From NCBI GenBank assembly GCA_947178125.1, contig CAMWXB010000007.1, forward strand, positions 1 to 64,000: DNA of 64,000 bases. Reading direction: 5' to 3'. Below, piece by piece: positions 1 through 64,000 of this stretch (its first letter is position 1; every line of letters begins with the position of its first letter). Under the pieces are notes generated by a model, which was not told the origin of the DNA, made no database searches, and was given only the letters and a program-made list of their open reading frames with translations. The position numbers and the translations under genes were made by a program. Source of the DNA: an uncultured Lachnospiraceae bacterium. GTDB lineage: Bacteria > Bacillota > Clostridia > Lachnospirales > Lachnospiraceae.

Positions 1-2
1 AT

Positions 3-611
3 GAAGAGGCGGAGAAAGAAATCCGGAAAGCAATAGAACTGGAGCCGGAAAACGCAGAGTATTATAGTGTGCTTACAATTTTCTTGGGAATTCTGGGGCG
101 CTATGAGGAAGCGTTGAATACAGGTGAAAAAGCGGTGGAATTGGAACCAGATAATGCAAAGTATCATTATGATGTTGGAAGAAGCCTGCAAGCTCTGGGG
201 CGCTGTGAGGAAGCATTGGAGGCAAAGCGGAGGGCGGTGGAACTGGAACCCGGTAATGCACTCTATCATGGTGCGATGAGTAATCAACTGCTTATTTTGA
301 GACGATGTAATGAGGCACTGGAAGAAGCAAGGAAAGCGGTGGAACTGGAACCAAAAAACGCTCAATACCGTAACGAACTTGGATTAGCATTTATGGGATT
401 GGGGCGTGAGAAAGAAGCGGAGAGAGAAATCCGGAAAGCGATCAGGCTGAAGCCGGATAATGCGGCGTATCATCTTCAGCTTGGAATAGTTCTTCATTTT
501 ATGGGGCGAAATGAAGAAGCGAAGAAAGAAATGCGGAGAGCAATAAAGATGGAATCGAAAAACCAGATTTATAAAGAAATGTTTGTAGAACTGTGGCATA
601 TCCAGCCTTAA
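3..611 (+). CDS. TPR-repeat protein, 5' end outside window
   Basis: The frame is open from base 3 and ends at 611, so the start lies upstream of the window. The visible 202 residues are made of about six 34-residue tetratricopeptide repeats, each with the pattern EAL..(E/R)KAVELEP(D/E)NA.YH, seen as two helices plus a Pro turn. TPR arrays are protein-protein scaffolds; nothing here indicates a partner. A GTG at 69 could be read as a start, but the repeat pattern continues upstream of it without a break, so a longer protein is far more likely. It converges on the AraC gene at 644 with a shared hairpin between them. Confidence 0.85.
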   Translation, partial: EEAEKEIRKAIELEPENAEYYSVLTIFLGILGRYEEALNTGEKAVELEPDNAKYHYDVGRSLQALGRCEEALEAKRRAVELEPGNALYHGAMSNQLLILRRCNEALEEARKAVELEPKNAQYRNELGLAFMGLGREKEAEREIRKAIRLKPDNAAYHLQLGIVLHFMGRNEEAKKEMRRAIKMESKNQIYKEMFVELWHIQP

Positions 612-616
612 TGAAG

Positions 617-645
617 GATACAGGACACAGACCGTGTCCTGTATC
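617..645. terminator. Hairpin between convergent genes
   Basis: A perfect 12-bp stem (GATACAGGACAC / GTGTCCTGTATC) with a 5-nt loop lies between the TPR gene and the converging AraC gene and overlaps the AraC stop codon. There is no clear T-run on either side, so it is a probable but not classical terminator. Confidence 0.55.
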
Positions 646-1483
646 ATCCTTTCCGAAACAACTTCCGAAACTGCATCGGCGTCATTCCCGTATTGCGCTT
701 GAAACTGTCGCTGAAATAGGAATGGCTGGAAAATCCGGCCTCGCTCGCGATTTCCGTCATGCTCAGTTCGGAATCCGCCAGCAATTTTTGCGCGAACGTA
801 ATCTTTTCATTGATGACGAAATCAGAAAAAGACGTTTGCAAATGATTGATAAAGATTTTAGACAGGTAAGAGGAAGAGATATTAGCCTGTCTTGCGGTTT
901 CTTCTAAAGAAGGGCTTTCGCGCAGGTGTGTTTTGATATAGATGATGGCATCGGCAAGGCAGTCGTGTTTCCTTTCCAGGTGGACAGCGTTGACGCCGCC
1001 GATAATGCGCTCTCTCATACAAAGGATGATCAGTTTGTTCAGGAGGCCCTTCAAGAGAAGTTCTGAATACTTATTATAACAATTCCATTCTTTTTCCATG
1101 TCGTTTAAAATGGCAAGAACGCTGGCCTGTGTGCTTTTCTCAAGATGGACGACATGTTCTGCGCAGAGTTCGTTATAGTTTTCGATGCCGATGGTCTGGA
1201 ACAGGTCATCCACCATGGAATCCGTAAATTTGATCAGGATATGTTCATAAGGCTCATTGGCAATAAAACTGCTGCGGCGGTATACATATCTTGGGATAAA
1301 GATGATATCGCCCGCCTGTGCGATTGCCGTAAAGGTCGGTGAATAAATCAACCGTTCGCCGCTTATCATATAAGAAATGCCGTAAAAATCGGTATAGGCC
1401 TCTGCCACAGGCATTTCATAGTGCGGCTGGCGGCAAATGTGATCATAATTAAATTGATATCCGGGCTTTAATGGAAGCGGCAT
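644..1483 (-). CDS. AraC family transcriptional regulator (copy 1)
   Basis: A 279-residue regulator. The N-terminal half is a cupin-like sensing domain (MPLPLKPGYQFNYDHI, then TDFYGISYMISG). The C-terminal ~100 residues carry the two AraC helix-turn-helix motifs: LEETARQANISSSYLSKIF and MTEIASEAGFSSHSYFSDSF with the typical FKRNTGMTPMQFRK ending. Members of this family usually activate sugar-use genes. The start is set by AAAGG nine bases upstream of the ATG. It is a close paralog of the next gene upstream (1530-2369), same length and strand, so a tandem duplication. The sugar ABC operon at 2923 is the natural candidate target; that is inferred from position only. Confidence 0.9.
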   Translation of the reverse strand: MPLPLKPGYQFNYDHICRQPHYEMPVAEAYTDFYGISYMISGERLIYSPTFTAIAQAGDIIFIPRYVYRRSSFIANEPYEHILIKFTDSMVDDLFQTIGIENYNELCAEHVVHLEKSTQASVLAILNDMEKEWNCYNKYSELLLKGLLNKLIILCMRERIIGGVNAVHLERKHDCLADAIIYIKTHLRESPSLEETARQANISSSYLSKIFINHLQTSFSDFVINEKITFAQKLLADSELSMTEIASEAGFSSHSYFSDSFKRNTGMTPMQFRKLFRKG

Positions 1484-1529
1484 TGTTGCTTACCTTTCCT
1501 TTCTTTCGTTGTTGAACAGTGCTTTCATT

Positions 1530-2369
1530 CTATTTATACGATCTTCTGAATTGCAGCGGGGTGCTTCCTGTCACCCGCTTAAAACAGTCACTGAAGTAAG
1601 TATTGCTGGAAAATCCTGCCTGCTTTGCGATTTCTTCCATCGTTAAGTCGGAACTTGCGAGAAGCTTCTGTGCATGCAGGATTTTCTCATTTAAAAGGAA
1701 CGCCGAATACGGTGTATGCAGATGGCTGATAAATATTTTTGAAAGATACGAGGCGGAAATATTGGCATAATCCGCGGTTTCTTTCAGGGAAGGACTCTCC
1801 TGTAAGTGCGCTTTGATATATTCTATCGCATTGAAAAGACATACGTTCTTCTGCGGGTCAGGCGTCGGTTCTATTTCGCCGATGTAGTGTTCTTTCAGGC
1901 AAAAAATGATCAGTTTGTGAAGCAGACCTTTCAGAAGGATTTCTGAGTATTCGTTATAGGAATTCCATTCCTGTTCTATTTCTGAAAGAATCGAGCGGAC
2001 AAATTCCTGTTCCTGGCTGTTCAGATGGATATTGGCCGGGTGGTCTATAAAGTAATCGTTAAAATTGTCCACGTCCAGAATGGGGAGCAGGCCTGCTACC
2101 ATATTGTCTGTAAATTTTAAATGGATATGCTCCCGTGGTCTGTCTGATATATACGATGAACGGTAGTAACGATATTTGGGTGCAAAATTCATATCGCCTT
2201 CGCGCAGAATCGTAGTACATTCCGTAGAATAGACGAGACAGTCACCACTCGTCAGGAAAGAGAGGCCGTAAAAATCCGTATATGCTTCCGCGGCGTTCAT
2301 TTCAAAAAAGGGCGGGTGCCAGATGCGGGCGTAGTTGAAATTGTATCCATTTTTTAGTGGAAGCGGCAT
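1530..2369 (-). CDS. AraC family transcriptional regulator (copy 2)
   Basis: This 279-residue protein aligns end to end with the regulator at 644-1483: same MPLPLK.GY.FNY start, TDFYGLSFLTSG, and C-terminal helix-turn-helix pair (LKETADYANISASYLSKIF and MEEIAKQAGFSSNTYFSDCF, then FKRVTGSTPLQFRR). An upstream ATG at 2378 lies directly on the AAAGG ribosome site. The ATG at 2369 has the same 9-base spacing as its paralog and begins with the same residues, so I chose it. The divergence of the sensing half suggests different ligands or partners, while the DNA-binding half is more alike. Confidence 0.9.
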   Translation of the reverse strand: MPLPLKNGYNFNYARIWHPPFFEMNAAEAYTDFYGLSFLTSGDCLVYSTECTTILREGDMNFAPKYRYYRSSYISDRPREHIHLKFTDNMVAGLLPILDVDNFNDYFIDHPANIHLNSQEQEFVRSILSEIEQEWNSYNEYSEILLKGLLHKLIIFCLKEHYIGEIEPTPDPQKNVCLFNAIEYIKAHLQESPSLKETADYANISASYLSKIFISHLHTPYSAFLLNEKILHAQKLLASSDLTMEEIAKQAGFSSNTYFSDCFKRVTGSTPLQFRRSYK

Positions 2370-2554
2370 GGCGCTCATCCTTTCCGACAGATATTGTTTC
2401 GCAACCGATTATACCACAATCAAAAATGTGGGTAAATGTCAGAAAACTGAAAAAATGAAATAAGTGGATTTCAATCAAGAAGAAATGATGTATTGATAGT
2501 GTTAAAATAAGTATCATAGCAATATCAGAATAAAAAGACAGGGAGAAATGAAGG

Positions 2555-2737
2555 ATGAGTGGAGAGGAAAAGGAAATGAAATGGATGATCTGTCCTGTCT
2601 GCCATGGAAAAACGAGATTAAAGCTGCGAAAAGATACGGTCATTCATAATTTTCAACTGTATTGTCCCAAATGCAGACAGGAGAATTTGATTAATGTGAA
2701 AGATTTTCAGGTTGAGGTTGTCAACATATTAAAATAA
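2555..2737 (+). CDS. Small zinc-ribbon protein, Cys-rich KTR type
   Basis: A 60-residue protein with two CxxC knuckles (CPVCHGKTRLKLRKDT and CPKC), the arrangement of the cysteine-rich KTR family; KTR follows the first knuckle. Zinc binding is expected, function unknown. It is preceded by a GGGAG site and sits divergently from the AraC pair. These small proteins are often seen next to mobile or accessory genes, but nothing mobile is visible here. The coding frame is short, so confidence rests on the clean Cys pattern. Confidence 0.75.
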   Translation: MSGEEKEMKWMICPVCHGKTRLKLRKDTVIHNFQLYCPKCRQENLINVKDFQVEVVNILK

Positions 2738-2790
2738 TAATGAATTTAATAATGAAATAATGATTTTAAATTAAATTTCAGATTTGAAAA

Positions 2791-2830
2791 GAGCCAGACG
2801 CAAAGACGAAGAGCCAGACGCAAAGACGCA
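2791..2830. repeat. 20-bp tandem duplication in intergenic DNA
   Basis: GAGCCAGACGCAAAGACG(A/C)A occurs twice head to tail, followed by a partial third copy (GAGCC) that merges into the hairpin at 2833. It lies upstream of the sugar-binding protein gene. Confidence 0.85.
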
Positions 2831-2832
2831 GA

Positions 2833-2871
2833 GCCGGTGAGTTCCGAATACCAGATTCGGATTTCACCGGC
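2833..2871 (+). terminator. Long two-part hairpin upstream of sugar ABC operon
   Basis: GCCGGTGA pairs with TCACCGGC and, after a 2x2 internal loop, TCCGAAT pairs with ATTCGGA. The run after it (TTTCGCCTT) is only moderately T-rich, so it may be a terminator for the small zinc-ribbon gene or a leader structure of the ABC operon. Confidence 0.55.
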
Positions 2872-2922
2872 TTTCGCCTTATATAAATTACATTTTTCAA
2901 AATTTTTTTAAGGAGGAAAAAA

Positions 2923-4341
2923 ATGAAAAAGAATCAGAAGTTTATTGCACTCGGCCTTGTGGCTGCCATGGCAATGTCAACCGTTGCCTGTGGTAATCAG
3001 TCATCGGGCGAAACACCGCAGCCGGAGACGGAGACACAGACACAGACTCCCGCAGAGCCTGCGGCGGACACACAGGCAGAAGCGGAGCCTGCACCTGAGG
3101 AATCCGCGGCGGAACCTGCCGCAGAAAGTGACGGTTCCTATGAAAATTGCACGCTGACCATTTCCTGGTGGGGCGGAGATTCCAGACACGAAGCGACGCT
3201 GGCGGCAATCGATGCGTTCAAGGAAAAATATCCGGGCATCGAAGTAGAAGCGACCTATGGCGCATGGTCCGGCTGGGAAGATTCAATGGCAACGATGTTC
3301 GCAACGCAGACAGCGCCGGATATCAATCAGGTCAACTGGAACTGGCTGGAAGCTTACAGCGCGGACGGAAGCGCGTTTTTAGATTTGAATCAGGTTTCAG
3401 ATGTATTGGATTTGAGCCAGTATGATCAGGGCGCGCTCGACCAGTGCGTTGTTGCAGGCGAATTACAGGCGATTCCGGTATCCATGACGGGAAGGATTTT
3501 CTACTGGAACAAGACAACTTTTGATAAAGCGGGCATTGGGACACCGACAACATTGGAAGAACTGATGGCAGCAGGCGAAACATTCAAAACGGTACTGGGC
3601 GATGAGTATTACCCGCTTACGCTCGGTGAGTATGACCGTATGATTCTGATGGTATATTATCTGGAATCCGTCTATGGCAAGGCATGGGTAGAGAATGGCG
3701 AACTTCAGTATACATCTGAAGAGGTTCAGGCGGGCCTTGAATTTATTCAGTCATTAGAGGATGCTCATGTAATACCTTCTATTCAGACGATCACCGGTGA
3801 TGGTGCGGAATCGCTGGACAAGAATCCCAAATGGATGAACGGTACATATGCGGGTATCTTTGAGTGGGATTCTTCCGCAAGCAAATTCAATGCAGCATTA
3901 GAAGAAGGTCAGGAGTTCATTGTCGGCGATTATCTGCCGGATATGGGAGATTATCAGGGAGGATTCTCTAAAGTATCCCTTGGTTTTGCTATTTCAGAGA
4001 CTTGCGCTCATCCTAAGGAAGCGGCAATGCTTTTGAACTTCCTTTTAAATGAGGACGAAGGAACGACGATCATGGCTTCCGAAAGAGGAATTCCGTTGAG
4101 CACGGCGGCACTGGCAAATTGTCAGGCACAGGGGCTGTTGAATGAGACAGTTGCAGAAGCGAACGGCAAAGTACTTGCATGGGTGGATTATCCGCTCGAT
4201 TCTCAATTTGAGGCCGCAGCGCTGAAAAGTTCGGACGGTGTTTATTACGATGTGATGGCAGGACTCAGCTATCAGGACTACAGCATCGAAGAAGCGGCGG
4301 AAGTGTTGATTGACGGCGTGAATGAGGCGCTTAGCAAATAA
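2923..4341 (+). CDS. Sugar ABC transporter substrate-binding lipoprotein
   Basis: A 472-residue family-1 extracellular solute-binding protein. The signal peptide ends in a lipobox (MSTVAC, Cys23), so it is anchored on the outer face of the membrane. An acidic Pro/Glu/Thr linker of ~45 residues precedes the binding domain, which begins TLTISWWGGD and contains the usual AIDAFKEKYPGIEVE and MFATQTAPDINQVNW segments. It captures an oligosaccharide or sugar and hands it to the two permeases that follow. The start has a strong AAGGAGG site. No ATPase is encoded here; CUT1 systems of Clostridia commonly share an MsmX-type ATPase encoded elsewhere. Confidence 0.93.
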   Translation: MKKNQKFIALGLVAAMAMSTVACGNQSSGETPQPETETQTQTPAEPAADTQAEAEPAPEESAAEPAAESDGSYENCTLTISWWGGDSRHEATLAAIDAFKEKYPGIEVEATYGAWSGWEDSMATMFATQTAPDINQVNWNWLEAYSADGSAFLDLNQVSDVLDLSQYDQGALDQCVVAGELQAIPVSMTGRIFYWNKTTFDKAGIGTPTTLEELMAAGETFKTVLGDEYYPLTLGEYDRMILMVYYLESVYGKAWVENGELQYTSEEVQAGLEFIQSLEDAHVIPSIQTITGDGAESLDKNPKWMNGTYAGIFEWDSSASKFNAALEEGQEFIVGDYLPDMGDYQGGFSKVSLGFAISETCAHPKEAAMLLNFLLNEDEGTTIMASERGIPLSTAALANCQAQGLLNETVAEANGKVLAWVDYPLDSQFEAAALKSSDGVYYDVMAGLSYQDYSIEEAAEVLIDGVNEALSK

Positions 4342-4350
4342 CGTAAGAAG

Positions 4351-4415
4351 TGTGAGAAGAAGTTCTAAAGACGTCTCGCCATAGGACGAGACGTCAAGAA
4401 CTTCTACGGTCCGCC
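4351..4415 (+). repeat. Family A structured repeat (variant)
   Basis: TGTGAGAAGAAGTTCT starts 10 bp after the binding-protein stop codon. AGAAGTTCT (4358) pairs with AGAACTTCT (4397), with an inner stem GACGTCTCG / CGAGACGTC. It then reads ACGGTCCGCC. It shares ends and layout with the copies at 6248 and 44713 but lacks the second hairpin. Between binding protein and permease genes it may also damp expression of the permeases. Confidence 0.7.
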
Positions 4416-4460
4416 TTGTGAAAGATTTATGCCGCTTGGGGCGGCAGAAGGAGAAGGTCT

Positions 4461-5351
4461 ATGGGAAAAAATAAATTTCTGAAAAGAAATGTGGGTTTTT
4501 TGTTTATACTGCCATGGCTGATTGGTTTTCTTGTGTTTAAATTGTATCCGTTCGCTGCATCATTATATTACAGCTTTACGGATTATCAGCTTTTTGAGGG
4601 AATCACGAAATATACAATGGAGAATTATGTGGATATCTTTACGACGCCGAAGATTGTAAAGGCGCTGAAGGTCACTTTTCAATATTCTTTCATGACGGTG
4701 CCGTTAAAACTGGTAGCGGCTCTGTTCATCGCCTATATCCTGAATTTTAAGATCAAAGGCGTTAATTTTTTCCGTACCGCATATTATATCCCTTCCATTC
4801 TGGGCGGAAGCGTGGCTATCGCCGTTCTCTGGAAGGCAATTTTTAAGGATGACGGTCTGTTGAATACGCTGCTTGGATTTTTTGGCGTAAACGGGCCGAG
4901 CTGGCTGAGCGACCCTTCATATGCGCTGTTCGTTATCTGTCTTTTGCGTGTGTGGCAGTTCGGTTCGGCGATGGTCATTTTCCTGGCTGCATTAAAAGGT
5001 GTGCCGGAAGAATTGTATGAAGCGGCATCCATTGAGGGTGCGGGAAAATGGAAGCAGTTTTTCTCAATCACGGTACCATTGATCACACCGATCATTTTCT
5101 ACAATCTGGTCACACAGATCTGTCAGGCTTTTCAGGAGTTCAACGGGCCGTATATCATTACACAGGGAGGGCCGAGAAATTCTACAACACTGATATCGCT
5201 TTTGATTTATAACAGTGCCTTTAAGAACTATGAGATGGGCATGGCAAGTGCGATGGCGTGGGTATTATTCATTATTCTGATGGTATTTACCGTAATTGCT
5301 TTCCTGAGTCAGAAATACTGGGTCTACTATTCGGATGAGGAAGGGAGATAG
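4461..5351 (+). CDS. Sugar ABC transporter permease, MalF type
   Basis: A 296-residue inner-membrane permease with six predicted membrane spans. The cytoplasmic EAA loop that docks the ATPase is clear: EELYEAASIEGAGKWKQFF. N-terminal FLFILPWLIGFLVFKLYPF is the typical first span of CUT1 permeases. It pairs with the next gene, 3 bp downstream. The start is preceded by AGAAGGAGAAGG. The substrate cannot be told from the permease. Confidence 0.93.
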   Translation: MGKNKFLKRNVGFLFILPWLIGFLVFKLYPFAASLYYSFTDYQLFEGITKYTMENYVDIFTTPKIVKALKVTFQYSFMTVPLKLVAALFIAYILNFKIKGVNFFRTAYYIPSILGGSVAIAVLWKAIFKDDGLLNTLLGFFGVNGPSWLSDPSYALFVICLLRVWQFGSAMVIFLAALKGVPEELYEAASIEGAGKWKQFFSITVPLITPIIFYNLVTQICQAFQEFNGPYIITQGGPRNSTTLISLLIYNSAFKNYEMGMASAMAWVLFIILMVFTVIAFLSQKYWVYYSDEEGR

Positions 5352-5354
5352 GAG

Positions 5355-6248
5355 ATGGCGACTTTCACAAAGAAAATGGATAAAAGAAATCTCTCGATGG
5401 AGAGGAAGAGAAAGCTGAGTGATTTTGTCAGATATCTGGTGCTGATCGCGGTCGGTCTCGTGATGGTCTATCCTCTTCTGTGGATGATTGGGGCCACGTT
5501 CAAAAACAACGTGGAAATCTTTTCGGGAATCGGCCTGATTCCGAAAAATCCGACGCTCGACGGCTACCGGAATGCCATGAAAAGCTATGGCGGGGATATC
5601 AACATATGGAAGGCCATGCTGAATACTTATTCTTATGTTCTTCCGAAAGTACTCTTTACTTTGATATCGGCAACTATAACTGCCTATGGTTTCGGGCGTT
5701 TTAAGTTCATCGGCCGGGGCGCATTGTTCGCAATCTTGATGTCAACGCTGTTTTTGCCGCAGGTCGTGCTGAACGTTCCGCAGTTCATCCTTTTTACAAA
5801 ACTTGGATGGGTGGATTCAAAGCTTTATCTGCCGTTGATCGTACCGACGATGTTCGCGACCGATACTTATTTCGTATTTATGCTCGTCCAATTCATGCGG
5901 AATATTCCGAAGGAACTGGAAGAAGCGGCCAAAATAGACGGTTGTAATGTGGTACAGACGCTGATTTCAGTCATCGTGCCGATGCTGATGCCGGCGCTCG
6001 TTTCCTGTGCGCTGTTCCAGTTCATGTGGTCTTCCAATGACTTTATGGGGCCGCTTCTGTATGTTAAGACACCGGCAAAATATCCGGCAGCAATTTTTGT
6101 AAAACTGTCGATGGATGCGGATAACGGTTTTGAGTGGAACCGTGTTCTGGCAACCTCGCTGATTTCAATTGTTCCTTCGCTCGTTATTTTCTTTCTGGCG
6201 CAGGATCAGTTCGTGGAAGGAATTGCGGCGGGAGGCGTCAAAGGCTAG
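5355..6248 (+). CDS. Sugar ABC transporter permease, MalG type
   Basis: A 297-residue second permease of the CUT1 transporter, six spans, with EAA loop ELEEAAKIDGCNVVQTL and a C-terminal GGVKG ending. It starts 3 bp after the MalF-type gene, so the two are translated together. The stop codon TAG at 6246-6248 overlaps the first base of the 85-bp family A repeat. Confidence 0.93.
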   Translation: MATFTKKMDKRNLSMERKRKLSDFVRYLVLIAVGLVMVYPLLWMIGATFKNNVEIFSGIGLIPKNPTLDGYRNAMKSYGGDINIWKAMLNTYSYVLPKVLFTLISATITAYGFGRFKFIGRGALFAILMSTLFLPQVVLNVPQFILFTKLGWVDSKLYLPLIVPTMFATDTYFVFMLVQFMRNIPKELEEAAKIDGCNVVQTLISVIVPMLMPALVSCALFQFMWSSNDFMGPLLYVKTPAKYPAAIFVKLSMDADNGFEWNRVLATSLISIVPSLVIFFLAQDQFVEGIAAGGVKG

Positions 6249-6332
6249 GGCGAAAAGAAAATCTAACACTCGCGTCAATGGACGCTTCGCGAAGATTTTC
6301 TACGGTTCCGCTCTGCGGAACCTTTTTCGCCC
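6248..6332 (+). repeat. Family A structured repeat, full 85-bp copy
   Basis: An outer stem GGGCGAAAA / TTTTCGCCC closes two hairpins: AGAAAATCT...AGATTTTCT with tip ACACTCGCG...CGCTTCGCG, and GGTTCCGC TCT GCGGAACC. Same length and loop words (ACTCGC, GCTTCG, TCTACGGTTC) as the copy at 44713, but different stems that keep pairing. Confidence 0.8.
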
Positions 6333-6337
6333 GAAAG

Positions 6338-6362
6338 AATGCCCGGAAAGCGGGCATTTTTT
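6338..6362 (+). terminator. Intrinsic terminator after sugar ABC genes
   Basis: AATGCCCG / CGGGCATT stem with a 5-nt loop followed by TTTTTT. It ends the transporter operon, so the DUF624 gene is probably transcribed separately or by read-through. Confidence 0.85.
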
Positions 6363-6495
6363 CTGCGGAGACTGGCATATCCTGGGATTTGAGCCTGGAT
6401 TTCTGTTGAAATTTGAGTGACTGCAGAGCGGCGGTGTGGAAGAGATCGAAAGCCGGCGGATGCAGGAGCGGATTTGTATGTGAGGGGGGATAGAA

Positions 6496-7140
6496 GTGCT
6501 GAGTCGGATTTTTAATGTGGACAATGCGGTCTTTCGGTTTTTCAATACGGTGGGATATATCTGGTGGCTTCATGTTTTGTGGCTTTTGTGTTCGCTTCCG
6601 GTCATTACGCTGGGAGCGTCTACAACTGCGCTCTGCTATAGCTGCATGAAGCTTCATCGCAAAGAGGGATATGCGACCCGGAATTTTTTTCATTCCTTCA
6701 GAGAAAATTTCGGACAGTCCACGATTTTATTTCTGTTTTTTCTGTTTACCGGCGGTATTTTGCTGTTCGATCTGATACTATGCGGGCAGCTTGATCTTGC
6801 GGCGGGCAGGTTTATCCGATATGGAGCGATAGCTTTGCTGATACCGTATAGCATGACGCTGTTATATGCTTTTGCGGTGCAGGCAAGATTTGTCAATCCG
6901 CCGGGAAAGACTTTGCGGTATGCTTTTTTCGTGGCGGGGAGATATTTTAAGTATACCTTTCAGATGATTCTGGTGGTGGCAGCGGTGCTGTACCTGAATA
7001 CGACGATCGTGCTGGTCAATTTTCTGACATTGTCGATTGGCGTCGGGATAGTCATGTATATCCTGGCGTTGTATTATGATAAAATTTTCACGGAGTTGAT
7101 AGAGGGCTCCCAAGAACCATCAGCAGAGCGCCGATCATAA
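6496..7140 (+). CDS. DUF624 (YesL-like) membrane protein
   Basis: A 214-residue protein with about five membrane spans, starting MLSRIFNVDNAVFRFFNTVG and followed by WWLHVLWLLCSLPVITLGAS, the signature of the DUF624/YesL family. These are found beside CUT1 sugar transporters, as here, but their role is unknown. GTG start with GAGGGGGG upstream. The last 53 bp overlap the convergent LspA-like gene; the shared DNA codes for the tail of both. Confidence 0.88.
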   Translation: MLSRIFNVDNAVFRFFNTVGYIWWLHVLWLLCSLPVITLGASTTALCYSCMKLHRKEGYATRNFFHSFRENFGQSTILFLFFLFTGGILLFDLILCGQLDLAAGRFIRYGAIALLIPYSMTLLYAFAVQARFVNPPGKTLRYAFFVAGRYFKYTFQMILVVAAVLYLNTTIVLVNFLTLSIGVGIVMYILALYYDKIFTELIEGSQEPSAERRS

Positions 7141-7546
7141 TGCAGAAATCCGAGATATTAAAAACAATGTTCCGGATCGCTTTGTTTTTTACCGGAAAAC
7201 TTACATAGTCCACGACATAATGCCGGCGCATCCGGTCGTAAGTGTTGCTGTATGCGCCGCCAAGCAAAAGCGCAAGTCCGCTTTTTAAAAGCCGGCTTCC
7301 CCGAAAACTGAAAGTCACGAGAAAAAGAACGGTCATGGCCAGTGTCAATGCGATGGACAAAATTGCCACAAAGCCGCTCTTTTTTTCGCCCATATTCAAA
7401 AAAGCGCCTTTGTTGTGGTGCTTCCGAAGAAGCAGGCGTCCGCGTCCGATTTTTTTTGTTTCCCCTTCCGGGATTTTTTTCTCTATCAGATTCTTAATTC
7501 CCATATCCAGAAAGAAAATGCCGGCGGCAATCAGTGCATAGATCAT
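7088..7546 (-). CDS. lspA: Signal peptidase II-like membrane protein
   Basis: A 152-residue protein with four membrane spans. It keeps the LspA motifs: NKGAFLN (usual N.GAAFG), LLGGAYSNTYDR followed by VVDYVSF, and FNISDF, with the two catalytic aspartates (VVD and ISD) present. Lipoprotein signal peptidase cleaves at the lipobox Cys. The sequence is more divergent than a housekeeping LspA, so it may be a second, specialised copy. The start at 7546 has AGGAG ten bases upstream; a longer reading frame to 7651 would run through the ribosome site. Last gene of the reverse trio from 8511. Confidence 0.8.
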   Translation of the reverse strand: MIYALIAAGIFFLDMGIKNLIEKKIPEGETKKIGRGRLLLRKHHNKGAFLNMGEKKSGFVAILSIALTLAMTVLFLVTFSFRGSRLLKSGLALLLGGAYSNTYDRMRRHYVVDYVSFPVKNKAIRNIVFNISDFCIMIGALLMVLGSPLSTP

Positions 7547-7571
7547 AGAGGGTGCTCCTTTTTGGTAATTT

Positions 7572-8033
7572 TTATAAAAACTCCATATTGATTGACTTTT
7601 TGGTGAATCCATAATCCGTATACATTTTATAGGCAGCTTCATTTTTGGCATTTACCTGTAATTCAATTCCGTCATAACCCTTCTGAAGCTTTAATTCTTT
7701 AAGAAAGTCGAAGAAAGCATGCCCGATTCCTTTTCCACGATAATCCTTGTCAACTGCCATGGAGTCAACAAAAATAGTATTCCTTGTTACCAGATTAGAA
7801 GCTTCTGCATGACGGTATATAATAAATAAAATACCCGCGATAATTCCTTCATATTCTGCAACAAAAAAAGTTTTATCTTTGACCGCCTGCTCATAGACTT
7901 CCAAAGGCAGCACGGTTTCATTATATTTATATATATCCGGGCGCCAGTCAATGTGCATCTGCTGAACCTGTTTCATGATTGCTGATATTTGTTTATATTC
8001 GTCCAATCTCGAATTTCTAATGTAAATCTCCAT
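7572..8033 (-). CDS. GNAT family N-acetyltransferase
   Basis: A 153-residue acetyltransferase with the acetyl-CoA loop RGKGIGHAFFDF and the typical end AYKMYTDYGFTKKSINMEF. Substrate unknown. It lies 16 bp after the membrane protein gene and 25 bp before the LspA-like gene on the same strand, so the three probably share a transcript. Confidence 0.9.
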   Translation of the reverse strand: MEIYIRNSRLDEYKQISAIMKQVQQMHIDWRPDIYKYNETVLPLEVYEQAVKDKTFFVAEYEGIIAGILFIIYRHAEASNLVTRNTIFVDSMAVDKDYRGKGIGHAFFDFLKELKLQKGYDGIELQVNAKNEAAYKMYTDYGFTKKSINMEFL

Positions 8034-8049
8034 TATTTATAAATCTCCA

Positions 8050-8511
8050 TTATTGTTGTTCTTCCTCTGGCTTGTTGTGTTCACTCTTATTTGCCAAAGC
8101 GGCATGTCCGGTTTCCATTCCTATCCAGAAAGCAAAAAAATGTATGGCGAACACGATCCATAGAGGTCTGTCATTAAAATTTTCGATCAAAGAAGTTAAA
8201 TAAAAGTGATTCCATGTCACGGAGTCGCATATCCATGAAACGACAGGAAAGAGCATGACCGTTAAAAAGGAGCATAGAAGAGATATGGCGATTCGCTGGA
8301 GTATTTTGTCAAAGCTTCCTCTCCGCGATACGGCATCGCCGATCAGGTAAACGATAATAAACCAGGTCGGTACGATCACCAACAGCATTGGAAGAACCAG
8401 GAAAAGCAAGAGGGACATAACGGGTACAGCGAAAAAAAGGATACAGCCTGTTGCGAGCAGTCCCCAGTAAATCCCAAATGGCATTAGCGCTTTCATCATA
8501 GAACTCTCCAT
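8050..8511 (-). CDS. Four-span membrane protein, unknown function
   Basis: 153 residues from MESSMMKALMPFGIYW with four hydrophobic spans and a charged tail (SEHNKPEEEQQ). I do not recognise the family. The ATG at 8511 was chosen because GGAGCAGG lies just upstream and the first span follows immediately; a frame to 8595 would add 28 Cys/Arg-rich residues with no ribosome site. First gene of a reverse trio with GNAT and LspA-like genes. Confidence 0.65.
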   Translation of the reverse strand: MESSMMKALMPFGIYWGLLATGCILFFAVPVMSLLLFLVLPMLLVIVPTWFIIVYLIGDAVSRRGSFDKILQRIAISLLCSFLTVMLFPVVSWICDSVTWNHFYLTSLIENFNDRPLWIVFAIHFFAFWIGMETGHAALANKSEHNKPEEEQQ

Positions 8512-8708
8512 TCCTGCTCCGGTAGTTTTCGGCATAAAATACAATCTGCCGCATCTGCATAACGTTGGCATATTAAGTCTGCGTGACGCTGGCATATTAA
8601 GCCTGCGTCTATTATAACATATACCGAAACAGAAAGTAAGACCTTGACTTTGAAATATTACAGATGTAAGATTAATGGGAGAAACTTATGGAAGAAGGAA
8701 GGAAAAAG

Positions 8709-9959
8709 ATGCGGTTAAGCAAAAGAATCCTGCTTTTGGCGGCGTTCATTTCCGGCATTTCGTATCCGGGCAGATGCGGCAGCATGACAGGAGCGGGAAA
8801 TGCGAAGATGGCTGAGCTTATGGCGGATGGGATGGCGGCCGGAGAAACGGCGGCTGAAACAGTGGAGGCGGAGCGTGTTTCTGCAGTTTATTGTGCCGTT
8901 TATGAGGAGGCGATGCGGACGAATACGACGGGCAGTCTGGATATGATGCGGAAAATAATCGCTGAATTGGGAAAGGGGGGTTATGCGGCGGTCGATAGCG
9001 ATAATCAGGTGGATATGGTCAATCCGGAATTGGTCCTGCGTTTTTGTGAGGCGGTGGAAGATGCGGAGATGGCAAAGCTGACAGTCATTGTACCTGCCCG
9101 TCTGGGCAGCTTTGTGAAATATGACTTTGAGACAGAAAAGGGAGATGTGTATATCCTCAGGGGGTATTATCAGTATGAAAACGGATATATGCAGAACAGG
9201 AGCACGGCCATTTATTCTGCCGATGCGTGGCAGTATACGGAAGAGGGATATCTGTTATTTGAGGGAAGTTATTATACGGCAGAATCTTATGTGCTCGTAT
9301 GCAGCGATGAGCCGGAATATGCCGCATTCAGGACAGCGCCGTTAGAAGAAAAATGCCGGGAACTGAATCGAAAGTATATTCTCCCGGCCGGTTATCAAAT
9401 GAATGAACTGTTTTTGACGGATTGGAGCGAGGAAGATTTTGCGGGCATCGATTTTTATGATCTGTTTGACGTGTTGTATGAGGAAGTGAATGGACGGTGC
9501 AATCCCTATAAAATGGATGAGAATCCAAACGTAGGAACGATTTATCAGATACCGGCAGAAGAATTTGAAGGCGTTATCATGCGGTATTTCGAGATAGACC
9601 AGGAAACGCTCCGTTCCCGGACGAGCTACCTGCCACAGGAAAAGGCATACGAATACAGGCCGAGGGGATTTTACGAACTGGGTTACACCAATATTCCATA
9701 TCCGGAAGTGGTGGATTATGAAGAGAAGCCGGATGGAACGATTGAACTGATCGTGAATGCCGTATTTCCTTATGAAAAAACGGCCAAAGCTTACTCCCAC
9801 AAAGTTGTGGTCAGGCCATTACAGGACGGCGGATTTCAATATGTATCCAACGAAAAGCTGGCGCCGGAAGAGGATTATCGTATCTGGTGGTATTCCGAAC
9901 GTCTGTCGGAAGAAGCGTGGAAAGAGACTTATGGAGACCAGATTAAAGTTTTCCGATGA
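8709..9959 (+). CDS. Exported protein of unknown function
   Basis: About 416 residues from MRLSKRILLLAAF, a signal peptide with a KR n-region. The mature part is rich in Tyr and acidic residues, with no motif I recognise. An earlier ATG at 8688 also has a good site (GGGAG, six bases), giving seven extra residues (MEEGRKK); the later start makes the better signal peptide. No lipobox (the Cys is preceded by PGR). Isolated gene, convergent with the carbamate kinase. Confidence 0.7.
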   Translation: MRLSKRILLLAAFISGISYPGRCGSMTGAGNAKMAELMADGMAAGETAAETVEAERVSAVYCAVYEEAMRTNTTGSLDMMRKIIAELGKGGYAAVDSDNQVDMVNPELVLRFCEAVEDAEMAKLTVIVPARLGSFVKYDFETEKGDVYILRGYYQYENGYMQNRSTAIYSADAWQYTEEGYLLFEGSYYTAESYVLVCSDEPEYAAFRTAPLEEKCRELNRKYILPAGYQMNELFLTDWSEEDFAGIDFYDLFDVLYEEVNGRCNPYKMDENPNVGTIYQIPAEEFEGVIMRYFEIDQETLRSRTSYLPQEKAYEYRPRGFYELGYTNIPYPEVVDYEEKPDGTIELIVNAVFPYEKTAKAYSHKVVVRPLQDGGFQYVSNEKLAPEEDYRIWWYSERLSEEAWKETYGDQIKVFR

Positions 9960-9967
9960 AAAACATC

Positions 9968-9996
9968 AAAAAAGAGCGCCGCTGTGGTGACGCTCT
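9968..9996 (-). terminator. Intrinsic terminator of carbamate kinase gene
   Basis: Read on the reverse strand: AGAGCG...CGCTCT stem (one mismatch inside) with a 4-nt loop followed by TTTTTT. It also separates the convergent exported-protein gene. Confidence 0.8.
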
Positions 9997-10029
9997 TCTG
10001 CAGTATTTTCCAGAATAATGAACACGGTA

Positions 10030-10965
10030 TTACTGTGTGATGACCGTTCCGCTTTTGCCTTTGATGGCATCGGATACGGTGGAAAGGGAGGTGATCAGGA
10101 CGCTTCCTTCCGGTACGGCTTCCAGATAGGTGATAGCTGCCTCAATCTTGGGAAGCATCGTGCCTTTTTCAAATTCCCCTTTTGCGATGTAATCCTTTGC
10201 TTCCGCAACGCTCATATGCTCGATGGGCGCCTGGTCTTCTTTGCCGAAGTTCCGGTAAACATAGGGAACACTCGTCAGAATAATCAGTTCGTCTACTTTC
10301 AGATCGCCTGCCAGTTTGCCGGCGATGGAGTCTTTTTCAATGACGGCGGATGCGCCTTTTAATACATGATTCTGCTCAATAACGGGAATACCGCCGCCGC
10401 CGCAGGCAATTACGACCTGACCGGCATCTGCAAGAGTGCGGATAGCGTCAATTTCTACGATATCAATCGGTTTAGGTGCGGCAACGACACGCTGGAACCC
10501 CTTACCGGGGTTTTCGATTACATAGTTTCCTTTTTTGATTTCCGTTTCGGCATCTTCTTTGGACATGTATCTTCCGATGACTTTAGTCGGTTCATAAAAT
10601 GCTTCATCGTAAGGGTCCACGGTCACCTGTGTTAAAATTGTGCTGACAGGTTTGGAGATACCGCGGGCAAGCAGCTCCGTACGCAGAGTATTCTGAATAT
10701 CATAGCCGACATAGCCCTGGCTCATTGCAGAGCAGACACACATTGGTGCGGGCGTGTAATCAATGTAGACACGGCGCAGCTCGGTCATGGCTTTGTGAAT
10801 CATGCTGACCTGCGGGCCGTTGCTGTGCGTGATCGTCAGCTGGTAATCGGCTTCTACCAGATCGGCAAGCGCTTTTGCGGTTATTTTCACGGCATCCCAC
10901 TGTTCCATTGTGGTATAGCCCAATGCTTCATGTCCAAGAGATACAACGACCTTCTTTTTGCTCAT
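10030..10965 (-). CDS. arcC: Carbamate kinase (ArcC-like)
   Basis: A 311-residue amino acid kinase family protein that aligns with carbamate kinase: THSNGPQV, CSAMSQGYVGYDIQN, TQVTVDP, GKGFQRVVAAPKPIDIVE, ACGGGGIPV, EKDSIAGKLA and LTSVPYVYRNFG. The enzyme makes ATP from carbamoyl phosphate. The N-terminal phosphate loop reads SLGHEALG instead of the usual ALGGNAL, a variant form. No arginine deiminase or ornithine carbamoyltransferase is adjacent; it stands alone, so it may serve purine or agmatine breakdown encoded elsewhere. Its leader ends in the start-codon repeat motif (GAGAAAGGCATGG). Confidence 0.88.
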   Translation of the reverse strand: MSKKKVVVSLGHEALGYTTMEQWDAVKITAKALADLVEADYQLTITHSNGPQVSMIHKAMTELRRVYIDYTPAPMCVCSAMSQGYVGYDIQNTLRTELLARGISKPVSTILTQVTVDPYDEAFYEPTKVIGRYMSKEDAETEIKKGNYVIENPGKGFQRVVAAPKPIDIVEIDAIRTLADAGQVVIACGGGGIPVIEQNHVLKGASAVIEKDSIAGKLAGDLKVDELIILTSVPYVYRNFGKEDQAPIEHMSVAEAKDYIAKGEFEKGTMLPKIEAAITYLEAVPEGSVLITSLSTVSDAIKGKSGTVITQ

Positions 10966-10985
10966 AATATATCCATGCCTTTCTC
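10963..10985 (-). repeat. Start-codon motif (family E), reverse copy
   Basis: On the reverse strand GAGAAAGGCATGG then ATATATTATG, ending on the arcC start codon. Compare the copies at 14091, 51156 and 52101. Confidence 0.5.
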
Positions 10986-11066
10986 TTATTTGCTGATTCC
11001 TATTAAAGATGTTCCCATTATAACAAAAATGCAGGAAGTTGGCAAGGCTGTGCGGGGAAGATTAGG

Positions 11067-11096
11067 TTGACAGTCCTTTCCGAAATGGAGTAATAT
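11067..11096 (+). promoter_or_regulatory. Sigma-70-type promoter of the GGDEF-EAL gene
   Basis: TTGACA at 11067, an 18-bp spacer and TAATAT at 11091, about 60 bp before the start codon. Confidence 0.55.
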
Positions 11097-11154
11097 TAAA
11101 ATAGAGTTTTAGCTATAGGATAGCAGCACTGTTGGGAAAACGGGAAGGGGCTAC

Positions 11155-12834
11155 ATGGGGGATAAAAAATTACAAAATATGTCACTCGATCAGATCAAAT
11201 CCATTATGGATGTGATACAGATGTCTTCCGAAGCATATCTGTATATTCTGGATCTTGATTCCGATATCTATATGATTCCGGAAAAACTGACGGAACGGGT
11301 CGCACTGGACTCCACGCGGATCGAGCATTGTACGGAAGCTTTGAAGTCGGTCATCCATCCGTCCGATTATCAAATGGTAGTAGATGATATTGCCAGATGC
11401 GCTTCGGGCGAGCAGGACGGGCACGACCTGGAATACCGCTGGCTAAGCAGGGACAACAGGGTCATGTGGATAAGCTGCCGCGGAACGGTCGTTACCGGCG
11501 CGGACGGGAACAAGCTGCTCGTGGGAAAAATTACGGAGCTTGGCAGAAAGGCTAAGGCCGATAATGTGACCGGACTTCGCAGAGAGACAAGATTTCGGCT
11601 GGATGCGGAAGAAATCCTGCGGGACAGGCCGGAGTCCATCCGGTACTGTATGCGGATCGGTATTGATAATTTTAAAGAGATCAACGAAAAAGACGGCGTG
11701 GAAGCCGGTGACGAGATTCTTTATAAAATGTCGAAATGTATTACAGACGTGGTCTTGGATGGTGTTGATGTTTACCGCCTTGTAGCCGATGAATTTATGA
11801 TCATGGATTCGGTTTCAGACCCCGGTGAAGACCCGAGGAAAATCTACAGGCAGATTTGTGCCAAGGTGGCAGAGGTCGTGCGGGAGAATGACTACAGCCG
11901 GTTCTATACTGTTTCTGCGGGCGTTCTTTATAAGGATTTTGCCGGAAAGAACAGCGACGAACTGATGCGGCTTTCGGAATTTGCCTTGAATGAGGCGAAG
12001 CGCAGAGGAAAGAATCAGGTGGCGCTTTTTTGTCAGGAAGATTATGATAAATATCTGGAACAATTGGATATCCGAAAAGAATTAAGACGGGATATAGCCA
12101 ATGATTTTCGTGGTTTTCGAGTATATTATCAGCCTATCGTAGATGCGGATACCTATCAGGTGGTCGGTGCGGAAGCGCTTCTTCGGTGGAAGAGCGAAAA
12201 GTATGGAAATGTTTCGCCGGCGGTCATGATTCCGATCATGGAGGAAAGCGGCCTGATCATTCCGGTAGGACGTTATGTCTTGTGGGAAGCTGCCAGAATG
12301 TGCAGAAAATGGCAGGCAGTCGTTCCGAGATTTCATGTCAATGTGAATTTATCCTATGTACAGGTGCATAAAAGCGATTTGATGAATGATGTCGTCCAGT
12401 GTATCAAAGAAGTCGGGATTACACCGGACAGTCTTGTTCTGGAATTGACGGAGAGCGGCTATATCGAAACGGATAACCGTATTCAGGAGTTATTCCGGGA
12501 TTTAAAGGAGAGAAAGATCAATCTCGCTATCGATGATTTTGGTACGGGCTATTCTAATATGCGTTATCTGAAAGAAATTGAAGCCAAGACGATAAAATTG
12601 GACAGAAGCTTTGTTTTGCAGGCATTGCAGAATGATTATGACTATACGATCATTTGTCATTTGATCGATATGATACACAGCGTGGGTTCCACCGTGTGTA
12701 TGGAAGGGATTGAGTATACACACGAACTGGAGAAAATGAAACAGGCGGGACCGGATATGATTCAGGGCTTTCTGTTCGGAAGGCCGGCGCCTGCTGAAGA
12801 ATTTGAAGACAGTTTTATCACAAATTCTCCCTGA
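11155..12834 (+). CDS. PAS-GGDEF-EAL protein, probable c-di-GMP phosphodiesterase
   Basis: A 559-residue cytoplasmic protein with no membrane span. Residues ~15-125 look like a PAS sensor. Residues ~135-290 form a GGDEF domain whose signature is degenerate (LVADEF in place of GGDEF), so cyclase activity is unlikely. Residues ~310-555 form an EAL domain with the key motifs: EALLRW, NVNLSYVQ, ELTESGYIE, IDDFGTGYSN, KLDRSF, EGIE and QGFLFGRP. It should hydrolyse cyclic di-GMP, with GGDEF acting as a regulatory GTP-binding module. Its last 17 bp overlap the convergent LacI gene. Confidence 0.9.
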   Translation: MGDKKLQNMSLDQIKSIMDVIQMSSEAYLYILDLDSDIYMIPEKLTERVALDSTRIEHCTEALKSVIHPSDYQMVVDDIARCASGEQDGHDLEYRWLSRDNRVMWISCRGTVVTGADGNKLLVGKITELGRKAKADNVTGLRRETRFRLDAEEILRDRPESIRYCMRIGIDNFKEINEKDGVEAGDEILYKMSKCITDVVLDGVDVYRLVADEFMIMDSVSDPGEDPRKIYRQICAKVAEVVRENDYSRFYTVSAGVLYKDFAGKNSDELMRLSEFALNEAKRRGKNQVALFCQEDYDKYLEQLDIRKELRRDIANDFRGFRVYYQPIVDADTYQVVGAEALLRWKSEKYGNVSPAVMIPIMEESGLIIPVGRYVLWEAARMCRKWQAVVPRFHVNVNLSYVQVHKSDLMNDVVQCIKEVGITPDSLVLELTESGYIETDNRIQELFRDLKERKINLAIDDFGTGYSNMRYLKEIEAKTIKLDRSFVLQALQNDYDYTIICHLIDMIHSVGSTVCMEGIEYTHELEKMKQAGPDMIQGFLFGRPAPAEEFEDSFITNSP

Positions 12835-13834
12835 TGCGGATGTCAATATCTACATAATTGTACTCTGCCTGCGGGGACTCTCCTGTTGTCAGATGGGCAA
12901 ACAGAATATCAAGGGGTTTAGAACCCTGTAATAAGGGCTGTTGGCAGATAGTTGCTGCGATCAGTCCTTTTTTGATCAGTTCTTTTGTTGTTTCCACCAT
13001 ATCGTAGGTGAATATTTTAATGTCATACTGACGGCCGGATGCGATAACGGCGCGACAGCCGCCGTAGACGCCGCCGGCGGTAAAATAAAGCGCGTTAATT
13101 TCGGGGTGCGCTTTTAAAAGCCGCGAAGTCATTTCGTAGCTTTCAAAATCATCATCCTGGTTCGTAACCGTAGCGGAAATATGGATGTTTTCGCAATCCT
13201 TGATGACATCTCTGAAACCGGCGATGCGTTCCGTGTGACAGAGGACATTTCCGGAACCTGAGATGATGCCCGTATATACCTGTCCGGTGGTCATCAGGCG
13301 CATCAGTCCGGCAGCAGTCTGACCGGAGCGGTAATAGTTACAGCCGACATAGGCGATGCGCCTGGAAGCTTCAATATCGGTATTCAATGTGACGACCGGA
13401 ATGTGCTGTTCGTATAAAGCATTGATCTTTCGGCGGACGGCGTTGTCATTATAAGGGGAAAGGGCGAGTCCGTTCACGCCTTCGGCGGTCAGTTCATCAA
13501 TGGCGGCAAGCTGTTCTTCCCGGTCATAATCGGTCTGTCGGATGAGGACGGTACAGTTATAGCTTTCCAGTTCGGCCGCTTTTTCGGAAATGCCGCGGAG
13601 AACTTCTTCATAGAATGGATTTCCCTTACCGAGAAGGACGACGCCGAGTTTCAGCTTTCGTTTCTGGGCAGCAAGAACGATGCCGGCTCTGTTTGGCTTG
13701 TAGTCGAGTGCCTGGGCGATTTCCAGTATTTTCTCTGCAGTTTTGGGATTGACTGCGCCGCGGTGATTCAGGACACGGTCTACCGTGCCTCTCGATACGC
13801 CGGCGAGCGCTGCAATTTCTTTGATGGTTGCCAT
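12818..13834 (-). CDS. LacI family transcriptional regulator
   Basis: A 338-residue repressor. Helix-turn-helix at the start (TIKEIAALAGVSRGTVDRVL) with the hinge helix PNRAGIVLAAQKR, then a periplasmic-binding-protein-like ligand domain of the RbsB type (ending at RENL). It is divergent from the FGGY kinase operon at 14139, with 304 bp between, and is the likely sugar-responsive repressor of it. GGGAAC direct repeats in the gap are possible binding sites. Confidence 0.9.
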   Translation of the reverse strand: MATIKEIAALAGVSRGTVDRVLNHRGAVNPKTAEKILEIAQALDYKPNRAGIVLAAQKRKLKLGVVLLGKGNPFYEEVLRGISEKAAELESYNCTVLIRQTDYDREEQLAAIDELTAEGVNGLALSPYNDNAVRRKINALYEQHIPVVTLNTDIEASRRIAYVGCNYYRSGQTAAGLMRLMTTGQVYTGIISGSGNVLCHTERIAGFRDVIKDCENIHISATVTNQDDDFESYEMTSRLLKAHPEINALYFTAGGVYGGCRAVIASGRQYDIKIFTYDMVETTKELIKKGLIAATICQQPLLQGSKPLDILFAHLTTGESPQAEYNYVDIDIRIRENL

Positions 13835-14011
13835 GGGTTTCTCCGCGTGTATTCTTTTTGCTTATCTATTTTACGTTACCATAAACGGGAACACTAAGTC
13901 AAACGGAAAACGGGAACGGGAACAATATCGTGATTATGAACAAATCAGTAAGCGGTGAAAGGCTTGAAAATGCCCTGTTTTTGTACATTCTTCCAAAAAT
14001 GACAAGGGGTC

Positions 14012-14040
14012 TTGATTTTCCGTTTCCGAGGGATTATGAT
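14012..14040 (+). promoter_or_regulatory. Promoter of the sugar kinase operon
   Basis: TTGATT at 14012, a 17-bp spacer and TATGAT at 14035, about 100 bp before the kinase start codon. Confidence 0.6.
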
Positions 14041-14090
14041 AAAAGAAACGTGCCCGTGCACATTGAGCCTTGTCAGGCAGTCTTTTGTAT

Positions 14091-14125
14091 GCGCAGGTTG
14101 AGAGAAGGGCATAGTTATAAAGATG
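14091..14125 (+). repeat. Start-codon motif (family E) in kinase leader
   Basis: GCGCAGGTTGAGAGAAGGGC then ATAGTTATAAAGATG. Here the motif ends before a separate ribosome site (GAAGGAGGG) that serves the real start at 14139. Confidence 0.65.
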
Positions 14126-14138
14126 AAGGAGGGTTACA

Positions 14139-15608
14139 ATGCTGTATATAGGCGTAGATTTGGGAACATCGGCAGTCAAGTTGCTGTTAATGGATGGCGG
14201 GGGAAAGATTCAGAATATCGTATCTAAAGAATATCCGTTGTATTTTCCGCATCCGGGCTGGTCGGAACAGAAACCGGAGGACTGGTATGAGCAGACGATA
14301 GCCGGTATCAAAGAACTGTTAAAGGATTTTGATAAGAGTCAGGTAGCCGGCATCAGCTTCGGCGGACAGATGCACGGACTTGTCATTCTGGATGAAAAGG
14401 ACGAAGTGATTCGTCCCGCTATTTTGTGGAACGATGGAAGAACCTCTGAAGAATGTGATTATCTGAATAATGTCATCGGTAAAGACAAACTGTCCGAGTA
14501 TACGGCCAATATCTCTTTTACCGGATTTACCGCACCGAAGATTCTCTGGGTAAAAAATAAGGAGCCGGAGAATTTTGCAAGAATATGCAGGATCATGCTG
14601 CCGAAAGATTATATTGCCTATAAATTGACAGGCGTTCACTGTACCGACGTATCGGATGCTTCGGGAATGCTAATCTTCGATGTGAAGAACCGCTGCTGGT
14701 CGAAGGAAATGTGTGATATCTGCGGCGTGAAAGAAGAGCAGCTTGCGAAGATTTATGAAAGTTATGAGACCGTGGGTACCGTGCTTCCTGAAATTGCAAA
14801 GGAGCTTGGCATTTCGGAGAACGTCAAGGTGGCGGCCGGAGCGGGCGATAATGCGGCGGCGGCCGTAGGTACGGGAACGGTCGGAGACGGCATGTGTAAT
14901 ATTTCACTGGGCACCAGCGGAACGATCTTCATCTCGTCCAATAAATTCGGGGTAGACAAGTTCAATGCGCTGCACGCTTTTGCACATGCTGACGGACATT
15001 ATCATTTAATGGGCTGCATGCTGAGCGCGGCGTCCTGTAATAAATGGTGGATGGACGATATTATCGGAACGGGTGATTACGGCACGGAGCAGAAAGAAAT
15101 TACGAAGCTGGGAGAGAATCATGTTTATTTCCTTCCTTATCTGATGGGAGAACGTTCTCCGCACAATAACCCGAATGCGAGAGGAACGTTCATCGGTATG
15201 ACAATGGATACGACGAGAGCCGATATGACGCAGGCTGTTCTGGAAGGTGTGGCTTTTGCACTGCGCGACTCTTTCGAGGTGGCAAAATCTCTCGGCGTTA
15301 AGATTGACAGGACAAAAATCTGCGGCGGCGGCGCGAAGAGCCCTCTCTGGAAAAAAATTATTGCGAATGTCCTGAATTTAAAAGTTGACGTTATTGAGAG
15401 CGAAGAGGGACCGGCTATGGGCGGCGCGATGTTAGCGGCGGTTGCCTGCGGTGAGTATACGAATGTTGAAGAAGCAGCGGCCAGAATCGTCAAGGTAGTC
15501 GATACGGTAGAGCCGACACCGGAGCTGGTGGAAAAATATGAGGCGCGCTATCAGCAGTTTAAGGAAATCTATCCGGCCTGCAAGGCGCTTTTTGATAAGA
15601 TCCAGTAA
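14139..15608 (+). CDS. xylB: FGGY-family carbohydrate kinase (xylulokinase-like)
   Basis: A 489-residue sugar kinase: N-terminal phosphate motif IGVDLGTSAVKLLLMD, SFGGQMHGLV (xylulokinase signature), AILWNDGRT, LPKDYIAYKLTG, SDASGMLIFD, and the C-terminal CGGGAKSPLWKKI ATP-binding motif. It phosphorylates a ketopentose at O5, D-xylulose in the named enzymes; the neighbouring fucose-isomerase-like gene leaves room for another keto sugar. First gene of an operon with DUF4867 and the isomerase. Strong GAAGGAGGG site. Confidence 0.9.
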   Translation: MLYIGVDLGTSAVKLLLMDGGGKIQNIVSKEYPLYFPHPGWSEQKPEDWYEQTIAGIKELLKDFDKSQVAGISFGGQMHGLVILDEKDEVIRPAILWNDGRTSEECDYLNNVIGKDKLSEYTANISFTGFTAPKILWVKNKEPENFARICRIMLPKDYIAYKLTGVHCTDVSDASGMLIFDVKNRCWSKEMCDICGVKEEQLAKIYESYETVGTVLPEIAKELGISENVKVAAGAGDNAAAAVGTGTVGDGMCNISLGTSGTIFISSNKFGVDKFNALHAFAHADGHYHLMGCMLSAASCNKWWMDDIIGTGDYGTEQKEITKLGENHVYFLPYLMGERSPHNNPNARGTFIGMTMDTTRADMTQAVLEGVAFALRDSFEVAKSLGVKIDRTKICGGGAKSPLWKKIIANVLNLKVDVIESEEGPAMGGAMLAAVACGEYTNVEEAAARIVKVVDTVEPTPELVEKYEARYQQFKEIYPACKALFDKIQ

Positions 15609-15698
15609 CCTTAAATCGCAGGCTGGCACCGGAAACTTTTGAAAATATGGTTTTGCAAATGCCGGTCTGGCTTAAAGTGGAAAGGAGAACTCAAAAGT

Positions 15699-16322
15699 AT
15701 GGAAATTAAAAAAATTACAGACCCTGCATTCCGCAAATATGGCAGGGTAGTGCAGGGAATCGATTTCAGCAATTTAGTGGATGCAATTAAAAAAGAGACA
15801 CCGCTGCCGGAGGGCGTTGCCTATGAGCCGTCTATCGCGGCATTAGAGGCGACAGCGGCGGCGAAGGAACTTCAGAAAAAAACATATGGCGAGCTGCCGA
15901 TTGAAGTGGGTTACTGCAACGGACATAATTACAAACTAAATGCGGTCGAGTACCATAGAAGTTCCGAAATCAATGTTGCGGCTACAGATGCGGTTTTGAT
16001 CGTCGGTATGCAGCAGGATATTACGGATGATTTCACTTACGATACGTCCCTGATGGAAGCTTTTCTCGTACCGGAAGGAACCGCAGTAGAGATTTATGCG
16101 ACGACACTTCATTATGCGCCGTGCAGTGCGAATGACGGCGGCTTCAAAGTGGGCATCGTTCTGCCTGCTGGCACGAATTATCCGCTGAAAGATTCACACG
16201 AAGGCTGGGAAGATGCGCTGATCACCGCGCAGAACAAATGGCTCATCGGTCATGCCGAGGGCGGACTGGATGACGGCGCACATATCGGGCTGGTCGGAAA
16301 GAATTTAGATATCAGGGAATAG
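15699..16322 (+). CDS. DUF4867 family protein
   Basis: A 207-residue protein from MEIKKITDPAFRKYG, with AAGGAG upstream. It contains the GYCNGHNYKLNAVEYHRSSEINVA and HYAPC segments typical of DUF4867, a cupin-like family that travels with sugar isomerase and kinase genes. A role in handling the sugar or its anomer is a guess. The C-terminal stop TAG (16320-16322) is the first codon of the 83-bp hairpin repeat that follows. Confidence 0.82.
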   Translation: MEIKKITDPAFRKYGRVVQGIDFSNLVDAIKKETPLPEGVAYEPSIAALEATAAAKELQKKTYGELPIEVGYCNGHNYKLNAVEYHRSSEINVAATDAVLIVGMQQDITDDFTYDTSLMEAFLVPEGTAVEIYATTLHYAPCSANDGGFKVGIVLPAGTNYPLKDSHEGWEDALITAQNKWLIGHAEGGLDDGAHIGLVGKNLDIRE

Positions 16323-16402
16323 ATTGAAAAATCAGAGATTTTTCAATCGCGAATTTGTGCCTGCGGCGCAAATATCGCAGGTTGTGGGAAAGGCATGATT
16401 AT
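16320..16402 (+). repeat. Family C double-hairpin repeat, unit 1 (83 bp)
   Basis: Begins TAGATTGAAAAATC at the stop codon. First hairpin GATTGAAAAATC / GATTTTTCAATC; second GCGAATTTGTGCC...GCGCAAATATCGC; ends AGGTTGTGGGAAAGGCATG. A tandem copy follows. Confidence 0.85.
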
Positions 16403-16482
16403 TAGATTGAAAAATCAAAGATTTTTCAACCGCAAGTTTGTGCTTGCGCCCAAACTCGCAGGTTGAGAGAAGGCATGGAAGT
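16403..16482 (+). repeat. Family C double-hairpin repeat, unit 2 (80 bp)
   Basis: Same order as unit 1 (TAGATTGAAAAATC, second hairpin GCAAGTTTGTGCTTGC...CAAACTCGC, then AGGTTGAGAGAAGGCATG) with base changes in the second stem that largely preserve pairing. The tail links this family to the start-codon motif seen elsewhere. Confidence 0.85.
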
Positions 16483-16524
16483 TAGCATAATTACCGGTAG
16501 ACCCGGTTAAAGGAGGATATAACT

Positions 16525-18009
16525 ATGAACAATTTACCAAAAGTAAAAATCGGTATTGTGGCAGTGAGCCGTGACTGCTTCCCGGCATCTTTGGCAGTCA
16601 ACAGAAGAAAGGCGTTGGTAGAGGCCTACAATAAGGCATATGATGCTGCCGACATTTATGAGTGCCCTGTCTGCATTATCGAGAGCGAAATCGATATGGT
16701 CAATGCCTTAAAGGATATCAAAGAGAATGGCTGTAATGCGCTCTGCGTATATCTTGGCAACTTTGGTCCGGAAATTTCCGAGACGCTGCTTGCAAAACAT
16801 TTCGAAGGACCTAAGATGTTCGTGGCGGCGGCAGAAGAGTCCCAGAACGATCTGATTCAGGGCCGCGGCGACGCATACTGCGGTATGTTGAATGCAAGCT
16901 ATAACTTGAAACTTCGTAATGTAAGGGCATATATTCCGGAATATCCGGTAGGCGATGCAGAAGACTGTGCACAGATGATTCATGAGTTCATTCCGATTGC
17001 ACGCGCGATCGTAGGACTTTCCAGCCTGAAGATCATTTCTTTCGGTCCTCGTCCGTTGAACTTTTTAGCTTGTAACGCTCCGATCAAACAGCTTTACAAT
17101 CTGGGGGTTGAAATCGAAGAAAATTCAGAACTTGACCTGTTCGAAGCGTTCAAGAAGCATGAAGGCGATTCCCGTATCCCGGATGTTGTAAAGGATATGG
17201 AGGAAGAACTCGGCGCCGGCAATAACAAACCGGAAATTTTGCCGAAACTGGCGCAGTATGAACTGACACTCCTTGACTGGATTGAAGGACACAAAGGTTA
17301 TAGAGAGTATGTTGCGATCGCAGGAAAATGCTGGCCGGCATTCCAGACACAGTTCGGCTTTGTTCCCTGCTATGTAAACAGCCGTCTGACAGGAAGAGGC
17401 ATTCCGGTATCCTGTGAAGTGGATATTTACGGCTGTCTGAGCGAGTTCATCGGCGAGGCTGTCAGCGACGATATCGTTACGCTGCTCGATATTAACAACT
17501 CCGTTCCGAAGGATATGTATAAAGAAGCAATCGAAAATAAATTTGATTATAAATATACGGATACTTTTATGGGCTTCCACTGCGGAAATACCTGCTCCAA
17601 GAAGCTTTCCAAGTGCAGCATGGAATATCAGATGATCATGGCAAGAAGCCTTCCGGAAGAAGTGACACAGGGTACGCTGGAAGGAGACATCGTTCCCGGC
17701 GATATCACATTCTATCGTTTACAGAGCACGGCGGACAATATTCTGCGCGCGTATGTAGCAGAAGGTGAAGTCCTTCCGGTAGCGACCAAATCATTCGGCG
17801 GCATCGGTGTATTCGCGATTCCGGAGATGGGCAGATTCTATCGTCATGTATTGATCGAGAAGAATTATCCTCATCATGGCGCGGTTGCGTTCGGACACTA
17901 TGGAAAAGCGCTCTTTGAGGTATTCAAATATATCGGCGTAGAAGTAGGCGAGATTGGCTACAATCAGCCTAAGAGCAATCCGTATCCGACGGAGAATCCG
18001 TTTGCATAA
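16525..18009 (+). CDS. L-fucose isomerase-like protein
   Basis: A 494-residue member of the L-fucose/L-arabinose isomerase family (COG2407): KIGIVAVSRDCFPASLAVNRRK, VYLGNFGPE, KCWPAFQTQFGFVPCYVNSRLTGRGIPVSC split by the CEVDIYGC segment, and FMGFHCGNTCSKK near residue 350. It should interconvert an aldose and a ketose, which the FGGY kinase upstream then phosphorylates. Start has AAAGGAGG at good spacing. It ends the operon at a strong terminator. The true sugar is open. Confidence 0.88.
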   Translation: MNNLPKVKIGIVAVSRDCFPASLAVNRRKALVEAYNKAYDAADIYECPVCIIESEIDMVNALKDIKENGCNALCVYLGNFGPEISETLLAKHFEGPKMFVAAAEESQNDLIQGRGDAYCGMLNASYNLKLRNVRAYIPEYPVGDAEDCAQMIHEFIPIARAIVGLSSLKIISFGPRPLNFLACNAPIKQLYNLGVEIEENSELDLFEAFKKHEGDSRIPDVVKDMEEELGAGNNKPEILPKLAQYELTLLDWIEGHKGYREYVAIAGKCWPAFQTQFGFVPCYVNSRLTGRGIPVSCEVDIYGCLSEFIGEAVSDDIVTLLDINNSVPKDMYKEAIENKFDYKYTDTFMGFHCGNTCSKKLSKCSMEYQMIMARSLPEEVTQGTLEGDIVPGDITFYRLQSTADNILRAYVAEGEVLPVATKSFGGIGVFAIPEMGRFYRHVLIEKNYPHHGAVAFGHYGKALFEVFKYIGVEVGEIGYNQPKSNPYPTENPFA

Positions 18010-18041
18010 GGAGCATGAGCCTGCAGGGATATAATAAAGAA

Positions 18042-18066
18042 AAGCACCGGATTTCCGGTGCTTTTT
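18042..18066. terminator. Bidirectional intrinsic terminator
   Basis: AAGCACCGG / CCGGTGCTT with a short ATTT loop, flanked by A-run and T-run. It ends the isomerase gene and the convergent FliD-like gene. Confidence 0.9.
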
Positions 18067-18087
18067 GCTTGTATGTTTATAGTAACG

Positions 18088-18798
18088 TTATACAATCCCA
18101 TTCATGATAGATGCCGTATCCAGTGATGTACGCGTACCCTGGCTGTTGTAAAGCGTGGAACTGCCGTTGTTGGCATATCTGTAAATCTGGCTCGCTCTGT
18201 TGGATACCTGATTCGCAAAGGAATTGCTGCCTTTGAAAAGTGTCTTTAAAGTAGACATATTCGCCTTCTTAAAAGTCTTTTCGTCAATGGATAAAGTACG
18301 GTCGGCATTCATCGTAATGCCTGCCTTTGCTAACATCTTGTAGTTGGCATAAGTCGTATTGTTCATTGTATTTGCCTGATTGCTGACGGCGCTTACGCTG
18401 CTGTTCGACGCATTTTTGATCATGGAATTATAATCCTTGACAAAAGAAGATACGCTGTCATAAATTTTATCCATGTTCTCTTCAGTATACTCCAGATTGT
18501 TCAGCGCTGAAGCGCTCTTCTGTGCAGCCTTGGCCGATGAAGAAGCGGCACTGTCTTTGCCGACTTTATTTTTGGAGGTCGTATCACTATCTTCCTCCAT
18601 TGCCTTTGTTTGTTTTGCATAGTAGGCTTTTAACATTCTGCCATAACTTCCGTTCTTAATAGAAGCATAATCACTTAATAAAGTGTTGCTTGCCAGACCG
18701 CCTAACCCGCTCCCGGCAGAAGAAGAAAAGCCGGAACTCAATAAACTGGAATAAACATCTCCCAGACCGGATGTTAAACCGCTAAGACCAATTGCCAT
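18088..18798 (-). CDS. FliD-like (flagellar cap C-terminal type) protein
   Basis: A 236-residue Ser/Asn/Ala-rich protein. The C-terminal half (ITMNADRTLSIDEKTFKKA, LFKGSNSFANQVSNRASQI, GTRTSLDT) looks like the C-terminal part of flagellar hook-associated protein FliD, but the protein is far shorter than FliD and no flagellar gene is near. It has no signal peptide. The start at 18798 (MAIGLSGL) has AAAGGAG eight bases upstream. Function unknown; perhaps an exported filament-like or motility accessory protein. Confidence 0.7.
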   Translation of the reverse strand: MAIGLSGLTSGLGDVYSSLLSSGFSSSAGSGLGGLASNTLLSDYASIKNGSYGRMLKAYYAKQTKAMEEDSDTTSKNKVGKDSAASSSAKAAQKSASALNNLEYTEENMDKIYDSVSSFVKDYNSMIKNASNSSVSAVSNQANTMNNTTYANYKMLAKAGITMNADRTLSIDEKTFKKANMSTLKTLFKGSNSFANQVSNRASQIYRYANNGSSTLYNSQGTRTSLDTASIMNGIV

Positions 18799-18876
18799 AA
18801 TGATCACTCCTTTGATTCTTTTTGATTCGTATTTATCAGACTTCCATGTCGATTTTTAATAAATTTATCTATATAT

Positions 18877-18906
18877 ATTATCTCGGCATTTGGCATGATT
18901 TGTAAA
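18877..18906 (-). promoter_or_regulatory. Promoter of the FliD-like gene
   Basis: On the reverse strand TTTACA, an 18-bp spacer and GATAAT, about 80 bp before the start codon. Confidence 0.5.
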
Positions 18907-19037
18907 GAGGAAATTTAAAAAAATTTCATTTTTTTAAATCATGCGATGACGGAAAAAGATAACTTGCGGAATGGGGATATCTACGTCATAATAAGAATAG
19001 AAAGAATTTGACAGGATAGGCAGGAGGGCGGAAAACA

Positions 19038-19529
19038 ATGAAGAACAGAGGCAATGAACTATTTCAGTTTGTGGGCGGGCTTGCGATGCTGGTCGTCGGG
19101 CTTTTTATACTTTCACAGAAGGTGATTGTAACATCGGGCTTTTTTGGGACAGGCATCTGGTTTGGAAATTTTCATATGAGCAATGGCCTGATCATGATAC
19201 CCTTTATCATTGGCATTGTCTGGATGTTTGCTTCCGGCGGCAGTTTTTGGTCTAAAGTGTTTACGGTGATCAGCGTGATTCTCATCATTGCCGCAATTAT
19301 TATTTCCACCAGAATTTATTTGGCACATCTTACTTTATATGAGTGGATCCTGATCCTGGTGCTGATATTCGGCGGGGCCGGCCTGTTAGCCAGAGTGTTA
19401 TTCGCCATGCCGGGAAAGAGCCGGCGTGAAAAAGAAGATGACCAGAAGGTAATAGAGGTTCAGGACAAAATGCGCGAAATCGAGAGAGAAATCGAACAGA
19501 TCAAGAAAGGTTCCCAGATTGAAAAATAA
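19038..19529 (+). CDS. Membrane protein with charged coiled-coil tail
   Basis: A 163-residue protein: four hydrophobic spans in residues ~8-130, then a charged helical tail (DKMREIEREIEQIKKGSQIEK). GCAGGAGGGCGG precedes the start. No family recognised. A possible promoter (TTGCGG-17-CATAAT) lies at 18964-18992. Confidence 0.7.
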   Translation: MKNRGNELFQFVGGLAMLVVGLFILSQKVIVTSGFFGTGIWFGNFHMSNGLIMIPFIIGIVWMFASGGSFWSKVFTVISVILIIAAIIISTRIYLAHLTLYEWILILVLIFGGAGLLARVLFAMPGKSRREKEDDQKVIEVQDKMREIEREIEQIKKGSQIEK

Positions 19530-19602
19530 ATGTATGAAATTATTTTCAAAGATTGGAATACACCGGCATATACTGTACAAATAATAATGCAGGGTGGTTT
19601 GC

Positions 19603-19980
19603 ATGAGTGAGAATAAAAAGCCATGGAATGAAAAACTGAAACTTGTTTTAAATGAGTTGGAAGACAAAATCGGTGCGGAAAGTGAGGGAACGGCGCGGAA
19701 CAGGAAAGTACACAGGACGCATCAGAAAAAATATGAGACAAAAGCAGAGTGGAAAAAGGCGGCTTTCAGGCAGGAGGTTCTTTTACATATCGTGATGTCG
19801 GCCGCTTTTCTGTTAACGACCGTCGCGCTTCTTCAAGGCATTGTTAAAGTACTGCCGGAGTCCATTACAGTCAGCAGCAGCGTCAATGGAAGGGAGCTTC
19901 CTATCTATTGTGTGGAGACGGATAAGAAGCAGATTGCATTGAGCTTTGATGCGGCATGTGGAGGCGGTCAATTGCGGTAA
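19603..19980 (+). pseudogene. Polysaccharide deacetylase, N-terminal fragment (interrupted)
   Basis: The native part is 19603-19958 (MSENKKPW start). It codes for a cytoplasmic head, one membrane span (residues ~57-80) and the beginning of the deacetylase domain, RELPIYCVETDKKQIALSFDAA. The frame then runs into mobile-element DNA and adds CGGGQLR before a stop. The rest of the gene is at 29162-29741. Joining the two parts at the shared CGGCATG reads SFDAAWGNEDTAK, the canonical first motif of the family. In PdaB-type enzymes this domain removes acetyl groups from peptidoglycan or other polysaccharides outside the membrane. Confidence 0.93.
19952..19977 (+). other. Left attachment site (attL)
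   Basis: Core CGGCATG plus the element arm GGCGGTCAATTGCGG. Host sequence lies to the left (AGCTTTGATG). Confidence 0.8.
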
Positions 19981-20085
19981 AAATCCGATTGTATTTTTAT
20001 TGTATATTTTTACGTTTATATAGTGACTTCATAACAGAATTATGATACAATCCTTTTATCAAATTTAAGAAGGAGGTGAAACGAT

Positions 20086-20523
20086 ATGACAAACAATGAA
20101 CTGTTGCTTGCAATTTCCGATATGATGGATACGAAACTGCGGGCGGAGCTGCAGCCGTTGAGAAATGAAATGAAAGATTTCAAGGATGAGCTGCGAAGCG
20201 AAATGCAGGATTTCAAGGATGAGATGCGAAGCGAAATGAAGGATTTCAAGGATGAGATGCGAAACGAAATGAAGGATTTCAAGGGTGGGATGCAAAGCGA
20301 AATGCAGGATTTCAAGAATGTAATGCAGAGCGGAGTCCGTCAGATTAAGCTGTTTCAGGAGAATATCATACTTCCGCGTCTGGATACGATCGAGTCCTGC
20401 TATCTTGATACCTATCGCCGTTACAGGGATAATGCCGACAGGATGGAAGCTGTATATGAGGATGTTGGCATCATGAAAAAAGTGCTTGCGGAACATAGCA
20501 GACAACTCCAGAAACTGGCATAA
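20086..20523 (+). CDS. Coiled-coil protein with 11-residue repeats
   Basis: A 145-residue protein, AAGGAGG start. After MTNNELLLAISDMMDTKLRA come about five 11-residue repeats of the form (R/N)xEMKDFKDEM, coded by 33-bp near-identical DNA repeats (20164-20310), then a helical tail. An 11-residue repeat predicts a right-handed or straight coiled coil. The N-terminal segment and tail are seen in small Lachnospiraceae proteins of unknown function. It is the left-most gene of the mobile element, 3 bp from the convergent recombinase stop. Role in recombination or as cargo is unknown. Confidence 0.75.
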   Translation: MTNNELLLAISDMMDTKLRAELQPLRNEMKDFKDELRSEMQDFKDEMRSEMKDFKDEMRNEMKDFKGGMQSEMQDFKNVMQSGVRQIKLFQENIILPRLDTIESCYLDTYRRYRDNADRMEAVYEDVGIMKKVLAEHSRQLQKLA

Positions 20524-20526
20524 TTC

Positions 20527-22119
20527 TTAACAATTCAGATTATCTGTAAATCTTTCAGGTTTATCGGAAAAACGATAGACCACGGTTATCTTATGGTCTT
20601 CATAGATTCTGATCTCATGGAGCATGGCGGTCACGGTTTCTCTGTCCAATTGTTCCACTTCACGATATTTTAACAGGTGTTGAATCCAGGGTATGGATAA
20701 TGTATCTGGCAGTTTTTGCGTATTTTCATGGGACTCCAGACTTACAAGCTGTTTGTTCAGAAGTTCTTCTTTGCGCGTATAGTCCTGCCTGTAAGCGGTA
20801 AATTCTTCTTCGGAAAGGAGTTCTTCCCGATAGTCTTCATAGACGCCTTTTTTCAGTCTCCGGATTCGGTTTCGTTCCGCAAGTATTCGTTTTTTTTCCT
20901 GTTCATATTCAGCTCCTGCAGTAGCGTTTTCAAAGGTCCGGGATGTTAAAATTTCTTCTGAAATGTCCATATGATGCAGAATCGCATTCAAATCTTCCAA
21001 CAGGATATTTTCCAGCGTCTGGTATGCTGTCTTATGCGGCGTACAGGCCTGACGGCCGGAACGTACATAGCTTCCGCAATAGTAACAGGTACCGGATGAA
21101 TTGTTTTTTTTGACAAGCGCCCGGCCGCAGTCTCCGCACTTTAAAAAGCCTGCCAGAACAGACGGACTGGAAGTCAGGTCAAGGCTCCTGGTCCGGCGGT
21201 TCAGCAGGTTCTGTGTTTTTTTCCAGGTACTTTCATCGATAATTGCGTCATGTGTTCCCGGCACGATGATCCAGTTTTCCGGCTGTCTTGCATGAGCTTT
21301 TCCTCTCATTTGCTGACTTTTCCGGCCCTGGACCATGTTGCCGAGATACATTTCGTTCTGCAGAATGCGGTGGACGGTCGAATAGCTCCAGTAGGAAATG
21401 CTGTCCGTATGATGGGCATTCCGGTAATGCTCGCCGTTTGCATTTTTATAGGCGGAAGGACAGAGGATGCCTTCTTCGTTTAAGATGCCTGCAATGCGGA
21501 GTTTGCCGCAGCCTGCATTGTAGAGGGCAAAAATTCTGCGTACGACGCCGGCGGCATATTCGTCGATGACCAGCCTGTTCTTATTAGAAGGAGACTTTCG
21601 ATAACCATAGGAAGGAAAAGCGCCAATAAATTCCCCGGCTTTCTGCTTGGTCAGAACGGAAGCGTGGATTTTCCGGGAAATATCCCGGGCGTACTGTTCG
21701 TTAAAAATATTTTTGATGGGCAGGAGCATGTCATAGGCCTGCGTAAAGCTGTCAATATTATCCGTAATGGAAATGAACCGGACATTCCGCTCCGGGAAAT
21801 ATCGTTCCAGATATCTTCCCGTGTCGATATAATCGCGTCCGAACCGGGACAGGTCTTTCACGATGACGCAGTTGACCTTTCCGGCTTCGATATCGCTTAT
21901 CATCCGCCGAAAAGCGGGACGTTCATAATTTGTCCCGGAAAAACCGTCATCAATGTAAATGTCGTATACGAGCAGGGTGTCCCGATCTTTTATGTAATCG
22001 GCAAGAAACTTTTTCTGATTGCTGATGCTGTTGCTTTCGGCCTTGTCACCGTCATCTCTGGATAATCTGATATATTCCGCTACATGGAAAAACATTTCTT
22101 TTCTCATAAAAACTTCCAT
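20527..22119 (-). CDS. Large serine recombinase
   Basis: About 530 residues from MEVFMRKEMFFHVAEYIRLS. The catalytic Ser is in YIRLSRDDGD (Ser20), with the resolvase motifs DDGFSGTNYERPAFRRM and DLSRFGRDYIDTGRYLE. A recombinase domain follows (GYRKSPSNKNRLVIDEYAAGVVRRIFALY, here described in parts), then a zinc ribbon (CGDCGRALV ... CYYCGSY) and a helical C-terminal tail. It resembles the TnpX/TndX group, which cut and join circular elements without a phage. It should excise and integrate the element at 19952-29161. The start is placed right after the stop of the small gene at 22121, one base apart, so the two are translationally coupled. Confidence 0.93.
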   Translation of the reverse strand: MEVFMRKEMFFHVAEYIRLSRDDGDKAESNSISNQKKFLADYIKDRDTLLVYDIYIDDGFSGTNYERPAFRRMISDIEAGKVNCVIVKDLSRFGRDYIDTGRYLERYFPERNVRFISITDNIDSFTQAYDMLLPIKNIFNEQYARDISRKIHASVLTKQKAGEFIGAFPSYGYRKSPSNKNRLVIDEYAAGVVRRIFALYNAGCGKLRIAGILNEEGILCPSAYKNANGEHYRNAHHTDSISYWSYSTVHRILQNEMYLGNMVQGRKSQQMRGKAHARQPENWIIVPGTHDAIIDESTWKKTQNLLNRRTRSLDLTSSPSVLAGFLKCGDCGRALVKKNNSSGTCYYCGSYVRSGRQACTPHKTAYQTLENILLEDLNAILHHMDISEEILTSRTFENATAGAEYEQEKKRILAERNRIRRLKKGVYEDYREELLSEEEFTAYRQDYTRKEELLNKQLVSLESHENTQKLPDTLSIPWIQHLLKYREVEQLDRETVTAMLHEIRIYEDHKITVVYRFSDKPERFTDNLNC

Positions 22120-22120
22120 T

Positions 22121-22303
22121 TTATTCAATCTGCGAATTTGAGGCGCGTTTTCCGGTTGCCGGCGTGGCTGCATGACCGGAAGCTGGAAAAAGGTGCAGCC
22201 GGATGATCTGCTCTATGAACTCATCCACCGTGATATCTCCCAGAAATTCCCTTTCAATCGTATAATCTGCATCATCTGCTGCTTTTTGTATGTTTTGCCG
22301 CAA
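22121..22303 (-). CDS. Small acidic protein coupled to recombinase
   Basis: A 60-residue protein (MRQNIQKAADDADYTIEREF then LGDITVDEFIEQIIRLHL) whose stop codon is one base from the recombinase start. It looks like a genuine small gene, helical and acidic in the middle, with a less conserved tail. Position suggests a directionality factor or a regulator of recombinase synthesis; no homolog is recognised, so this is inference. Confidence 0.6.
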   Translation of the reverse strand: MRQNIQKAADDADYTIEREFLGDITVDEFIEQIIRLHLFPASGHAATPATGKRASNSQIE

Positions 22304-22436
22304 CGCGTTCGCCTCTTAACAGTATGGTGTTTTATAAAATATACGGCGGAAGAGTGTGCGATTATGTCCCTTTTCGAAGAAAAATTTTTTGAAGAAAAGT
22401 TTTTTAAAAAAAATTTTAGAAAAATGAATTTCTATG

Positions 22437-22465
22437 TTGACAAACGATATATGTTAATATATTAT
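22437..22465 (+). promoter_or_regulatory. Promoter of the NAD module
   Basis: TTGACA at 22437, a 17-bp spacer and TATTAT at 22460, about 75 bp before the nicotinamidase start. The region just upstream is strongly A/T-rich. Confidence 0.75.
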
Positions 22466-22477
22466 TGTTAATAACAA
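22465..22477 (+). promoter_or_regulatory. Candidate operator (13-bp palindrome)
   Basis: TTGTTA A TAACAA is a perfect palindrome around a central A. It covers the end of the -10 box and the expected transcription start, the place for a repressor. The NrtR-like protein at 28424 is the candidate binder. Confidence 0.55.
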
Positions 22478-22537
22478 ATAAATAATAACAAAAAGAAAAT
22501 AAGAGATGGGAAGTATGAAACAGGAAAGGAGCAGATT

Positions 22538-23065
22538 ATGAACAGGAAAAAGGTATTAGTGGTAGTGGATATGCAGAAGGATTTTATTGACGGTGCGTTG
22601 GGAACGAAGGAGGCAGTTGGAATCGTCGAGAAAGCGGCAGCCGAAATTGCACAGTTTACGGGTAAGATTTTCGTGACAATGGATACTCATGAGAACAATT
22701 ATCTGGAGACGGCTGAGGGAAAGAAACTTCCGGTTCCGCATTGTATCAAAGGAACGGACGGATGGCTTTTGAATGAAAAGATACGGGCGGCATTAGCCGG
22801 GAAAGCGTATACGATAATTGAAAAGGGGACGTTTGGCTCCACGAAGTTAGCCGATGCGGTCCGTGAGATTGGAAATCAGGAGGAATTGGAAATCGAGTGC
22901 TTCGGTCTGTGTACTGACATATGTGTCGTTTCTAATGTGCTGCTGTTAAAGGCGAATTTCCCGGAAGCAAAGATTACGGTCAGGGCGGACTGCTGTGCAG
23001 GAGTAACGCCGGAAAGCCACGAGGCGGCGTTGAAAACAATGCGGATGTGCCAGATTGAAGTATGA
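22538..23065 (+). CDS. pncA: Nicotinamidase / isochorismatase-family hydrolase
   Basis: A 175-residue cysteine hydrolase of the PncA type. The catalytic triad is visible as Asp11 (VVVDMQKDF), Lys96 (IEKGTF) and Cys129 (LCTDICV); metal ligands Asp49, His51 and His68 (MDTHENN, PVPHC) fit nicotinamidases. It converts nicotinamide to nicotinic acid. AAAGGAG site six bases before the ATG. First gene of the NAD module. Other isochorismatase-like amidases share the fold, so the substrate is inferred from the metal site and neighbours. Confidence 0.88.
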   Translation: MNRKKVLVVVDMQKDFIDGALGTKEAVGIVEKAAAEIAQFTGKIFVTMDTHENNYLETAEGKKLPVPHCIKGTDGWLLNEKIRAALAGKAYTIIEKGTFGSTKLADAVREIGNQEELEIECFGLCTDICVVSNVLLLKANFPEAKITVRADCCAGVTPESHEAALKTMRMCQIEV

Positions 23066-23131
23066 AGGTATGAGAAGCAATTTTCCGAGGAGTGTGGGAA
23101 AATTTAAAGATAGATAGACAGGAGGCCGATT

Positions 23132-23947
23132 ATGATCAGAATCAATAAAAATGACGTGAGTGTCAATAAATTTCCAGATGGAACACTTTTATTAAAAGAA
23201 CTGATTTCAGAGGATTGCGGTCAGGAGGAAAGGAAGCGGAAGGCGACGATCACATGGTTGTTTGAAAATAATGAAGAACTGGTGACGCTGATTTATCTTG
23301 CGGGGCATCTCCGGACGCACGGTGTGGCGGAATTGTCGCTCGATATGCCATATATCCCGAATGCACGCCAGGACCGTGTGAAAGCGGCGGAAGATGTTTT
23401 TACGCTGAAATACTTTGCGGAAGTGATCAACTGGCTGAACTTTGATTCCGTTATCGTTCTGGATCCGCATTCTTCCGTTAGTGAAGCATTAATTGATAAG
23501 ATTCTGGTGCGGACGCCGGAGCCTTTTATCCGAAAGGTTATCGACAAAATCGGCGGCGAAAAAGAACTGACGATGTTCTATCCCGATGAGGGGGCATGTA
23601 AGCGGTATTCCGGGATGTTCAGACTACCCTATGCCTTCGGAATCAAAAATCGGGACTGGGAGACGGGAGACATCAGAGGGCTGGATGTCTCCGGGATGGC
23701 GGACTGTATTCGGGACAGGAAGATTCTGATCGTAGACGATATTTCCAGCAGGGGCGGTACCTTTTATTTCAGCGCAAAGAAGCTGAAAGAGCTGGGGGCA
23801 AAAGAGATTTATCTGTATATTTCGCATTGTGAGAATACCATTCTGGAAGGCGATGTTTTGAAGAGCGGACTGATTGAGAGAGTTTTTACGACGAACAGCA
23901 TTTTTACGAAAAAAGATGAAAGGATAGAGGTGTTTGACTATGAATAA
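23132..23947 (+). CDS. prs: Ribose-phosphate pyrophosphokinase (short form)
   Basis: A 271-residue PRPP synthetase, shorter than the ~315-residue housekeeping enzyme. Visible motifs: NKFPDGTLLLKE near the start, PNARQDR, VLDPHSSVSEAL and the PRPP loop VDDISSRGGTF. It makes the PRPP that the nicotinamide phosphoribosyltransferase next door consumes. Such short Prs proteins are known beside nadV genes in phages. It overlaps the next gene by 8 bp, so the two are co-translated. AGGAGG site upstream. Confidence 0.9.
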   Translation: MIRINKNDVSVNKFPDGTLLLKELISEDCGQEERKRKATITWLFENNEELVTLIYLAGHLRTHGVAELSLDMPYIPNARQDRVKAAEDVFTLKYFAEVINWLNFDSVIVLDPHSSVSEALIDKILVRTPEPFIRKVIDKIGGEKELTMFYPDEGACKRYSGMFRLPYAFGIKNRDWETGDIRGLDVSGMADCIRDRKILIVDDISSRGGTFYFSAKKLKELGAKEIYLYISHCENTILEGDVLKSGLIERVFTTNSIFTKKDERIEVFDYE

Positions 23948-25409
23948 GACAAATCCAATGTTATTGATCGATTATTATAAAGCGGTGCACGCGGAAATGC
24001 TTCCCGAAAAGATGACGAAATCCGTTTCTTATTTTACGCCACGGATGAGCAGGATTGGGCGGTGGGATAAGGTGGTCATGTTCGGCCTGCAGGGATTTAT
24101 CAAAACATATCTGATTGATTATTTTAACAAAGAATTTTTTGAAAAACCCTTCGAGGAAGTTGTTGCGGAATATCAAAGAGTTCTGGATAATACGCTTGGA
24201 GCAGGTGTATACGGCATCGAAAAGATTAAGAAGCTTCACAAGTTGGGATATCTGCCGATAGAAATCGTCGCACTGCCTGAGGGGACGAGAGTTCCGGTCC
24301 ATGTGCCGATGTTCGGCATTACGAATACACATCCCGATTTCGCGTGGCTGCCGCAGGCGCTGGAGAGCCTGATTTCTGCGGAAAGCTGGCATCCCATGAT
24401 CGCAGCGACAGTGGGCTGTACTTATCGTGAGATTGTGAACCGGTATTATGATCTGACCTGCGATGACAGTCTTGAAAAAGCGAAAGCGCTCGGAGCGTTT
24501 GATTTCAGGGGGGAAGAATGCACGGAATCAGCCATCAAGGCAGGCGCAGGCTGGTGTCTTTCTTTTCTGAATACGGCGACAGTGCCGGTTGTTCCCTGGC
24601 TGGAACAGATGTATTGCTGTGACTGTACGAAGGAGCCAGTCGCGTATGGCAGCCCCAGTACGGAGCACGCGGTCATGTGCAGCAATTATGCGGTGGACGG
24701 CGACGAGATTACTTTTCTGCGGCGGCTGCTCACTGAAATCTATCCGAATATGAGTGTTTCGGTGGTGCTGGATTCTTACGATTATTGGAATGTGATTGAG
24801 AATATCCTGCCGCAGTTGAAAGAAGAGATTATGAACCACAACGGATGTATGCTGATGCGGGGCGACTCCGGCGACTGTGTGGAAGTCGTTACAAAGACTG
24901 TTTTCAAACTTTGGGAGGAATTCGGCGGAACAATGAACAGCAAAGGCTATAGAGTGCTGGTCCCTCATGTAAAGGCGATATACGGTGATTCCATTACTGT
25001 GCAGCGGTGCGAACAGATTTATCAGATTCTGGAAGAAAATGGTTTTGCCTGCTCCAACGTGGCGCTCGGCGTCGGTTCTTTTTCCTTCCAGTGCATCGAA
25101 GAAGACGGTGTTCTAAAACCCTTTACGAGAGATACGTTCAGTTCCTGCATCAAGGCGACATATTGCGAAATTGACGGGAAACCGTACCCGATCTTCAAAG
25201 ACCCGAAAGACGGCGGCTTCAAAAAGTCCCAAAAGGGCTGCTGTGTCGTATCGGAAGAAAATGGTGAACTGCGGTACAGGGATGAACTGAACTGGGAAGA
25301 GGCATCTTCCGGCAGCAATCTTTTACAGACGGTATTTAAAGACGGCGTTCTGCTCAGAGAACAATCGCTGCGGGAGATACGGGACAGGTTACACGCGGGT
25401 GCGTTTTAA
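23940..25409 (+). CDS. nadV: Nicotinamide phosphoribosyltransferase (NAMPT/NadV)
   Basis: A 489-residue protein with the NAMPT pattern: LLIDYYKAVHAEMLP, FGLQGFIKTYL, a STEHAVMC segment with the catalytic His (~241), SVSVVLDSYDYWNV, MRGDSGD (the RPDSG position), and GVGSFSF. It joins nicotinamide and PRPP to make NMN, bypassing nicotinic acid. The ATG at 23940 is preceded by GAGG; a TTG two codons upstream is less likely. The stop is followed at once by a long imperfect hairpin (25411-25633). Confidence 0.92.
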   Translation: MNKTNPMLLIDYYKAVHAEMLPEKMTKSVSYFTPRMSRIGRWDKVVMFGLQGFIKTYLIDYFNKEFFEKPFEEVVAEYQRVLDNTLGAGVYGIEKIKKLHKLGYLPIEIVALPEGTRVPVHVPMFGITNTHPDFAWLPQALESLISAESWHPMIAATVGCTYREIVNRYYDLTCDDSLEKAKALGAFDFRGEECTESAIKAGAGWCLSFLNTATVPVVPWLEQMYCCDCTKEPVAYGSPSTEHAVMCSNYAVDGDEITFLRRLLTEIYPNMSVSVVLDSYDYWNVIENILPQLKEEIMNHNGCMLMRGDSGDCVEVVTKTVFKLWEEFGGTMNSKGYRVLVPHVKAIYGDSITVQRCEQIYQILEENGFACSNVALGVGSFSFQCIEEDGVLKPFTRDTFSSCIKATYCEIDGKPYPIFKDPKDGGFKKSQKGCCVVSEENGELRYRDELNWEEASSGSNLLQTVFKDGVLLREQSLREIRDRLHAGAF

Positions 25410-25410
25410 A

Positions 25411-25633
25411 AGCGTTTAGGCAATTGCGAAACGCATGATTCCAAGATAGCAGTTGTGCAAAATAGACAAATCGCAAGCAGGGGGCTGTGTCGCCGCCGGT
25501 GTTTAGACGCCGTATTTTGGCGTCTTATGCACCGCTGCGAGCGACAGCGCAGCGAAAGCGTGCCCTGCGGTGATTGTCTATTTTGTACAACGGGAGCCTT
25601 CGAAAACATCGTTTCGAAATTACCTAAAAAGCG
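25411..25633. repeat. Family B long foldback, divergent copy inside the element
   Basis: A ~223-bp imperfect hairpin between nadV and nadE. Outer arms TTTAGGCAATTGCGAAACG / CGTTTCGAAATTACCTAAA, middle arms GTTGTGCAAAATAGACAA (25453) / TTGTCTATTTTGTACAAC (25574), centre AGACGCCGTATTTTGGCGTC. Read on the reverse strand it has GGCACGCTTTCGCTGCGC and GCAGCGGTGCATAAG, matching the conserved words of the copies at 42206, 57533 and 59864. Confidence 0.75.
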
Positions 25634-25640
25634 TTGGAAG

Positions 25641-25663
25641 AAAGGAGCATGGTTATAGGGATG
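25641..25663 (+). repeat. Start-codon motif (family E) at nadE
   Basis: AAAGGAGC then ATGGTTATAGGGATG; the last ATG is taken as the nadE start, 13 bases after AAAGGAG. Confidence 0.6.
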
Positions 25664-26413
25664 AAAGAATTTCAGGCAATGGAAGTAAAAGAGAAATGTG
25701 TAACGTGGATCAGGGATTTTTTTGAAAAAAACGGAAAAGGCTGCAACTGCATCATCGGCATTTCGGGAGGAAAGGACAGTTCCGTCGCTGCGGCCTTATG
25801 CGTGGAAGCGCTCGGCAAAGACCGGGTCATCGGGGTTCTCATGCCGAACGGGGAACAAAGTGACATCGATGTGGCCAAAAAGCTGGTGGAATTTCTGGGA
25901 ATCACAGGCATTACCGTTAATATTGGACCGATTGTGCAGGCAGCTGCACAGGGCATACAACAGGCGCAGCAGGAGGGCTTGAGCAATCAGGCGGCAGTCA
26001 ATCTGCCCGCCCGCATCCGCATGGCGGTTCTGTACGCAGTATCGCAGTCAAAGAACGGCAGGGTGGCGAATACCTGCAATCTCTCTGAGGACTGGGTCGG
26101 TTATTCGACGCGTTATGGCGACAGTGTGGGAGATTTCAGTCCCCTTTCCGAGCTGACGGTTACGGAGGTGAAGCTACTGGGCAAAGCGGCCGGTCTGCCG
26201 GACGAATTTATCGAGAAGGTGCCGTCCGACGGCCTTTGTGGAAAAAGTGACGAGGAAAATCTTGGTTTTTCCTATAAAGTGCTGGACAGATATATCCGTA
26301 CCGGGGAAATAGAGGATGCCGGCGTCAGGGAAAAAATTGACAGGCTGCATGAAAAGAATCTGTTCAAGCTGCAGCTGATGCCGAAATTTACAGAGCTGGA
26401 AGTTCCGGTTTGA
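25661..26413 (+). CDS. nadE: NH3-dependent NAD synthetase (element-borne)
   Basis: A 250-residue NadE without a glutaminase domain. ATP-pyrophosphatase loop GISGGKDSS, then NLSEDWVGYSTRYGD, DFSPLSELT, and KVPSDGLCGKSDEENLGF, all canonical. It amidates nicotinic acid adenine dinucleotide to NAD. A second, glutamine-dependent NAD synthetase is at 52131 in the chromosome, so this is an extra copy brought by the element. The start follows the repeated leader motif; ATG 25649 and TTG 25634 in the same frame would add the leader residues and are less likely. Confidence 0.93.
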   Translation: MKEFQAMEVKEKCVTWIRDFFEKNGKGCNCIIGISGGKDSSVAAALCVEALGKDRVIGVLMPNGEQSDIDVAKKLVEFLGITGITVNIGPIVQAAAQGIQQAQQEGLSNQAAVNLPARIRMAVLYAVSQSKNGRVANTCNLSEDWVGYSTRYGDSVGDFSPLSELTVTEVKLLGKAAGLPDEFIEKVPSDGLCGKSDEENLGFSYKVLDRYIRTGEIEDAGVREKIDRLHEKNLFKLQLMPKFTELEVPV

Positions 26414-26441
26414 AAAAAGTGAGTCAGGGGGGGGATAGACG

Positions 26442-28346
26442 ATGATCACATTGCTGCCTGAGAAAAAAGGGACTTTTCTGCGCGCGTCCCTGTGCGATGT
26501 CTGTAATTTTTCCTGTGAATACTGCGCAAAGGATATGGGGATGGAAAATCATACGCCTAAGTGCGTCGAATCCGGTTTGCTGAGCGCGGAGGAATATAGC
26601 AGAAATCTGGAGAAAATTGCGGCCCACGGATTTGAAATCATTTCCTTTACGGGCGGCGAACCGCTGCTTTGTAAGGATTTTGCCAGTATTGCGCAGACGG
26701 CGAGACAACTGTTCCGGGTTGTGGAGATTACGACGAACGGCTCGAAACTGCCCGAACATATGGAAACAATCCGAAAATATGTGGATGTACTGAAGATATC
26801 AGTCGATGCGGTGGATGATGCTCTGCGGGTAAAAATTACCCGCCGGGATGATGCCAAGGATACCCTGCACATCATGGAAATGTGCTGTCGGGCCGGAATT
26901 GTGCAGATCGGTTTAAATTTTGTCTACATGAAGCAGAATGCGGAAGAACTGCCTAAATTGATTACATTTGTAAAAAGGCTGAATAGGAAGTATAATAGCA
27001 ATATATATATCAGCGTTCTGGATTTGTATTATTCCAAAGGAAACGATGCTTTCTGGCGGGAGCAGTTCGTCAATTTGAAAAAACTGCGGCAGATGTTAGC
27101 GGAAAAAGGAATTGCGGTCCATAGAAGGTCAAGAGTCGGATGTGATTCCTATTATTGCATCTGGGACGGCGTCAGGGTTAATATGAAAGACAGTATGTCC
27201 TGCACGCACAGGAGCGGGATATGCCTTGACTGTGAGGGATATTGTCAGGAGGGCATCTACAGCCTGAAACATTCCGCAAGCGGCTGGCTCAGTGTCTGTC
27301 CGTCGAACGATGTGAGGCTTGGCGCGCTGCTTCGTGGAGATGGCGCGGAACAAACGATCGACCATTTTGTGGAGATTTTGAATCAGATTAAGCGGGTTTC
27401 GAATACCGGGGCGGATTTTATGGAAAAGAACGGCTTGTGCCTGGAAAAGGATGATTCCGGCATGGAAAAGAACGGCTTGTGTCCGGAAAAGGATGATTCC
27501 GGCATGGGAAAAAATGGCTCGAGCGATGTGCCGCATCTAAAGAGGCCCAAGGTCAGAGAATGCCTTTTGCTTCGCAATGATATCAGGCGGCGGGCTCGGA
27601 ACTACTGTGAGAAACACGGATTTATGGAATTTGATACACCCGTGCTCACGAAGTACGCAGGAGAGCCATATAATCCGACATTTCCCGTTTCGTTAGAGAA
27701 AGAAACAGTGCGTCTTGCAGATTCTCCGCAGGTGTATAAAATGCTTCTGGTGCTTTCCGGTTATGACAGATATTATCAGTTTGCGCACTGTTTCCGGCCG
27801 ATTGCGCATGAGGGCGCTTTGGAGACGCATTTGCGGGAATTTATGCAGCTCGATTTGGAATTGCAGGTTGATTCTTTCGAGGAACTGATGGATACGGCAA
27901 AGGAGCTGCTTCACTGTTTATGCGAAGACGCGGTTTGGGAACTGGTTCCATACCTGCCGCTCGCCACCGGGAAAACAGGCGTTCACGGCCAAATCATGCC
28001 GGAGCATCATATCTTTGCAAAACCTGTAAATCTGCACATCGGACGGAATCAGGCCATGCCGGAGCCGGATGAGCTGCTTACGATCAAGACGGAATCTTTT
28101 GATATTCTTTTGAACGGCATGGAAGTGGGCGGCGGCGATATGCGTATCATGGATGCGGCGATGCAGGAATCGGTGATGGAACTTTTCGAGGTGGATAAGG
28201 AAGCGTACAGCGATTATCTGCGGGAACTCGGCCGTTACCGGGGAAAGCCCATCGGGGGTTTCGCAATCGGGATTGAGCGCCTTATCATGGCTATGACAGG
28301 CGTGTCAGATATCAGGGAGACGACGGCGTTCGATACATGGCAGTAG
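26442..28346 (+). CDS. Radical SAM / AspRS-like class II synthetase fusion
   Basis: A 634-residue two-domain protein. Residues ~10-230: radical SAM core with CxxxCxxC at Cys21, Cys25 and Cys28, and SFTGGEPLL; MoaA/SPASM-like. Residues ~230-290 are Cys-rich (CDSYYC, CTHRSGICLDCEGYC, SVCPSND), consistent with extra FeS clusters. Residues ~326-365: linker with a 14-residue repeat (MEKNGLCLEKDDSG) in two and a half copies. Residues ~365-634: class IIb synthetase core like AspRS, with DSPQVYKMLLVLSGYDRYYQ, motif 2 FRPIAHEGALETHLREF, NGMEVGGGDMRI and motif 3 GGFAIGIERLIMAMTG. The catalytic Args are kept; the anticodon-binding OB fold is absent, and FRDE is replaced by FRPI. So it probably makes an aminoacyl-adenylate for something other than normal tRNA charging. 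No known fusion of this type comes to mind. GAGTCAGGGGGGG precedes the start. Confidence 0.85.
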   Translation: MITLLPEKKGTFLRASLCDVCNFSCEYCAKDMGMENHTPKCVESGLLSAEEYSRNLEKIAAHGFEIISFTGGEPLLCKDFASIAQTARQLFRVVEITTNGSKLPEHMETIRKYVDVLKISVDAVDDALRVKITRRDDAKDTLHIMEMCCRAGIVQIGLNFVYMKQNAEELPKLITFVKRLNRKYNSNIYISVLDLYYSKGNDAFWREQFVNLKKLRQMLAEKGIAVHRRSRVGCDSYYCIWDGVRVNMKDSMSCTHRSGICLDCEGYCQEGIYSLKHSASGWLSVCPSNDVRLGALLRGDGAEQTIDHFVEILNQIKRVSNTGADFMEKNGLCLEKDDSGMEKNGLCPEKDDSGMGKNGSSDVPHLKRPKVRECLLLRNDIRRRARNYCEKHGFMEFDTPVLTKYAGEPYNPTFPVSLEKETVRLADSPQVYKMLLVLSGYDRYYQFAHCFRPIAHEGALETHLREFMQLDLELQVDSFEELMDTAKELLHCLCEDAVWELVPYLPLATGKTGVHGQIMPEHHIFAKPVNLHIGRNQAMPEPDELLTIKTESFDILLNGMEVGGGDMRIMDAAMQESVMELFEVDKEAYSDYLRELGRYRGKPIGGFAIGIERLIMAMTGVSDIRETTAFDTWQ

Positions 28347-28423
28347 CAGCGGGCGTGCGGAATGATCATCTTTTTCGGACAGGAGCAGAACGCGCAACCA
28401 TCTGAAATGGAGGAAATATACGC

Positions 28424-29134
28424 ATGAGCGGAAAAGATAGAGAAGTGAACGAGGGGGAGAAGGCGTTTCTGGATCATTATCATCCGGAGAAATACGCGTC
28501 TATTTCCATCACGGTCGATGCAATTGTGTTCGGTGTGATGAAGGATACGACGGATAATTACCGGAAGCTGGACAGGCAGTCTTTGAAGATTCTGCTGGTA
28601 AAGCGGGAACGTTATCCTTATAAAGACTGTTACAGCCTGCCCGGTGGTTTTGTCGGGGAAAAGGAGACTTTCGAGGATACGCTCGGTCGGGTGCTGATGA
28701 AGAAAACGGGCCTTGCCGATATTTACAGCGAACAGCTCTATACCTTTGGCAGCGTGGAGCGCGACCCGCGGATGCGGATTGTCAGCTGCGCCTATATTTC
28801 GCTCGTCGATATCAACCAGACGAAAATCGAGGGAGCCGAATGGTTTGCTATAGAAGATATTCGCAGGATGGAGCTCGCATTCGATCATAACATGATTATT
28901 GAAGAAGCGCTCAAGCGCCTCAGGGGCAAGATCAATTATACGGATATCGTATTTCATATGATGCCGCAGGAATTTACCATCAGTGAACTGCAGGAAGTAT
29001 ACGAGATCATACTCGGGAAAAAGCTGCTTGCGGCGGCATTTCGGCGGACGATTTCCGAGAAACTTGAAGATACGGGGAAGATGACATCGAATGCGGGACA
29101 TCGGCCTTCCAGAATTTACCGGTACAAAAAATAG
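28424..29134 (+). CDS. NrtR-like Nudix / winged-helix regulator
   Basis: A 236-residue protein. Residues ~20-150 are a Nudix fold; the Nudix box (residues ~73-95, GGFVGEKETFEDTLG then RVLMKKTGL) has lost the REuxEE metal-binding glutamates (V, K, K instead), so hydrolysis is unlikely. Residues ~160-236 form a winged helix (FTISELQEVYEIILGKKL, AAFRRTISEKL, HRPSRIYRYKK) as in NrtR. NrtR family proteins repress NAD-synthesis genes and let go when ADP-ribose binds. Here it is the last gene of the NAD module, 21 bp from the element end. AGGAGG-like GGAGG site. Confidence 0.88.
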   Translation: MSGKDREVNEGEKAFLDHYHPEKYASISITVDAIVFGVMKDTTDNYRKLDRQSLKILLVKRERYPYKDCYSLPGGFVGEKETFEDTLGRVLMKKTGLADIYSEQLYTFGSVERDPRMRIVSCAYISLVDINQTKIEGAEWFAIEDIRRMELAFDHNMIIEEALKRLRGKINYTDIVFHMMPQEFTISELQEVYEIILGKKLLAAAFRRTISEKLEDTGKMTSNAGHRPSRIYRYKK

Positions 29135-29140
29135 CCGCTG

Positions 29141-29161
29141 CCGCTAATTACCGCCGGCATG
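29141..29161 (+). other. Right attachment site (attR)
   Basis: Element arm CCGCTAATTACCGCC overlapping the core CGGCATG. Host sequence to the right continues GGGGAACGAGG. Confidence 0.8.
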
Positions 29162-29741
29162 GGGGAACGAGGATACTGCAAAGATTCTGGAAATTCTGAA
29201 GAAACATGATGTGAAAGTGACTTTTTTTATGACAGGAGGATGGGTGGAAGCCTATCCGGACGATGTAAAGGCTATTCTGGCTGACGGTCACGATCTGGGA
29301 AATCACAGCGAAAACCACAAAAATATGTCACAGCTGTCAGATGGCGAATGCGAAGAAGAATTGATGTCGGTGCATAACAAAGTTCTTGAACTGACAGGCT
29401 ATGAAATGTTCCTGTTTCGTCCGCCCTACGGAGATTATGACAATGATGTCATAAAGATGGCGTATAAATGCGGGTATTATCCGATTCAATGGGATGTGGA
29501 TTCCCTTGACTGGAAGGACTACGGCGTGGATTCCATCATTAAGACGGTCACGGAGCATAAACATCTCGGAAACGGCAGTATCATTCTCTGCCATAACGGC
29601 GCCAAGTATACGGCGGAGGCACTGGAAACGCTGATTACCACGTTACAGGGGCAGGGGTATGAGTTTGTGCCCATTTCACAGTTGATTTACAGGGACAATT
29701 ATCATATGAAGGCGGACGGGACGCAGGCTTCCGGGCTATAG
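29162..29741 (+). pseudogene. Polysaccharide deacetylase, C-terminal fragment (interrupted)
   Basis: The second part of the gene begun at 19603. It reads GNEDTAKILEILKKHDVKVT in frame with the left part, then the zinc motif NHSENHKNM, FRPPYGDYD, WDVDSLDWKDY and ILCHNGAKYTAEAL, the complete set of NodB-family catalytic motifs. It has no start or ribosome site of its own; the first internal Met is inside the domain. 580 bp here and 356 bp of the left part make 936 bp, a whole number of codons. The stop codon lies at the edge of a family A repeat remnant. Confidence 0.93.
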
Positions 29742-29776
29742 AACTTCTACGGTTCGCGTTGCGAACCTTTTTGCCT
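29740..29776 (+). repeat. Family A repeat, right half only
   Basis: AGAACTTCTACGGTTCGCG then TTGCGAACC, as in the right half of the copy at 44713. The left half is absent, replaced by the end of the deacetylase gene. Confidence 0.7.
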
Positions 29777-29824
29777 GTGTTAGTGGCGGCATGGAAGATA
29801 TGAGGGGAAAGGATTGAAATTACG

Positions 29825-32182
29825 ATGAAGAGAAAAAGAATTAAAGGGATACTGGCAGTCGTGCTGGTCATCAGCATTTTGTGTGCCTGTGCCGGAACGG
29901 AACGGGAAAGTGGTACACAGAATGCACCGGTGGAAGCGGAAAATGTGAAAGAAGGGGAAACACAGGAACCTGCACAGGAAGAGAATGCAGAGTCTGCGGA
30001 CGCGGAAGCGGATAATATGGTTCCGGACAGCGTAGCACAGGAAAATGCCGATGCGCAGGGTTCTGACGATGACAACACAGACATGGAGACACTTTCACCG
30101 GAAGAACTGGAAGCGCTCCTGGCGGATATCAAGCCGATCGACAGACCTTTTACGGGCGACAGACCGTTTTTGGTCAAAAGCGGGGATGAACAGGCGGTGG
30201 ATATGGCAGCGCCTTCCGTGGAGGCCTATACGGTCGCGCCGGACCTGAGCAATGTTGACAATCTCTGGCAGTTCTATTTACAGGACGGCTTCAAGACCCA
30301 GCTTGCGGAGAATGGTTTTGTCGTATTTGGGGAAGCGGGCTTTGAATTTTATGAAATTTATGAGAATAACAGGTACGAGCAGATTGCCAATTTTGTGACG
30401 GTCGATTCTATGATGCACACTTATCATCTTTATTTTGCTTACTTAATGAAAAATGTAGAAAAAGAGTATCTGTATGCCTATCTTACGCTGCTTAGCAGGA
30501 AAATGCTGGAAAGCAGCGTGAGCCAGTATGAGCTTTTGAAAGGAAGCGAATGGGAAGAGGCGGCAATGCGTAACGTCGCCTTTTTTACAATTGGAGCGGC
30601 GCTTCTGGGAGACCGTGTGGAGGCGCCGGACTATGTGGAAGAAATCGTTTCGTATGAACTCGATGCCATCGGTCAGGCGGGAGGGATCAAAGAGTCAAAA
30701 ATAACCGGAGAATTTGAAGATTATACCCAGTATAAGCCGCGCGGATATTATGCGGACGATATCAGGCTGGAACGTTATTTTCAGGCGATGATGTGGTACG
30801 GCAGGATACATTTTGCACAGGATAACGTGGAACTGGACAGGAGCGCTCTTCTGATAGCCGAAGCGGTTTTGGCGGATGAAGAGATTTACGGGCTTTGGGA
30901 AGCCGTTTATGCTGTGACCTCCTTTTTCGCGGGGGCAAGCGATGATGCGGGCGTATGCGAATATATACCGCTGATGAAAGAAGCGTATGGAGAGGACATT
31001 ACAGTAAATGGACTGATTGGAACACAGGAGGAATTTGCGCGTTTTCATGAGATGACGGCAAAGCTTACGCCGCCGCAGATCAATACCATTCCGATTGAAG
31101 ACGGGGAGAGCAATGTAATTCCGGGCTTCCGTTTCATGGGGCAGCGGTTCACCATCGATGCGGCCGTTATGCAGAAGCTGATTTTCAGCAGTGTAGGAGA
31201 GGACGGGGCAGGCGGCCGGCGTATGCTTCCCGATGTGCTGGATGTGCCGGCGGCGCTCGGCAGCGATACCGCATTACAGATTCTGGAAGAAAACGGTGCG
31301 GCGGATTATGCGGGTTATTCGGAGAATATGGAGAAGCTCAGAATGGTTCTGGCAGCGGATAAGGATACTTTGTGGTCGGCAAGCCTGTATGCAGGCTGGC
31401 TGAATACGCTCCGCCCTCTGCTGGAAGTAAAAGGGGAAGGCTATCCGGTCTTCATGCAGGGCGAGGAATGGGCTAAGAAAAATCTGGAATGTTTTGCGGG
31501 CAGCTTTACGGAGCTGAAACACGATACGGTGCTTTATTCCAAACAGGTGATGGCCGAGATGGGCGGCGGCTGGGAACAGGAACCGGATGACAGGGGATAT
31601 GTGGAGCCGGAGCCGCTCGTGTATATGCGGTTTGAAAACCTTGCGGTATCGACGGCGGAGGGGTTGAAGGCATATGGTGTGCTGCGCACACCCGATGAAG
31701 CAAATCTGAGCCGCCTGTCCGAACTGGCCCATCAGCTATATGTGATTTCCAATAAGGAACTTCGGGATGAGGTCCTGACGGAGGAAGAGTATGAGCTGAT
31801 TCGGTGCTATGGCGGAAATATCGAACATTTCTGGTATGAGACATTCAAGGCGGAAATCGAAGAAGAAGGGCTTTCCGGACGGGACTGCCCAGCTGCAGTT
31901 GTTGTTGATATTGCAACAGACCCGAATGGCGCGGTATTGGAAGCGGCAACGGGTAATCCATCTGACATTTATGTCCTGGTGAAGATTGACGGGAAAATCA
32001 AGATTGCCAGAGGGGCCGTATATTCTTTCTATCAGTTTACATGGCCCATGGAGGACCGGCTGACCGACTCGGAATGGCGTCAGATGATTGGGGCACAGGT
32101 CGGTGATGACGGATATTACGATAGAGACCCGTCGATTCAGCAGCCGGAATGGACGGAAAGTTACCGGTACCAGTGGGAATAA
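29825..32182 (+). CDS. DUF3160 lipoprotein
   Basis: A 785-residue protein with a lipoprotein signal (SILCAC), an acidic linker of ~90 residues, then a large helical domain (FYLQDGFKTQLAENGFVVFG, ITVDSMMHTYHLYF-like FVTVDSMMHTYHLYF, AIVHFAQ-type helices) typical of DUF3160. Function unknown; the family is extracellular. It ends with PEWTESYRYQW. Followed by the CapA-like gene and a small hairpin, likely one operon. Confidence 0.85.
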   Translation: MKRKRIKGILAVVLVISILCACAGTERESGTQNAPVEAENVKEGETQEPAQEENAESADAEADNMVPDSVAQENADAQGSDDDNTDMETLSPEELEALLADIKPIDRPFTGDRPFLVKSGDEQAVDMAAPSVEAYTVAPDLSNVDNLWQFYLQDGFKTQLAENGFVVFGEAGFEFYEIYENNRYEQIANFVTVDSMMHTYHLYFAYLMKNVEKEYLYAYLTLLSRKMLESSVSQYELLKGSEWEEAAMRNVAFFTIGAALLGDRVEAPDYVEEIVSYELDAIGQAGGIKESKITGEFEDYTQYKPRGYYADDIRLERYFQAMMWYGRIHFAQDNVELDRSALLIAEAVLADEEIYGLWEAVYAVTSFFAGASDDAGVCEYIPLMKEAYGEDITVNGLIGTQEEFARFHEMTAKLTPPQINTIPIEDGESNVIPGFRFMGQRFTIDAAVMQKLIFSSVGEDGAGGRRMLPDVLDVPAALGSDTALQILEENGAADYAGYSENMEKLRMVLAADKDTLWSASLYAGWLNTLRPLLEVKGEGYPVFMQGEEWAKKNLECFAGSFTELKHDTVLYSKQVMAEMGGGWEQEPDDRGYVEPEPLVYMRFENLAVSTAEGLKAYGVLRTPDEANLSRLSELAHQLYVISNKELRDEVLTEEEYELIRCYGGNIEHFWYETFKAEIEEEGLSGRDCPAAVVVDIATDPNGAVLEAATGNPSDIYVLVKIDGKIKIARGAVYSFYQFTWPMEDRLTDSEWRQMIGAQVGDDGYYDRDPSIQQPEWTESYRYQWE

Positions 32183-32197
32183 AGAGAGAATGAAAAA

Positions 32198-32256
32198 GGG
32201 AATGAAGATTTTCTATGGCGTTAAAGAACAACGCCTGAGAAAATCTAATCATTTCC
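32198..32256 (+). repeat. Hairpin between DUF3160 and CapA genes
   Basis: AGATTTTCT (32206) pairs with AGAAAATCT (32238), inner GGCGTT / AACGCC, outer GGAATGA / TCATTTCC. It recalls family A stems (AGAAAATCT / AGATTTTCT at 6248) in the opposite orientation, but loop words are missing, so membership is doubtful. Confidence 0.55.
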
Positions 32257-32268
32257 TTTGGAGGGCGT

Positions 32269-33741
32269 GTGAGAAGAGTAAAATTGATAATACCGGCGTT
32301 TCTGTGCATTGGCGCCGTATGTTTTCTGCTCTGGAACGGCGGTGTTTTTTTACCGGAGTGGATTACATGGGAAAAAGGAAGCAGCCAGGACGCATCGGGC
32401 GCGTATGAGATATCATTAAAACGGAAAGCGGTGGATGTTTTATATGAAGGCCGCATTATCTGGCGTTCGCCGGAAGGCGTGAAAGTGCAGTCTGTGCTTT
32501 CCTGCGATATCGATAACGACGGTGCGGACGAGCTGCTTTTGCTCTGTTGGAAAAAAGGGCGTTATGGTGAACATAAGCCTTTTTGGGTGGAGCAGGATGA
32601 GAGAGCATGGTCACAGCATCTTTTTGTTTATGAATATATGCAGGGGGAAATCAGGCCTAAATGGATGTCTTCTTATATCGGACAGGATGTGGCAAAGATG
32701 TCTGTCAGGGACGGGGCACCGCCCGGAAAACATCTCATGCTGGCATCTCCTGACGGGGAAATCAGCAGCTGGTTCTGGGATTCCTGGGGTTTTACGAAGG
32801 AAAAGGCAGACACTTCTTTTGTCGTTTTCGGCGATAATCTGATTCATGAACCGATTTACAGATACGCCCTGCAGGGAGACGGAAATCCTGACGAGCCGGG
32901 GCTCGATAAGACAGGGGTTGATGAATCAAGGTTTAATTTTTTATATGAAAATGTCGTAGATGTGATTTCGAAAAGTGACATTGCTGTCATTAATCAGGAG
33001 ACGCCGCTTGTAGACGAGTCGGCACTGTATGGGGATTATCCCCGATTCGGTACACCGGTTCAGGTAGGCGAGGCAATCGTAAATGCCGGTTTCGATGTGG
33101 TGACATGTGCGACGAACCACGCGCTTGACCGGGGAGTAGACGGCATCAACACGACAAAAGCCTTTTTTACAGAAAAGCATATAAAATGCATCGGCATCCA
33201 GTCGGAAGAGGAGACGGATTATCACCCCTATGAGATTCTTGTCAGGAATGGCGTCCGGTTCGCGCTGCTCAATTATACTTATGGTACGAATGGCATACGG
33301 CTGCCCGAAGAGAACCCCAATATGGTGCATCTGCTCGATGATGAAGAAAAAATAACGAATGATATTGAAATGGCGAAGGCTGAAAGCGATTTCGTCATTG
33401 TTTTTGTGCACTGGGGGACAGAGTATGCCAACGAGCCGGATGATTTTCAGCGAGAATGGGCGCAGGTATTTGCAGACTGCAAGGTAGATGTCGTCGTCGG
33501 CACACACCCGCATGCAATTCAGCCCTATGAGGTCATTCGGGACAATGACGGCCACGAAATGCTGATTTATTATTCCATCGGCAACTATATCAGCGCCCAG
33601 CCGGAGGAATCCTGTGTAAAGGGGGGCATGGCGTCTTTTACCGTGTCGCTGACGCCCGAAGGATACAAGGTCACGGAATATGGTTTCCGGCCGCTGACCA
33701 TCCGCCGGCAGGAAGGCGGAAAGTATGTGACGGAATTTTGA
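32269..33741 (+). CDS. CapA-family (poly-gamma-glutamate synthesis type) protein
   Basis: A 490-residue exported protein, GTG start with GGAGG four bases upstream. The N-terminal signal anchor (RVKLIIPAFLCIGAVCFLLW) is followed by ~150 residues with a calcium-type repeat (CDIDNDGADELLLLC), as in FG-GAP/VCBS modules. Residues ~190-480 form the CapA metallophosphatase-like domain: FGDNLIHEPIY, INQETPLVDES, TCATNHALDRGVDGI, VFVHWGTEYANEP, VVGTHPHAIQPYEV, YYSIGNYISAQ. The role is likely in cell-surface polymer handling. Fusion of CapA to a VCBS-like region is somewhat unusual. Confidence 0.88.
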   Translation: MRRVKLIIPAFLCIGAVCFLLWNGGVFLPEWITWEKGSSQDASGAYEISLKRKAVDVLYEGRIIWRSPEGVKVQSVLSCDIDNDGADELLLLCWKKGRYGEHKPFWVEQDERAWSQHLFVYEYMQGEIRPKWMSSYIGQDVAKMSVRDGAPPGKHLMLASPDGEISSWFWDSWGFTKEKADTSFVVFGDNLIHEPIYRYALQGDGNPDEPGLDKTGVDESRFNFLYENVVDVISKSDIAVINQETPLVDESALYGDYPRFGTPVQVGEAIVNAGFDVVTCATNHALDRGVDGINTTKAFFTEKHIKCIGIQSEEETDYHPYEILVRNGVRFALLNYTYGTNGIRLPEENPNMVHLLDDEEKITNDIEMAKAESDFVIVFVHWGTEYANEPDDFQREWAQVFADCKVDVVVGTHPHAIQPYEVIRDNDGHEMLIYYSIGNYISAQPEESCVKGGMASFTVSLTPEGYKVTEYGFRPLTIRRQEGGKYVTEF

Positions 33742-33813
33742 GCCGGTGCTTGTCATTTTTCCCTGGTGAGCATATAATATATCCAATGTGCTGTAAATGG
33801 GGAATGCAGAAAA

Positions 33814-33847
33814 GATAGGCTGCAGGAAAGGCGTGGTTGTTATAATG
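33814..33847 (+). repeat. Start-codon motif (family E) at GT39 gene
   Basis: GGCTGCAGGAAAGGC then GTGGTTGTTATAATG, the last ATG being the start. The upstream ATG of other copies is GTG here. Confidence 0.55.
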
Positions 33848-35410
33848 AAGCATAAAATTAAAATAGAGAAGAAGTATTGGATTCCCGGCGTTCTTCTGTT
33901 GTTATGGATGGGAGTCTTTTCTTTTATAAACGGTAACTGTCAGTCGTTCTGGGCGGATGAAATCGCGTCTATCGGGTTTATCCGGAACGGCCTTAGTCTG
34001 TCGGAAATTATGGATACCTATCTGCATATAGAGAACAATCTGCCGTTTTATCCGTTGATTTTGTATGTAGTATATAGGATTATGCCATATGGGGAGAAAT
34101 ATCTGCTGATTCCGTCCATCTTATTCTGTCTGATAGGAATTGTGCTGCTTGCACTGTCTGCGGCAAGATTGAAGGGGAAAAGGGCGGGATTTATTGCGTT
34201 GTGCATGGGTACCTCATCCGGTATTCTGATCTGGCAGGCGGCTTGGGAAATCCGCTGTTATGCGTTGGCATTTATGCTTTCGAACCTCGTTTTATATGCC
34301 TTTATTAAGAAAAGTATTGAACCAGGTAAGAAACATTTGATCTTATACGGCGTTTCTATGGCATTCTTTTTCTGGACGCACTGGTTTGCCGTCATTTTGA
34401 TGGCATTTTACGGAATTGTTGATTTGGTGCTCGTCATTTTGAAAAAGATATCATGGAAGCAGCTGTTTTCTTATGTACCAGGGTGCCTGATCTATTTCCC
34501 GTGGCTCTTTCTATCCTTCTATTTTAAGAGCTGGGGACTGGAAGATTACTGGAGTGAAGTTCCGCAATGGAAAAATATGGTATGGACGATACTGTTTTAT
34601 CTGAACGGTAATCGTGTGCTATGGTATCTGTGCCTGATCACTGGCGCCGCGCTGCTGATCTGTGCAATACGCTGGCTGCGCAGACCGTATTCGGAAGAAA
34701 AAGCCAAAGTAATGCTGAAAGCATTCTGTGTCGCGGCGATAGGCTGGCTGATCGGCCTCGTTTTTATCGTCGGACGTTATCTGGCGCCGAGCAGCAGTCT
34801 GTATGTTGAACGTTATTTTACAGTGATTCAGCCGCATATCCTGATTGTTACAACGCTGGGACTTGATGTTGTTCTGGATTGGGCGGACAGGATAAGAAGT
34901 GGTGAAGTGAAATTTGGAACTGTGCCGAACAGGGCATGGATTTCTAAGGCGGCAGCATGGGCAGTCCGAACTGCGGTCATAGCATTGCTGGTGATTTCTT
35001 TTGCGATCTGTTACCGGAATGAATATGTGGCGATCAGAAAGCCCTTTGAGCCGTACCGGGAAGCGGCGGAATATCTGGTCGAAGAGAAGGGAATCTGGGA
35101 TGAAAAATCGCTGTTTATGGGCTCTAACAGATTTTGTATGCTGGACGGTTTCATCCATTATTATTTTGAAAAAAGAGGTTATGAACCGCCGGCGAACATT
35201 ACGGGAAGCATGGTCCTGAGCGAGCAGGAAAGTAGATTTTATGGCGATTATACGCAGTTTTCAGAAGAGGAACTGCTTTCTTATGAAAGGATTTATTGCC
35301 TGACGATTCATATGGGTACGGATGAGGAACTGCTTCAGTTCTTAGAAATGCACTATCAGCTTACGGAAGAAGGGAATGCGTATGGAATTATGATTTGGGT
35401 GAAGCGCTAA
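33845..35410 (+). CDS. GT39/ArnT-like membrane glycosyltransferase
   Basis: A 521-residue polytopic protein with about eleven spans. The first extracellular loop has WADEIASIGF with the Asp-Glu pair used by GT-C enzymes (PMT/ArnT) and HIENNLPFYPL. It probably transfers a sugar from a lipid carrier to a protein or polymer outside the membrane. The start at 33845 sits on the repeated leader motif; a frame from 33797 adds 16 residues with no good site. A soluble domain ends the protein. Confidence 0.85.
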   Translation: MKHKIKIEKKYWIPGVLLLLWMGVFSFINGNCQSFWADEIASIGFIRNGLSLSEIMDTYLHIENNLPFYPLILYVVYRIMPYGEKYLLIPSILFCLIGIVLLALSAARLKGKRAGFIALCMGTSSGILIWQAAWEIRCYALAFMLSNLVLYAFIKKSIEPGKKHLILYGVSMAFFFWTHWFAVILMAFYGIVDLVLVILKKISWKQLFSYVPGCLIYFPWLFLSFYFKSWGLEDYWSEVPQWKNMVWTILFYLNGNRVLWYLCLITGAALLICAIRWLRRPYSEEKAKVMLKAFCVAAIGWLIGLVFIVGRYLAPSSSLYVERYFTVIQPHILIVTTLGLDVVLDWADRIRSGEVKFGTVPNRAWISKAAAWAVRTAVIALLVISFAICYRNEYVAIRKPFEPYREAAEYLVEEKGIWDEKSLFMGSNRFCMLDGFIHYYFEKRGYEPPANITGSMVLSEQESRFYGDYTQFSEEELLSYERIYCLTIHMGTDEELLQFLEMHYQLTEEGNAYGIMIWVKR

Positions 35411-35511
35411 AGCAAAACCCCATAAATGCCGATATATATACAAACAGTCAAACAAACGGTAAACGGAGTTACCGGGGAACGGCATAAAAGAGCATCAGGG
35501 AGGATGATCAT

Positions 35512-36330
35512 ATGGGTATGATAATCGGCGGCAGATATAAGACGGTGACAACATCCGTAGAATTGAAAAATAAGGATGGTTCATCGGCAGGAACGCTTAC
35601 GATCAGCAAAGTAGTCAAGAGTGGCAAGAAAAAACGTCTCGGCTATAATTTCAAAAAAGTTTCAGCGCGTATTATGACGGCTAAGACATCTGTCTTTGCG
35701 GGAAAAGCAGTACGGGAAGCGCGCAGTTCGGTCGTTTCGCTTCTGATGAAGCAGATGAGCGGTGATTATGATGACCGGGAAATTGACAGTGCACTCGAAC
35801 ATGCGCGGAAGATGGAACGCATTGCGAAGAAGCGCAGAAAGCACATGGAGGAAGAGGAAAGGGCCAAACAAACAGGTTCCGCCATGGTAGAAGAGGAAGT
35901 CGAGACTGCCGAAGAAGAAGAGAAAACGGAAGAAAAGAAACAGACGCAGGAGAACGAACAAAGACTGGACGAGATGGCCCGGGAATTAGAGCGGATGATG
36001 AAAGAATCCGAGCAGGCGCTGAAAGAGCTTGCACAGGAATTAACGGATGCTTCCTATGAGGATATGGACCCGAAACAGCTCGAAAATATGAAAAGAAGGC
36101 ACAGGGCGCAGGAACTTAAGGAAATCATGGAAGCTGATCTGAAATATCTGAAGGCCCTGTTCGATAGATTATCGAGGGAAAAGCAGGAGAGTATGAGCGG
36201 TCTTTCTTCATGGGACGATTCCAGTGCGCCGAGCGGTGTTTCTTTGGAGATTGGCGGTGTGGAAGTGCCTGTGCAAACATCTGAGGCTCCCGTTTCTGCA
36301 GAAGGTGCCAGCGTGGATGTGACAGTATAG
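35512..36330 (+). CDS. Coiled-coil protein of unknown function
   Basis: A 272-residue protein. The N-terminus (IIGGRYKTVTTSVELKNKDG then SKVVKSGKKKRLGYNFKKVS) is a small conserved-looking domain; the middle is a long, very charged coiled coil (EEEVETAEEEEKTEEKKQ). GGGAGG site. Not recognised. It lies 13 bp before the response regulator gene and may be in its operon. Similar proteins appear in other Lachnospiraceae without assigned role (from memory, unconfirmed). Confidence 0.65.
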   Translation: MGMIIGGRYKTVTTSVELKNKDGSSAGTLTISKVVKSGKKKRLGYNFKKVSARIMTAKTSVFAGKAVREARSSVVSLLMKQMSGDYDDREIDSALEHARKMERIAKKRRKHMEEEERAKQTGSAMVEEEVETAEEEEKTEEKKQTQENEQRLDEMARELERMMKESEQALKELAQELTDASYEDMDPKQLENMKRRHRAQELKEIMEADLKYLKALFDRLSREKQESMSGLSSWDDSSAPSGVSLEIGGVEVPVQTSEAPVSAEGASVDVTV

Positions 36331-36343
36331 GGAAGAGGCCCGC

Positions 36344-37006
36344 ATGAATACAATTTTGGTAGTGGATGATGATGTTTATATAGGGGATATGCTGGAAGAG
36401 GTGCTGCACAAGGAAGGATACGGCGTGCTTCGCGCCTATTCCGGCTCCGAAGCGCTGCTTCTTCTTTCTTCCGGCAGGCCGGATCTTGTGCTGTTAGATT
36501 TGATGCTGCCCGGACTGAACGGGGAAGAAGTGCTGGCAGCCATTCAGGGGATTCCCGTGATCGTTGTCAGCGCCAGAGCGGAAGCGGAGGACAAGGTGTC
36601 TCTTTTGCTGGGTGGCGCGGCGGACTATGTGACAAAACCCTTTGATATGAAGGAACTGCTCGCGCGCATTGCAGTACAATTTAGAAAAACAACTGTTATT
36701 GAAGAGAAAACCCGACTGCATGTTGACGATATTGTGTTGGATATGGAGGCGCACAGTGTTACTGTCAACGACAGGGCAGTAAAAGTGACGAGGACAGAGT
36801 ATGCCATTTTGCGGCTGCTCATGCGAAATCCTGAGCAGGTCATTCCCAAATCGGTGATTTTGGAGAAAATCAGCGGGGATACGCCGGACTGTGTGGAAAG
36901 TTCTCTGAAAGTGCATATCAGCAATCTGCGGAAAAAGCTGCGGGAAGCCGGCGGCAAAGACTATATTGAGTCCGTTTGGGGAATCGGATTCAAAATGAAA
37001 ACATGA
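36344..37006 (+). CDS. OmpR/PhoB-type response regulator
   Basis: A 220-residue regulator: receiver domain with the phospho-acceptor Asp in LVLLDLMLPGLNG and Lys in TKPFD, then a winged-helix DNA-binding domain (VKVTRTEYAILRLLM, KSVILEKISGD, VKVHISNLRKKL-like ESSLKVHISNLRKKL, YIESVWGIGFKM). It probably pairs with the kinase at 38972 and controls the exporter genes between them through the CTTAAC boxes at 37025-37065. Confidence 0.93.
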   Translation: MNTILVVDDDVYIGDMLEEVLHKEGYGVLRAYSGSEALLLLSSGRPDLVLLDLMLPGLNGEEVLAAIQGIPVIVVSARAEAEDKVSLLLGGAADYVTKPFDMKELLARIAVQFRKTTVIEEKTRLHVDDIVLDMEAHSVTVNDRAVKVTRTEYAILRLLMRNPEQVIPKSVILEKISGDTPDCVESSLKVHISNLRKKLREAGGKDYIESVWGIGFKMKT

Positions 37007-37024
37007 TTTTATGATTTGATAAAT

Positions 37025-37081
37025 CTTAACCATTTCTTAATCTTTCTCTTAACTATTTTCTTAACCTTTATCCTGTATCAT
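37025..37081 (+). promoter_or_regulatory. Four CTTAA(C/T) boxes and -10 before the exporter
   Basis: CTTAAC/T words start at 37025, 37036, 37048 and 37060, 11-12 bp apart, the layout of OmpR/PhoB-family binding sites. The last lies where a -35 box would be, with TATCAT at 37076 as the -10. An activated promoter for the ABC genes is likely. Confidence 0.65.
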
Positions 37082-37124
37082 TAGAAAAGTTGAAAGAAAA
37101 GCATTTTCAACGATTGAATCTGAG

Positions 37125-37142
37125 TGTCTGCTGAAGCAGACA
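37125..37142 (+). repeat. Leader hairpin, copy 1
   Basis: TGTCTGC TGAA GCAGACA, seven-base stem with a TGAA loop, in the leader of the ABC ATPase gene. An identical copy precedes the next gene (38087). Confidence 0.85.
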
Positions 37143-37179
37143 AATAGGTGTAAAAATAAAAAAAAGGAGTGGTTACTGA

Positions 37180-38085
37180 ATGGAGTATGTTTTGACAGCC
37201 AATGCTTTGTGCAAGCAGTATAAACATTTCAAGGCGTTGAACAATTTTTCCATGCATGTTCCAAAGGGGGCAGTTTATGGCTTCGTGGGCAGAAATGGAG
37301 CGGGCAAGACGACATTGATCAGGCTGGTATGCGGCCTGCAGTATGCGACATCGGGCGACTATACGCTCTATGGTGTGAACAGTGCGCAGAAAGAGATTAC
37401 GGCATCCCGGAGAAGAATGGGGGCTATCGTGGAGAGCCCGTCAATTTATCTGGATATGACGGCGGAGGAAAATCTGCGGGCGCAGTATCGGGTCCTCGGA
37501 CTGCCTTCCCGGGACGGCATATCGGAACTTTTGGAACTGGTCGGGCTGGAAAATACGGGAAGAAAGAAAGCGAAAGATTTTTCATTGGGAATGCGCCAGC
37601 GGCTCGGCATTGCAATTGCGTTGGCGGGAGACCCGGATTTCCTGCTTTTGGATGAACCGATTAACGGACTCGACCCACAGGGTATCATCGAAATACGGGA
37701 ATTGATTCTGAAGTTGAACAGGGAGCGACAGATAACGGTGTTGATCTCCAGTCATATTCTGGATGAACTGTCGCGGCTGGCGACCCACTATGGTTTTATC
37801 GACAACGGTCGTATGGTAAAAGAAATCAGCGCACAGGAGCTGGAAGCAGCCTGCAGAAAATGCGTTCATCTGGAAGTCTCCGACAGCCGGATACTCGCAC
37901 GCGTGCTGGATGAACTGCGGATGGAGTATACCGTTCTTTCCGACACGCAGGCGGATGTTTTTGCAAAGATCAATATTACGGAACTGACGCTCGCGCTGGC
38001 GAAACAGAACTGCAGTGTGCTTTCCATACAGGAAAAGGACGAAAGTCTGGAAAGCTATTATATCAATCTGGTAGGAGCAAATTGA
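37180..38085 (+). CDS. ABC transporter ATP-binding protein (peptide resistance type)
   Basis: A 301-residue ATPase: Walker A GRNGAGKTT, Q-loop CGLQ, signature FSLGMRQRLGIAIALAGDP, Walker B LLLDEPINGLDPQG, H-loop SSHILDEL. The C-terminal extension of ~80 residues resembles the BcrA/LanF group, which expel bacitracin or lantibiotics. It works with the permease at 38118. AAAGGAG site. Confidence 0.92.
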   Translation: MEYVLTANALCKQYKHFKALNNFSMHVPKGAVYGFVGRNGAGKTTLIRLVCGLQYATSGDYTLYGVNSAQKEITASRRRMGAIVESPSIYLDMTAEENLRAQYRVLGLPSRDGISELLELVGLENTGRKKAKDFSLGMRQRLGIAIALAGDPDFLLLDEPINGLDPQGIIEIRELILKLNRERQITVLISSHILDELSRLATHYGFIDNGRMVKEISAQELEAACRKCVHLEVSDSRILARVLDELRMEYTVLSDTQADVFAKINITELTLALAKQNCSVLSIQEKDESLESYYINLVGAN

Positions 38086-38086
38086 G

Positions 38087-38104
38087 TGTCTGCTGAAGCA
38101 GACA
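38087..38104 (+). repeat. Leader hairpin, copy 2
   Basis: TGTCTGCTGAAGCAGACA begins two bases after the ATPase stop codon and precedes the permease ribosome site. It lies within the 21-bp word GAGTGTCTGCTGAAGCAGAC plus A shared with copy 1. Confidence 0.85.
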
Positions 38105-38117
38105 GATGGGAGTAGAT

Positions 38118-38957
38118 ATGAGCAAACTGATTTATGCGAATCTGGTAAGGATGATCAGGAGTAAGGTTTTCTGGGTCTCGGAGATTTTCCTGACAGGTTA
38201 TAGTATTTTTGTATATGCAATGGGGATGATCAATGTCAGAAATGGCAGTATGATGATTAATCACGGATGGACGGTTTATTTTTTCAATGAAATGCTTTTT
38301 ATCCATGTTGTCATGGCTGTTTTCATTCCCTTTTTCATCGGGGTGGAATACAGCGACGGCACGATTCGGAATAAGATTGCGGTCGGCCATACGAGGATAG
38401 ATATCTATCTGGCTAATGTGATCGTATGTTATGCGGCGGGCCTTCTGCAGTTTATTACCTATTCTGTCGTTTCTGCGCTTTCGGCCCTGTTTTTTGTCGG
38501 CCCATGTGCGTTGACGTCGATGGGGCAGATTCCGTGGCGTATCGGCTGCAGTCTGTTCATTATTCTGGCCTATACGGCAGCATTTTCCCTGATTGCCATG
38601 CTGGATGCCAATAAGGCAAGGGCGGTCGTGATCGAACTTGTGCTAGCGTTTGTCTTTGTGATGCTGGTGACGCAGATTTACAGCGATCTGCAGGAACCGG
38701 AATTGACGAACAGAGTCGTTATGTCGGAAACGGGGGAAATGGTCCTCGAAGAAAATATTCCAAACAGCAAATATGTCAGCGGAACAAAAAGAGTCGTCTA
38801 TGAGTGGATTGACGCGTTTCTGCCTGAAGATCAGGCGATGTATGTGATCGACTCGGAAACGGTCTTTTCCATGAAGGCGCCGCTGTGCCTGCTTGGAGAA
38901 TCGGTGGTGCTGGTTGCGGCGGGAGCTTATCTGTTTCGGCGGAAAGATATAAAGTAG
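38118..38957 (+). CDS. ABC-2 type permease
   Basis: A 279-residue membrane protein with about six spans, starting MSKLIYANLVRMIRSKVFWV and carrying IGVEYSDGTIRNKIAVGHTR, the pattern of BcrB/LanE-like ABC-2 permeases. Partner of the ATPase just upstream. The ATG at 38118 follows GGGAG by five bases; an ATG at 38106 in the same frame overlaps the hairpin region. Confidence 0.88.
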   Translation: MSKLIYANLVRMIRSKVFWVSEIFLTGYSIFVYAMGMINVRNGSMMINHGWTVYFFNEMLFIHVVMAVFIPFFIGVEYSDGTIRNKIAVGHTRIDIYLANVIVCYAAGLLQFITYSVVSALSALFFVGPCALTSMGQIPWRIGCSLFIILAYTAAFSLIAMLDANKARAVVIELVLAFVFVMLVTQIYSDLQEPELTNRVVMSETGEMVLEENIPNSKYVSGTKRVVYEWIDAFLPEDQAMYVIDSETVFSMKAPLCLLGESVVLVAAGAYLFRRKDIK

Positions 38958-38971
38958 CGGGGAGAGAGAAG

Positions 38972-39889
38972 ATGGGAAGTATATCATGGCTCATGTGGGG
39001 AGTGGTGGTGTGTCTGGCGTGCATAGTTGCGGCTTTGTCCGTAAAAGTCTGCTTGCTGCGGAAGGCGGCGGTGGAACTCAGGGAGGGAATCGGGCGGATT
39101 CTCGAGACAGAGACGAATACGCTGCTTACGATATCGAGCCATGACGGGGAGATGAAAAGGCTGGCAGCGGTGTTGAATGTGGAACTTCGTAAACTTCGCG
39201 GGCAGCGGCAGCGGTACGGGCAGGGGGATTTGAAACTCAAAGAGGCGGTCGCCAATATTTCCCATGATATCAGGACGCCGCTGACCGCGCTCTGTGGTTA
39301 TCTGGATTTGACCAAACAGCAGCTTGCGCAGATGCCGGTGCAGGAAGATACGGAAACACTGCGGCGTTACCTCGGGATTATGGAAAACCGCACGGAAGTC
39401 TTGACGCAGCTGACGGAAGAACTTTTCCGGTATACGGTCGTGATGTATGAAATATCAGATGTTATTTACGAAGAGGTCATATTGAATCATTTATTGGAAG
39501 AAAGTATTTCCATCTATTATGGCGCCTTAAAAGAAAATAAAATCACGCCAGTTATAAATATGCCCGAAAAGCTTGTTAAATCTAAATTAAACAAATATTT
39601 TTTGCCCAGAATCATCGGAAATATCATTGGAAACGCCATTAAATACAGCGATGGAGATTTGCATATTACGTTGTCCGAAAGAGGAGAAATGATATTTTCC
39701 AATCATGCGTCCGGTCTGGATGAAGTACAGGCCGAAAAATTGTTTGACCGTTTCTATACGGTACACACAGGCCGGAAATCTACCGGGCTTGGTCTGTCTA
39801 TTGCAAAGCAGCTGACCGAACAGATGGGCGGTGCGATTGATGCCGGTTATCGGGACGGGATACTGTCAATTTCTCTCTTTTTCCAATAA
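38972..39889 (+). CDS. Sensor histidine kinase
   Basis: A 305-residue kinase with one N-terminal span (WLMWGVVVCLACIVAAL) and no large outside domain, as in kinases that sense peptides with help from an ABC transporter. H-box ANISHDIRTPLTAL, N-box IIGNIIGNAIKYSDG, G2 region STGLGLSIAKQL. The G1 box is reduced (MIFSNHAS), typical of this subgroup. GGGGAGAG site, 14 bp after the permease. It should phosphorylate the regulator at 36344. Confidence 0.9.
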   Translation: MGSISWLMWGVVVCLACIVAALSVKVCLLRKAAVELREGIGRILETETNTLLTISSHDGEMKRLAAVLNVELRKLRGQRQRYGQGDLKLKEAVANISHDIRTPLTALCGYLDLTKQQLAQMPVQEDTETLRRYLGIMENRTEVLTQLTEELFRYTVVMYEISDVIYEEVILNHLLEESISIYYGALKENKITPVINMPEKLVKSKLNKYFLPRIIGNIIGNAIKYSDGDLHITLSERGEMIFSNHASGLDEVQAEKLFDRFYTVHTGRKSTGLGLSIAKQLTEQMGGAIDAGYRDGILSISLFFQ

Positions 39890-39985
39890 TTCCCGAATAA
39901 AGTAGTAAGGTATCCATTTTTGTGATAAAATATTTATAAATTCGAGAACCCTGTTAACGCTGCAAACAAATACGAAAGGGATTAT

Positions 39986-40561
39986 ATGAGCTATTATCTG
40001 GTGGATTATGAAAATGTGAAGAAGGATGGGTTGAACGGAATCAATGAGCTGTCGAAGGAAGATACGGTCTGTATTTTTTACAGTGACAATGCGGACACGC
40101 TGACTTTTGACCTGCATAGAAGGATCAATGAGTCGGAGGCGGAAATCATTTTTCAGAAGGTTGAGGTCGGGACGAAGAATGCGCTGGATTTCCAGCTTGC
40201 GACTTATCTGGGCTATATCATCGCGGAGAGAAAAGAGCAGGAGTATCATCTCGTAACGAAAGATAATGGTTTTAATATTCTATGCACTTACTGGGGAAAG
40301 CAGAATGTTAAAATAACGATGGTGACGGATCTGTCCGGCCGCAATATCAAGAAAGAGCAGGAAGAACTGGGCAAAGAGGTCGATAAGCTGATCAAAGATA
40401 CGCAGATAGCGGCGGCCGTAACGAAGATCATTTTACAGTATAAGACCAAGACAGGTATCAACAATGCCCTCGTAAAGCAGTATCCAAGCAAGGATAACAA
40501 GCAGGCGAGCGAGATTTATAATGCGATCAAGCCGCTGCTTGGGGATAAAAAAGGACGCTGA
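39986..40561 (+). CDS. PIN/NYN-like domain protein
   Basis: A 191-residue protein beginning MSYYLVDYENVKKDGLNG, with acidic residues at PIN/NYN nuclease positions (VDYEN, FYSDNAD, NALDFQLATYLG, VTKDNGF). A helical tail follows. The fold suggests an RNase; targets unknown. Start has CGAAAGG upstream. Such proteins occur widely in Lachnospiraceae and are sometimes near defence genes; none are seen here. Confidence 0.75.
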   Translation: MSYYLVDYENVKKDGLNGINELSKEDTVCIFYSDNADTLTFDLHRRINESEAEIIFQKVEVGTKNALDFQLATYLGYIIAERKEQEYHLVTKDNGFNILCTYWGKQNVKITMVTDLSGRNIKKEQEELGKEVDKLIKDTQIAAAVTKIILQYKTKTGINNALVKQYPSKDNKQASEIYNAIKPLLGDKKGR

Positions 40562-40585
40562 CGCAGAAGAAGGTATTTGGGGGAT

Positions 40586-41092
40586 ATGAGCAATCGGGAG
40601 AGGAATTTCAGGAAAAGAAAGTGTGTATTGGCGGCGATTTTGCCCGTGTGGCTGATTCTGGCAGCAGGCTGCGGCAGGACAGGAATACCGGATGGCAGTA
40701 ACGGCAGGACAGAAATATCGGATGGCAGTAACGGTGGGACAGAAATACCGGATGACAGTAATGTCGGGACAGGAATACCGGATAGCAGTAACGGTAGGAC
40801 GGGAACGCCGGAAGTCGTAGATGACGGCGTGGAGAAGCAGGAAGAACCGGCGGAAGCGGGGGAGCGGATACAGCTTGCACACGAGCTGGAAACAGAAGAA
40901 ATTTTGCAGATTGATATCGGTTTTATCCCGGTAATTGTGGAAAAGGGAGACAGCCTGTGGAAGATTTCCGAACGGTATTATGGAGACGGAAAATACTGGG
41001 GACAGATTTATGAATATAATCAGTCGGTCATCGGAGAGAATCCGTCGCTGATCTATGAAGGAACGGAATTGATTTTTCCTTACATGGATTGA
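40586..41092 (+). CDS. LysM lipoprotein with repeat linker
   Basis: A 168-residue protein with a lipobox (LILAAGC). Next come four 10-residue repeats (RTGIPDGSNG-like) coded by 30-bp tandem DNA repeats, then an acidic stretch and a C-terminal LysM domain (VEKGDSLWKISERYYGDGKY then WGQIYEYNQ). LysM binds peptidoglycan, so it should be membrane-anchored and wall-bound. The ATG at 40586 follows GGGGG; a TTG three codons upstream is possible. Confidence 0.85.
   Translation: MSNRERNFRKRKCVLAAILPVWLILAAGCGRTGIPDGSNGRTEISDGSNGGTEIPDDSNVGTGIPDSSNGRTGTPEVVDDGVEKQEEPAEAGERIQLAHELETEEILQIDIGFIPVIVEKGDSLWKISERYYGDGKYWGQIYEYNQSVIGENPSLIYEGTELIFPYMD
40673..40812 (+). repeat. 30-bp tandem repeat inside LysM lipoprotein gene
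   Basis: Four units of 30 bp (starts 40673, 40703, 40733, 40763) and a degenerate partial fifth. The period is a multiple of three, so copy-number change would alter linker length without shifting frame. Confidence 0.85.
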
Positions 41093-41097
41093 CGAAG

Positions 41098-42132
41098 TCA
41101 ATAGACAGCTTCCACATCCGTGATCGTATTATCCGTGACCTGAAAACGCCATATGGAATGGCCGGGCAGCCGGTGCTCTGTTAAATACCATGCGTTATCT
41201 ATATGAGTCATATAATAAGGCGTCCCACCGCCGATAAAATTTTCATAGACATCTTCATAATCGCCATCCATCAGGCCGGAAAGATTCCGGGTACGGATGA
41301 TGGTCGCATAATCCTGATTTCCGGTCATATCGGTCGAAATGGTTATGTAGAAATAGTCCTGAATCGGCGTAAGCTGTATCATGCCCGCCATCGTATCCGG
41401 CACAGGCCAGGTGTCCAGAATCTTAAAGGTATCCAGTTTGGCCTTAATAATGCTGGAATTGCCCGATACGAAGTAAATGACATCATCCTGAATGGTAAAA
41501 GAGCGGACATAGACGTTGTCCAGTTCGTCTATTTTGCGGATGCCGGCCAGATACACGCGGGTATCCCCAGAGTCACGGCGGAAAAGATACATTTCCCCGC
41601 TCATGGAGCTCCATGCGTAGAAAGTATTTGTTTTTTCATCATAAACAATATAGTGCGGCCTGTTTCCGATATCGGAAAAGGTCTGTGTATGCAGGAAACG
41701 GCCGTCTTTTTTCTCAAAAATCAAAATTCTGTTATTTTCTGTATCGTCGATCAGATATACGATGCCGTCGCTGGCAAGCGTATGTCCTCTGTTGATTTCA
41801 TCCGTCATAACACTCCATTGCCAGAGCGGGTCGGTCAGATTGTCATGATAAATGACCTGATCGTGATAGCAGTCTACGAGAAAATAGGTGTCCTCTACTT
41901 TGGTAAGATAGGTTGGAACGCTTAAATCGGAGAAAGGATTCGGTTTGACTTCTTCTAATGCGGCGGCAGTCAGGGCGGCTTCGTCTACGGGTTCGGAAAG
42001 TGCCAGGCATTCAGTAACGGAATCAGCAACAGAAATTGTATGCCTGCGGTAAATGAAAAAGGCCGCAATCGCAACGGCGGCGAGGATGACAATAAAAGAG
42101 ATGCAATAATGGCGAAATGTGCTTTTGTTCAT
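41098..42132 (-). CDS. Membrane-anchored beta-propeller-like protein
   Basis: A 344-residue protein from MNKSTFRHYCISFIVIL, with an N-terminal anchor and an outside domain built of repeated strand pairs (GRFLHTQTFSDIGNRPHY, TNTFYAWSSMSGEMYLF), suggesting a beta-propeller. AGGAGG nine bases before the ATG at 42132 sets the start; a longer frame to 42294 runs through the foldback repeat. Function not known. Six bp from the convergent LysM gene. Confidence 0.75.
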   Translation of the reverse strand: MNKSTFRHYCISFIVILAAVAIAAFFIYRRHTISVADSVTECLALSEPVDEAALTAAALEEVKPNPFSDLSVPTYLTKVEDTYFLVDCYHDQVIYHDNLTDPLWQWSVMTDEINRGHTLASDGIVYLIDDTENNRILIFEKKDGRFLHTQTFSDIGNRPHYIVYDEKTNTFYAWSSMSGEMYLFRRDSGDTRVYLAGIRKIDELDNVYVRSFTIQDDVIYFVSGNSSIIKAKLDTFKILDTWPVPDTMAGMIQLTPIQDYFYITISTDMTGNQDYATIIRTRNLSGLMDGDYEDVYENFIGGGTPYYMTHIDNAWYLTEHRLPGHSIWRFQVTDNTITDVEAVY

Positions 42133-42205
42133 AGTGGGTTTCCTCCTATCTGGTATGATAACATGATTTTGGGGTGGTGGGAAGGAGAGAAAATGGAGTT
42201 GTGGC

Positions 42206-42368
42206 TTTTGGACGGCCGGGCGGTGCATAGTTCCTTTGGCGGCACGCTTTCGCTCCGCGAGAAATCGTAGCGGCACTAAGTTCAAAAGCCACAAGACGGC
42301 TTTTTCGCTAAGTGCCGACGTTTCTCAAGGGCCTTCGCAGGAACTATGCACCGCCCGGCCGCCCAAAA
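42206..42368 (+). repeat. Family B foldback, 163 bp
   Basis: The 29-nt arms (42206-42234 and 42340-42368) are complementary at 28 positions. Inner words: GGCACGCTTTCGCTCCGCGA, GCGGCACTAAG, GGCTTTTTCGCTAAGTGCCG. The arms differ from those at 57533 while the inner words are shared. It lies between divergent genes. Confidence 0.88.
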
Positions 42369-42406
42369 AAACACAACGAATAAATATAATAAGAGAAAGA
42401 AGGGAT

Positions 42407-42754
42407 ATGGATATGGAAGTTGAAGTTTTAAAAATAATGATAACAATTCTTTTATTACTGTTGATACTGCTCCTTGGAGCGATGCTTTATGCGGGGATTT
42501 ATCGGATGGCGCGTGTTTATAACTGGAACGGGAAGCGGTATTGCTATTTGGGGTATGTGCCGATTCGCAGGGAGAACGGGAATTTTGTTGTCAGGATTGG
42601 AGAGCGTATGGTGGATTTGTCCCGTACGACAGCATATCGAATCTGTCCGGGCAAAGCTTTTTGCCGGAAAAACAGGTATCGTGCATTGGTCGTATATGCG
42701 GAGGGGGAGAGGAGTTATCTGGTCATAGACGGTAATGTGCTGGACTTTTCCTGA
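42407..42754 (+). CDS. Small membrane protein, unknown function
   Basis: 115 residues: one strong span (ITILLLLLILLLGAMLYAGI) then a basic, Tyr-rich cytoplasmic domain (NWNGKRYCYLGYVPIRRENG, VDLSRTTAYRICPGKAF). GAAGGG upstream. An upstream extension to 42236 is only the foldback repeat and is rejected. Not recognised. Confidence 0.65.
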   Translation: MDMEVEVLKIMITILLLLLILLLGAMLYAGIYRMARVYNWNGKRYCYLGYVPIRRENGNFVVRIGERMVDLSRTTAYRICPGKAFCRKNRYRALVVYAEGERSYLVIDGNVLDFS

Positions 42755-42773
42755 ACCGGTCATAAAGCATTTT

Positions 42774-42807
42774 AAAAGCCTCTTATGACATGCCATAAGG
42801 GGCTTTT
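42774..42807. terminator. Terminator between convergent genes
   Basis: AAAAGCCTCTTATG pairs with CATAAGGGGCTTTT (one wobble), with A-runs and T-runs on both sides, serving the small membrane protein and the Uma2-like gene. Confidence 0.85.
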
Positions 42808-42812
42808 GCCTG

Positions 42813-43373
42813 TCAGATATTCAATAGACTGGAAATTGCTGCGAAGTCGATAGAAAAATCTTCATATATGCCGGCTTTGACTGAATCGGAAAAGGTGTAA
42901 TCACCTGTATTTTCGGATTCAAAATCATAAACAAGGACACGGTTCTTCTCCGGGTCAACAATCCAGTATTCTCTGACGCCGGCTGTGCGGTATTTAAATA
43001 GTTTTGTAAAATAGTCCATCCGTCTGCTGCCTGCTGATACGATTTCAATGATCCAGTCCGGAGCGCCAAAGCAGCCTTTATCTGTGAGTTTGTCCGGCTT
43101 GCATATTACGCTGATATCCGGTTCGACATAATTCTTATCATCTTCATTCAGAAATACTGCAAAAGGGGCGATATAAGGCCGGCATAAGCCATTGTTTGAA
43201 TTGATGTATTCCCGGATGGTTCCGAAGAGTTCACCGACGATATCCTGGTGCGTTCTCGACGGAGGAGCCATATAGTATATCTGCCCGTCAATTAATTCGG
43301 CACGGCTCCCATCCGGCAGGGCATAGATATCATCGATCGTATAAAGGCTTTTCTGTACCGACGCTGGTGCCAT
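42813..43373 (-). CDS. Uma2 family (DUF820) putative nuclease
   Basis: A 186-residue protein: YTIDDIYALPDGSRAELIDG, HQDIVGELFGTI, FLNEDDKNYVEPDISVIC, PDWIIEIVSAGSRRMDYFTK, YRTAGVREYWIVDPE. These match Uma2 proteins with the PD-(D/E)XK-like core (E, D, EIV). Role unknown; Uma2 copies abound in cyanobacteria and some Clostridia. AGGAAG seven bases before the ATG at 43373; an ATG at 43391 contains the ribosome site in its codons. Confidence 0.85.
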   Translation of the reverse strand: MAPASVQKSLYTIDDIYALPDGSRAELIDGQIYYMAPPSRTHQDIVGELFGTIREYINSNNGLCRPYIAPFAVFLNEDDKNYVEPDISVICKPDKLTDKGCFGAPDWIIEIVSAGSRRMDYFTKLFKYRTAGVREYWIVDPEKNRVLVYDFESENTGDYTFSDSVKAGIYEDFSIDFAAISSLLNI

Positions 43374-43705
43374 AATGACACTTCCTTTCATGATGGTCGC
43401 AAGTTGCTTTCAGGTAGTTCCTGTTTCTATTATAGGCAGATTCCGGATGAAAAACAACCTGTTTTAACCGATATTTCTTTCCGGTGTTATTTGGAAGTCA
43501 CAGTTTGCGGCCGACGGCTGAATTGTGACATTCAGAAAATCCGAAAATTCGGGAAATTATGATATACCCGACAAAACAGAGGTTTCCTTTTTGGAAGAAG
43601 TCTGATATACTAATATCCAAATGTTTGCAAAATTCTGTATGAACTGTGCTTTGGGAAACAGTTTACAGAGTTGTGGGGCGGACAGAAAGGCAGGGCCGGC
43701 AGTAT
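43374..43705. other. Intergenic region before GT2 gene
   Basis: 332 bp between divergent genes. It has an extended -10 (TGATATACT, 43603-43611) about 95 bp before the GT2 start, without a clear -35. Otherwise I see nothing in it. Confidence 0.45.
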
Positions 43706-44719
43706 ATGATTACAATAAGTCTTTGTATGATAGTGAAAAATGAAGAAAAGCTGCTCGCAAGATGTCTTGACAGCGTTGCAGATCTCATGGATGAAATCAT
43801 CATTGTGGATACCGGCTCCACGGACAGGACAAAAGAGATTGCGGCGCGTTATACGGATAAGGTTTTTGATTTTGTATGGGTAAATGATTTTGCGGCGGCG
43901 AGGAATTTCGCTTTCTCTAAAGCGTCTATGGAATACATTTATTCGGCGGATGCCGACGAAGTGCTGGATGAAGAGAATCGGGCGAACTTCCGGCGGCTGA
44001 AAGAGAATCTACTGCCGGAAATCGACATCGTACAGATGTATTATGCGAACCAGCTCGATTTCGGTACGATTTATAATTTTGATAAGGAACTGCGGCCAAA
44101 ACTTTTTAAAAGAGTACGTTCCTTTGTCTGGGAAGAGCCAATTCATGAGCAGGTCATTTTGGAACCGATAATTTATGACAGCAATGTCGCAATTTTGCAT
44201 CTGCCGGACAGCAATCATAAGAACAGGGATTTGGCGGCTTTTGCGCGGATGACGTCATCGGGGCGGCGTTTGTCAAAGCGGCTTCATAATATTTATGCGA
44301 AAGAACTTTTTATTTCAGGAGAGGAACAGGATTTTCTGACGGCTATGTCATTTTTTGAAAGTTCCTGTGCGGATACAGAGCGCTCGCTGGATGAAATCAA
44401 GGAGGCGGCGTGTGTCGTGGCACGGGCGGCCAGATTCAGTCAGGATACGGAGAAATTTTTTAAATATGCGCTGAAGGTTGTTGCCAGTGAGGGCTGTTCG
44501 GAAATCTGCTGTGAACTCGGAACATATTTTCTGGAGCGGCAGGATTTGGAAGAAGCAATCGTATGGTTTTACAATGCCGTGTATGAAACGGAGAGTATCC
44601 TTAATATACATAGTAGTGGGGATGTTCCGCTGCGGGGGCTTGCGGAATGTTACAGGCTTGCCGGAAATGCGGAGCAGGCGGAGGCGTATGGGAAGCTTGC
44701 GGCGGAGTGGAAAGTGTGA
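43706..44719 (+). CDS. Glycosyltransferase family 2 with helical C-terminal repeats
   Basis: A 337-residue protein from MITISLCMIVKNEEKLLARC: GT-A fold with DEIIIVDTGSTDRT, SADADEVLDEENR (DxD-type). The part from residue ~210 is helical, resembling TPR units (LEEAIVWFYNAVYETE, LRGLAECYRLAGNAEQAEAY), as in tandem GT2-TPR proteins that modify peptides or flagellin. The acceptor is unknown. The start was placed at the family N-terminus; the upstream GTG at 43646 adds 20 residues. The stop codon (44717-44719) is inside the family A repeat. Confidence 0.87.
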   Translation: MITISLCMIVKNEEKLLARCLDSVADLMDEIIIVDTGSTDRTKEIAARYTDKVFDFVWVNDFAAARNFAFSKASMEYIYSADADEVLDEENRANFRRLKENLLPEIDIVQMYYANQLDFGTIYNFDKELRPKLFKRVRSFVWEEPIHEQVILEPIIYDSNVAILHLPDSNHKNRDLAAFARMTSSGRRLSKRLHNIYAKELFISGEEQDFLTAMSFFESSCADTERSLDEIKEAACVVARAARFSQDTEKFFKYALKVVASEGCSEICCELGTYFLERQDLEEAIVWFYNAVYETESILNIHSSGDVPLRGLAECYRLAGNAEQAEAYGKLAAEWKV

Positions 44720-44797
44720 GAAGAAGTTCTAAAACTCGCAGCAAAGGCTGCTTCGTTAAGAACTTCTACGGTTCGCGTGGCGAACCTTTCTCACACT
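44713..44797 (+). repeat. Family A structured repeat, full 85-bp copy
   Basis: Outer arms AGTGTGAGAA / TTCTCACACT, first hairpin AGAAGTTCT...AGAACTTCT with tip ACTCGCAGC...GCTGCTTCG, second GGTTCGC / GCGAACC. The upstream gene's TGA is inside the left arm. Same size and loop words as at 6248. Confidence 0.85.
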
Positions 44798-44823
44798 GCA
44801 GAATGCCCTGGCGGCCATTCTGC
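44798..44823 (+). terminator. Hairpin following the family A copy
   Basis: GCAGAATG / CATTCTGC with an inner GCC / GGC, no T-run. The copy at 6248 is also followed by a hairpin starting AATGCCC. Confidence 0.45.
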
Positions 44824-44873
44824 ATGAATTGTTTGCGCTGGCAGAGCCGGTATGACTGAAAGGAGCAGACAGA

Positions 44874-45449
44874 TTGAATATTACGGTTATTCGGCATGGG
44901 AAAGTGGATATGCGCTGGCCGCGCTGGTGTAATGCTGAAGAATTTGACAACGCGTGCCTTCAGTATGAGGAAGCGGATATTCTGCCGGTTCATGCGGAAA
45001 AGAAAGCGGCTGCTGCGGGGGAACCGGTAGTTACGGGGAAAATATATGTCAGTACCCAGCATCGAAGCCTGAAAACAGCAAAAGCTCTGTTTGGAGAACA
45101 GGAATATATTCAAATGAGCGGCCTTTGTGAAGTTCCGCTTCGTTCTTTTACAAAGTTGGGATTCCGGCTGCCGTTATGGGTCTGGAATATGGTCGGCAGG
45201 CTTCAATGGTATTTTGGGAGCAGGCGTCAGACGGAAAGCCGTAGTGATACGGTCAAAAGGGCGAAAGCGGCAGTCAGGTATCTCGCAGAAGAGAAAGATT
45301 GTGTCGTTGTGACGCATGGTTTTTTTATGAAAACATTTCTCAGAGAACTGGAAAAGGCGGGCTATGTTCTAAAAGGAAACCGTGCATTTGGATTTGAAAA
45401 TTTACATATGGTAAGAGCAGAAAAGCGGCAGAATGAAGGGCTGTCTTGA
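44874..45449 (+). CDS. Histidine phosphatase family protein
   Basis: A 191-residue phosphoglycerate-mutase-like phosphatase. The RHG motif is at the start (ITVIRHGKVDMRW), with STQHRSLKTAKALF and a late VVVTHGFFMKTF holding the second catalytic His. TTG start with GAAAGGAG nine bases upstream. Substrate unknown. Its end overlaps no gene; hisC follows 64 bp downstream. Confidence 0.85.
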   Translation: MNITVIRHGKVDMRWPRWCNAEEFDNACLQYEEADILPVHAEKKAAAAGEPVVTGKIYVSTQHRSLKTAKALFGEQEYIQMSGLCEVPLRSFTKLGFRLPLWVWNMVGRLQWYFGSRRQTESRSDTVKRAKAAVRYLAEEKDCVVVTHGFFMKTFLRELEKAGYVLKGNRAFGFENLHMVRAEKRQNEGLS

Positions 45450-45513
45450 AAGAATGTGTTTTGCAATTACCTGTGAACTGTATGAGAAGAAAGGAAATAA
45501 GGGAAATAAGCAG

Positions 45514-46566
45514 ATGAAATGGGAAGAAAATGTCAGGAAGGTCGTACCCTATGTGCCGGGTGAACAGCCGCAGAAAAAGGACATTATCAAGTTAAATACG
45601 AATGAGTGCCCCTATCCGCCTTCGCCGATGGTGCAGAAGGCGATGCAGGAAATGGATTATCAGGACTTGCGCCTGTACCCGGAATTTCCGGAGAAAACAC
45701 CGCTTACGGCGCACCTTGCGGAATACTATCATGTGAAGGAAGAGCAGATTTTTATCGGAGTCGGCTCGGATGATGTATTGTCGATGGCGTTTTTGACTTT
45801 TTTTAATTCTGACAGACCTGTCTTTTTCCCGGATATCACTTATTCCTTCTATGATGTCTGGGCGGACATCTACCGGATACCCTATGAGGTGAAGCCGCTC
45901 GATGCGGATTTCTGCATTCGGAAAGAGGATTATATGGGAGAATGCGGCGGTATCATCTTCCCGAATCCCAATGCGCCGACAGGTGTTTTGATGGGTGTGG
46001 AGGATATTGAGGATATCGTAAAGGCACATTCTGACGTTGTTGTCATAATTGATGAAGCATATATAGATTTTGGCGGAACGACCTGTCTTCCTTTGCTGGA
46101 AAGCTATGACAATCTGCTGGTAGTCCGTACTTTTTCCAAGTCAAGGGCTATGGCGGGCAGCAGAATCGGTTATGCTATTGGTAACGAAAAGTTGATCCGA
46201 TATCTGAACGATGCGAAATACTCCGTCAATTCCTATACGATGAACCGGCCTGCACTGCGGCTCGGGGCGGAATCCGTGAAGGATGATGCGTATTTTAAAG
46301 AAATCTGCGGAAAGATCATCCGGACGAGGGAGCGGAGCGAAAAAGAGCTGGCGGCGCTAGGGTTTACGTTTCCGAAGTCCTATGGAAACTTCATATTTGC
46401 ATCCCATAAAAAAGTCAGAGCAAAGGAGATTTTTGAGAAACTGAAGGAACGCGATATTTATGTAAGGCATTGGAACAAGGCGAGAATCGATGATTATCTG
46501 CGGATTACGATTGGAACGGATGAAGAAATGGATGCGTTATTTGCGGCTCTGCGCTCGATTGTCTAA
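45514..46566 (+). CDS. hisC: Histidinol-phosphate aminotransferase-like enzyme
   Basis: A 350-residue PLP enzyme of aminotransferase class I/II: KLNTNECPYPPSPMV, VGSDDVLSMAF, FPNPNAPTGVLM, IDEAYIDFGG, and the PLP Lys in TFSKSRAMAGSRIGY, then RTRERSEKELAALGF and IRHWNKARI-like YVRHWNKARIDDYLRITIGT. The reaction is glutamate plus imidazole-acetol phosphate to histidinol phosphate; it may also serve aromatic amino acids. No other his gene is near. Start chosen at MKWEENVRKVV. Confidence 0.88.
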   Translation: MKWEENVRKVVPYVPGEQPQKKDIIKLNTNECPYPPSPMVQKAMQEMDYQDLRLYPEFPEKTPLTAHLAEYYHVKEEQIFIGVGSDDVLSMAFLTFFNSDRPVFFPDITYSFYDVWADIYRIPYEVKPLDADFCIRKEDYMGECGGIIFPNPNAPTGVLMGVEDIEDIVKAHSDVVVIIDEAYIDFGGTTCLPLLESYDNLLVVRTFSKSRAMAGSRIGYAIGNEKLIRYLNDAKYSVNSYTMNRPALRLGAESVKDDAYFKEICGKIIRTRERSEKELAALGFTFPKSYGNFIFASHKKVRAKEIFEKLKERDIYVRHWNKARIDDYLRITIGTDEEMDALFAALRSIV

Positions 46567-46676
46567 AGGGAATGCTTTGAAAAGACAGGCGCTTTTCCGC
46601 AGCGTATCGCATGAAACATAAATTTTTCACAGACAAACTCATCAGAATAAGAAAAAAGAAAGGAAAGGTCATTTAT

Positions 46677-47177
46677 ATGGATAATCTGGCGATTTGGTTT
46701 ATGAACACATTAGGGCAGTATGTATCGAGGGAGGTCGTTATTTTTATCATCTCCATGATTCCGATTTTGGAACTGCGCGGAGGTCTGCTCGTTGCATCTT
46801 TGCTGCATGTTTCGATAACAACTGCTATCCCAATCTGCATTGTCGGGAATATTATCCCGATTCCGTTTATTTTACTTTTTATCAAGCAGATTTTTAAATG
46901 GTTAAAGAAGATTAAACTTTTCAGGGGCATTATTGAAAGACTGGAAGCGCGGGCAATGAGCAAAAGTGATAATATTAAAAAATATGAATTTTGGGGCCTG
47001 ATGCTTTTCGTCGGCATTCCGCTTCCGGGAACGGGTGCATGGACCGGTTCTCTGATCGCGGCGCTGCTCGATATTGATTTTAAGAAAGCTATCTTGGCAG
47101 AGTTGTGTGGAATTGTAATAGCAACTGTTATCATGTCGATCGTATCATATGGATTGTTGGGAGCGCTGATTTCTTAG
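46677..47177 (+). CDS. Small multidrug export family membrane protein
   Basis: A 166-residue protein with four spans. ISMIPILELRGGLLVA near the N-terminus and FVGIPLPGTGAWTGSLIAAL are the two signature half-repeats of the COG2426 family, related to DedA-like folds. Actual substrate unproven. AAAGGAAAGG site; 22 codons upstream in frame (from 46611) have no site. The next gene begins 1 bp after its stop. Confidence 0.88.
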   Translation: MDNLAIWFMNTLGQYVSREVVIFIISMIPILELRGGLLVASLLHVSITTAIPICIVGNIIPIPFILLFIKQIFKWLKKIKLFRGIIERLEARAMSKSDNIKKYEFWGLMLFVGIPLPGTGAWTGSLIAALLDIDFKKAILAELCGIVIATVIMSIVSYGLLGALIS

Positions 47178-47178
47178 G

Positions 47179-50100
47179 ATGAAAGATTTTTCTACGAAAA
47201 ATGATTCTTTGAAAAGTTCTTCTTCGAAGAATGATTCTACGAAAAGATTTCTTATAAAAATTATCGCAGGTATTGTGGCGTTATTTGCTATTGCAGTCGT
47301 ATCCTTATCTGTTAAAACGGGATTTGATTTTACGGCCTGGGGGATTTTTGCGGAAAAAAGCACGAATCTGGCATTGCAGAGAGGGGTCAAAGCGACCAGC
47401 GACAGTGTAGAGGTTGCAGAGCTGTCGGCGGAAAAGGCAATCGACGGGGATGATGAAGCATTATCTTCCCGCTGGTCGAGCGAGAATAACTGGGAGGATG
47501 CTTCCCACTATATAGAACTGGAATTTCCCGAAGAAATTTCAGTTTCTTTTGTTGTATTGAAATGGGAGCGGACGAACGTTATCGAATATTGCCTCGAAGG
47601 CTCGCTGGATGGGGAAAACTGGCAGATTCTGGAGTCTTTCGATAAGGCGCCGGCTTCCAGAAAGCAGGAAATTCCGCTGGATGAGCCGGCGAGAGTGCGG
47701 TTCCTGCGGTTGTCTACGAGTGCGGTATCACAGGAAAAAGCGGACTATTCCCATTTGTACCAGAATGTGTCGCTGTATGAGTTTGAAGTATATGCGGACA
47801 AGCCCGTGGCCTATCTGTTGGATGCACCGGAAATTGTTACAATGGAAAATAACAAACGTTATTTGCGAATGCCGGAAGTACCGGAAGGCTATCGGCTTAC
47901 CTATCTGGGAGCGGATTATGAGCAGGTCGTCGGAGCGGATTGTGAAGTCTATGAGACGATAGAGGAAAAGGAAGTAACGGTCGGTTTTCTGGTGGAACCG
48001 GAGGACGGAAGTCCGGCAGGAGGAAAGTCCGGGAAGAAAGCAGGAACAGAGAGTGGCGAAGAGGTTTCCTTTACGATTGCGGTGCCGGCTGCGGCGGATG
48101 AACTGTCGGGCGGCAATGAGGCGCCGGAGGTGATTCCTGCAATCGCGGAATGGGACGGCGGCGAGGGGTATTTTGTGCCGGGCGGGGATTCCCGCATCAT
48201 TGTACAGCGCGTAAAGACGCAGGAAGAAGGGGCACAGGGAGAAAATGTGCAGCAGGCGGAAAATCTTCAGCCGGGGGAGGAACTGCAGCCGGAGGATGAT
48301 TTTTGGCAGCGGGAAAGCCTGCAGCAGACAGCAGAACTCTTCGCGTCACGGTATCAGGAAATCATGGGTCATGAAATTCCTGTACTGGAAGGAACATGGG
48401 AAGACGTGCGGCCGGGAGATTTTTATCTGGCCTATGGCGGTGCGGAGAACGGGGATACGGAAGCGTTTTATTGGAGTGATGATGCTCTGGGCGGTATCGG
48501 CGAAGAGGGATATGTCTGCGAGATTACTGACAAGTGTGTTATAAGCGGGACGCACAGACAGGGCATCTACTGGGGAACCATTACCGCCTTACAGATTTTA
48601 AAAGGACAGGAAGGCAGTATGCCGCAGGGCAGGATACGCGATTATCCGAAATATCCGGTGCGCGGTTTTGGCATCGATGTGGCGAGAAAGCCTGTTTCGA
48701 TGGCGATGCTGTATCAGATTGTGGAAAATATGTCCTGGTATAAAATGAATGACCTCTGCATTCATCTCAACGACAATATCATTTTGAGCACGAGCGGACT
48801 GACGGGCTCGGTAGAAGAGGCGATGACAGCGTACAGTGCCTTTCGGGTCCGCGTCAGTATCAAAAATGACGAGGGAGAAAGGCTGGATGCGGAAGATTAC
48901 AGCTATACGGCGGCGGAGTTTGCCGCCCTGATCGCTGATGCCGAAAGTTACGGCGTGCGTATCGTGCCGGAAATCGATACGCCGGCCCATTCGCTGGCCA
49001 TTACGAAGCTTTTCCCTGAATACGCGGTGACGAGGAGTACCGAGAGCGTTGACCAGATTGAAGTGAATAATGAAGAAGCGGTGCAGCTTGTGAAGGATAT
49101 CTGGACGGAAGTGCTCATCGGCGGACAGGATGAAGAGGAACGCGGCTCTGGACGTGCGGCTTTTCAGGGGGCTTCTGTCGTGAACATCGGGATGGATGAA
49201 TACTACGGCGCCGGAGAAGCCTGCCGGCGGTATATGAACGAACTGATCGGGCACATACGGGATGTGAGCGATGTGGAGACGATTCGGCTATGGGGCAGTC
49301 TCACCAATATGGAAGGGACGACGATGCCGTCCACAGAGCAGCTTCAGATGAATATCTGGAGCATGATATGGGCCGACCCGGTCGAAATGTATCAGGCCGG
49401 CTATACGCTGATCAATATGCAGAACAATCATTTGTATATCATACCGGGCGGCGGCTATGATTACCTCGATACAGAAGAACTTTATCAGAACTGGGAACCG
49501 AACAAATTTTATGACTACAACCAGTTGGAGACGATTCCTGCTTATTCCCCGCAGATGGCGGGAGCATCCTACATGCTCTGGAACGATATGAGCGGCAGTC
49601 TGAATGTGGGAATCAGCGAATGCGACCTGTTCGACAGGTTCTTTGCGCCGCTTGGTGTCATTGGCGGAAAGCTGTGGGGCGAGACGGAGGGCTCATATCA
49701 GGAATGGCAGGCGCGCTTTGGAGCGCTCGGCCTTTCGCCGGGCAGCAACCCTTATGCGGCACCGGCCTGGGAAGGGGATGCGCTGCGGTTTTTGCAGGAA
49801 GAGACGCTTTCCCTGTCAGGGGAGTCCGATTATGTAGTGACCGGCTATACAGGCGGATACGGGAACGGCATCGGCATCGGCGGCAGTTATACCGTCAGCA
49901 TGAATGTTTACCGGGAGCCATCCGATAGTATGGAAGAAATTCTTTTCGAGACGAGCAGCGTCTATGGTCAGACGGCCTTTAAGGCGGCGCAGACAGGAAC
50001 GGGACGGGTTGGCTTTTCCAGGGAAGGCAGGGACTATTCCTTTGATTATACGCTGCCTGTCGGGGAATGGGTGAATCTGACAATACGGGGCGAACAGAAT

Positions 50101-50277
50101 CGGACGAGCCTGTATGTTAACGGTGAACTGGTGGATACGCTGGGAGATGGAGAGCCTTTTGGTGAATATGCGTCATTTGTGTTTCCGCTCGAACGGATTG
50201 GTTCCAGAACCCATAGTTTTCATGGTATGATAAAAGAGATTATTGTTTACGCCGCCGATGGCGGTGTGACAGGCTGA
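47179..50277 (+). CDS. Membrane-anchored GH20 beta-hexosaminidase with F5/8 and LamG
   Basis: A 1032-residue surface enzyme. One N-terminal anchor (FLIKIIAGIVALFAIAVVSL) after a Ser/Lys-rich head; F5/8 type C (discoidin) domain residues ~62-215; GH20 N-terminal domain ~330-480; GH20 barrel ~490-860 with YPVRGFGIDVARKPVSMAML, IVPEIDTPAH, and the catalytic Asp-Glu in VNIGMDEYYG (~671); LamG-type domain ~880-1030. It should release terminal N-acetylhexosamine from host or microbial glycans. It begins 1 bp after the membrane protein gene, TTAGGATG, so translation is coupled. Its stop lies inside a family E motif. Confidence 0.9.
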   Translation: MKDFSTKNDSLKSSSSKNDSTKRFLIKIIAGIVALFAIAVVSLSVKTGFDFTAWGIFAEKSTNLALQRGVKATSDSVEVAELSAEKAIDGDDEALSSRWSSENNWEDASHYIELEFPEEISVSFVVLKWERTNVIEYCLEGSLDGENWQILESFDKAPASRKQEIPLDEPARVRFLRLSTSAVSQEKADYSHLYQNVSLYEFEVYADKPVAYLLDAPEIVTMENNKRYLRMPEVPEGYRLTYLGADYEQVVGADCEVYETIEEKEVTVGFLVEPEDGSPAGGKSGKKAGTESGEEVSFTIAVPAAADELSGGNEAPEVIPAIAEWDGGEGYFVPGGDSRIIVQRVKTQEEGAQGENVQQAENLQPGEELQPEDDFWQRESLQQTAELFASRYQEIMGHEIPVLEGTWEDVRPGDFYLAYGGAENGDTEAFYWSDDALGGIGEEGYVCEITDKCVISGTHRQGIYWGTITALQILKGQEGSMPQGRIRDYPKYPVRGFGIDVARKPVSMAMLYQIVENMSWYKMNDLCIHLNDNIILSTSGLTGSVEEAMTAYSAFRVRVSIKNDEGERLDAEDYSYTAAEFAALIADAESYGVRIVPEIDTPAHSLAITKLFPEYAVTRSTESVDQIEVNNEEAVQLVKDIWTEVLIGGQDEEERGSGRAAFQGASVVNIGMDEYYGAGEACRRYMNELIGHIRDVSDVETIRLWGSLTNMEGTTMPSTEQLQMNIWSMIWADPVEMYQAGYTLINMQNNHLYIIPGGGYDYLDTEELYQNWEPNKFYDYNQLETIPAYSPQMAGASYMLWNDMSGSLNVGISECDLFDRFFAPLGVIGGKLWGETEGSYQEWQARFGALGLSPGSNPYAAPAWEGDALRFLQEETLSLSGESDYVVTGYTGGYGNGIGIGGSYTVSMNVYREPSDSMEEILFETSSVYGQTAFKAAQTGTGRVGFSREGRDYSFDYTLPVGEWVNLTIRGEQNRTSLYVNGELVDTLGDGEPFGEYASFVFPLERIGSRTHSFHGMIKEIIVYAADGGVTG

Positions 50278-50301
50278 GAAAGGAATACGGTCATAAAGAT
50301 G
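50270..50301 (+). repeat. Start-codon motif (family E) at methyltransferase
   Basis: CAGGCTGAGAAAGGAATACG then GTCATAAAGATG, ending on the start codon; the GH20 stop codon (TGA) is inside it. The first ATG of other copies is ACG here, so only the last ATG can start. Confidence 0.75.
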
Positions 50302-51150
50302 GAAGCATATACTGATTTTGCCGGCGTTTACGATACGTTCATGGACGAAACTCCCTACGAGGAATGGTGTGAATTTGTTGACGCTGCGCTCACGCGTTAC
50401 CGGATAAAAGAAGAAACAGCGGATACAATGCTTTTGCAGGAGCAGAACTCGGTGGTGGATTTGGGATGCGGAACGGGAACGCTGACCGAACTTCTGGCGG
50501 CAAAAGGCTATGATATGATCGGCATCGACAATTCGCAGGAAATGCTTCAGATCGCGATGGAGAAGCGGGCGCGTTCCGGGCTGGACATCCTGTATTTACA
50601 GCAGGATATGCGGGAGTTCGAATTATATGGGGCAGTAGGGGCCGTGATCAGCGTATGCGACAGCCTGAACTATCTGCTCACGGAGGAAGAGCTGCTTTCC
50701 ACTTTCCTGCTGGTGCATAATTATCTGTATCCGGGCGGAGTGTTTGTTTTTGACTTCAATACGGTCTATAAATATGCAGAAGTCATCGGGGACGCGACGA
50801 TTGCCGAAAACCGGGAAGAGTGCAGTTTTATCTGGGAAAATTATTATCATCCAGAAGAAGAGATCAACGAGTATGATTTGACCATTTTTGTAAAAAATGA
50901 CAGTGAGGGAAAAAGAAATAAAGGCGAATGCGGTAAGGAAGAAAAATGGCGGAAAGAGGCCGGTGGAGAAGAAAACAGCTTCCGGCGGTTTCAGGAGACG
51001 CATTATCAGCGGGGATACCGGCTGGAGCAGATGAGGGCGCTGCTTGAAAAGGCTGGATTGTCTCTGGTGGAAGCAGTCGATGCAGATACCCGCGGGGAAG
51101 TGACGGCGGAAAGCGAACGGATCATTGTGATCAGTAGAAAGGAAAAATAA
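50299..51150 (+). CDS. Class I SAM-dependent methyltransferase
   Basis: A 283-residue enzyme: DFAGVYDTFMDETPYEEW, the SAM loop VVDLGCGTGTLTELL, IDNSQEML, and a late FRRFQETHYQRGYRLEQMRALLEKAGL (described in parts), with a charged insert (~205-230). Small-molecule or rRNA targets are both possible. The start is fixed by the leader motif. Confidence 0.87.
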   Translation: MEAYTDFAGVYDTFMDETPYEEWCEFVDAALTRYRIKEETADTMLLQEQNSVVDLGCGTGTLTELLAAKGYDMIGIDNSQEMLQIAMEKRARSGLDILYLQQDMREFELYGAVGAVISVCDSLNYLLTEEELLSTFLLVHNYLYPGGVFVFDFNTVYKYAEVIGDATIAENREECSFIWENYYHPEEEINEYDLTIFVKNDSEGKRNKGECGKEEKWRKEAGGEENSFRRFQETHYQRGYRLEQMRALLEKAGLSLVEAVDADTRGEVTAESERIIVISRKEK

Positions 51151-51155
51151 CTTTT

Positions 51156-51191
51156 GCAGGTACATGGGAAAGGAGTATGGTTATAAAGATG
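51156..51191 (+). repeat. Start-codon motif (family E) at hslO
   Basis: GCAGGTACATGGGAAAGGAG then TATGGTTATAAAGATG, ending on the start codon. Confidence 0.75.
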
Positions 51192-52055
51192 TCAGATTAT
51201 TTGGTGAGAGCGACGGCGGCGGATGCGCAGATACGCGCGTTTGCGGTGACGTCAAGGGATTTGGTGGAAGAGGCAAGGAGCAGACATGACTTGAGCCCGG
51301 TCGTTACGGCCGCGCTCGGCAGGCTGATGACGGGAGCCTGCCTGATGGGCAGTATGTTGAAAGGCGAGCAGGATGTATTGACTCTACAAGTCAGTGGAGA
51401 CGGTCCGGTGCGGGGCATGACGGTGACGGCGGATTCGAAAGGCAATGTGAAAGGTTATGCACAGGCGCCGCAGGCGATGATGCCGCCGAATGCACAGGGT
51501 AAGCTTGACGTGGGCGGTGTGATCGGAAAAGGGTATCTGACCGTCATCAAAGATATGGGAATGAAAGACCCCTATGCTTCCAAGGTGGAACTGCAGACAG
51601 GAGAGATTGCCGACGATCTGACCTATTATTTTGCCGCATCGGAGCAGGTGCCTTCCTGTGTGGCGCTGGGTATCCTGATGGAGCGGAACAATACGGTGAA
51701 GCAGGCGGGCGGCTTTATCATCCAGCTCATGCCTTTTGCGCAGGAAGAGGTCATTCAGAAACTGGAGGAGAAGATTTCCGGTCTGAAACCGGTGACGACG
51801 CTGCTTGAGGAAGGCAATACGCCGGAGCAGATTCTTTCGCTCATTTTAGGGGATATGGGGCTTGAGATTACGGAGAAAACGCCCGTGCAGTTTTTATGCG
51901 GCTGTACGAAGGAGCGGGTGGAAAAGGTGCTTTACAGCTTGAAAAAAGAGGACATAAAAGAGATGATCGCGGAGGGCAAAGATGTGGAACTGCATTGCCA
52001 TTTCTGCAATACGGATTATGTATTCACAGTGGATGAACTGACAAAAATGGTATAA
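51189..52055 (+). CDS. hslO: Hsp33 redox-regulated chaperone
   Basis: A 288-residue protein: MSDYLVRATAADAQIRAFAV, DGPVRGMTVTADSKGNVKGY, then the zinc redox switch FLCGCTKERVEKVL and HCHFCNTDYVF (CxC and CxxC). On oxidation zinc leaves and the chaperone turns on. The ATG at 51189 was chosen over 51177 because MSDYLV matches the start of the Bacillus Hsp33 and the upstream MVIK belongs to the repeated leader. Confidence 0.93.
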   Translation: MSDYLVRATAADAQIRAFAVTSRDLVEEARSRHDLSPVVTAALGRLMTGACLMGSMLKGEQDVLTLQVSGDGPVRGMTVTADSKGNVKGYAQAPQAMMPPNAQGKLDVGGVIGKGYLTVIKDMGMKDPYASKVELQTGEIADDLTYYFAASEQVPSCVALGILMERNNTVKQAGGFIIQLMPFAQEEVIQKLEEKISGLKPVTTLLEEGNTPEQILSLILGDMGLEITEKTPVQFLCGCTKERVEKVLYSLKKEDIKEMIAEGKDVELHCHFCNTDYVFTVDELTKMV

Positions 52056-52100
52056 AACTGGTACAGATACAGGATAAAAAGCGGATAGGACAGGAGAATT

Positions 52101-52133
52101 GCAGGCTGAGAAAGGAGAATGGTCATTAAAATG
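52101..52133 (+). repeat. Start-codon motif (family E) at chromosomal nadE
   Basis: GCAGGCTGAGAAAGGAG then AATGGTCATTAAAATG, ending on the start codon. Confidence 0.75.
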
Positions 52134-54041
52134 AAGCATGGTTTTGTGAAAGTTGCGGCGGTGACGCCCGAAATAAAGGTAGCAGACCCGGTCTATAATG
52201 CACAGCAGATTTGCGCCCGCATGGAAGAGGCGGCGGAAAAAGGCGCGAAGATCATTGTTTTCCCGGAGTTGTGCCTGACGGGTTATACATGCGGCGATCT
52301 GTTTTTGCAGGAATTGCTTTTGAAAGAGGCAAAAGAGCAGCTGCGGGTGATCGCCGATGCGTCGGAGGGCAGCGATGCGCTCGTTTTTATCGGGCTGCCG
52401 GTGGAAAAGGCGCATAAACTCTATAATGTAGCGGCTGTTATTCATGATGGTAAGGTTCTGGCGATGATTCCGAAGCGTTTTATTCCCGCTTATGCGGAAT
52501 TTTATGAGACGAGGCATTTTACGCCGGGAAATCAGGAACCGGAAACGTATCTGCTGGAGGAGGAAGAGATACCGTTCGGAACGGACATTTTGTTTCAGGC
52601 GGACTCCATGCGGGAACTCGTCGTTGGCTGTGAGATCTGTGAGGATATCTGGGTACCGGATTCACCCGGCCTTTCCCATGCGATGGCGGGGGCGAGCGTA
52701 CTCGTCAATCTGTCCGCATCCAATGAGACGGTGGGAAAAGACAGTTACCGGGAAATGCTTGTCAAGTCGGCCAGCGCACGGTTCATAGCGGGGTATGTTT
52801 ATGCTTCCGCCGGTGAGGGAGAGTCCACGCAGGACCTTGTTTTCGGCGGACACAACATGATTGCCGAGAATGGAACGATATTATCGCAGTCGAAGCGTTT
52901 CAGCGCGCAGACGGTCTATGCGGATCTGGATATTCACAGGCTGAACCACGAGAGGCGCAGAATGTCAAGCTATCAGCTGGGACACAGAGAAAAATACCAG
53001 ATGATATCTTTTCATATGGAAGAGGAGGATACAGAACTCGAACGCGTTTATCATGCGGCGCCTTTCGTTCCTTCCGAAAAAGAAGAACGGGAGAAGCGTT
53101 GTGAGGAGATTTTATCGATTCAGTCTTATGGATTAAAGAAGCGGTACGAGCATACGGGTGCAAAAACGGCGGTCATCGGTGTTTCCGGCGGGCTGGATTC
53201 CACGCTGGCACTGCTCGTGACGGTACGCGCTTTTGATATGCTGGGGCTTTCCAGGGATAAGATCGTTGCGGTCACGTTGCCCTGCTTTGGAACGACGGAC
53301 AGGACTTATAATAACGCTTGTGATTTAACAAAGATGCTCGGCGCCACGTTAAAGGAAGTCGATATTAAAGAAGCGGTGACAGTTCATTTCCGGGATATCG
53401 GACAGGAAAGCGACAATCACGATGTTACCTATGAAAACGGACAGGCGAGGGAGCGTACGCAGGTACTGATGGATATCGCCAATCAGGCGAACGGCATGGT
53501 CATCGGTACCGGCGATATGTCGGAGCTCGCACTCGGATGGGCGACCTACAACGGCGACCACATGTCCATGTATGGCGTGAACAGCGGCGTGCCGAAAACG
53601 CTGGTGCGCCATCTCGTAAAATATTATGCGGATACCTGTCAGGACGAGGAACTTTCAAAGGTTCTGCTGGACATACTTGACACACCTGTCAGTCCGGAAC
53701 TCCTGCCGCCTTCCGGCGATGCGATATCCCAGAAAACGGAAGACCTGGTCGGCCCCTATGAGCTGCATGACTTTTTCCTCTATTATATGCTGCGGTGTGG
53801 GTTCGAACCGGCCAAAATCTATCGGATTGCGAAGGTTTCTTTTGCCGGCAGGTATACGGATGAGATCATTCTAAAGTGGTTAAAGACTTTTTACCGCAGA
53901 TTCTTTGCGCAGCAATTCAAACGCTCCTGTCTGCCCGACGGCCCCAAAGTCGGCAGTGTCGCACTCTCTCCCAGAGGAGATCTGCGTATGCCCTCGGATG
54001 CCGCCGCTGCGATATGGCTCAGGCAGCTTCAGGAACTTTAA
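52131..54041 (+). CDS. nadE: Glutamine-dependent NAD synthetase
   Basis: A 636-residue enzyme. The N-terminal glutaminase (nitrilase fold) has Glu in VFPELCLTGY, Lys in IPKRFIPAYAEF and Cys in VGCEICEDIW; the C-terminal synthetase has GVSGGLDST, GTGDMSELALGWATYNGD and a late LLPPSGDAISQKTEDL. It amidates NaAD using glutamine. It is the host's own copy, distinct from the one in the mobile element (25661). Start placed after the leader motif; 52119 would add MVIK. It nearly touches the convergent gene at 54043. Confidence 0.93.
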   Translation: MKHGFVKVAAVTPEIKVADPVYNAQQICARMEEAAEKGAKIIVFPELCLTGYTCGDLFLQELLLKEAKEQLRVIADASEGSDALVFIGLPVEKAHKLYNVAAVIHDGKVLAMIPKRFIPAYAEFYETRHFTPGNQEPETYLLEEEEIPFGTDILFQADSMRELVVGCEICEDIWVPDSPGLSHAMAGASVLVNLSASNETVGKDSYREMLVKSASARFIAGYVYASAGEGESTQDLVFGGHNMIAENGTILSQSKRFSAQTVYADLDIHRLNHERRRMSSYQLGHREKYQMISFHMEEEDTELERVYHAAPFVPSEKEEREKRCEEILSIQSYGLKKRYEHTGAKTAVIGVSGGLDSTLALLVTVRAFDMLGLSRDKIVAVTLPCFGTTDRTYNNACDLTKMLGATLKEVDIKEAVTVHFRDIGQESDNHDVTYENGQARERTQVLMDIANQANGMVIGTGDMSELALGWATYNGDHMSMYGVNSGVPKTLVRHLVKYYADTCQDEELSKVLLDILDTPVSPELLPPSGDAISQKTEDLVGPYELHDFFLYYMLRCGFEPAKIYRIAKVSFAGRYTDEIILKWLKTFYRRFFAQQFKRSCLPDGPKVGSVALSPRGDLRMPSDAAAAIWLRQLQEL

Positions 54042-54042
54042 T

Positions 54043-54531
54043 TTAATTGGCGGAATTTGTTTCCGCATCGGAGGCCTCCCCTGCGGAAACGGCTTTTTCC
54101 AATGAAGCGGTGATGGCATTTAACAGGATCATGGAGGTATACTTGCTGTCGTCGGAATATGTAATGCCGTCCAAGCTCTGGTTGGAGATGATCTGGTTCG
54201 CAAGGTCTTCAAAAGAGGGCTGAATCAGAGGATACATCGTTGTAACGGCTTCATCCAGATTCACAAGGCGTATGGAATTAATGTTCCGCTCGTCAACAGT
54301 AACCTCTATTTCCACAACATTGTCATTCAAGATCAAAGAGGTCGTATATACACCGGGAACATAAGTATTTGACGTCGTCTGCGTCATTGTCGGCACTGTT
54401 TCCGGTTTTTCTTCTCTTGGCAGAAACATGATGATGAGCAGGACGATGAAAAGAATACCGAGCACAGCGAGGATTCCGGTATAAATCAATTCTTTTACAT
54501 GAAGCACAACAATTTTGGTTTTGGAACTCAT
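54043..54531 (-). CDS. Membrane-anchored FMN-binding-like protein
   Basis: A 162-residue protein: N-terminal span (ELIYTGILAVLGILFIVLLI) then an outside domain with YVPGVYTTSLILNDNVVEIE, IRLVNLDEAVTTMYPLIQP and an alpha-helical end. The GVYT...I.L pattern recalls FMN-bind domains, yet the Ser/Thr attachment motif is not evident, so function is open. Converges on nadE. Confidence 0.7.
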   Translation of the reverse strand: MSSKTKIVVLHVKELIYTGILAVLGILFIVLLIIMFLPREEKPETVPTMTQTTSNTYVPGVYTTSLILNDNVVEIEVTVDERNINSIRLVNLDEAVTTMYPLIQPSFEDLANQIISNQSLDGITYSDDSKYTSMILLNAITASLEKAVSAGEASDAETNSAN

Positions 54532-54589
54532 AGAATAATATCCTCATAGAAAATCTTTTTTATCAGTTTATGAAAGGGCGGGCCGGATT

Positions 54590-57514
54590 ATGAATGGAAA
54601 TGACAGGTTTTATGATCTGAGCGGCATCTGGCAGGCCGATATTGGTGATGGAAAGCAATATCCGATACGGCTTCCGGGAACGTTGGATGAAAATGCTATC
54701 GGATATCGGGACAGCGGCGGCGGGCAGGTGCACCCGGATGAGACTTTGGGGAGTCATGCGGCGGGTACGGAAGAAAGCGGCGCGGCAGGTGAGACGGAAA
54801 ACGGTGCGGCGGGAGGACAGTCCGGGACTGCGCCAGAGCAGCGTGAGGCAGATGCGCCGTGCGGGGATGCACCGATTGCCATGCGGTTCACACGGAAATA
54901 TACATATGAAGGTGAGGCGAGGCTGACGCGCAGTCTGACTTTTGAAGCGCCTCCCGGAAAAAGGATTTTTCTGGAAGCGGAGCGGGCGAGATGCCTGCGG
55001 CTTTTTATCGACGGAAAAGAAGTACCTGTTTTCGGGGAAGCGACGCTCTGCACGCCTTATATATTCGAAGTGACGGGGCTGCTCGATGGAACTCATGAAA
55101 TGACACTTCTGTCGGATAATAGCTATCCGGGACTGCCGCATGATGCCATCGTCTATTCTTCGGCGGCAACGGATGAAACCCAGACGAACTGGAACGGCGT
55201 GCTCGGGTATCTCAGACTGCGGGTAGAAGAACCGGTATTTCCTGCATCGGTGCGGGTGTATCCGAAGGGGAGCAGTCTGACTGTCAAAGTGGAACTGTGC
55301 ACGGACGGGCCGTGGGCGGGTACGGTTTCCCTGCAGTCGGAGGCACTTTTAGAAACGACACAGATGTCAGTGCAAATCGGAGAGCGTACGGACAAAGCGG
55401 AGGCAGGCAAGACAGACACAGCAGGCGGAACGGATAGAGCAGGCAAGACAGATGCGGCAGGAACGGAAATTGTGTTCCCGGCCCTTGTCCTGCGGGAAGA
55501 TGTGAAACGGTGGGATGAGGAAGAGGGTAATTTATACGAATTGACCGTCACTTTATCGAATGGCACATCTAAAACAATTTCTTTCGGCATCCGGGATTTC
55601 GGGGTGGACGAAGGCGGAATGCTTTCGCTGAACGGCAGGCGTTTTTTTCTGCGGGGCGAGGCAAACTGCGCGGTATTCCCGGAAACCGGGTATCCGCCGA
55701 TGTCGGTGGATGTCTGGAGGGAAATCCTGAAAAAATACCGTGCTTACGGGGTGAACTGTATGCGGTTCCATTCCCATTGTCCGCCGGAGGCGGCTTTTGC
55801 GGCGGCGGATGAACTCGGCATGCTGATGCAGCCGGAGCTGTCCCACTGGAATCCGAAGGATGCTTTTGAATCGGAAGAAAGTTATGCCTATTACCGGGCG
55901 GAGCTTGCGGGGATTCTGCGGATGCTGGCGAACCATCCGTCTTTCGTGATGCTGACCTTCGGCAATGAACTGCACGCTCTGCCAAAAGGGCATGAGCGGA
56001 TGGATGCGCTTCTTGTGATGGCGCGTGAACTGGATGATACGAGACTGTATGCCAACGGTTCTAATGTGCATTATGGGGAGCGCGGCTGTGACAGGGAAAG
56101 CGATTTCTACACTTCATTCACTTTTTATGAGATGGAACTGCGGGGAACTTTCGCCGATATGAAAGGATACATTAATCACACTTATCCGAATGCGATGACG
56201 AACTTTGACCAGACGATGGAAGCGCTGCGGAAGACTTATGCCGGACCGGTATTCAGTTTTGAAGTCGGACAGTTCGAAATCCTGCCTGATTTTGCGGAAC
56301 TTTCGGCATTTCAGGGGATTTCCGAACCAGCGAATCTCCGGATGATTCAGCAGAAGGTCGAAGAACAGGGCATGATGGCGGATTGGCAGAAATATGTGGA
56401 GGCTTCCGGGGAACTTTCCCGTATCTGTTACCGGGAGGAAATTGAAGCGGCCATGCGTACGGAGCGGCTTTCCGGTATTTCCCTGCTCGGACTGCAGGAT
56501 TTTCCGGGACAGGGAACGGCGCTCGTGGGGATGATGAACTCCCATTTGGAGCCTAAGCCGTATAGATTCGCAAGGCCTGAGGCGTTCCGGCAGTTTTTTA
56601 CGGACAGACTGCCGCTCGTTCTCCTGCCGAAATATACCTACGAAAATACGGAAACGCTTCGAGCGGAAGTAAAGATTGCCAATTTTGGAAAAAAAGAGCT
56701 GACAGGCCGTCTGCATTGTGAACTGCGGGAGTGTTCGCGTGAGGAATCATATGGAGAATCGTGCGGTGGGCAGAAAGCGGGATTTGGGGACTCCCTTTTT
56801 GGGGCAGAATTTTGCGCAGAGCAGGAAATCGTTTGTCCGCCGGGAAGGCTGACGGCGGCGGGCTGTCTGGATTTTACGCTGGGAAAAGCAGACAGACCGA
56901 TGCGGCTGCAGTTGACCGTATCGCTCGGCGGGGCATCGAATCATTATCCGGTCTGGGTATATCCGCCGGTCAGTCCGGTATGTCCGGAGGAAGTATGGGA
57001 AACAGAGCATCTGGATGAAAAAACGATAGCCGTACTGGATGCCGGAGGGACGGTGTATCTGACGCCGCCGGCCACACAGGAAGCGCAGCCTCATTCCATA
57101 CAGGCGCAGTTTTCGACGGACTTCTGGTCGGTGGGGACTTTTCCGGGGCAGGAGGGCGGCATGGGACAGTTCATTGACGCCGCGCACCCCATTTTTCAGG
57201 ATTTTCCGACCGAGTTTTACAGTAACTGGCAGTGGTGGCCGATGGCCGTGCAGCGCGCAGTCATTTTACCAAAACGTTTTGATGCGATCATCGCGGAAAT
57301 GGACAGCTATGCTTTTTTGCGGCCGATGGCGAAACTCTTTGAGTGCCGTTGCGGGAACGGAAAACTGCTCTTTTCTACGCTGAATCTGCAGAATCTGCAG
57401 CAGTATCCGGAAGCGCGGGCCCTGCAGCATTCCATTTACCGGTATCTTGCGTCCGCGGCGTTTGAGCCGGAGCAGAAGTTGGACGTGGAGGCCGTGCAGG
57501 AGCTGGTGAGGTAG
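54590..57514 (+). CDS. GH2 family glycoside hydrolase
   Basis: A 974-residue enzyme without a signal peptide, so cytoplasmic. An N-terminal sugar-binding jelly roll begins at MNGNDRFYDLSGIWQADIGD and is interrupted by a Gly/Ala/Glu-rich insert (~45-95). An Ig-like domain follows, then the barrel with ISFGIRDFGVDEGGMLSLNG, FFLRGEANCAVFPETGYPP, acid-base Glu in LTFGNELHAL (~459) and the nucleophile position FSFEVGQFEI (~556). Beta-galactosidase, mannosidase or glucuronidase are possible. A second low-complexity Ala/Asp/Thr insert (DKAEAGKTDTAGGTDRAGKT) is unusual for a glycosidase. Confidence 0.87.
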   Translation: MNGNDRFYDLSGIWQADIGDGKQYPIRLPGTLDENAIGYRDSGGGQVHPDETLGSHAAGTEESGAAGETENGAAGGQSGTAPEQREADAPCGDAPIAMRFTRKYTYEGEARLTRSLTFEAPPGKRIFLEAERARCLRLFIDGKEVPVFGEATLCTPYIFEVTGLLDGTHEMTLLSDNSYPGLPHDAIVYSSAATDETQTNWNGVLGYLRLRVEEPVFPASVRVYPKGSSLTVKVELCTDGPWAGTVSLQSEALLETTQMSVQIGERTDKAEAGKTDTAGGTDRAGKTDAAGTEIVFPALVLREDVKRWDEEEGNLYELTVTLSNGTSKTISFGIRDFGVDEGGMLSLNGRRFFLRGEANCAVFPETGYPPMSVDVWREILKKYRAYGVNCMRFHSHCPPEAAFAAADELGMLMQPELSHWNPKDAFESEESYAYYRAELAGILRMLANHPSFVMLTFGNELHALPKGHERMDALLVMARELDDTRLYANGSNVHYGERGCDRESDFYTSFTFYEMELRGTFADMKGYINHTYPNAMTNFDQTMEALRKTYAGPVFSFEVGQFEILPDFAELSAFQGISEPANLRMIQQKVEEQGMMADWQKYVEASGELSRICYREEIEAAMRTERLSGISLLGLQDFPGQGTALVGMMNSHLEPKPYRFARPEAFRQFFTDRLPLVLLPKYTYENTETLRAEVKIANFGKKELTGRLHCELRECSREESYGESCGGQKAGFGDSLFGAEFCAEQEIVCPPGRLTAAGCLDFTLGKADRPMRLQLTVSLGGASNHYPVWVYPPVSPVCPEEVWETEHLDEKTIAVLDAGGTVYLTPPATQEAQPHSIQAQFSTDFWSVGTFPGQEGGMGQFIDAAHPIFQDFPTEFYSNWQWWPMAVQRAVILPKRFDAIIAEMDSYAFLRPMAKLFECRCGNGKLLFSTLNLQNLQQYPEARALQHSIYRYLASAAFEPEQKLDVEAVQELVR

Positions 57515-57532
57515 GGAGATGAGATACGCTCG

Positions 57533-57710
57533 TCCGCCCGCCACCCGTCCCGCAGGCTGTAGATGTCCCTTTGGAGCCACGCTCTCGCTCCGCGAAAAAT
57601 GCAGCGGTACTAAGTTCAAAAGTAGCAAAGCCGCTTTTTCACTAAGTGCCGGCATTTTTCCAGGGGCTCCGCAGGGACATCTACAGCCTGCGGGACGGGT
57701 GGTGGGCGGA
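57533..57710 (+). repeat. Family B foldback, 178 bp
   Basis: The 38-nt arms (57533-57570 and 57673-57710) are complementary at 37 positions. Inner words CCACGCTCTCGCTCCGCGAA, AGCGGTACTAAGTTCAAAAG, GCCGCTTTTTCACTAAGTGC. Arms unlike those of the other copies. Confidence 0.9.
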
Positions 57711-57737
57711 TAATCTTTTGAGAAAAAAAGAGAAGCA

Positions 57738-57767
57738 TTGACAAAACCGTTTCTCCGGTGTTATTCT
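57738..57767 (+). promoter_or_regulatory. Promoter of glnA
   Basis: TTGACA at 57738, an 18-bp spacer and TATTCT at 57762. Transcription should start near 57775, just before the leader terminator. Confidence 0.6.
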
Positions 57768-57777
57768 GATACAGGAC

Positions 57778-57821
57778 AAAGGCGTTCTTATTGAGAGGGA
57801 TAAGAATGCCTTTTTGTATAT
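57778..57821 (+). terminator. Terminator-like hairpin in glnA leader
   Basis: AAAGGCGTTCTTAT pairs with ATAAGAATGCCTTT (one wobble), 8-nt loop, then a T-run. It lies at the very start of the glnA transcript, so it looks like an attenuator that must be overridden. The ANTAR protein after glnA is the candidate antiterminator. Confidence 0.75.
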
Positions 57822-57849
57822 TTATATCACATGATATATGGCAGAAATT

Positions 57850-57879
57850 CAGGTTGAGAAATACATGGCTATTAAAATG
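57850..57879 (+). repeat. Start-codon motif (family E) in glnA leader
   Basis: CAGGTTGAGAAATAC then ATGGCTATTAAAATG, ending 23 bp before the glnA start; the true ribosome site (AAGGAAGG) follows. Confidence 0.65.
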
Positions 57880-57901
57880 ATCATGGAAAGGAAGGAAAGA
57901 A

Positions 57902-59236
57902 ATGGGAAGAAACTATACAAAACAGGATATTCTCAGGCTGGTGCAGGAGGAAGATGTGGAATTTATCCGTCTCCAGTTCACGGATATTTTCGGGAACCTG
58001 AAAAATGTGGCGATTACGGTAAGCCAGCTGGAAAAGGCGCTGGATAACGAGTGTATGTTCGATGGCTCTTCCATAGAAGGCTTTGCGCGGATTGAGGAAT
58101 CCGATATGTATTTGAACCCGGATTACAATACGTTTGAGATTTTTCCGTGGAGGCCGCAGCAGGGAAAAGTGGCACGGCTCATATGTGACGTTTACCGTCC
58201 GAACGGAACCCCTTTTGAGGGAGACCCGCGCTATATCCTGAAGCGGGCCATTCAGGAGGCCGCCGCTATGGGGTATGTTTTTGAGGTGGGGCCGGAGTGC
58301 GAATTTTTCCTTTTTAACACGGATGAAAATGGTATGCCGACCACCATTACTCATGAACAGGCTGGTTATTTCGATTTGGGACCGGTGGATTTTGGGGAAA
58401 ATGCAAGGCGCGATATGGTTCTGACACTGGAAGAAATGGGATTCGTCATTGAGGCATCTCATCATGAGGTGGCGCCGGCACAGCACGAAATTGATTTCCG
58501 GTACGACGAGGCGCTTACCACGGCGGATAATATCATGACCTTTAAGCTTGCAGTCAAGACGATCGCTAAACGACACGGTCTTCATGCGACCTTTATGCCC
58601 AAGCCCAAATACGGCGTGAATGGTTCCGGTATGCACATCAATATGTCGTTATCGAAAGACGGCCGGAATATTTTTGCGGATGAAAAGGATAAGTTCGGTC
58701 TGAGCAAAGAGGCTTATTACTTTATCGGCGGCATTATGAAGCATATGAAAGGCATGACGGCAATCACCAATCCGCTCGTCAATTCTTATAAAAGACTCGT
58801 ACCCGGGTTTGAGGCGCCGGTCTATATTGCATGGAGCGCGACCAACAGAAGCCCGTTAATTCGGATTCCGGCGACGCACGGCGTTGGAACGAGAATCGAA
58901 CTGCGCTGCCCGGATCCGTCGGCCAATCCGTATCTGGCGCTGGCAGTCTGCCTGCGCGCGGGCCTTGACGGCATCGCGAATCAGATCATGCCGCCGGAAA
59001 GCGTGGACTGCAATATTTTTGAAATGAGCGACGGACAAAAGGCGGCAGCCGGAATTGAAGAAATACCGGGAACGCTGATTGAAGCGGTCTATGCGATGGA
59101 AGCGGACCCTTTTATCAAAGAGGTATTGGGAGCACATACCTATACCAAATATATCAATGGCAAAAAAGACGAATGGTATCGCTACCGTTCGCAGGTGACG
59201 GATTGGGAAATCGGGGAATATCTGAATAATTTCTGA
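57902..59236 (+). CDS. glnA: Glutamine synthetase, type I
   Basis: A 444-residue GlnA of the shorter Gram-positive form. Motifs: [31 protein letters not shown] (first metal/ATP region), [44 protein letters not shown] and a C-terminal [10 protein letters not shown]. The adenylylation-site Tyr region of the longer form is absent. It joins ammonia and glutamate. AAGGAAGG eight bases before the ATG. An attenuator hairpin lies in its leader and an ANTAR gene follows. Confidence 0.95.
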
Positions 59237-59276
59237 CATGTCTGTCGGAAAAAGCCTGGCGTAAGGAGGTGGACGT

Positions 59277-59822
59277 GTGATCAATATAATAATAGCCCTG
59301 CCCAAGATAGATGACGCCAGAGGCATCCGGAGCATCCTGCTTAAAAACGGATTTAACGTGACAGGCGTATGTACAACGGGAGCACAGGTCCTCAGCCAGA
59401 TCGACGGATGGAGCGACGGGATCATTATATGCGGATACAAACTGAACGACATGATGTATTCGGAATTACACGATTGCCTGCCGGATAGTTTCGATATGCT
59501 GCTCATGGCTTCCCGGCGTGCGATGAATGACTGCCTGAACAACGATATCGTCTGCCTGCCTATGCCTTTTAAGGTGCATGACCTGGTCGATACGGTCTCC
59601 ATGATGGGGCATACGATCATACGAAGACAGAAAAAGGCAAAACAGAAACCGAAAGAGCGGAACGCCGAGGAAACGGCGTTCATCAAGGAAGCCAAGGAAC
59701 TGTTGATGTTCCGTAATAATATGACCGAAGAAGAGGCATACCGCTATATCCAGAAATGCAGCATGGACAGCGGCACGAATATGGTGGAGACCGCGCAGAT
59801 GGTGTTGACGATGTTGACGTAA
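59277..59822 (+). CDS. ANTAR-domain response regulator
   Basis: A 181-residue protein. A receiver-like domain at the N-terminus lacks the usual acidic pocket (IIIALPKIDDARGIRSILLK, and GIIICGYKL where the Asp would sit), then a linker and the C-terminal ANTAR three-helix RNA-binding domain (IKEAKELLMFRNNMTEEEAY, RYIQKCSMDSGTNMVETAQM). ANTAR proteins bind paired hairpins in leaders and prevent terminators from forming. GTG start, AGGAGG upstream, 40 bp after glnA, whose leader terminator is the obvious target. Confidence 0.9.
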   Translation: MINIIIALPKIDDARGIRSILLKNGFNVTGVCTTGAQVLSQIDGWSDGIIICGYKLNDMMYSELHDCLPDSFDMLLMASRRAMNDCLNNDIVCLPMPFKVHDLVDTVSMMGHTIIRRQKKAKQKPKERNAEETAFIKEAKELLMFRNNMTEEEAYRYIQKCSMDSGTNMVETAQMVLTMLT

Positions 59823-59850
59823 GAAGAATGCCTGAAATACAGCATTCTTC
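59823..59850 (+). terminator. Hairpin after ANTAR gene
   Basis: GAAGAATG / CATTCTTC with inner CTG / CAG. No immediate T-run, though TTTTTT follows 12 bp later. Confidence 0.5.
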
Positions 59851-59863
59851 CAGATTAAGTATT

Positions 59864-60052
59864 TTTTCATACAATCAGAAGGCCGCCGGACCGGCACATA
59901 GTTTCCCGGCGGAAGCCCTTGAAAAACGTCGGCACTTAGTGAAAAAGCCGTTTAAGGCTGTTGAACTTAGTACCGTTACGTTTTTCGCGGAGCGAAAGCG
60001 TGCTGACAAGGGAACTATGTGCCGGTCCGGCGGCCTTCTGATTGTATGAAAA
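59864..60052 (-). repeat. Family B foldback, 189 bp, reverse orientation
   Basis: Arms of 44 and 43 nt (59864-59907 and 60010-60052) are complementary along their whole length except one extra T. On the reverse strand inner words are CACGCTTTCGCTCCGCGAA, ACGGTACTAAGTTCAACAGC and GGCTTTTTCACTAAGTGCCG. Confidence 0.9.
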
Positions 60053-60197
60053 GGCACTTTTAGCACAGTGAATTGCATTTACTGTGCTTTATGTGTGCCG
60101 GAATCTGTAATAAGATAATAAGTAATAAGAATGCTCTTATTGTGGCGGTCATTTTGTGATAATTTATTTTGCAAAAAACAGAAAGGCGGGATTACGG

Positions 60198-61055
60198 ATG
60201 AAGTTTACGAAAATGCACGGGTGTGGGAATGATTATATTTATATTAACGGAGCTGTAGCGCGGATTGCGCAGGGGGATAAACCGGAACTCGTACGGAAGA
60301 TCAGCGACAGGCATTTCGGAATCGGCGGGGACGGGGCGATTTTTATCAACCCTTCTACGGAAGCGGATTTTGAGATGGAAATGTATAACGCGGACGGCAG
60401 CAGGGCGGAAATGTGCGGAAACGGCATCCGCTGTGTGGCAAAATATGTATATGATAACGGACTGACGGACAAGACGGAGATCAGCATTGTCAGCTGCGGA
60501 CAGGTGAAGTATCTGGAACTTTTTCTGAAAGACGGCAGAGTGGATATGGTCCGTGTCAACATGGGAGCGCCGGAGTTGAGCGCCGGTAAGATTCCCGTAA
60601 CGGCGGAAAATGAAAAGGACAGAGTCATTGATGAGGCAATCACTGTACAGGGAAAAGAATACAAAATGACATGTGTGTCAATGGGGAATCCCCATGCGGT
60701 CGTTTTCATGGACGAGGTAGAACAGCTGGATATCGAAAAAATCGGTCCTTATTTTGAGAACCATGAGCGTTTTCCGAAACGGGTCAATACGGAATTTGTG
60801 AAGGTCATAGACAGGACCCATGTGCAGATGCGCGTATGGGAGCGGGGAACCGGTGAGACGCTTGCCTGCGGAACGGGCTGCTGTGCTACTGTTGTTGCCT
60901 GTATCTTAAATGGTTTGACGGATGAGACGGTTACTGTTAAACTATTAGGAGGAGAGATTCAGATCACATGGGACAGAGAGGCTGATCTGGTCTATATGAC
61001 AGGGCCGGCAACAACGGTCTTTGACGGAGAATATAAGTGTGAGAAGAAGTCCTGA
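60198..61055 (+). CDS. dapF: Diaminopimelate epimerase
   Basis: A 285-residue epimerase from [16 protein letters not shown]. The two catalytic Cys are in [13 protein letters not shown] and [11 protein letters not shown]; also MGNPHAVVF. It converts LL- to meso-diaminopimelate for lysine and wall synthesis, and is followed by dapL. The last codons (KCEKKS) derive from a family A repeat half (61036-61070), so the repeat has extended the C-terminus. GAAAGGCGGG site. Confidence 0.94.
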
Positions 61056-61070
61056 CACTCGCAGTAATAC
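61036..61070 (+). repeat. Family A repeat, left half only
   Basis: AGTGTGAGAAGAAGTCCTGA then CACTCGCAGTAATAC; matches the left half at 44713. It codes for the end of DapF and its stop codon. Confidence 0.7.
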
Positions 61071-61090
61071 AAGAAAGGAATGAAAAAGAA

Positions 61091-62305
61091 ATGGTGAAAG
61101 TAAATGATAATTATTTGAAGCTGCCCGGCAGTTATCTTTTTTCTACGATTGCAAAGAAAGTCAATGCGTATACGGCGGCGAATCCGGACAAAAAGATTAT
61201 TCGTCTGGGAATCGGCGATGTGACACAGCCGTTGTCTCCGGCCGTAATCGGTGCATTGCACGGAGCGGTGGATGAAATGGCGGATGCGCGTACTTTCCGC
61301 GGTTATGCCCCGGATTTGGGATATGAATTTCTGCGTACCGCAATCGCGGACAATGACTATAAGGCGAGAGGGTGTCAGATAGAAGCTGATGAGATTTTTG
61401 TTTCCGACGGTGCAAAATGTGATTCCGGCAACATTCAGGAGATTTTCAGCGTAGATAATAAAATAGCGGTCTGCGATCCGGTATATCCTGTCTATGTGGA
61501 TACGAATGTGATGGCGGGCAGAACGGGTACTTATGATGCGGAGTCAGGTAACTGGAGCGATGTGATTTATATGCCCTGTACGGCGGAGAATGATTTTGCA
61601 CCGGAACTGCCAAGAGAAGTGCCGGATTTGATTTATCTGTGTTTTCCGAATAATCCGACGGGCTCGACCATAACGAAAGCCCAGTTACAGGAATGGGTCG
61701 ATTATGCGAATAAGAACGGTTCCGTTATCATCTACGATGCGGCATATGAAGCTTATATTTCACAGGAGGATGTGCCGCATACGATTTATGAATGCGACGG
61801 AGCGCAGACTTGCGCCATCGAGTTGCGTTCTTTTTCCAAAAATGCGGGATTTACGGGTGTTCGTCTTGGATTCACTGTCATTCCAAAGGCGTTAAAAGTC
61901 GGTGATGTATCGCTCCATGCGCTTTGGGCGAGACGCCACGGAACCAAATATAACGGTGCGCCCTATATCATTCAGCGTGCCGGAGAAGCGGTCTACAGCG
62001 AGGCGGGCAAAAAAGAGACAAAAGAACTGGTCGCTTACTATATGAAAAATGCGGCTTATATCCTGGATGGGCTGAAGTCAGCGGGTTATACGGTTTCCGG
62101 CGGCGTGAACGCTCCTTATATCTGGCTGAAAGCGCCTAAGGGCATGACGAGTTGGGAATTTTTCGATTATCTGTTAGAAAATGCGAATGTAGTAGGAACA
62201 CCTGGTTCCGGTTTCGGACCGAGCGGAGAGACTTATTTCCGTCTGACGGCATTCGGAAGCTATGAAAATACGGTAGAGGCAGTTGAACGGCTGAAAAAAT
62301 TATAA
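61091..62305 (+). CDS. dapL: LL-diaminopimelate aminotransferase
   Basis: A 404-residue PLP enzyme: [65 protein letters not shown], and the PLP Lys in [20 protein letters not shown]. DapL makes LL-DAP directly from tetrahydrodipicolinate, short-cutting the acyl routes. Operon with dapF, 35 bp apart; AGAAAGGAATG site. Confidence 0.95.
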
Positions 62306-62374
62306 TGAAAGGCAGTTGGATTTGTGCCTTACGATGACAAAATGTCGCAGTCTGGCTGCGATAAGGAGGTTAGC

Positions 62375-63214
62375 ATGAAGAGAAGTATCATAGCGATTCT
62401 GTTGGCGGGTATGATGTTGTCTGTAACAGCGTGTGGAAGCGGTTCACCTGAGGCGGAAAATACCGTTGCGGGAGTAGATGCGGAGAAGATCAGGGAAGAA
62501 GCGGAAGCCGAAATGTTGGCAAGACATCAGGAACGGACGGAAAGCAGCGAAAAGGCAGCGGAAACGGAAGAACGTGACGACGAAACGGATAAAAATGACA
62601 AAGCGTCAGCAGAGGAACGCCGGAGCAGGGATGACGAAGAGAAAGAGGAGGAGTCCGGCCGGGACGATAAAGTTTCTGATGATGAGGCAGCCGATGACGG
62701 ATATGTCAGAGGTAAGGCAACGGATACGACCTATGAGAGCGAGTGGATAGGGTTCCGTTACGAAATCCCGGAAGGCTTTACGATGTCAGATGAAGACGAA
62801 ATGGATGCCATCTTACAGGCAGGCGGCGAACTGCTTTATGAAGATAGGGTAGATGATATCGTCGATTATGCCAGGATGATCATGGTATATGAGATGATGG
62901 CAAAGAACAGATACGGCGATGTGATCACAATTTATGTGGAAAAGACGAACTTCGATATCGATACTTATGTAGCAGCCATTAAAATGCAGATGGGGAATGT
63001 CGATACGATAGACGTTACGATGGATGACGGCGAGACTGTGGAGGTCGGCGGCGTGGAATTTGAGAAATATTCTCTTTTACTCGATTATGGCGGCGTGGAA
63101 GTAAAAGAAGATTATTATTTGAGGAAACAGGGCGACAGAATGATCTGTATGCTGTTAGGTTATTCGGATGATGCAGCAGCCGAGAAGATTATGAGCGGTT
63201 TTTCACCTTACTAG
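62375..63214 (+). CDS. Lipoprotein with acidic linker
   Basis: A 279-residue lipoprotein: signal peptide with lipobox MLSVTAC, a ~100-residue very acidic/basic linker (SRDDEEKEEESGRDDKVSDD) and a C-terminal domain beginning TTYESEWIGFRYEIPEGFTM, a pattern seen in small secreted domains of unknown role. AAGGAGG seven bases before ATG 62375; an in-frame start at 62324 has no site. A terminator follows. Confidence 0.8.
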   Translation: MKRSIIAILLAGMMLSVTACGSGSPEAENTVAGVDAEKIREEAEAEMLARHQERTESSEKAAETEERDDETDKNDKASAEERRSRDDEEKEEESGRDDKVSDDEAADDGYVRGKATDTTYESEWIGFRYEIPEGFTMSDEDEMDAILQAGGELLYEDRVDDIVDYARMIMVYEMMAKNRYGDVITIYVEKTNFDIDTYVAAIKMQMGNVDTIDVTMDDGETVEVGGVEFEKYSLLLDYGGVEVKEDYYLRKQGDRMICMLLGYSDDAAAEKIMSGFSPY

Positions 63215-63256
63215 AGAAATGCGGGAACGGGCATCTATGCAAAGCTGGAAACTTAT

Positions 63257-63284
63257 AAAACGCAGGCAGTTTGTCTGCGTTTTT
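63257..63284 (+). terminator. Intrinsic terminator
   Basis: AAAACGCAG / CTGCGTTTT stem with a 9-nt loop and TTTTT, after the lipoprotein gene. Confidence 0.85.
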
Positions 63285-63340
63285 CGGCCTTTTGGCATGC
63301 AGCCGCCTGCAAGCAGATAAAGAGTTCATGAAGAATGAGC

Positions 63341-63362
63341 GGAGGGAATGGTAATACATATG
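63341..63362 (+). repeat. Start-codon motif (family E), weak copy
   Basis: GGAGGGA then ATGGTAATACATATG; again the MVIxM pattern, ending on the chosen sigma-factor start. Confidence 0.45.
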
Positions 63363-63920
63363 ACGGATATGCAGTTTGAGGCCGCGATGCAGAAAATCCG
63401 GTCGGGAGATAAGCAGGGGCTTCAGGAAATTTACGAGGAATATATCGGTTTGATCTATGCAATCGTAAAAGACGTCCTGAAAAGTAAGGAAAACGCGGAA
63501 GATGTAACCAGTGATTTTTTTATCAGATTGTGGGACAAAGCGGATACCTTTCAGAGTGGAAGAGGACATAAAACGTGGATAACAACGATTGCGCGGAATA
63601 TGGCAATCGATTATCTGAGAAAATATGGGAAAGAAGAAATCCGGGAATTTTCAGAAGAACCGGAAACAGAGGCGGCGTTGGGCGGTCATGCGGAACTGGA
63701 CAGTCCGGTAGAGCGGGAAGTGCTCGCGGATATGACGATTACGGAAGCGCTGTCCGGCTTGAAAGAGAATGAAAAACAGATCATGAACATGAAGATTCTG
63801 GGTGATATGACTTTTCAGGAAATTGCGGGAACGCTTAGGATATCAATAGGCACGGTGACATGGCGTTATCAGAATGCGGTAAAAAAATTAAGGAGGTGCG
63901 GCTATGGAACGGGATTTTGA
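63360..63920 (+). CDS. RNA polymerase sigma factor, ECF type
   Basis: A 186-residue sigma-70 family factor: region 2 (LQEIYEEYIGLIYAIVKDVL, then KENAEDVTSDFFIRLWDKAD) and region 4 (LKENEKQIMNMKILGDMTFQ, EIAGTLRISIGTVTWRYQNA). GGAGG upstream. It overlaps the next gene by 17 bp, the classic arrangement of a sigma factor with its anti-sigma factor. Confidence 0.92.
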   Translation: MTDMQFEAAMQKIRSGDKQGLQEIYEEYIGLIYAIVKDVLKSKENAEDVTSDFFIRLWDKADTFQSGRGHKTWITTIARNMAIDYLRKYGKEEIREFSEEPETEAALGGHAELDSPVEREVLADMTITEALSGLKENEKQIMNMKILGDMTFQEIAGTLRISIGTVTWRYQNAVKKLRRCGYGTGF

Positions 63921-64000
63921 GCGTGAATTCAGAGAACTGAAACAAAATGAAATACCGGATTTATGGAACCGGATCGAAGCCGGACTGTCCGAAAAAAAGA
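63904..64000 (+). CDS. Probable anti-sigma factor, 3' end outside window
   Basis: The first 32 residues (MERDFEREFRELKQNEIPDL, then WNRIEAGLSEKK) run off the window. The IPDLWNRIEAGL segment is typical of the N-terminus of anti-sigma proteins that follow ECF genes. AAGGAGG just upstream, inside the sigma gene, supports the start. Confidence 0.75.
   Translation, partial: MERDFEREFRELKQNEIPDLWNRIEAGLSEKK

What the first reader, a model, noticed from the sequence alone, without database searches (positions are those of the whole stretch)
26442..28346. Radical SAM domain fused to an AspRS-like catalytic core
One protein carries a complete radical SAM site (Cys21/25/28), a Cys-rich region for extra clusters and a class IIb synthetase core with its motif 2 and 3 arginines but no anticodon-binding domain. 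A parallel is EpmA (synthetase-like) working with EpmB (radical SAM) on EF-P, though these domains are of other subtypes. Here an amino acid or nucleotide may be activated as adenylate and modified by radical chemistry, with NAD precursors or PRPP products from neighbouring enzymes as the partner. I know of no described enzyme with this layout, so this is the best candidate for a new pathway in the window.
Basis: partly seen in the sequence, partly recalled or inferred. Interest (0 to 1): 0.9.

Follow-up and report, generated by a model that had tools for sequence, protein, structure and literature searches.

The report
NAD-linked radical-SAM/aspartate-activating enzyme pair
A bacterium of a gut-associated family carries a protein that joins a radical-chemistry enzyme to a tRNA-free relative of the enzyme that activates aspartate; related bacteria make the two as neighbouring genes, and both forms sit behind what looks like the same DNA switch as genes that rebuild the coenzyme NAD, which suggests an undescribed step of NAD-related metabolism.

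Summary
The fusion is real. Window 26442-28346 encodes a MoaA-like radical SAM half (Cys21/25/28, extra Cys261/264/268/286) and a class IIb AspRS-like core without anticodon domain. Two other genomes of the genus have the same fusion; two further genomes have the halves as overlapping neighbour genes, and the tree makes split ancestral and fusion derived. So the unit is a functional pair, not a joining error. Both halves are under purifying selection (dN/dS 0.07-0.16). The aspartate/ATP pocket is largely kept; most of the MoaA arginines checked are lost. The fusion sits inside a NARP1-like (Adps-Namat) NAD operon with an NrtR repressor; five related genomes have that operon without it. A promoter motif learned only from eight NARP1 operons has its best match, in about 20 kb of each split locus, within about 100 bp before the pair, although no Namat was found in either genome. 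I read it as an ADPR/NAD-responsive enzyme pair: the AspRS-like part makes aspartyl-AMP and passes aspartate to a non-tRNA acceptor, and the radical SAM part modifies acceptor or product, probably a nucleotide of the NAD pool. NrtR binding, acceptor and chemistry are inferred. My literature searches found no description of it.

The parts
26442..28346 (+). Fused radical SAM / AspRS-like protein, 634 aa
   Evidence: same fusion in G647 and G671/L016
26442..27446 (+). MoaA-like radical SAM half (residues 1-335)
26502..26525 (+). CxxxCxxC radical SAM cluster motif (C21, C25, C28)
   Evidence: invariant in the 5-member family alignment
27222..27299 (+). C-terminal Cys motif C261-x2-C264-x3-C268(QEGIY)-x17-C286, probably an auxiliary Fe-S cluster
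   Evidence: invariant; C261/C264/C286 align with C257/C260/C274 of E. coli MoaA (cluster ligands, recalled), C268 is extra
27420..27519 (+). Linker with 42-bp tandem repeat, in frame, only in the window copy of the three fused copies
27531..28343 (+). AspRS-like class IIb catalytic core (residues 364-634), no anticodon-binding and no GAD insertion domain
27759..27854 (+). Motif 2 region (residues 440-471): R452, Q469, D471, loop insertion
   Evidence: mapped to E. coli AspRS R217, Q231, D233
28254..28289 (+). Motif 3 (GGFAIGIERLIM), R613
   Evidence: mapped to E. coli AspRS R537
22437..22495 (+). Operon promoter (TTGACA 22437-22442, 17 bp, TATTAT 22460-22465) and putative NrtR operator (22466-22495)
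   Evidence: binding not shown
22538..23065 (+). Isochorismatase-family hydrolase, possible nicotinamidase
   Evidence: PF00857 E 2.5e-21; nicotinamidase model PRK11609 only 27 bits, cut-off 174; context gene
23132..23947 (+). Divergent PRPP-synthetase homologue, Adps-like by position only
   Evidence: TIGR01251 94 bits, below its cut-off of 113; PDB matches are PRPP synthetases, best 57 bits
23934..25409 (+). Namat-like nicotinamide/nicotinate ADP-ribose transferase homologue
   Evidence: best PDB hits 9w5w/9w5x (phage Namat), 391 bits; 9ke8 307; the other listed chains at most 170. NCBIfam names it nicotinate phosphoribosyltransferase (PRK09198, 438 bits, cut-off 405)
25634..26413 (+). Ammonia-type NAD synthase NadE
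   Evidence: TIGR00552 181 bits, cut-off 64
28424..29134 (+). NrtR-type Nudix/winged-helix repressor
   Evidence: PF21906 67 bits, cut-off 27; NF050029 166 bits, under its cut-off of 400

Best explanation
It is an accessory two-enzyme unit of the NAD/ADP-ribose regulon. When NAD+ is broken down and ADP-ribose accumulates, NrtR releases the promoter and the pair is made. The AspRS-like part binds L-aspartate and ATP, makes aspartyl-AMP through the alpha-carboxyl, and transfers the aspartyl group to an acceptor that is not a coded tRNA. The MoaA-like radical SAM part cleaves SAM and uses the 5'-deoxyadenosyl radical on that acceptor or on the aspartylated product; its C-terminal cluster holds the substrate or takes up an electron. 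The likeliest acceptor is a nucleotide of the NAD pool (ADPR, NAD, NaAD, NMN). Shown by computation: the pair, its conservation, purifying selection, the Asp-AMP-type pocket, the lost MoaA arginines, and the shared promoter element. Inferred: that NrtR binds that element, that adenylate forms, the acceptor, and the radical reaction.
For: Domains and closest profiles. Fused or adjacent in the five genomes found to have the AspRS-like half (G000, G647, G671=L016, G099, G686=L017). dN/dS 0.07-0.10 (radical SAM) and 0.11-0.16 (AspRS-like) among three fused copies. Of 33 E. coli AspRS positions printed, 20 keep their residue, among them E171, S193, Q195, K198, R217, Q231, D233, H448, H449, D475, E482, R489, R537, which I recall as Asp/ATP contacts. 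Of the MoaA arginines checked, R17 is kept, R68, R189, R262, R264 are replaced, and the C-terminal GG is absent. Operon and NrtR context. A matrix from 8 NARP1-operon promoters has its best hit in 19.9 kb of the G099 locus (21.2; next non-overlapping 12.6) 101 bp before the radical SAM gene, and in 21.0 kb of the L017 locus (17.2; next 9.3) 17 bp before it; 0 of 300 resampled sequences reach either. Exact pattern in 10 genomes: 12 hits, 6 before NARP1 operons and 2 before the pair.
Against: No acceptor is shown by any result. The operator was first seen by eye, the matrix was laid out after that, and its training promoters come from one genus; the pattern was written so as to fit the two pair promoters, so those two hits are by construction. 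Nobody has shown NrtR to bind it. Five genomes have the NARP1 operon and NrtR without the pair, so the pair is not needed for NAD synthesis. G686 has no NrtR beside the pair, only a homologue elsewhere with stretches 38-50% identical. 13 of the 33 AspRS positions are changed, mostly in the flipping and motif 2 loops; E219 is kept in one alignment and not in the other. The fused lineage lost about 33 residues of the core that split copies keep. The AspRS-like half modelled poorly (pLDDT 54.8). Only five genomes are known to have the pair.
Confidence: 0.45

Rival explanations
1. EpmA/EpmB-like protein or RNA modification: the AspRS-like part attaches aspartate (or a radical-modified aspartate) to a protein side chain or to a modified nucleoside in RNA, and the radical SAM part modifies it, as a response to NAD stress.
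Against: The profile is far closer to AspRS (145 bits) than to EpmA (50 bits); the radical SAM half is MoaA-like and not of the aminomutase type (EpmB type recalled); I saw no candidate target among the listed ORFs of the neighbourhoods, without a dedicated search.
Confidence: 0.2
2. The pair makes an antiviral or toxic aspartyl-nucleotide, in the manner of viperin (modified nucleotide) or microcin C (aspartyl-AMP mimic), induced when NAD-depleting defence raises ADP-ribose.
Against: The MoaA profile is better (111 against 82 bits); pVip matches are to be expected for a MoaA-like protein; the C-terminal Cys motif is not a viperin feature (recalled). No export or immunity gene caught my eye nearby, but none was searched for.
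Confidence: 0.15
3. The AspRS-like part is an ammonia-dependent aspartate amide or asparagine synthetase (AsnA-like), and the radical SAM part is an unrelated partner.
For: Core-only aspartate-activating class IIb paralogues with this activity exist (AsnA and the archaeal enzyme, PMC3532385, passages).
Against: The asparagine synthetase model PRK06462.1-4 scores only 47 bits against 145 for AspRS; AsnA activates the beta-carboxyl (PMC3532385) while this pocket keeps the AspRS pattern; it does not explain the partner or the promoter.
Confidence: 0.1
4. A relic: the fusion is an accidental joining of two genes on the way to loss.
For: Linker repeat in the window copy; about 33 residues of the core lost in the fused clade; patchy occurrence.
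Against: dN/dS 0.07-0.16 in both halves; fusion kept in three genomes; pocket residues kept.
Confidence: 0.05

Closest known systems
MoaA, GTP 3',8-cyclase
   Different: R68, R189, R262, R264 replaced, C-terminal GG absent, extra C268 and a CQEGIYS insertion; separate clade in the tree
Aspartyl-tRNA synthetase (class IIb)
   Same: Catalytic core and most of the Asp/ATP pocket
   Different: No anticodon-binding domain, no GAD domain, altered motif 2 and flipping loops; separate long-branched clade
EpmA + EpmB (EF-P modification)
   Same: Core-only synthetase paralogue working with a radical SAM enzyme (recalled)
   Different: Both partners of other subtypes; no EF-P link seen
AsnA / archaeal asparagine synthetase
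   Same: Aspartate-activating class IIb core without anticodon domain
   Different: Low profile score (47 bits); AspRS-type pocket; radical SAM partner
NARP1 (Adps-Namat) NAD reconstitution operons
   Same: The window's host operon looks to be of this kind
   Different: No radical SAM part is mentioned in the NARP1 paper seen: 'radical SAM' occurs 0 times in PMC12774641
Prokaryotic viperin
   Same: MoaA-like radical SAM core; profile match under the curated cut-off
   Different: C-terminal Cys motif here; lower score than MoaA

Membership tests
Radical SAM superfamily | CxxxCxxC motif in a radical SAM barrel | tested here: met
   C21/C25/C28 invariant; PF04055 84.6 bits, cut-off 29.5
MoaA (GTP 3',8-cyclase) | Curated whole-protein score of MoaA models | tested here: not met
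   TIGR02666 111 bits, cut-off 284
MoaA (GTP 3',8-cyclase) | GTP-binding arginines and C-terminal Gly-Gly | tested here: not met
   R17 kept; R68 to S, R189 to S, R262 to S, R264 to K; GG absent (roles recalled)
Aspartyl-tRNA synthetase | Motif 2 and 3 arginines and aspartate pocket | tested here: met
   (E219 depends on the alignment)
Aspartyl-tRNA synthetase | Anticodon-binding (OB) domain | tested here: not met
   The radical SAM half or nothing stands before the core; TIGR00459 143 bits, cut-off 374
Aspartyl-tRNA synthetase | Charges tRNA-Asp | not testable with these tools
   The genome has two other full-length AspRS, 744 and 714 bits, cut-off 443
Asparagine synthetase A type | Family score | tested here: not met
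   PRK06462.1-4 47 bits, cut-off 309
EpmA | Family score | tested here: not met
   TIGR00462 50 bits, cut-off 287
Prokaryotic viperin | Curated score | tested here: not met
   NF038283 82 bits, cut-off 180
NARP1 (host operon) | Namat closer to phage Namat than to Nampt | tested here: met
   391 bits to 9w5w/9w5x; 307 to 9ke8, deposited as Nampt, origin not checked; at most 170 to the other listed chains. By score only, no tree. NCBIfam names it nicotinate phosphoribosyltransferase
NARP1 (host operon) | Adjacent gene is Adps and not an ordinary PRPP synthetase | tested here: inconclusive
   A divergent PRPP-synthetase homologue is directly upstream; no Adps reference was compared
NARP1 (host operon) | Uses ADPR-PP to make NAD+ | not testable with these tools
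   Clamp R40 and F392 equivalents kept, Y396 to Cys, Asp215 to Ala
NrtR regulon | NrtR-bound operator before the operon | tested here: inconclusive
   Shared element found; binding not shown

The most novel reading that the evidence does not exclude
A new branch of pyridine or adenine nucleotide metabolism: an aspartyl ligase and a MoaA-like radical SAM enzyme together build an aspartate-derived nucleotide (aspartylated ADPR or NAD, or even an aspartate-based route to a pyridine nucleotide in bacteria without NadA), switched on by ADP-ribose when NAD+ is depleted.
Probability: 0.25. Interest if true: 0.9.

Novelty: new variant of a known kind. Interest (0 to 1): 0.7.

Why it matters
It would be, as far as my searches show, the first pairing of a MoaA-like radical SAM enzyme with an aspartate-activating synthetase core, and a new output of the ADP-ribose/NAD stress response. 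The pair is small, occurs in two arrangements and in three genomic settings, so its reaction can be tested directly with purified proteins. If the acceptor is an NAD-pool nucleotide, there is a metabolite or cofactor to be found; if it is protein or RNA, a new modification.

Tried and rejected
Assembly or frameshift artefact: rejected, same fusion in two other assemblies (G647; G671, whose contig has the same length of 4,411 bases as L016) and low dN/dS. Simple MoaA: rejected on residues and score. Housekeeping AspRS: rejected, two full-length ones are elsewhere in the genome. Viperin: match under the curated cut-off only.

Viral or mobile origin: and one search found no relative in viral contigs; one search gave 34 loci with 22-33% identity over short N-terminal stretches, none with the CQEG motif, otherwise not identified; one search was a scan for ordinary AspRS rows (2 loci). 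Phages: 38 records, 20 listed, none covering 80% of the query; plasmids: 187 records, 8 listed, none covering 80%. Not followed further.

Distant radical SAM relatives in G379 and in a Micrarchaeota MAG (L022) share the CQEG motif but show no synthetase partner in the stretch read. In some searches only the best 4-5 candidates per genome were scored, so misses are possible. De novo NAD by NadA: absent in 14 of 14 genomes searched, control rings in 12 of 14; this neither supports nor excludes an aspartate-based route. The AspRS-like structure model is poor, so I draw no pocket geometry from it; its structural matches only agree with the sequence result. The radical SAM model was built on an alignment in which 16 of 19 rows are distant, mostly MoaA-like, sequences, which favours a MoaA-like model.

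Literature: searches found no paper on a radical SAM/AspRS pairing. One search listed one review on cyclic dipeptides and two NrtR/NiaR papers without the term radical SAM; of these I read passages of PMC12735969 only. One search (AspRS residues) found nothing, so the roles of AspRS residues are recalled. The library lacks most subscription papers. Papers seen, passages only: PMC12774641, PMC12735969, PMC3532385.

Full report
OBSERVATION. Window 26442-28346 is one open frame of 634 residues. Pfam gives Radical_SAM (PF04055, E 1.1e-23) in the N-terminal half and tRNA-synt_2 (class II D, K, N; E 3.2e-47) in the C-terminal half. NCBIfam puts the halves closest to MoaA (111 bits) and AspRS (145 bits), both far under the curated cut-offs of 284 and 443.

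HOMOLOGUES. Counts of genomes with the radical SAM half, own genome included: 2 of 299 of the family (whole protein as query), 3 of 392 of the order (the third, G379, is a distant radical SAM only), 1 of 398 of the phylum (alignment query) and 4 of 77 of the genus. In one search, 8 of 77 genomes matched at E 1e-20, but four of these (G695, G696, G700, G704) matched only over the synthetase region, in frames of 599-617 aa, as ordinary AspRS would. In some searches only the best 4-5 candidates of each genome were scored. So five distinct genomes are known to carry the pair: G000 (window), G647, G671=L016, G099 and G686=L017. The first three are fused. In G099 and G686 the two halves are separate genes that overlap. 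In a tree with AspRS, AsnRS, LysRS, EpmA and AsnA the AspRS-like proteins form one clade (100); the fused ones form a clade inside it (100), with G099 next (79) and L017 outermost: the split state is ancestral and fusion is derived, if the root is where these paralogues put it. The radical SAM tree also keeps the fused copies apart from the split ones but groups the two split ones (66). Identities to the window: fused copies 86-87% (radical SAM) and 77-78% (AspRS-like); split copies about 60% and, by method, 41-54%.

SELECTION. Nei-Gojobori dN/dS among the three fused copies is 0.07-0.10 for the radical SAM half and 0.11-0.16 for the AspRS-like half, against 0.04-0.08 for four neighbouring operon genes between window and G647. 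dS is near 1 in several pairs, so the values are approximate; both halves are nonetheless clearly constrained.

CONTEXT. The window operon is isochorismatase - PRPP-synthetase homologue - Nampt homologue - NadE - fusion - NrtR. The Nampt homologue matches the solved phage Namat (9W5W/9W5X, identified by accession in PMC12774641) with 391 bits, 9ke8 (deposited as Nampt, origin not checked) with 307, and the other listed chains with at most 170. NCBIfam names it nicotinate phosphoribosyltransferase (438 bits, cut-off 405). I take the operon as NARP1-like, that is, making NAD+ from ADP-ribose; whether its PRPP-synthetase homologue is an Adps was not tested. Of 77 genus genomes, 8 have this Namat homologue. 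In three (G000, G647, G671) the fusion lies in the operon between NadE and NrtR; in G671 the operon is split over two contigs. In five (G642, G676, G638, G677, G689) the same gene order is present without the fusion (none of them matched). G099 has the pair directly followed by NrtR; G686 has the pair alone; no Namat was found in either (the same query rang in 8 genomes). The pair is therefore an optional addition, not a step of NARP1.

REGULATION. The eight NARP1 operons start with a TTGACA promoter followed by a conserved AT-rich dyad. I saw a similar dyad by eye before the pair in G099 and G686 and then tested it. A weight matrix trained on the eight NARP1 promoters only has its highest score in the 19.9-kb G099 locus (21.2; next non-overlapping hit 12.6) 101 bp before the radical SAM gene and in the 21.0-kb L017 locus (17.2; next 9.3) 17 bp before it; of 300 first-order resamplings of each upstream region none reached these scores. 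In three other stretches (16 kb of the own genome, L022, L015) the best scores were 6.0, 11.6 and 7.7. The exact pattern TAWTAWCNNNNNRATAATAA in ten genomes gave 12 hits: 6 before NARP1 operons, 2 before the pair (G099, G686), 3 inside other reading frames (G099 C13, G000 C55, G000 C82) and 1 unassigned (G638 C26); the reversed control pattern gave 6 hits; G671 and G642 had no exact hit. The pattern was written to fit the window, G099 and L017 sites, so what it shows is only that such sites are rare elsewhere. In S. sobrinus NrtR binding is released by ADPR (PMC12735969, passages), and NF050029 (166 bits, under its cut-off of 400) names its family ADPR-responsive. G686 has no NrtR beside the pair but a homologue elsewhere (38-50% identical stretches). 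I take this as good but untested evidence that the pair belongs to the ADPR/NAD regulon.

MECHANISM. Likely sequence of events: ADPR rises, NrtR releases, the pair is made; the AspRS-like part makes aspartyl-AMP; the aspartyl group goes to a non-tRNA acceptor; the radical SAM part acts on acceptor or product. My chances per step, as judgement: regulon membership about 0.75; Asp-AMP formation about 0.75; working on one pathway about 0.85; NAD-pool nucleotide as acceptor about 0.35. A purely structural idea, untested: the adenosine of ADPR or NAD offers the same 2',3'-diol as the tRNA terminal adenosine, so a core freed from tRNA could aspartylate it.

NOVELTY. Searches of the open literature for radical SAM with AspRS or AspRS-like terms and with nicotinamide or NrtR terms found no description. 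Each half belongs to a known superfamily; a core-only synthetase with a radical SAM partner has one parallel that I know (EpmA/EpmB, recalled). I call it a new variant of a known kind, with a real chance that the reaction is new.

Noticed in passing
23934-25409 with 22538-23065 and 25634-26413: The Namat-like protein has Ala where phage Namat has Asp215, which hydrogen-bonds nicotinamide (PMC12774641, passage); the same NTATVP sequence is in 8 of 8 homologues. With an isochorismatase-family (possible nicotinamidase) gene and NadE in the operon this suggests a deamidated NARP1: NAM to NA, NA + ADPR-PP to NaAD, NadE to NAD.
   Followed up: partly
20527-22173 (-): A large serine recombinase lies divergently upstream of the operon in G000, G647 and G671 (79-81% identical), but was not found in the stretches read around the five fusion-free operons.
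   Followed up: partly
27420-27519: In-frame 42-bp tandem repeat in the linker, absent from the other two fused copies.
   Followed up: yes
52110-54038: A second NAD synthase, of the long type (NF002730, 890 bits, cut-off 473), so the operon NadE is an extra one.
   Followed up: partly
G000 C4:35908 and C7:96603 (L002, L003): Two different full-length AspRS genes in the same genome (714 and 744 bits, cut-off 443).
   Followed up: partly
L015 (G379:C52) 7374-8351: A distant radical SAM relative with the same CQEG Cys motif sits among NDK-like (26 bits, just under its cut-off of 27), pyruvate-kinase-like, SHMT-like (my reading; Pfam gave only a weak DUF7821 match), DegT aminotransferase and glycosyltransferase-like (my reading) genes.
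   Followed up: partly
G000 and 13 related genomes: NadA (quinolinate synthase) was not found in 14 of 14 genomes; the control genomes ring in 12 of 14.
   Followed up: no
L017 11909-12454: A 181-residue protein without a Pfam match follows the split pair directly, then a DUF1848 protein.
   Followed up: no
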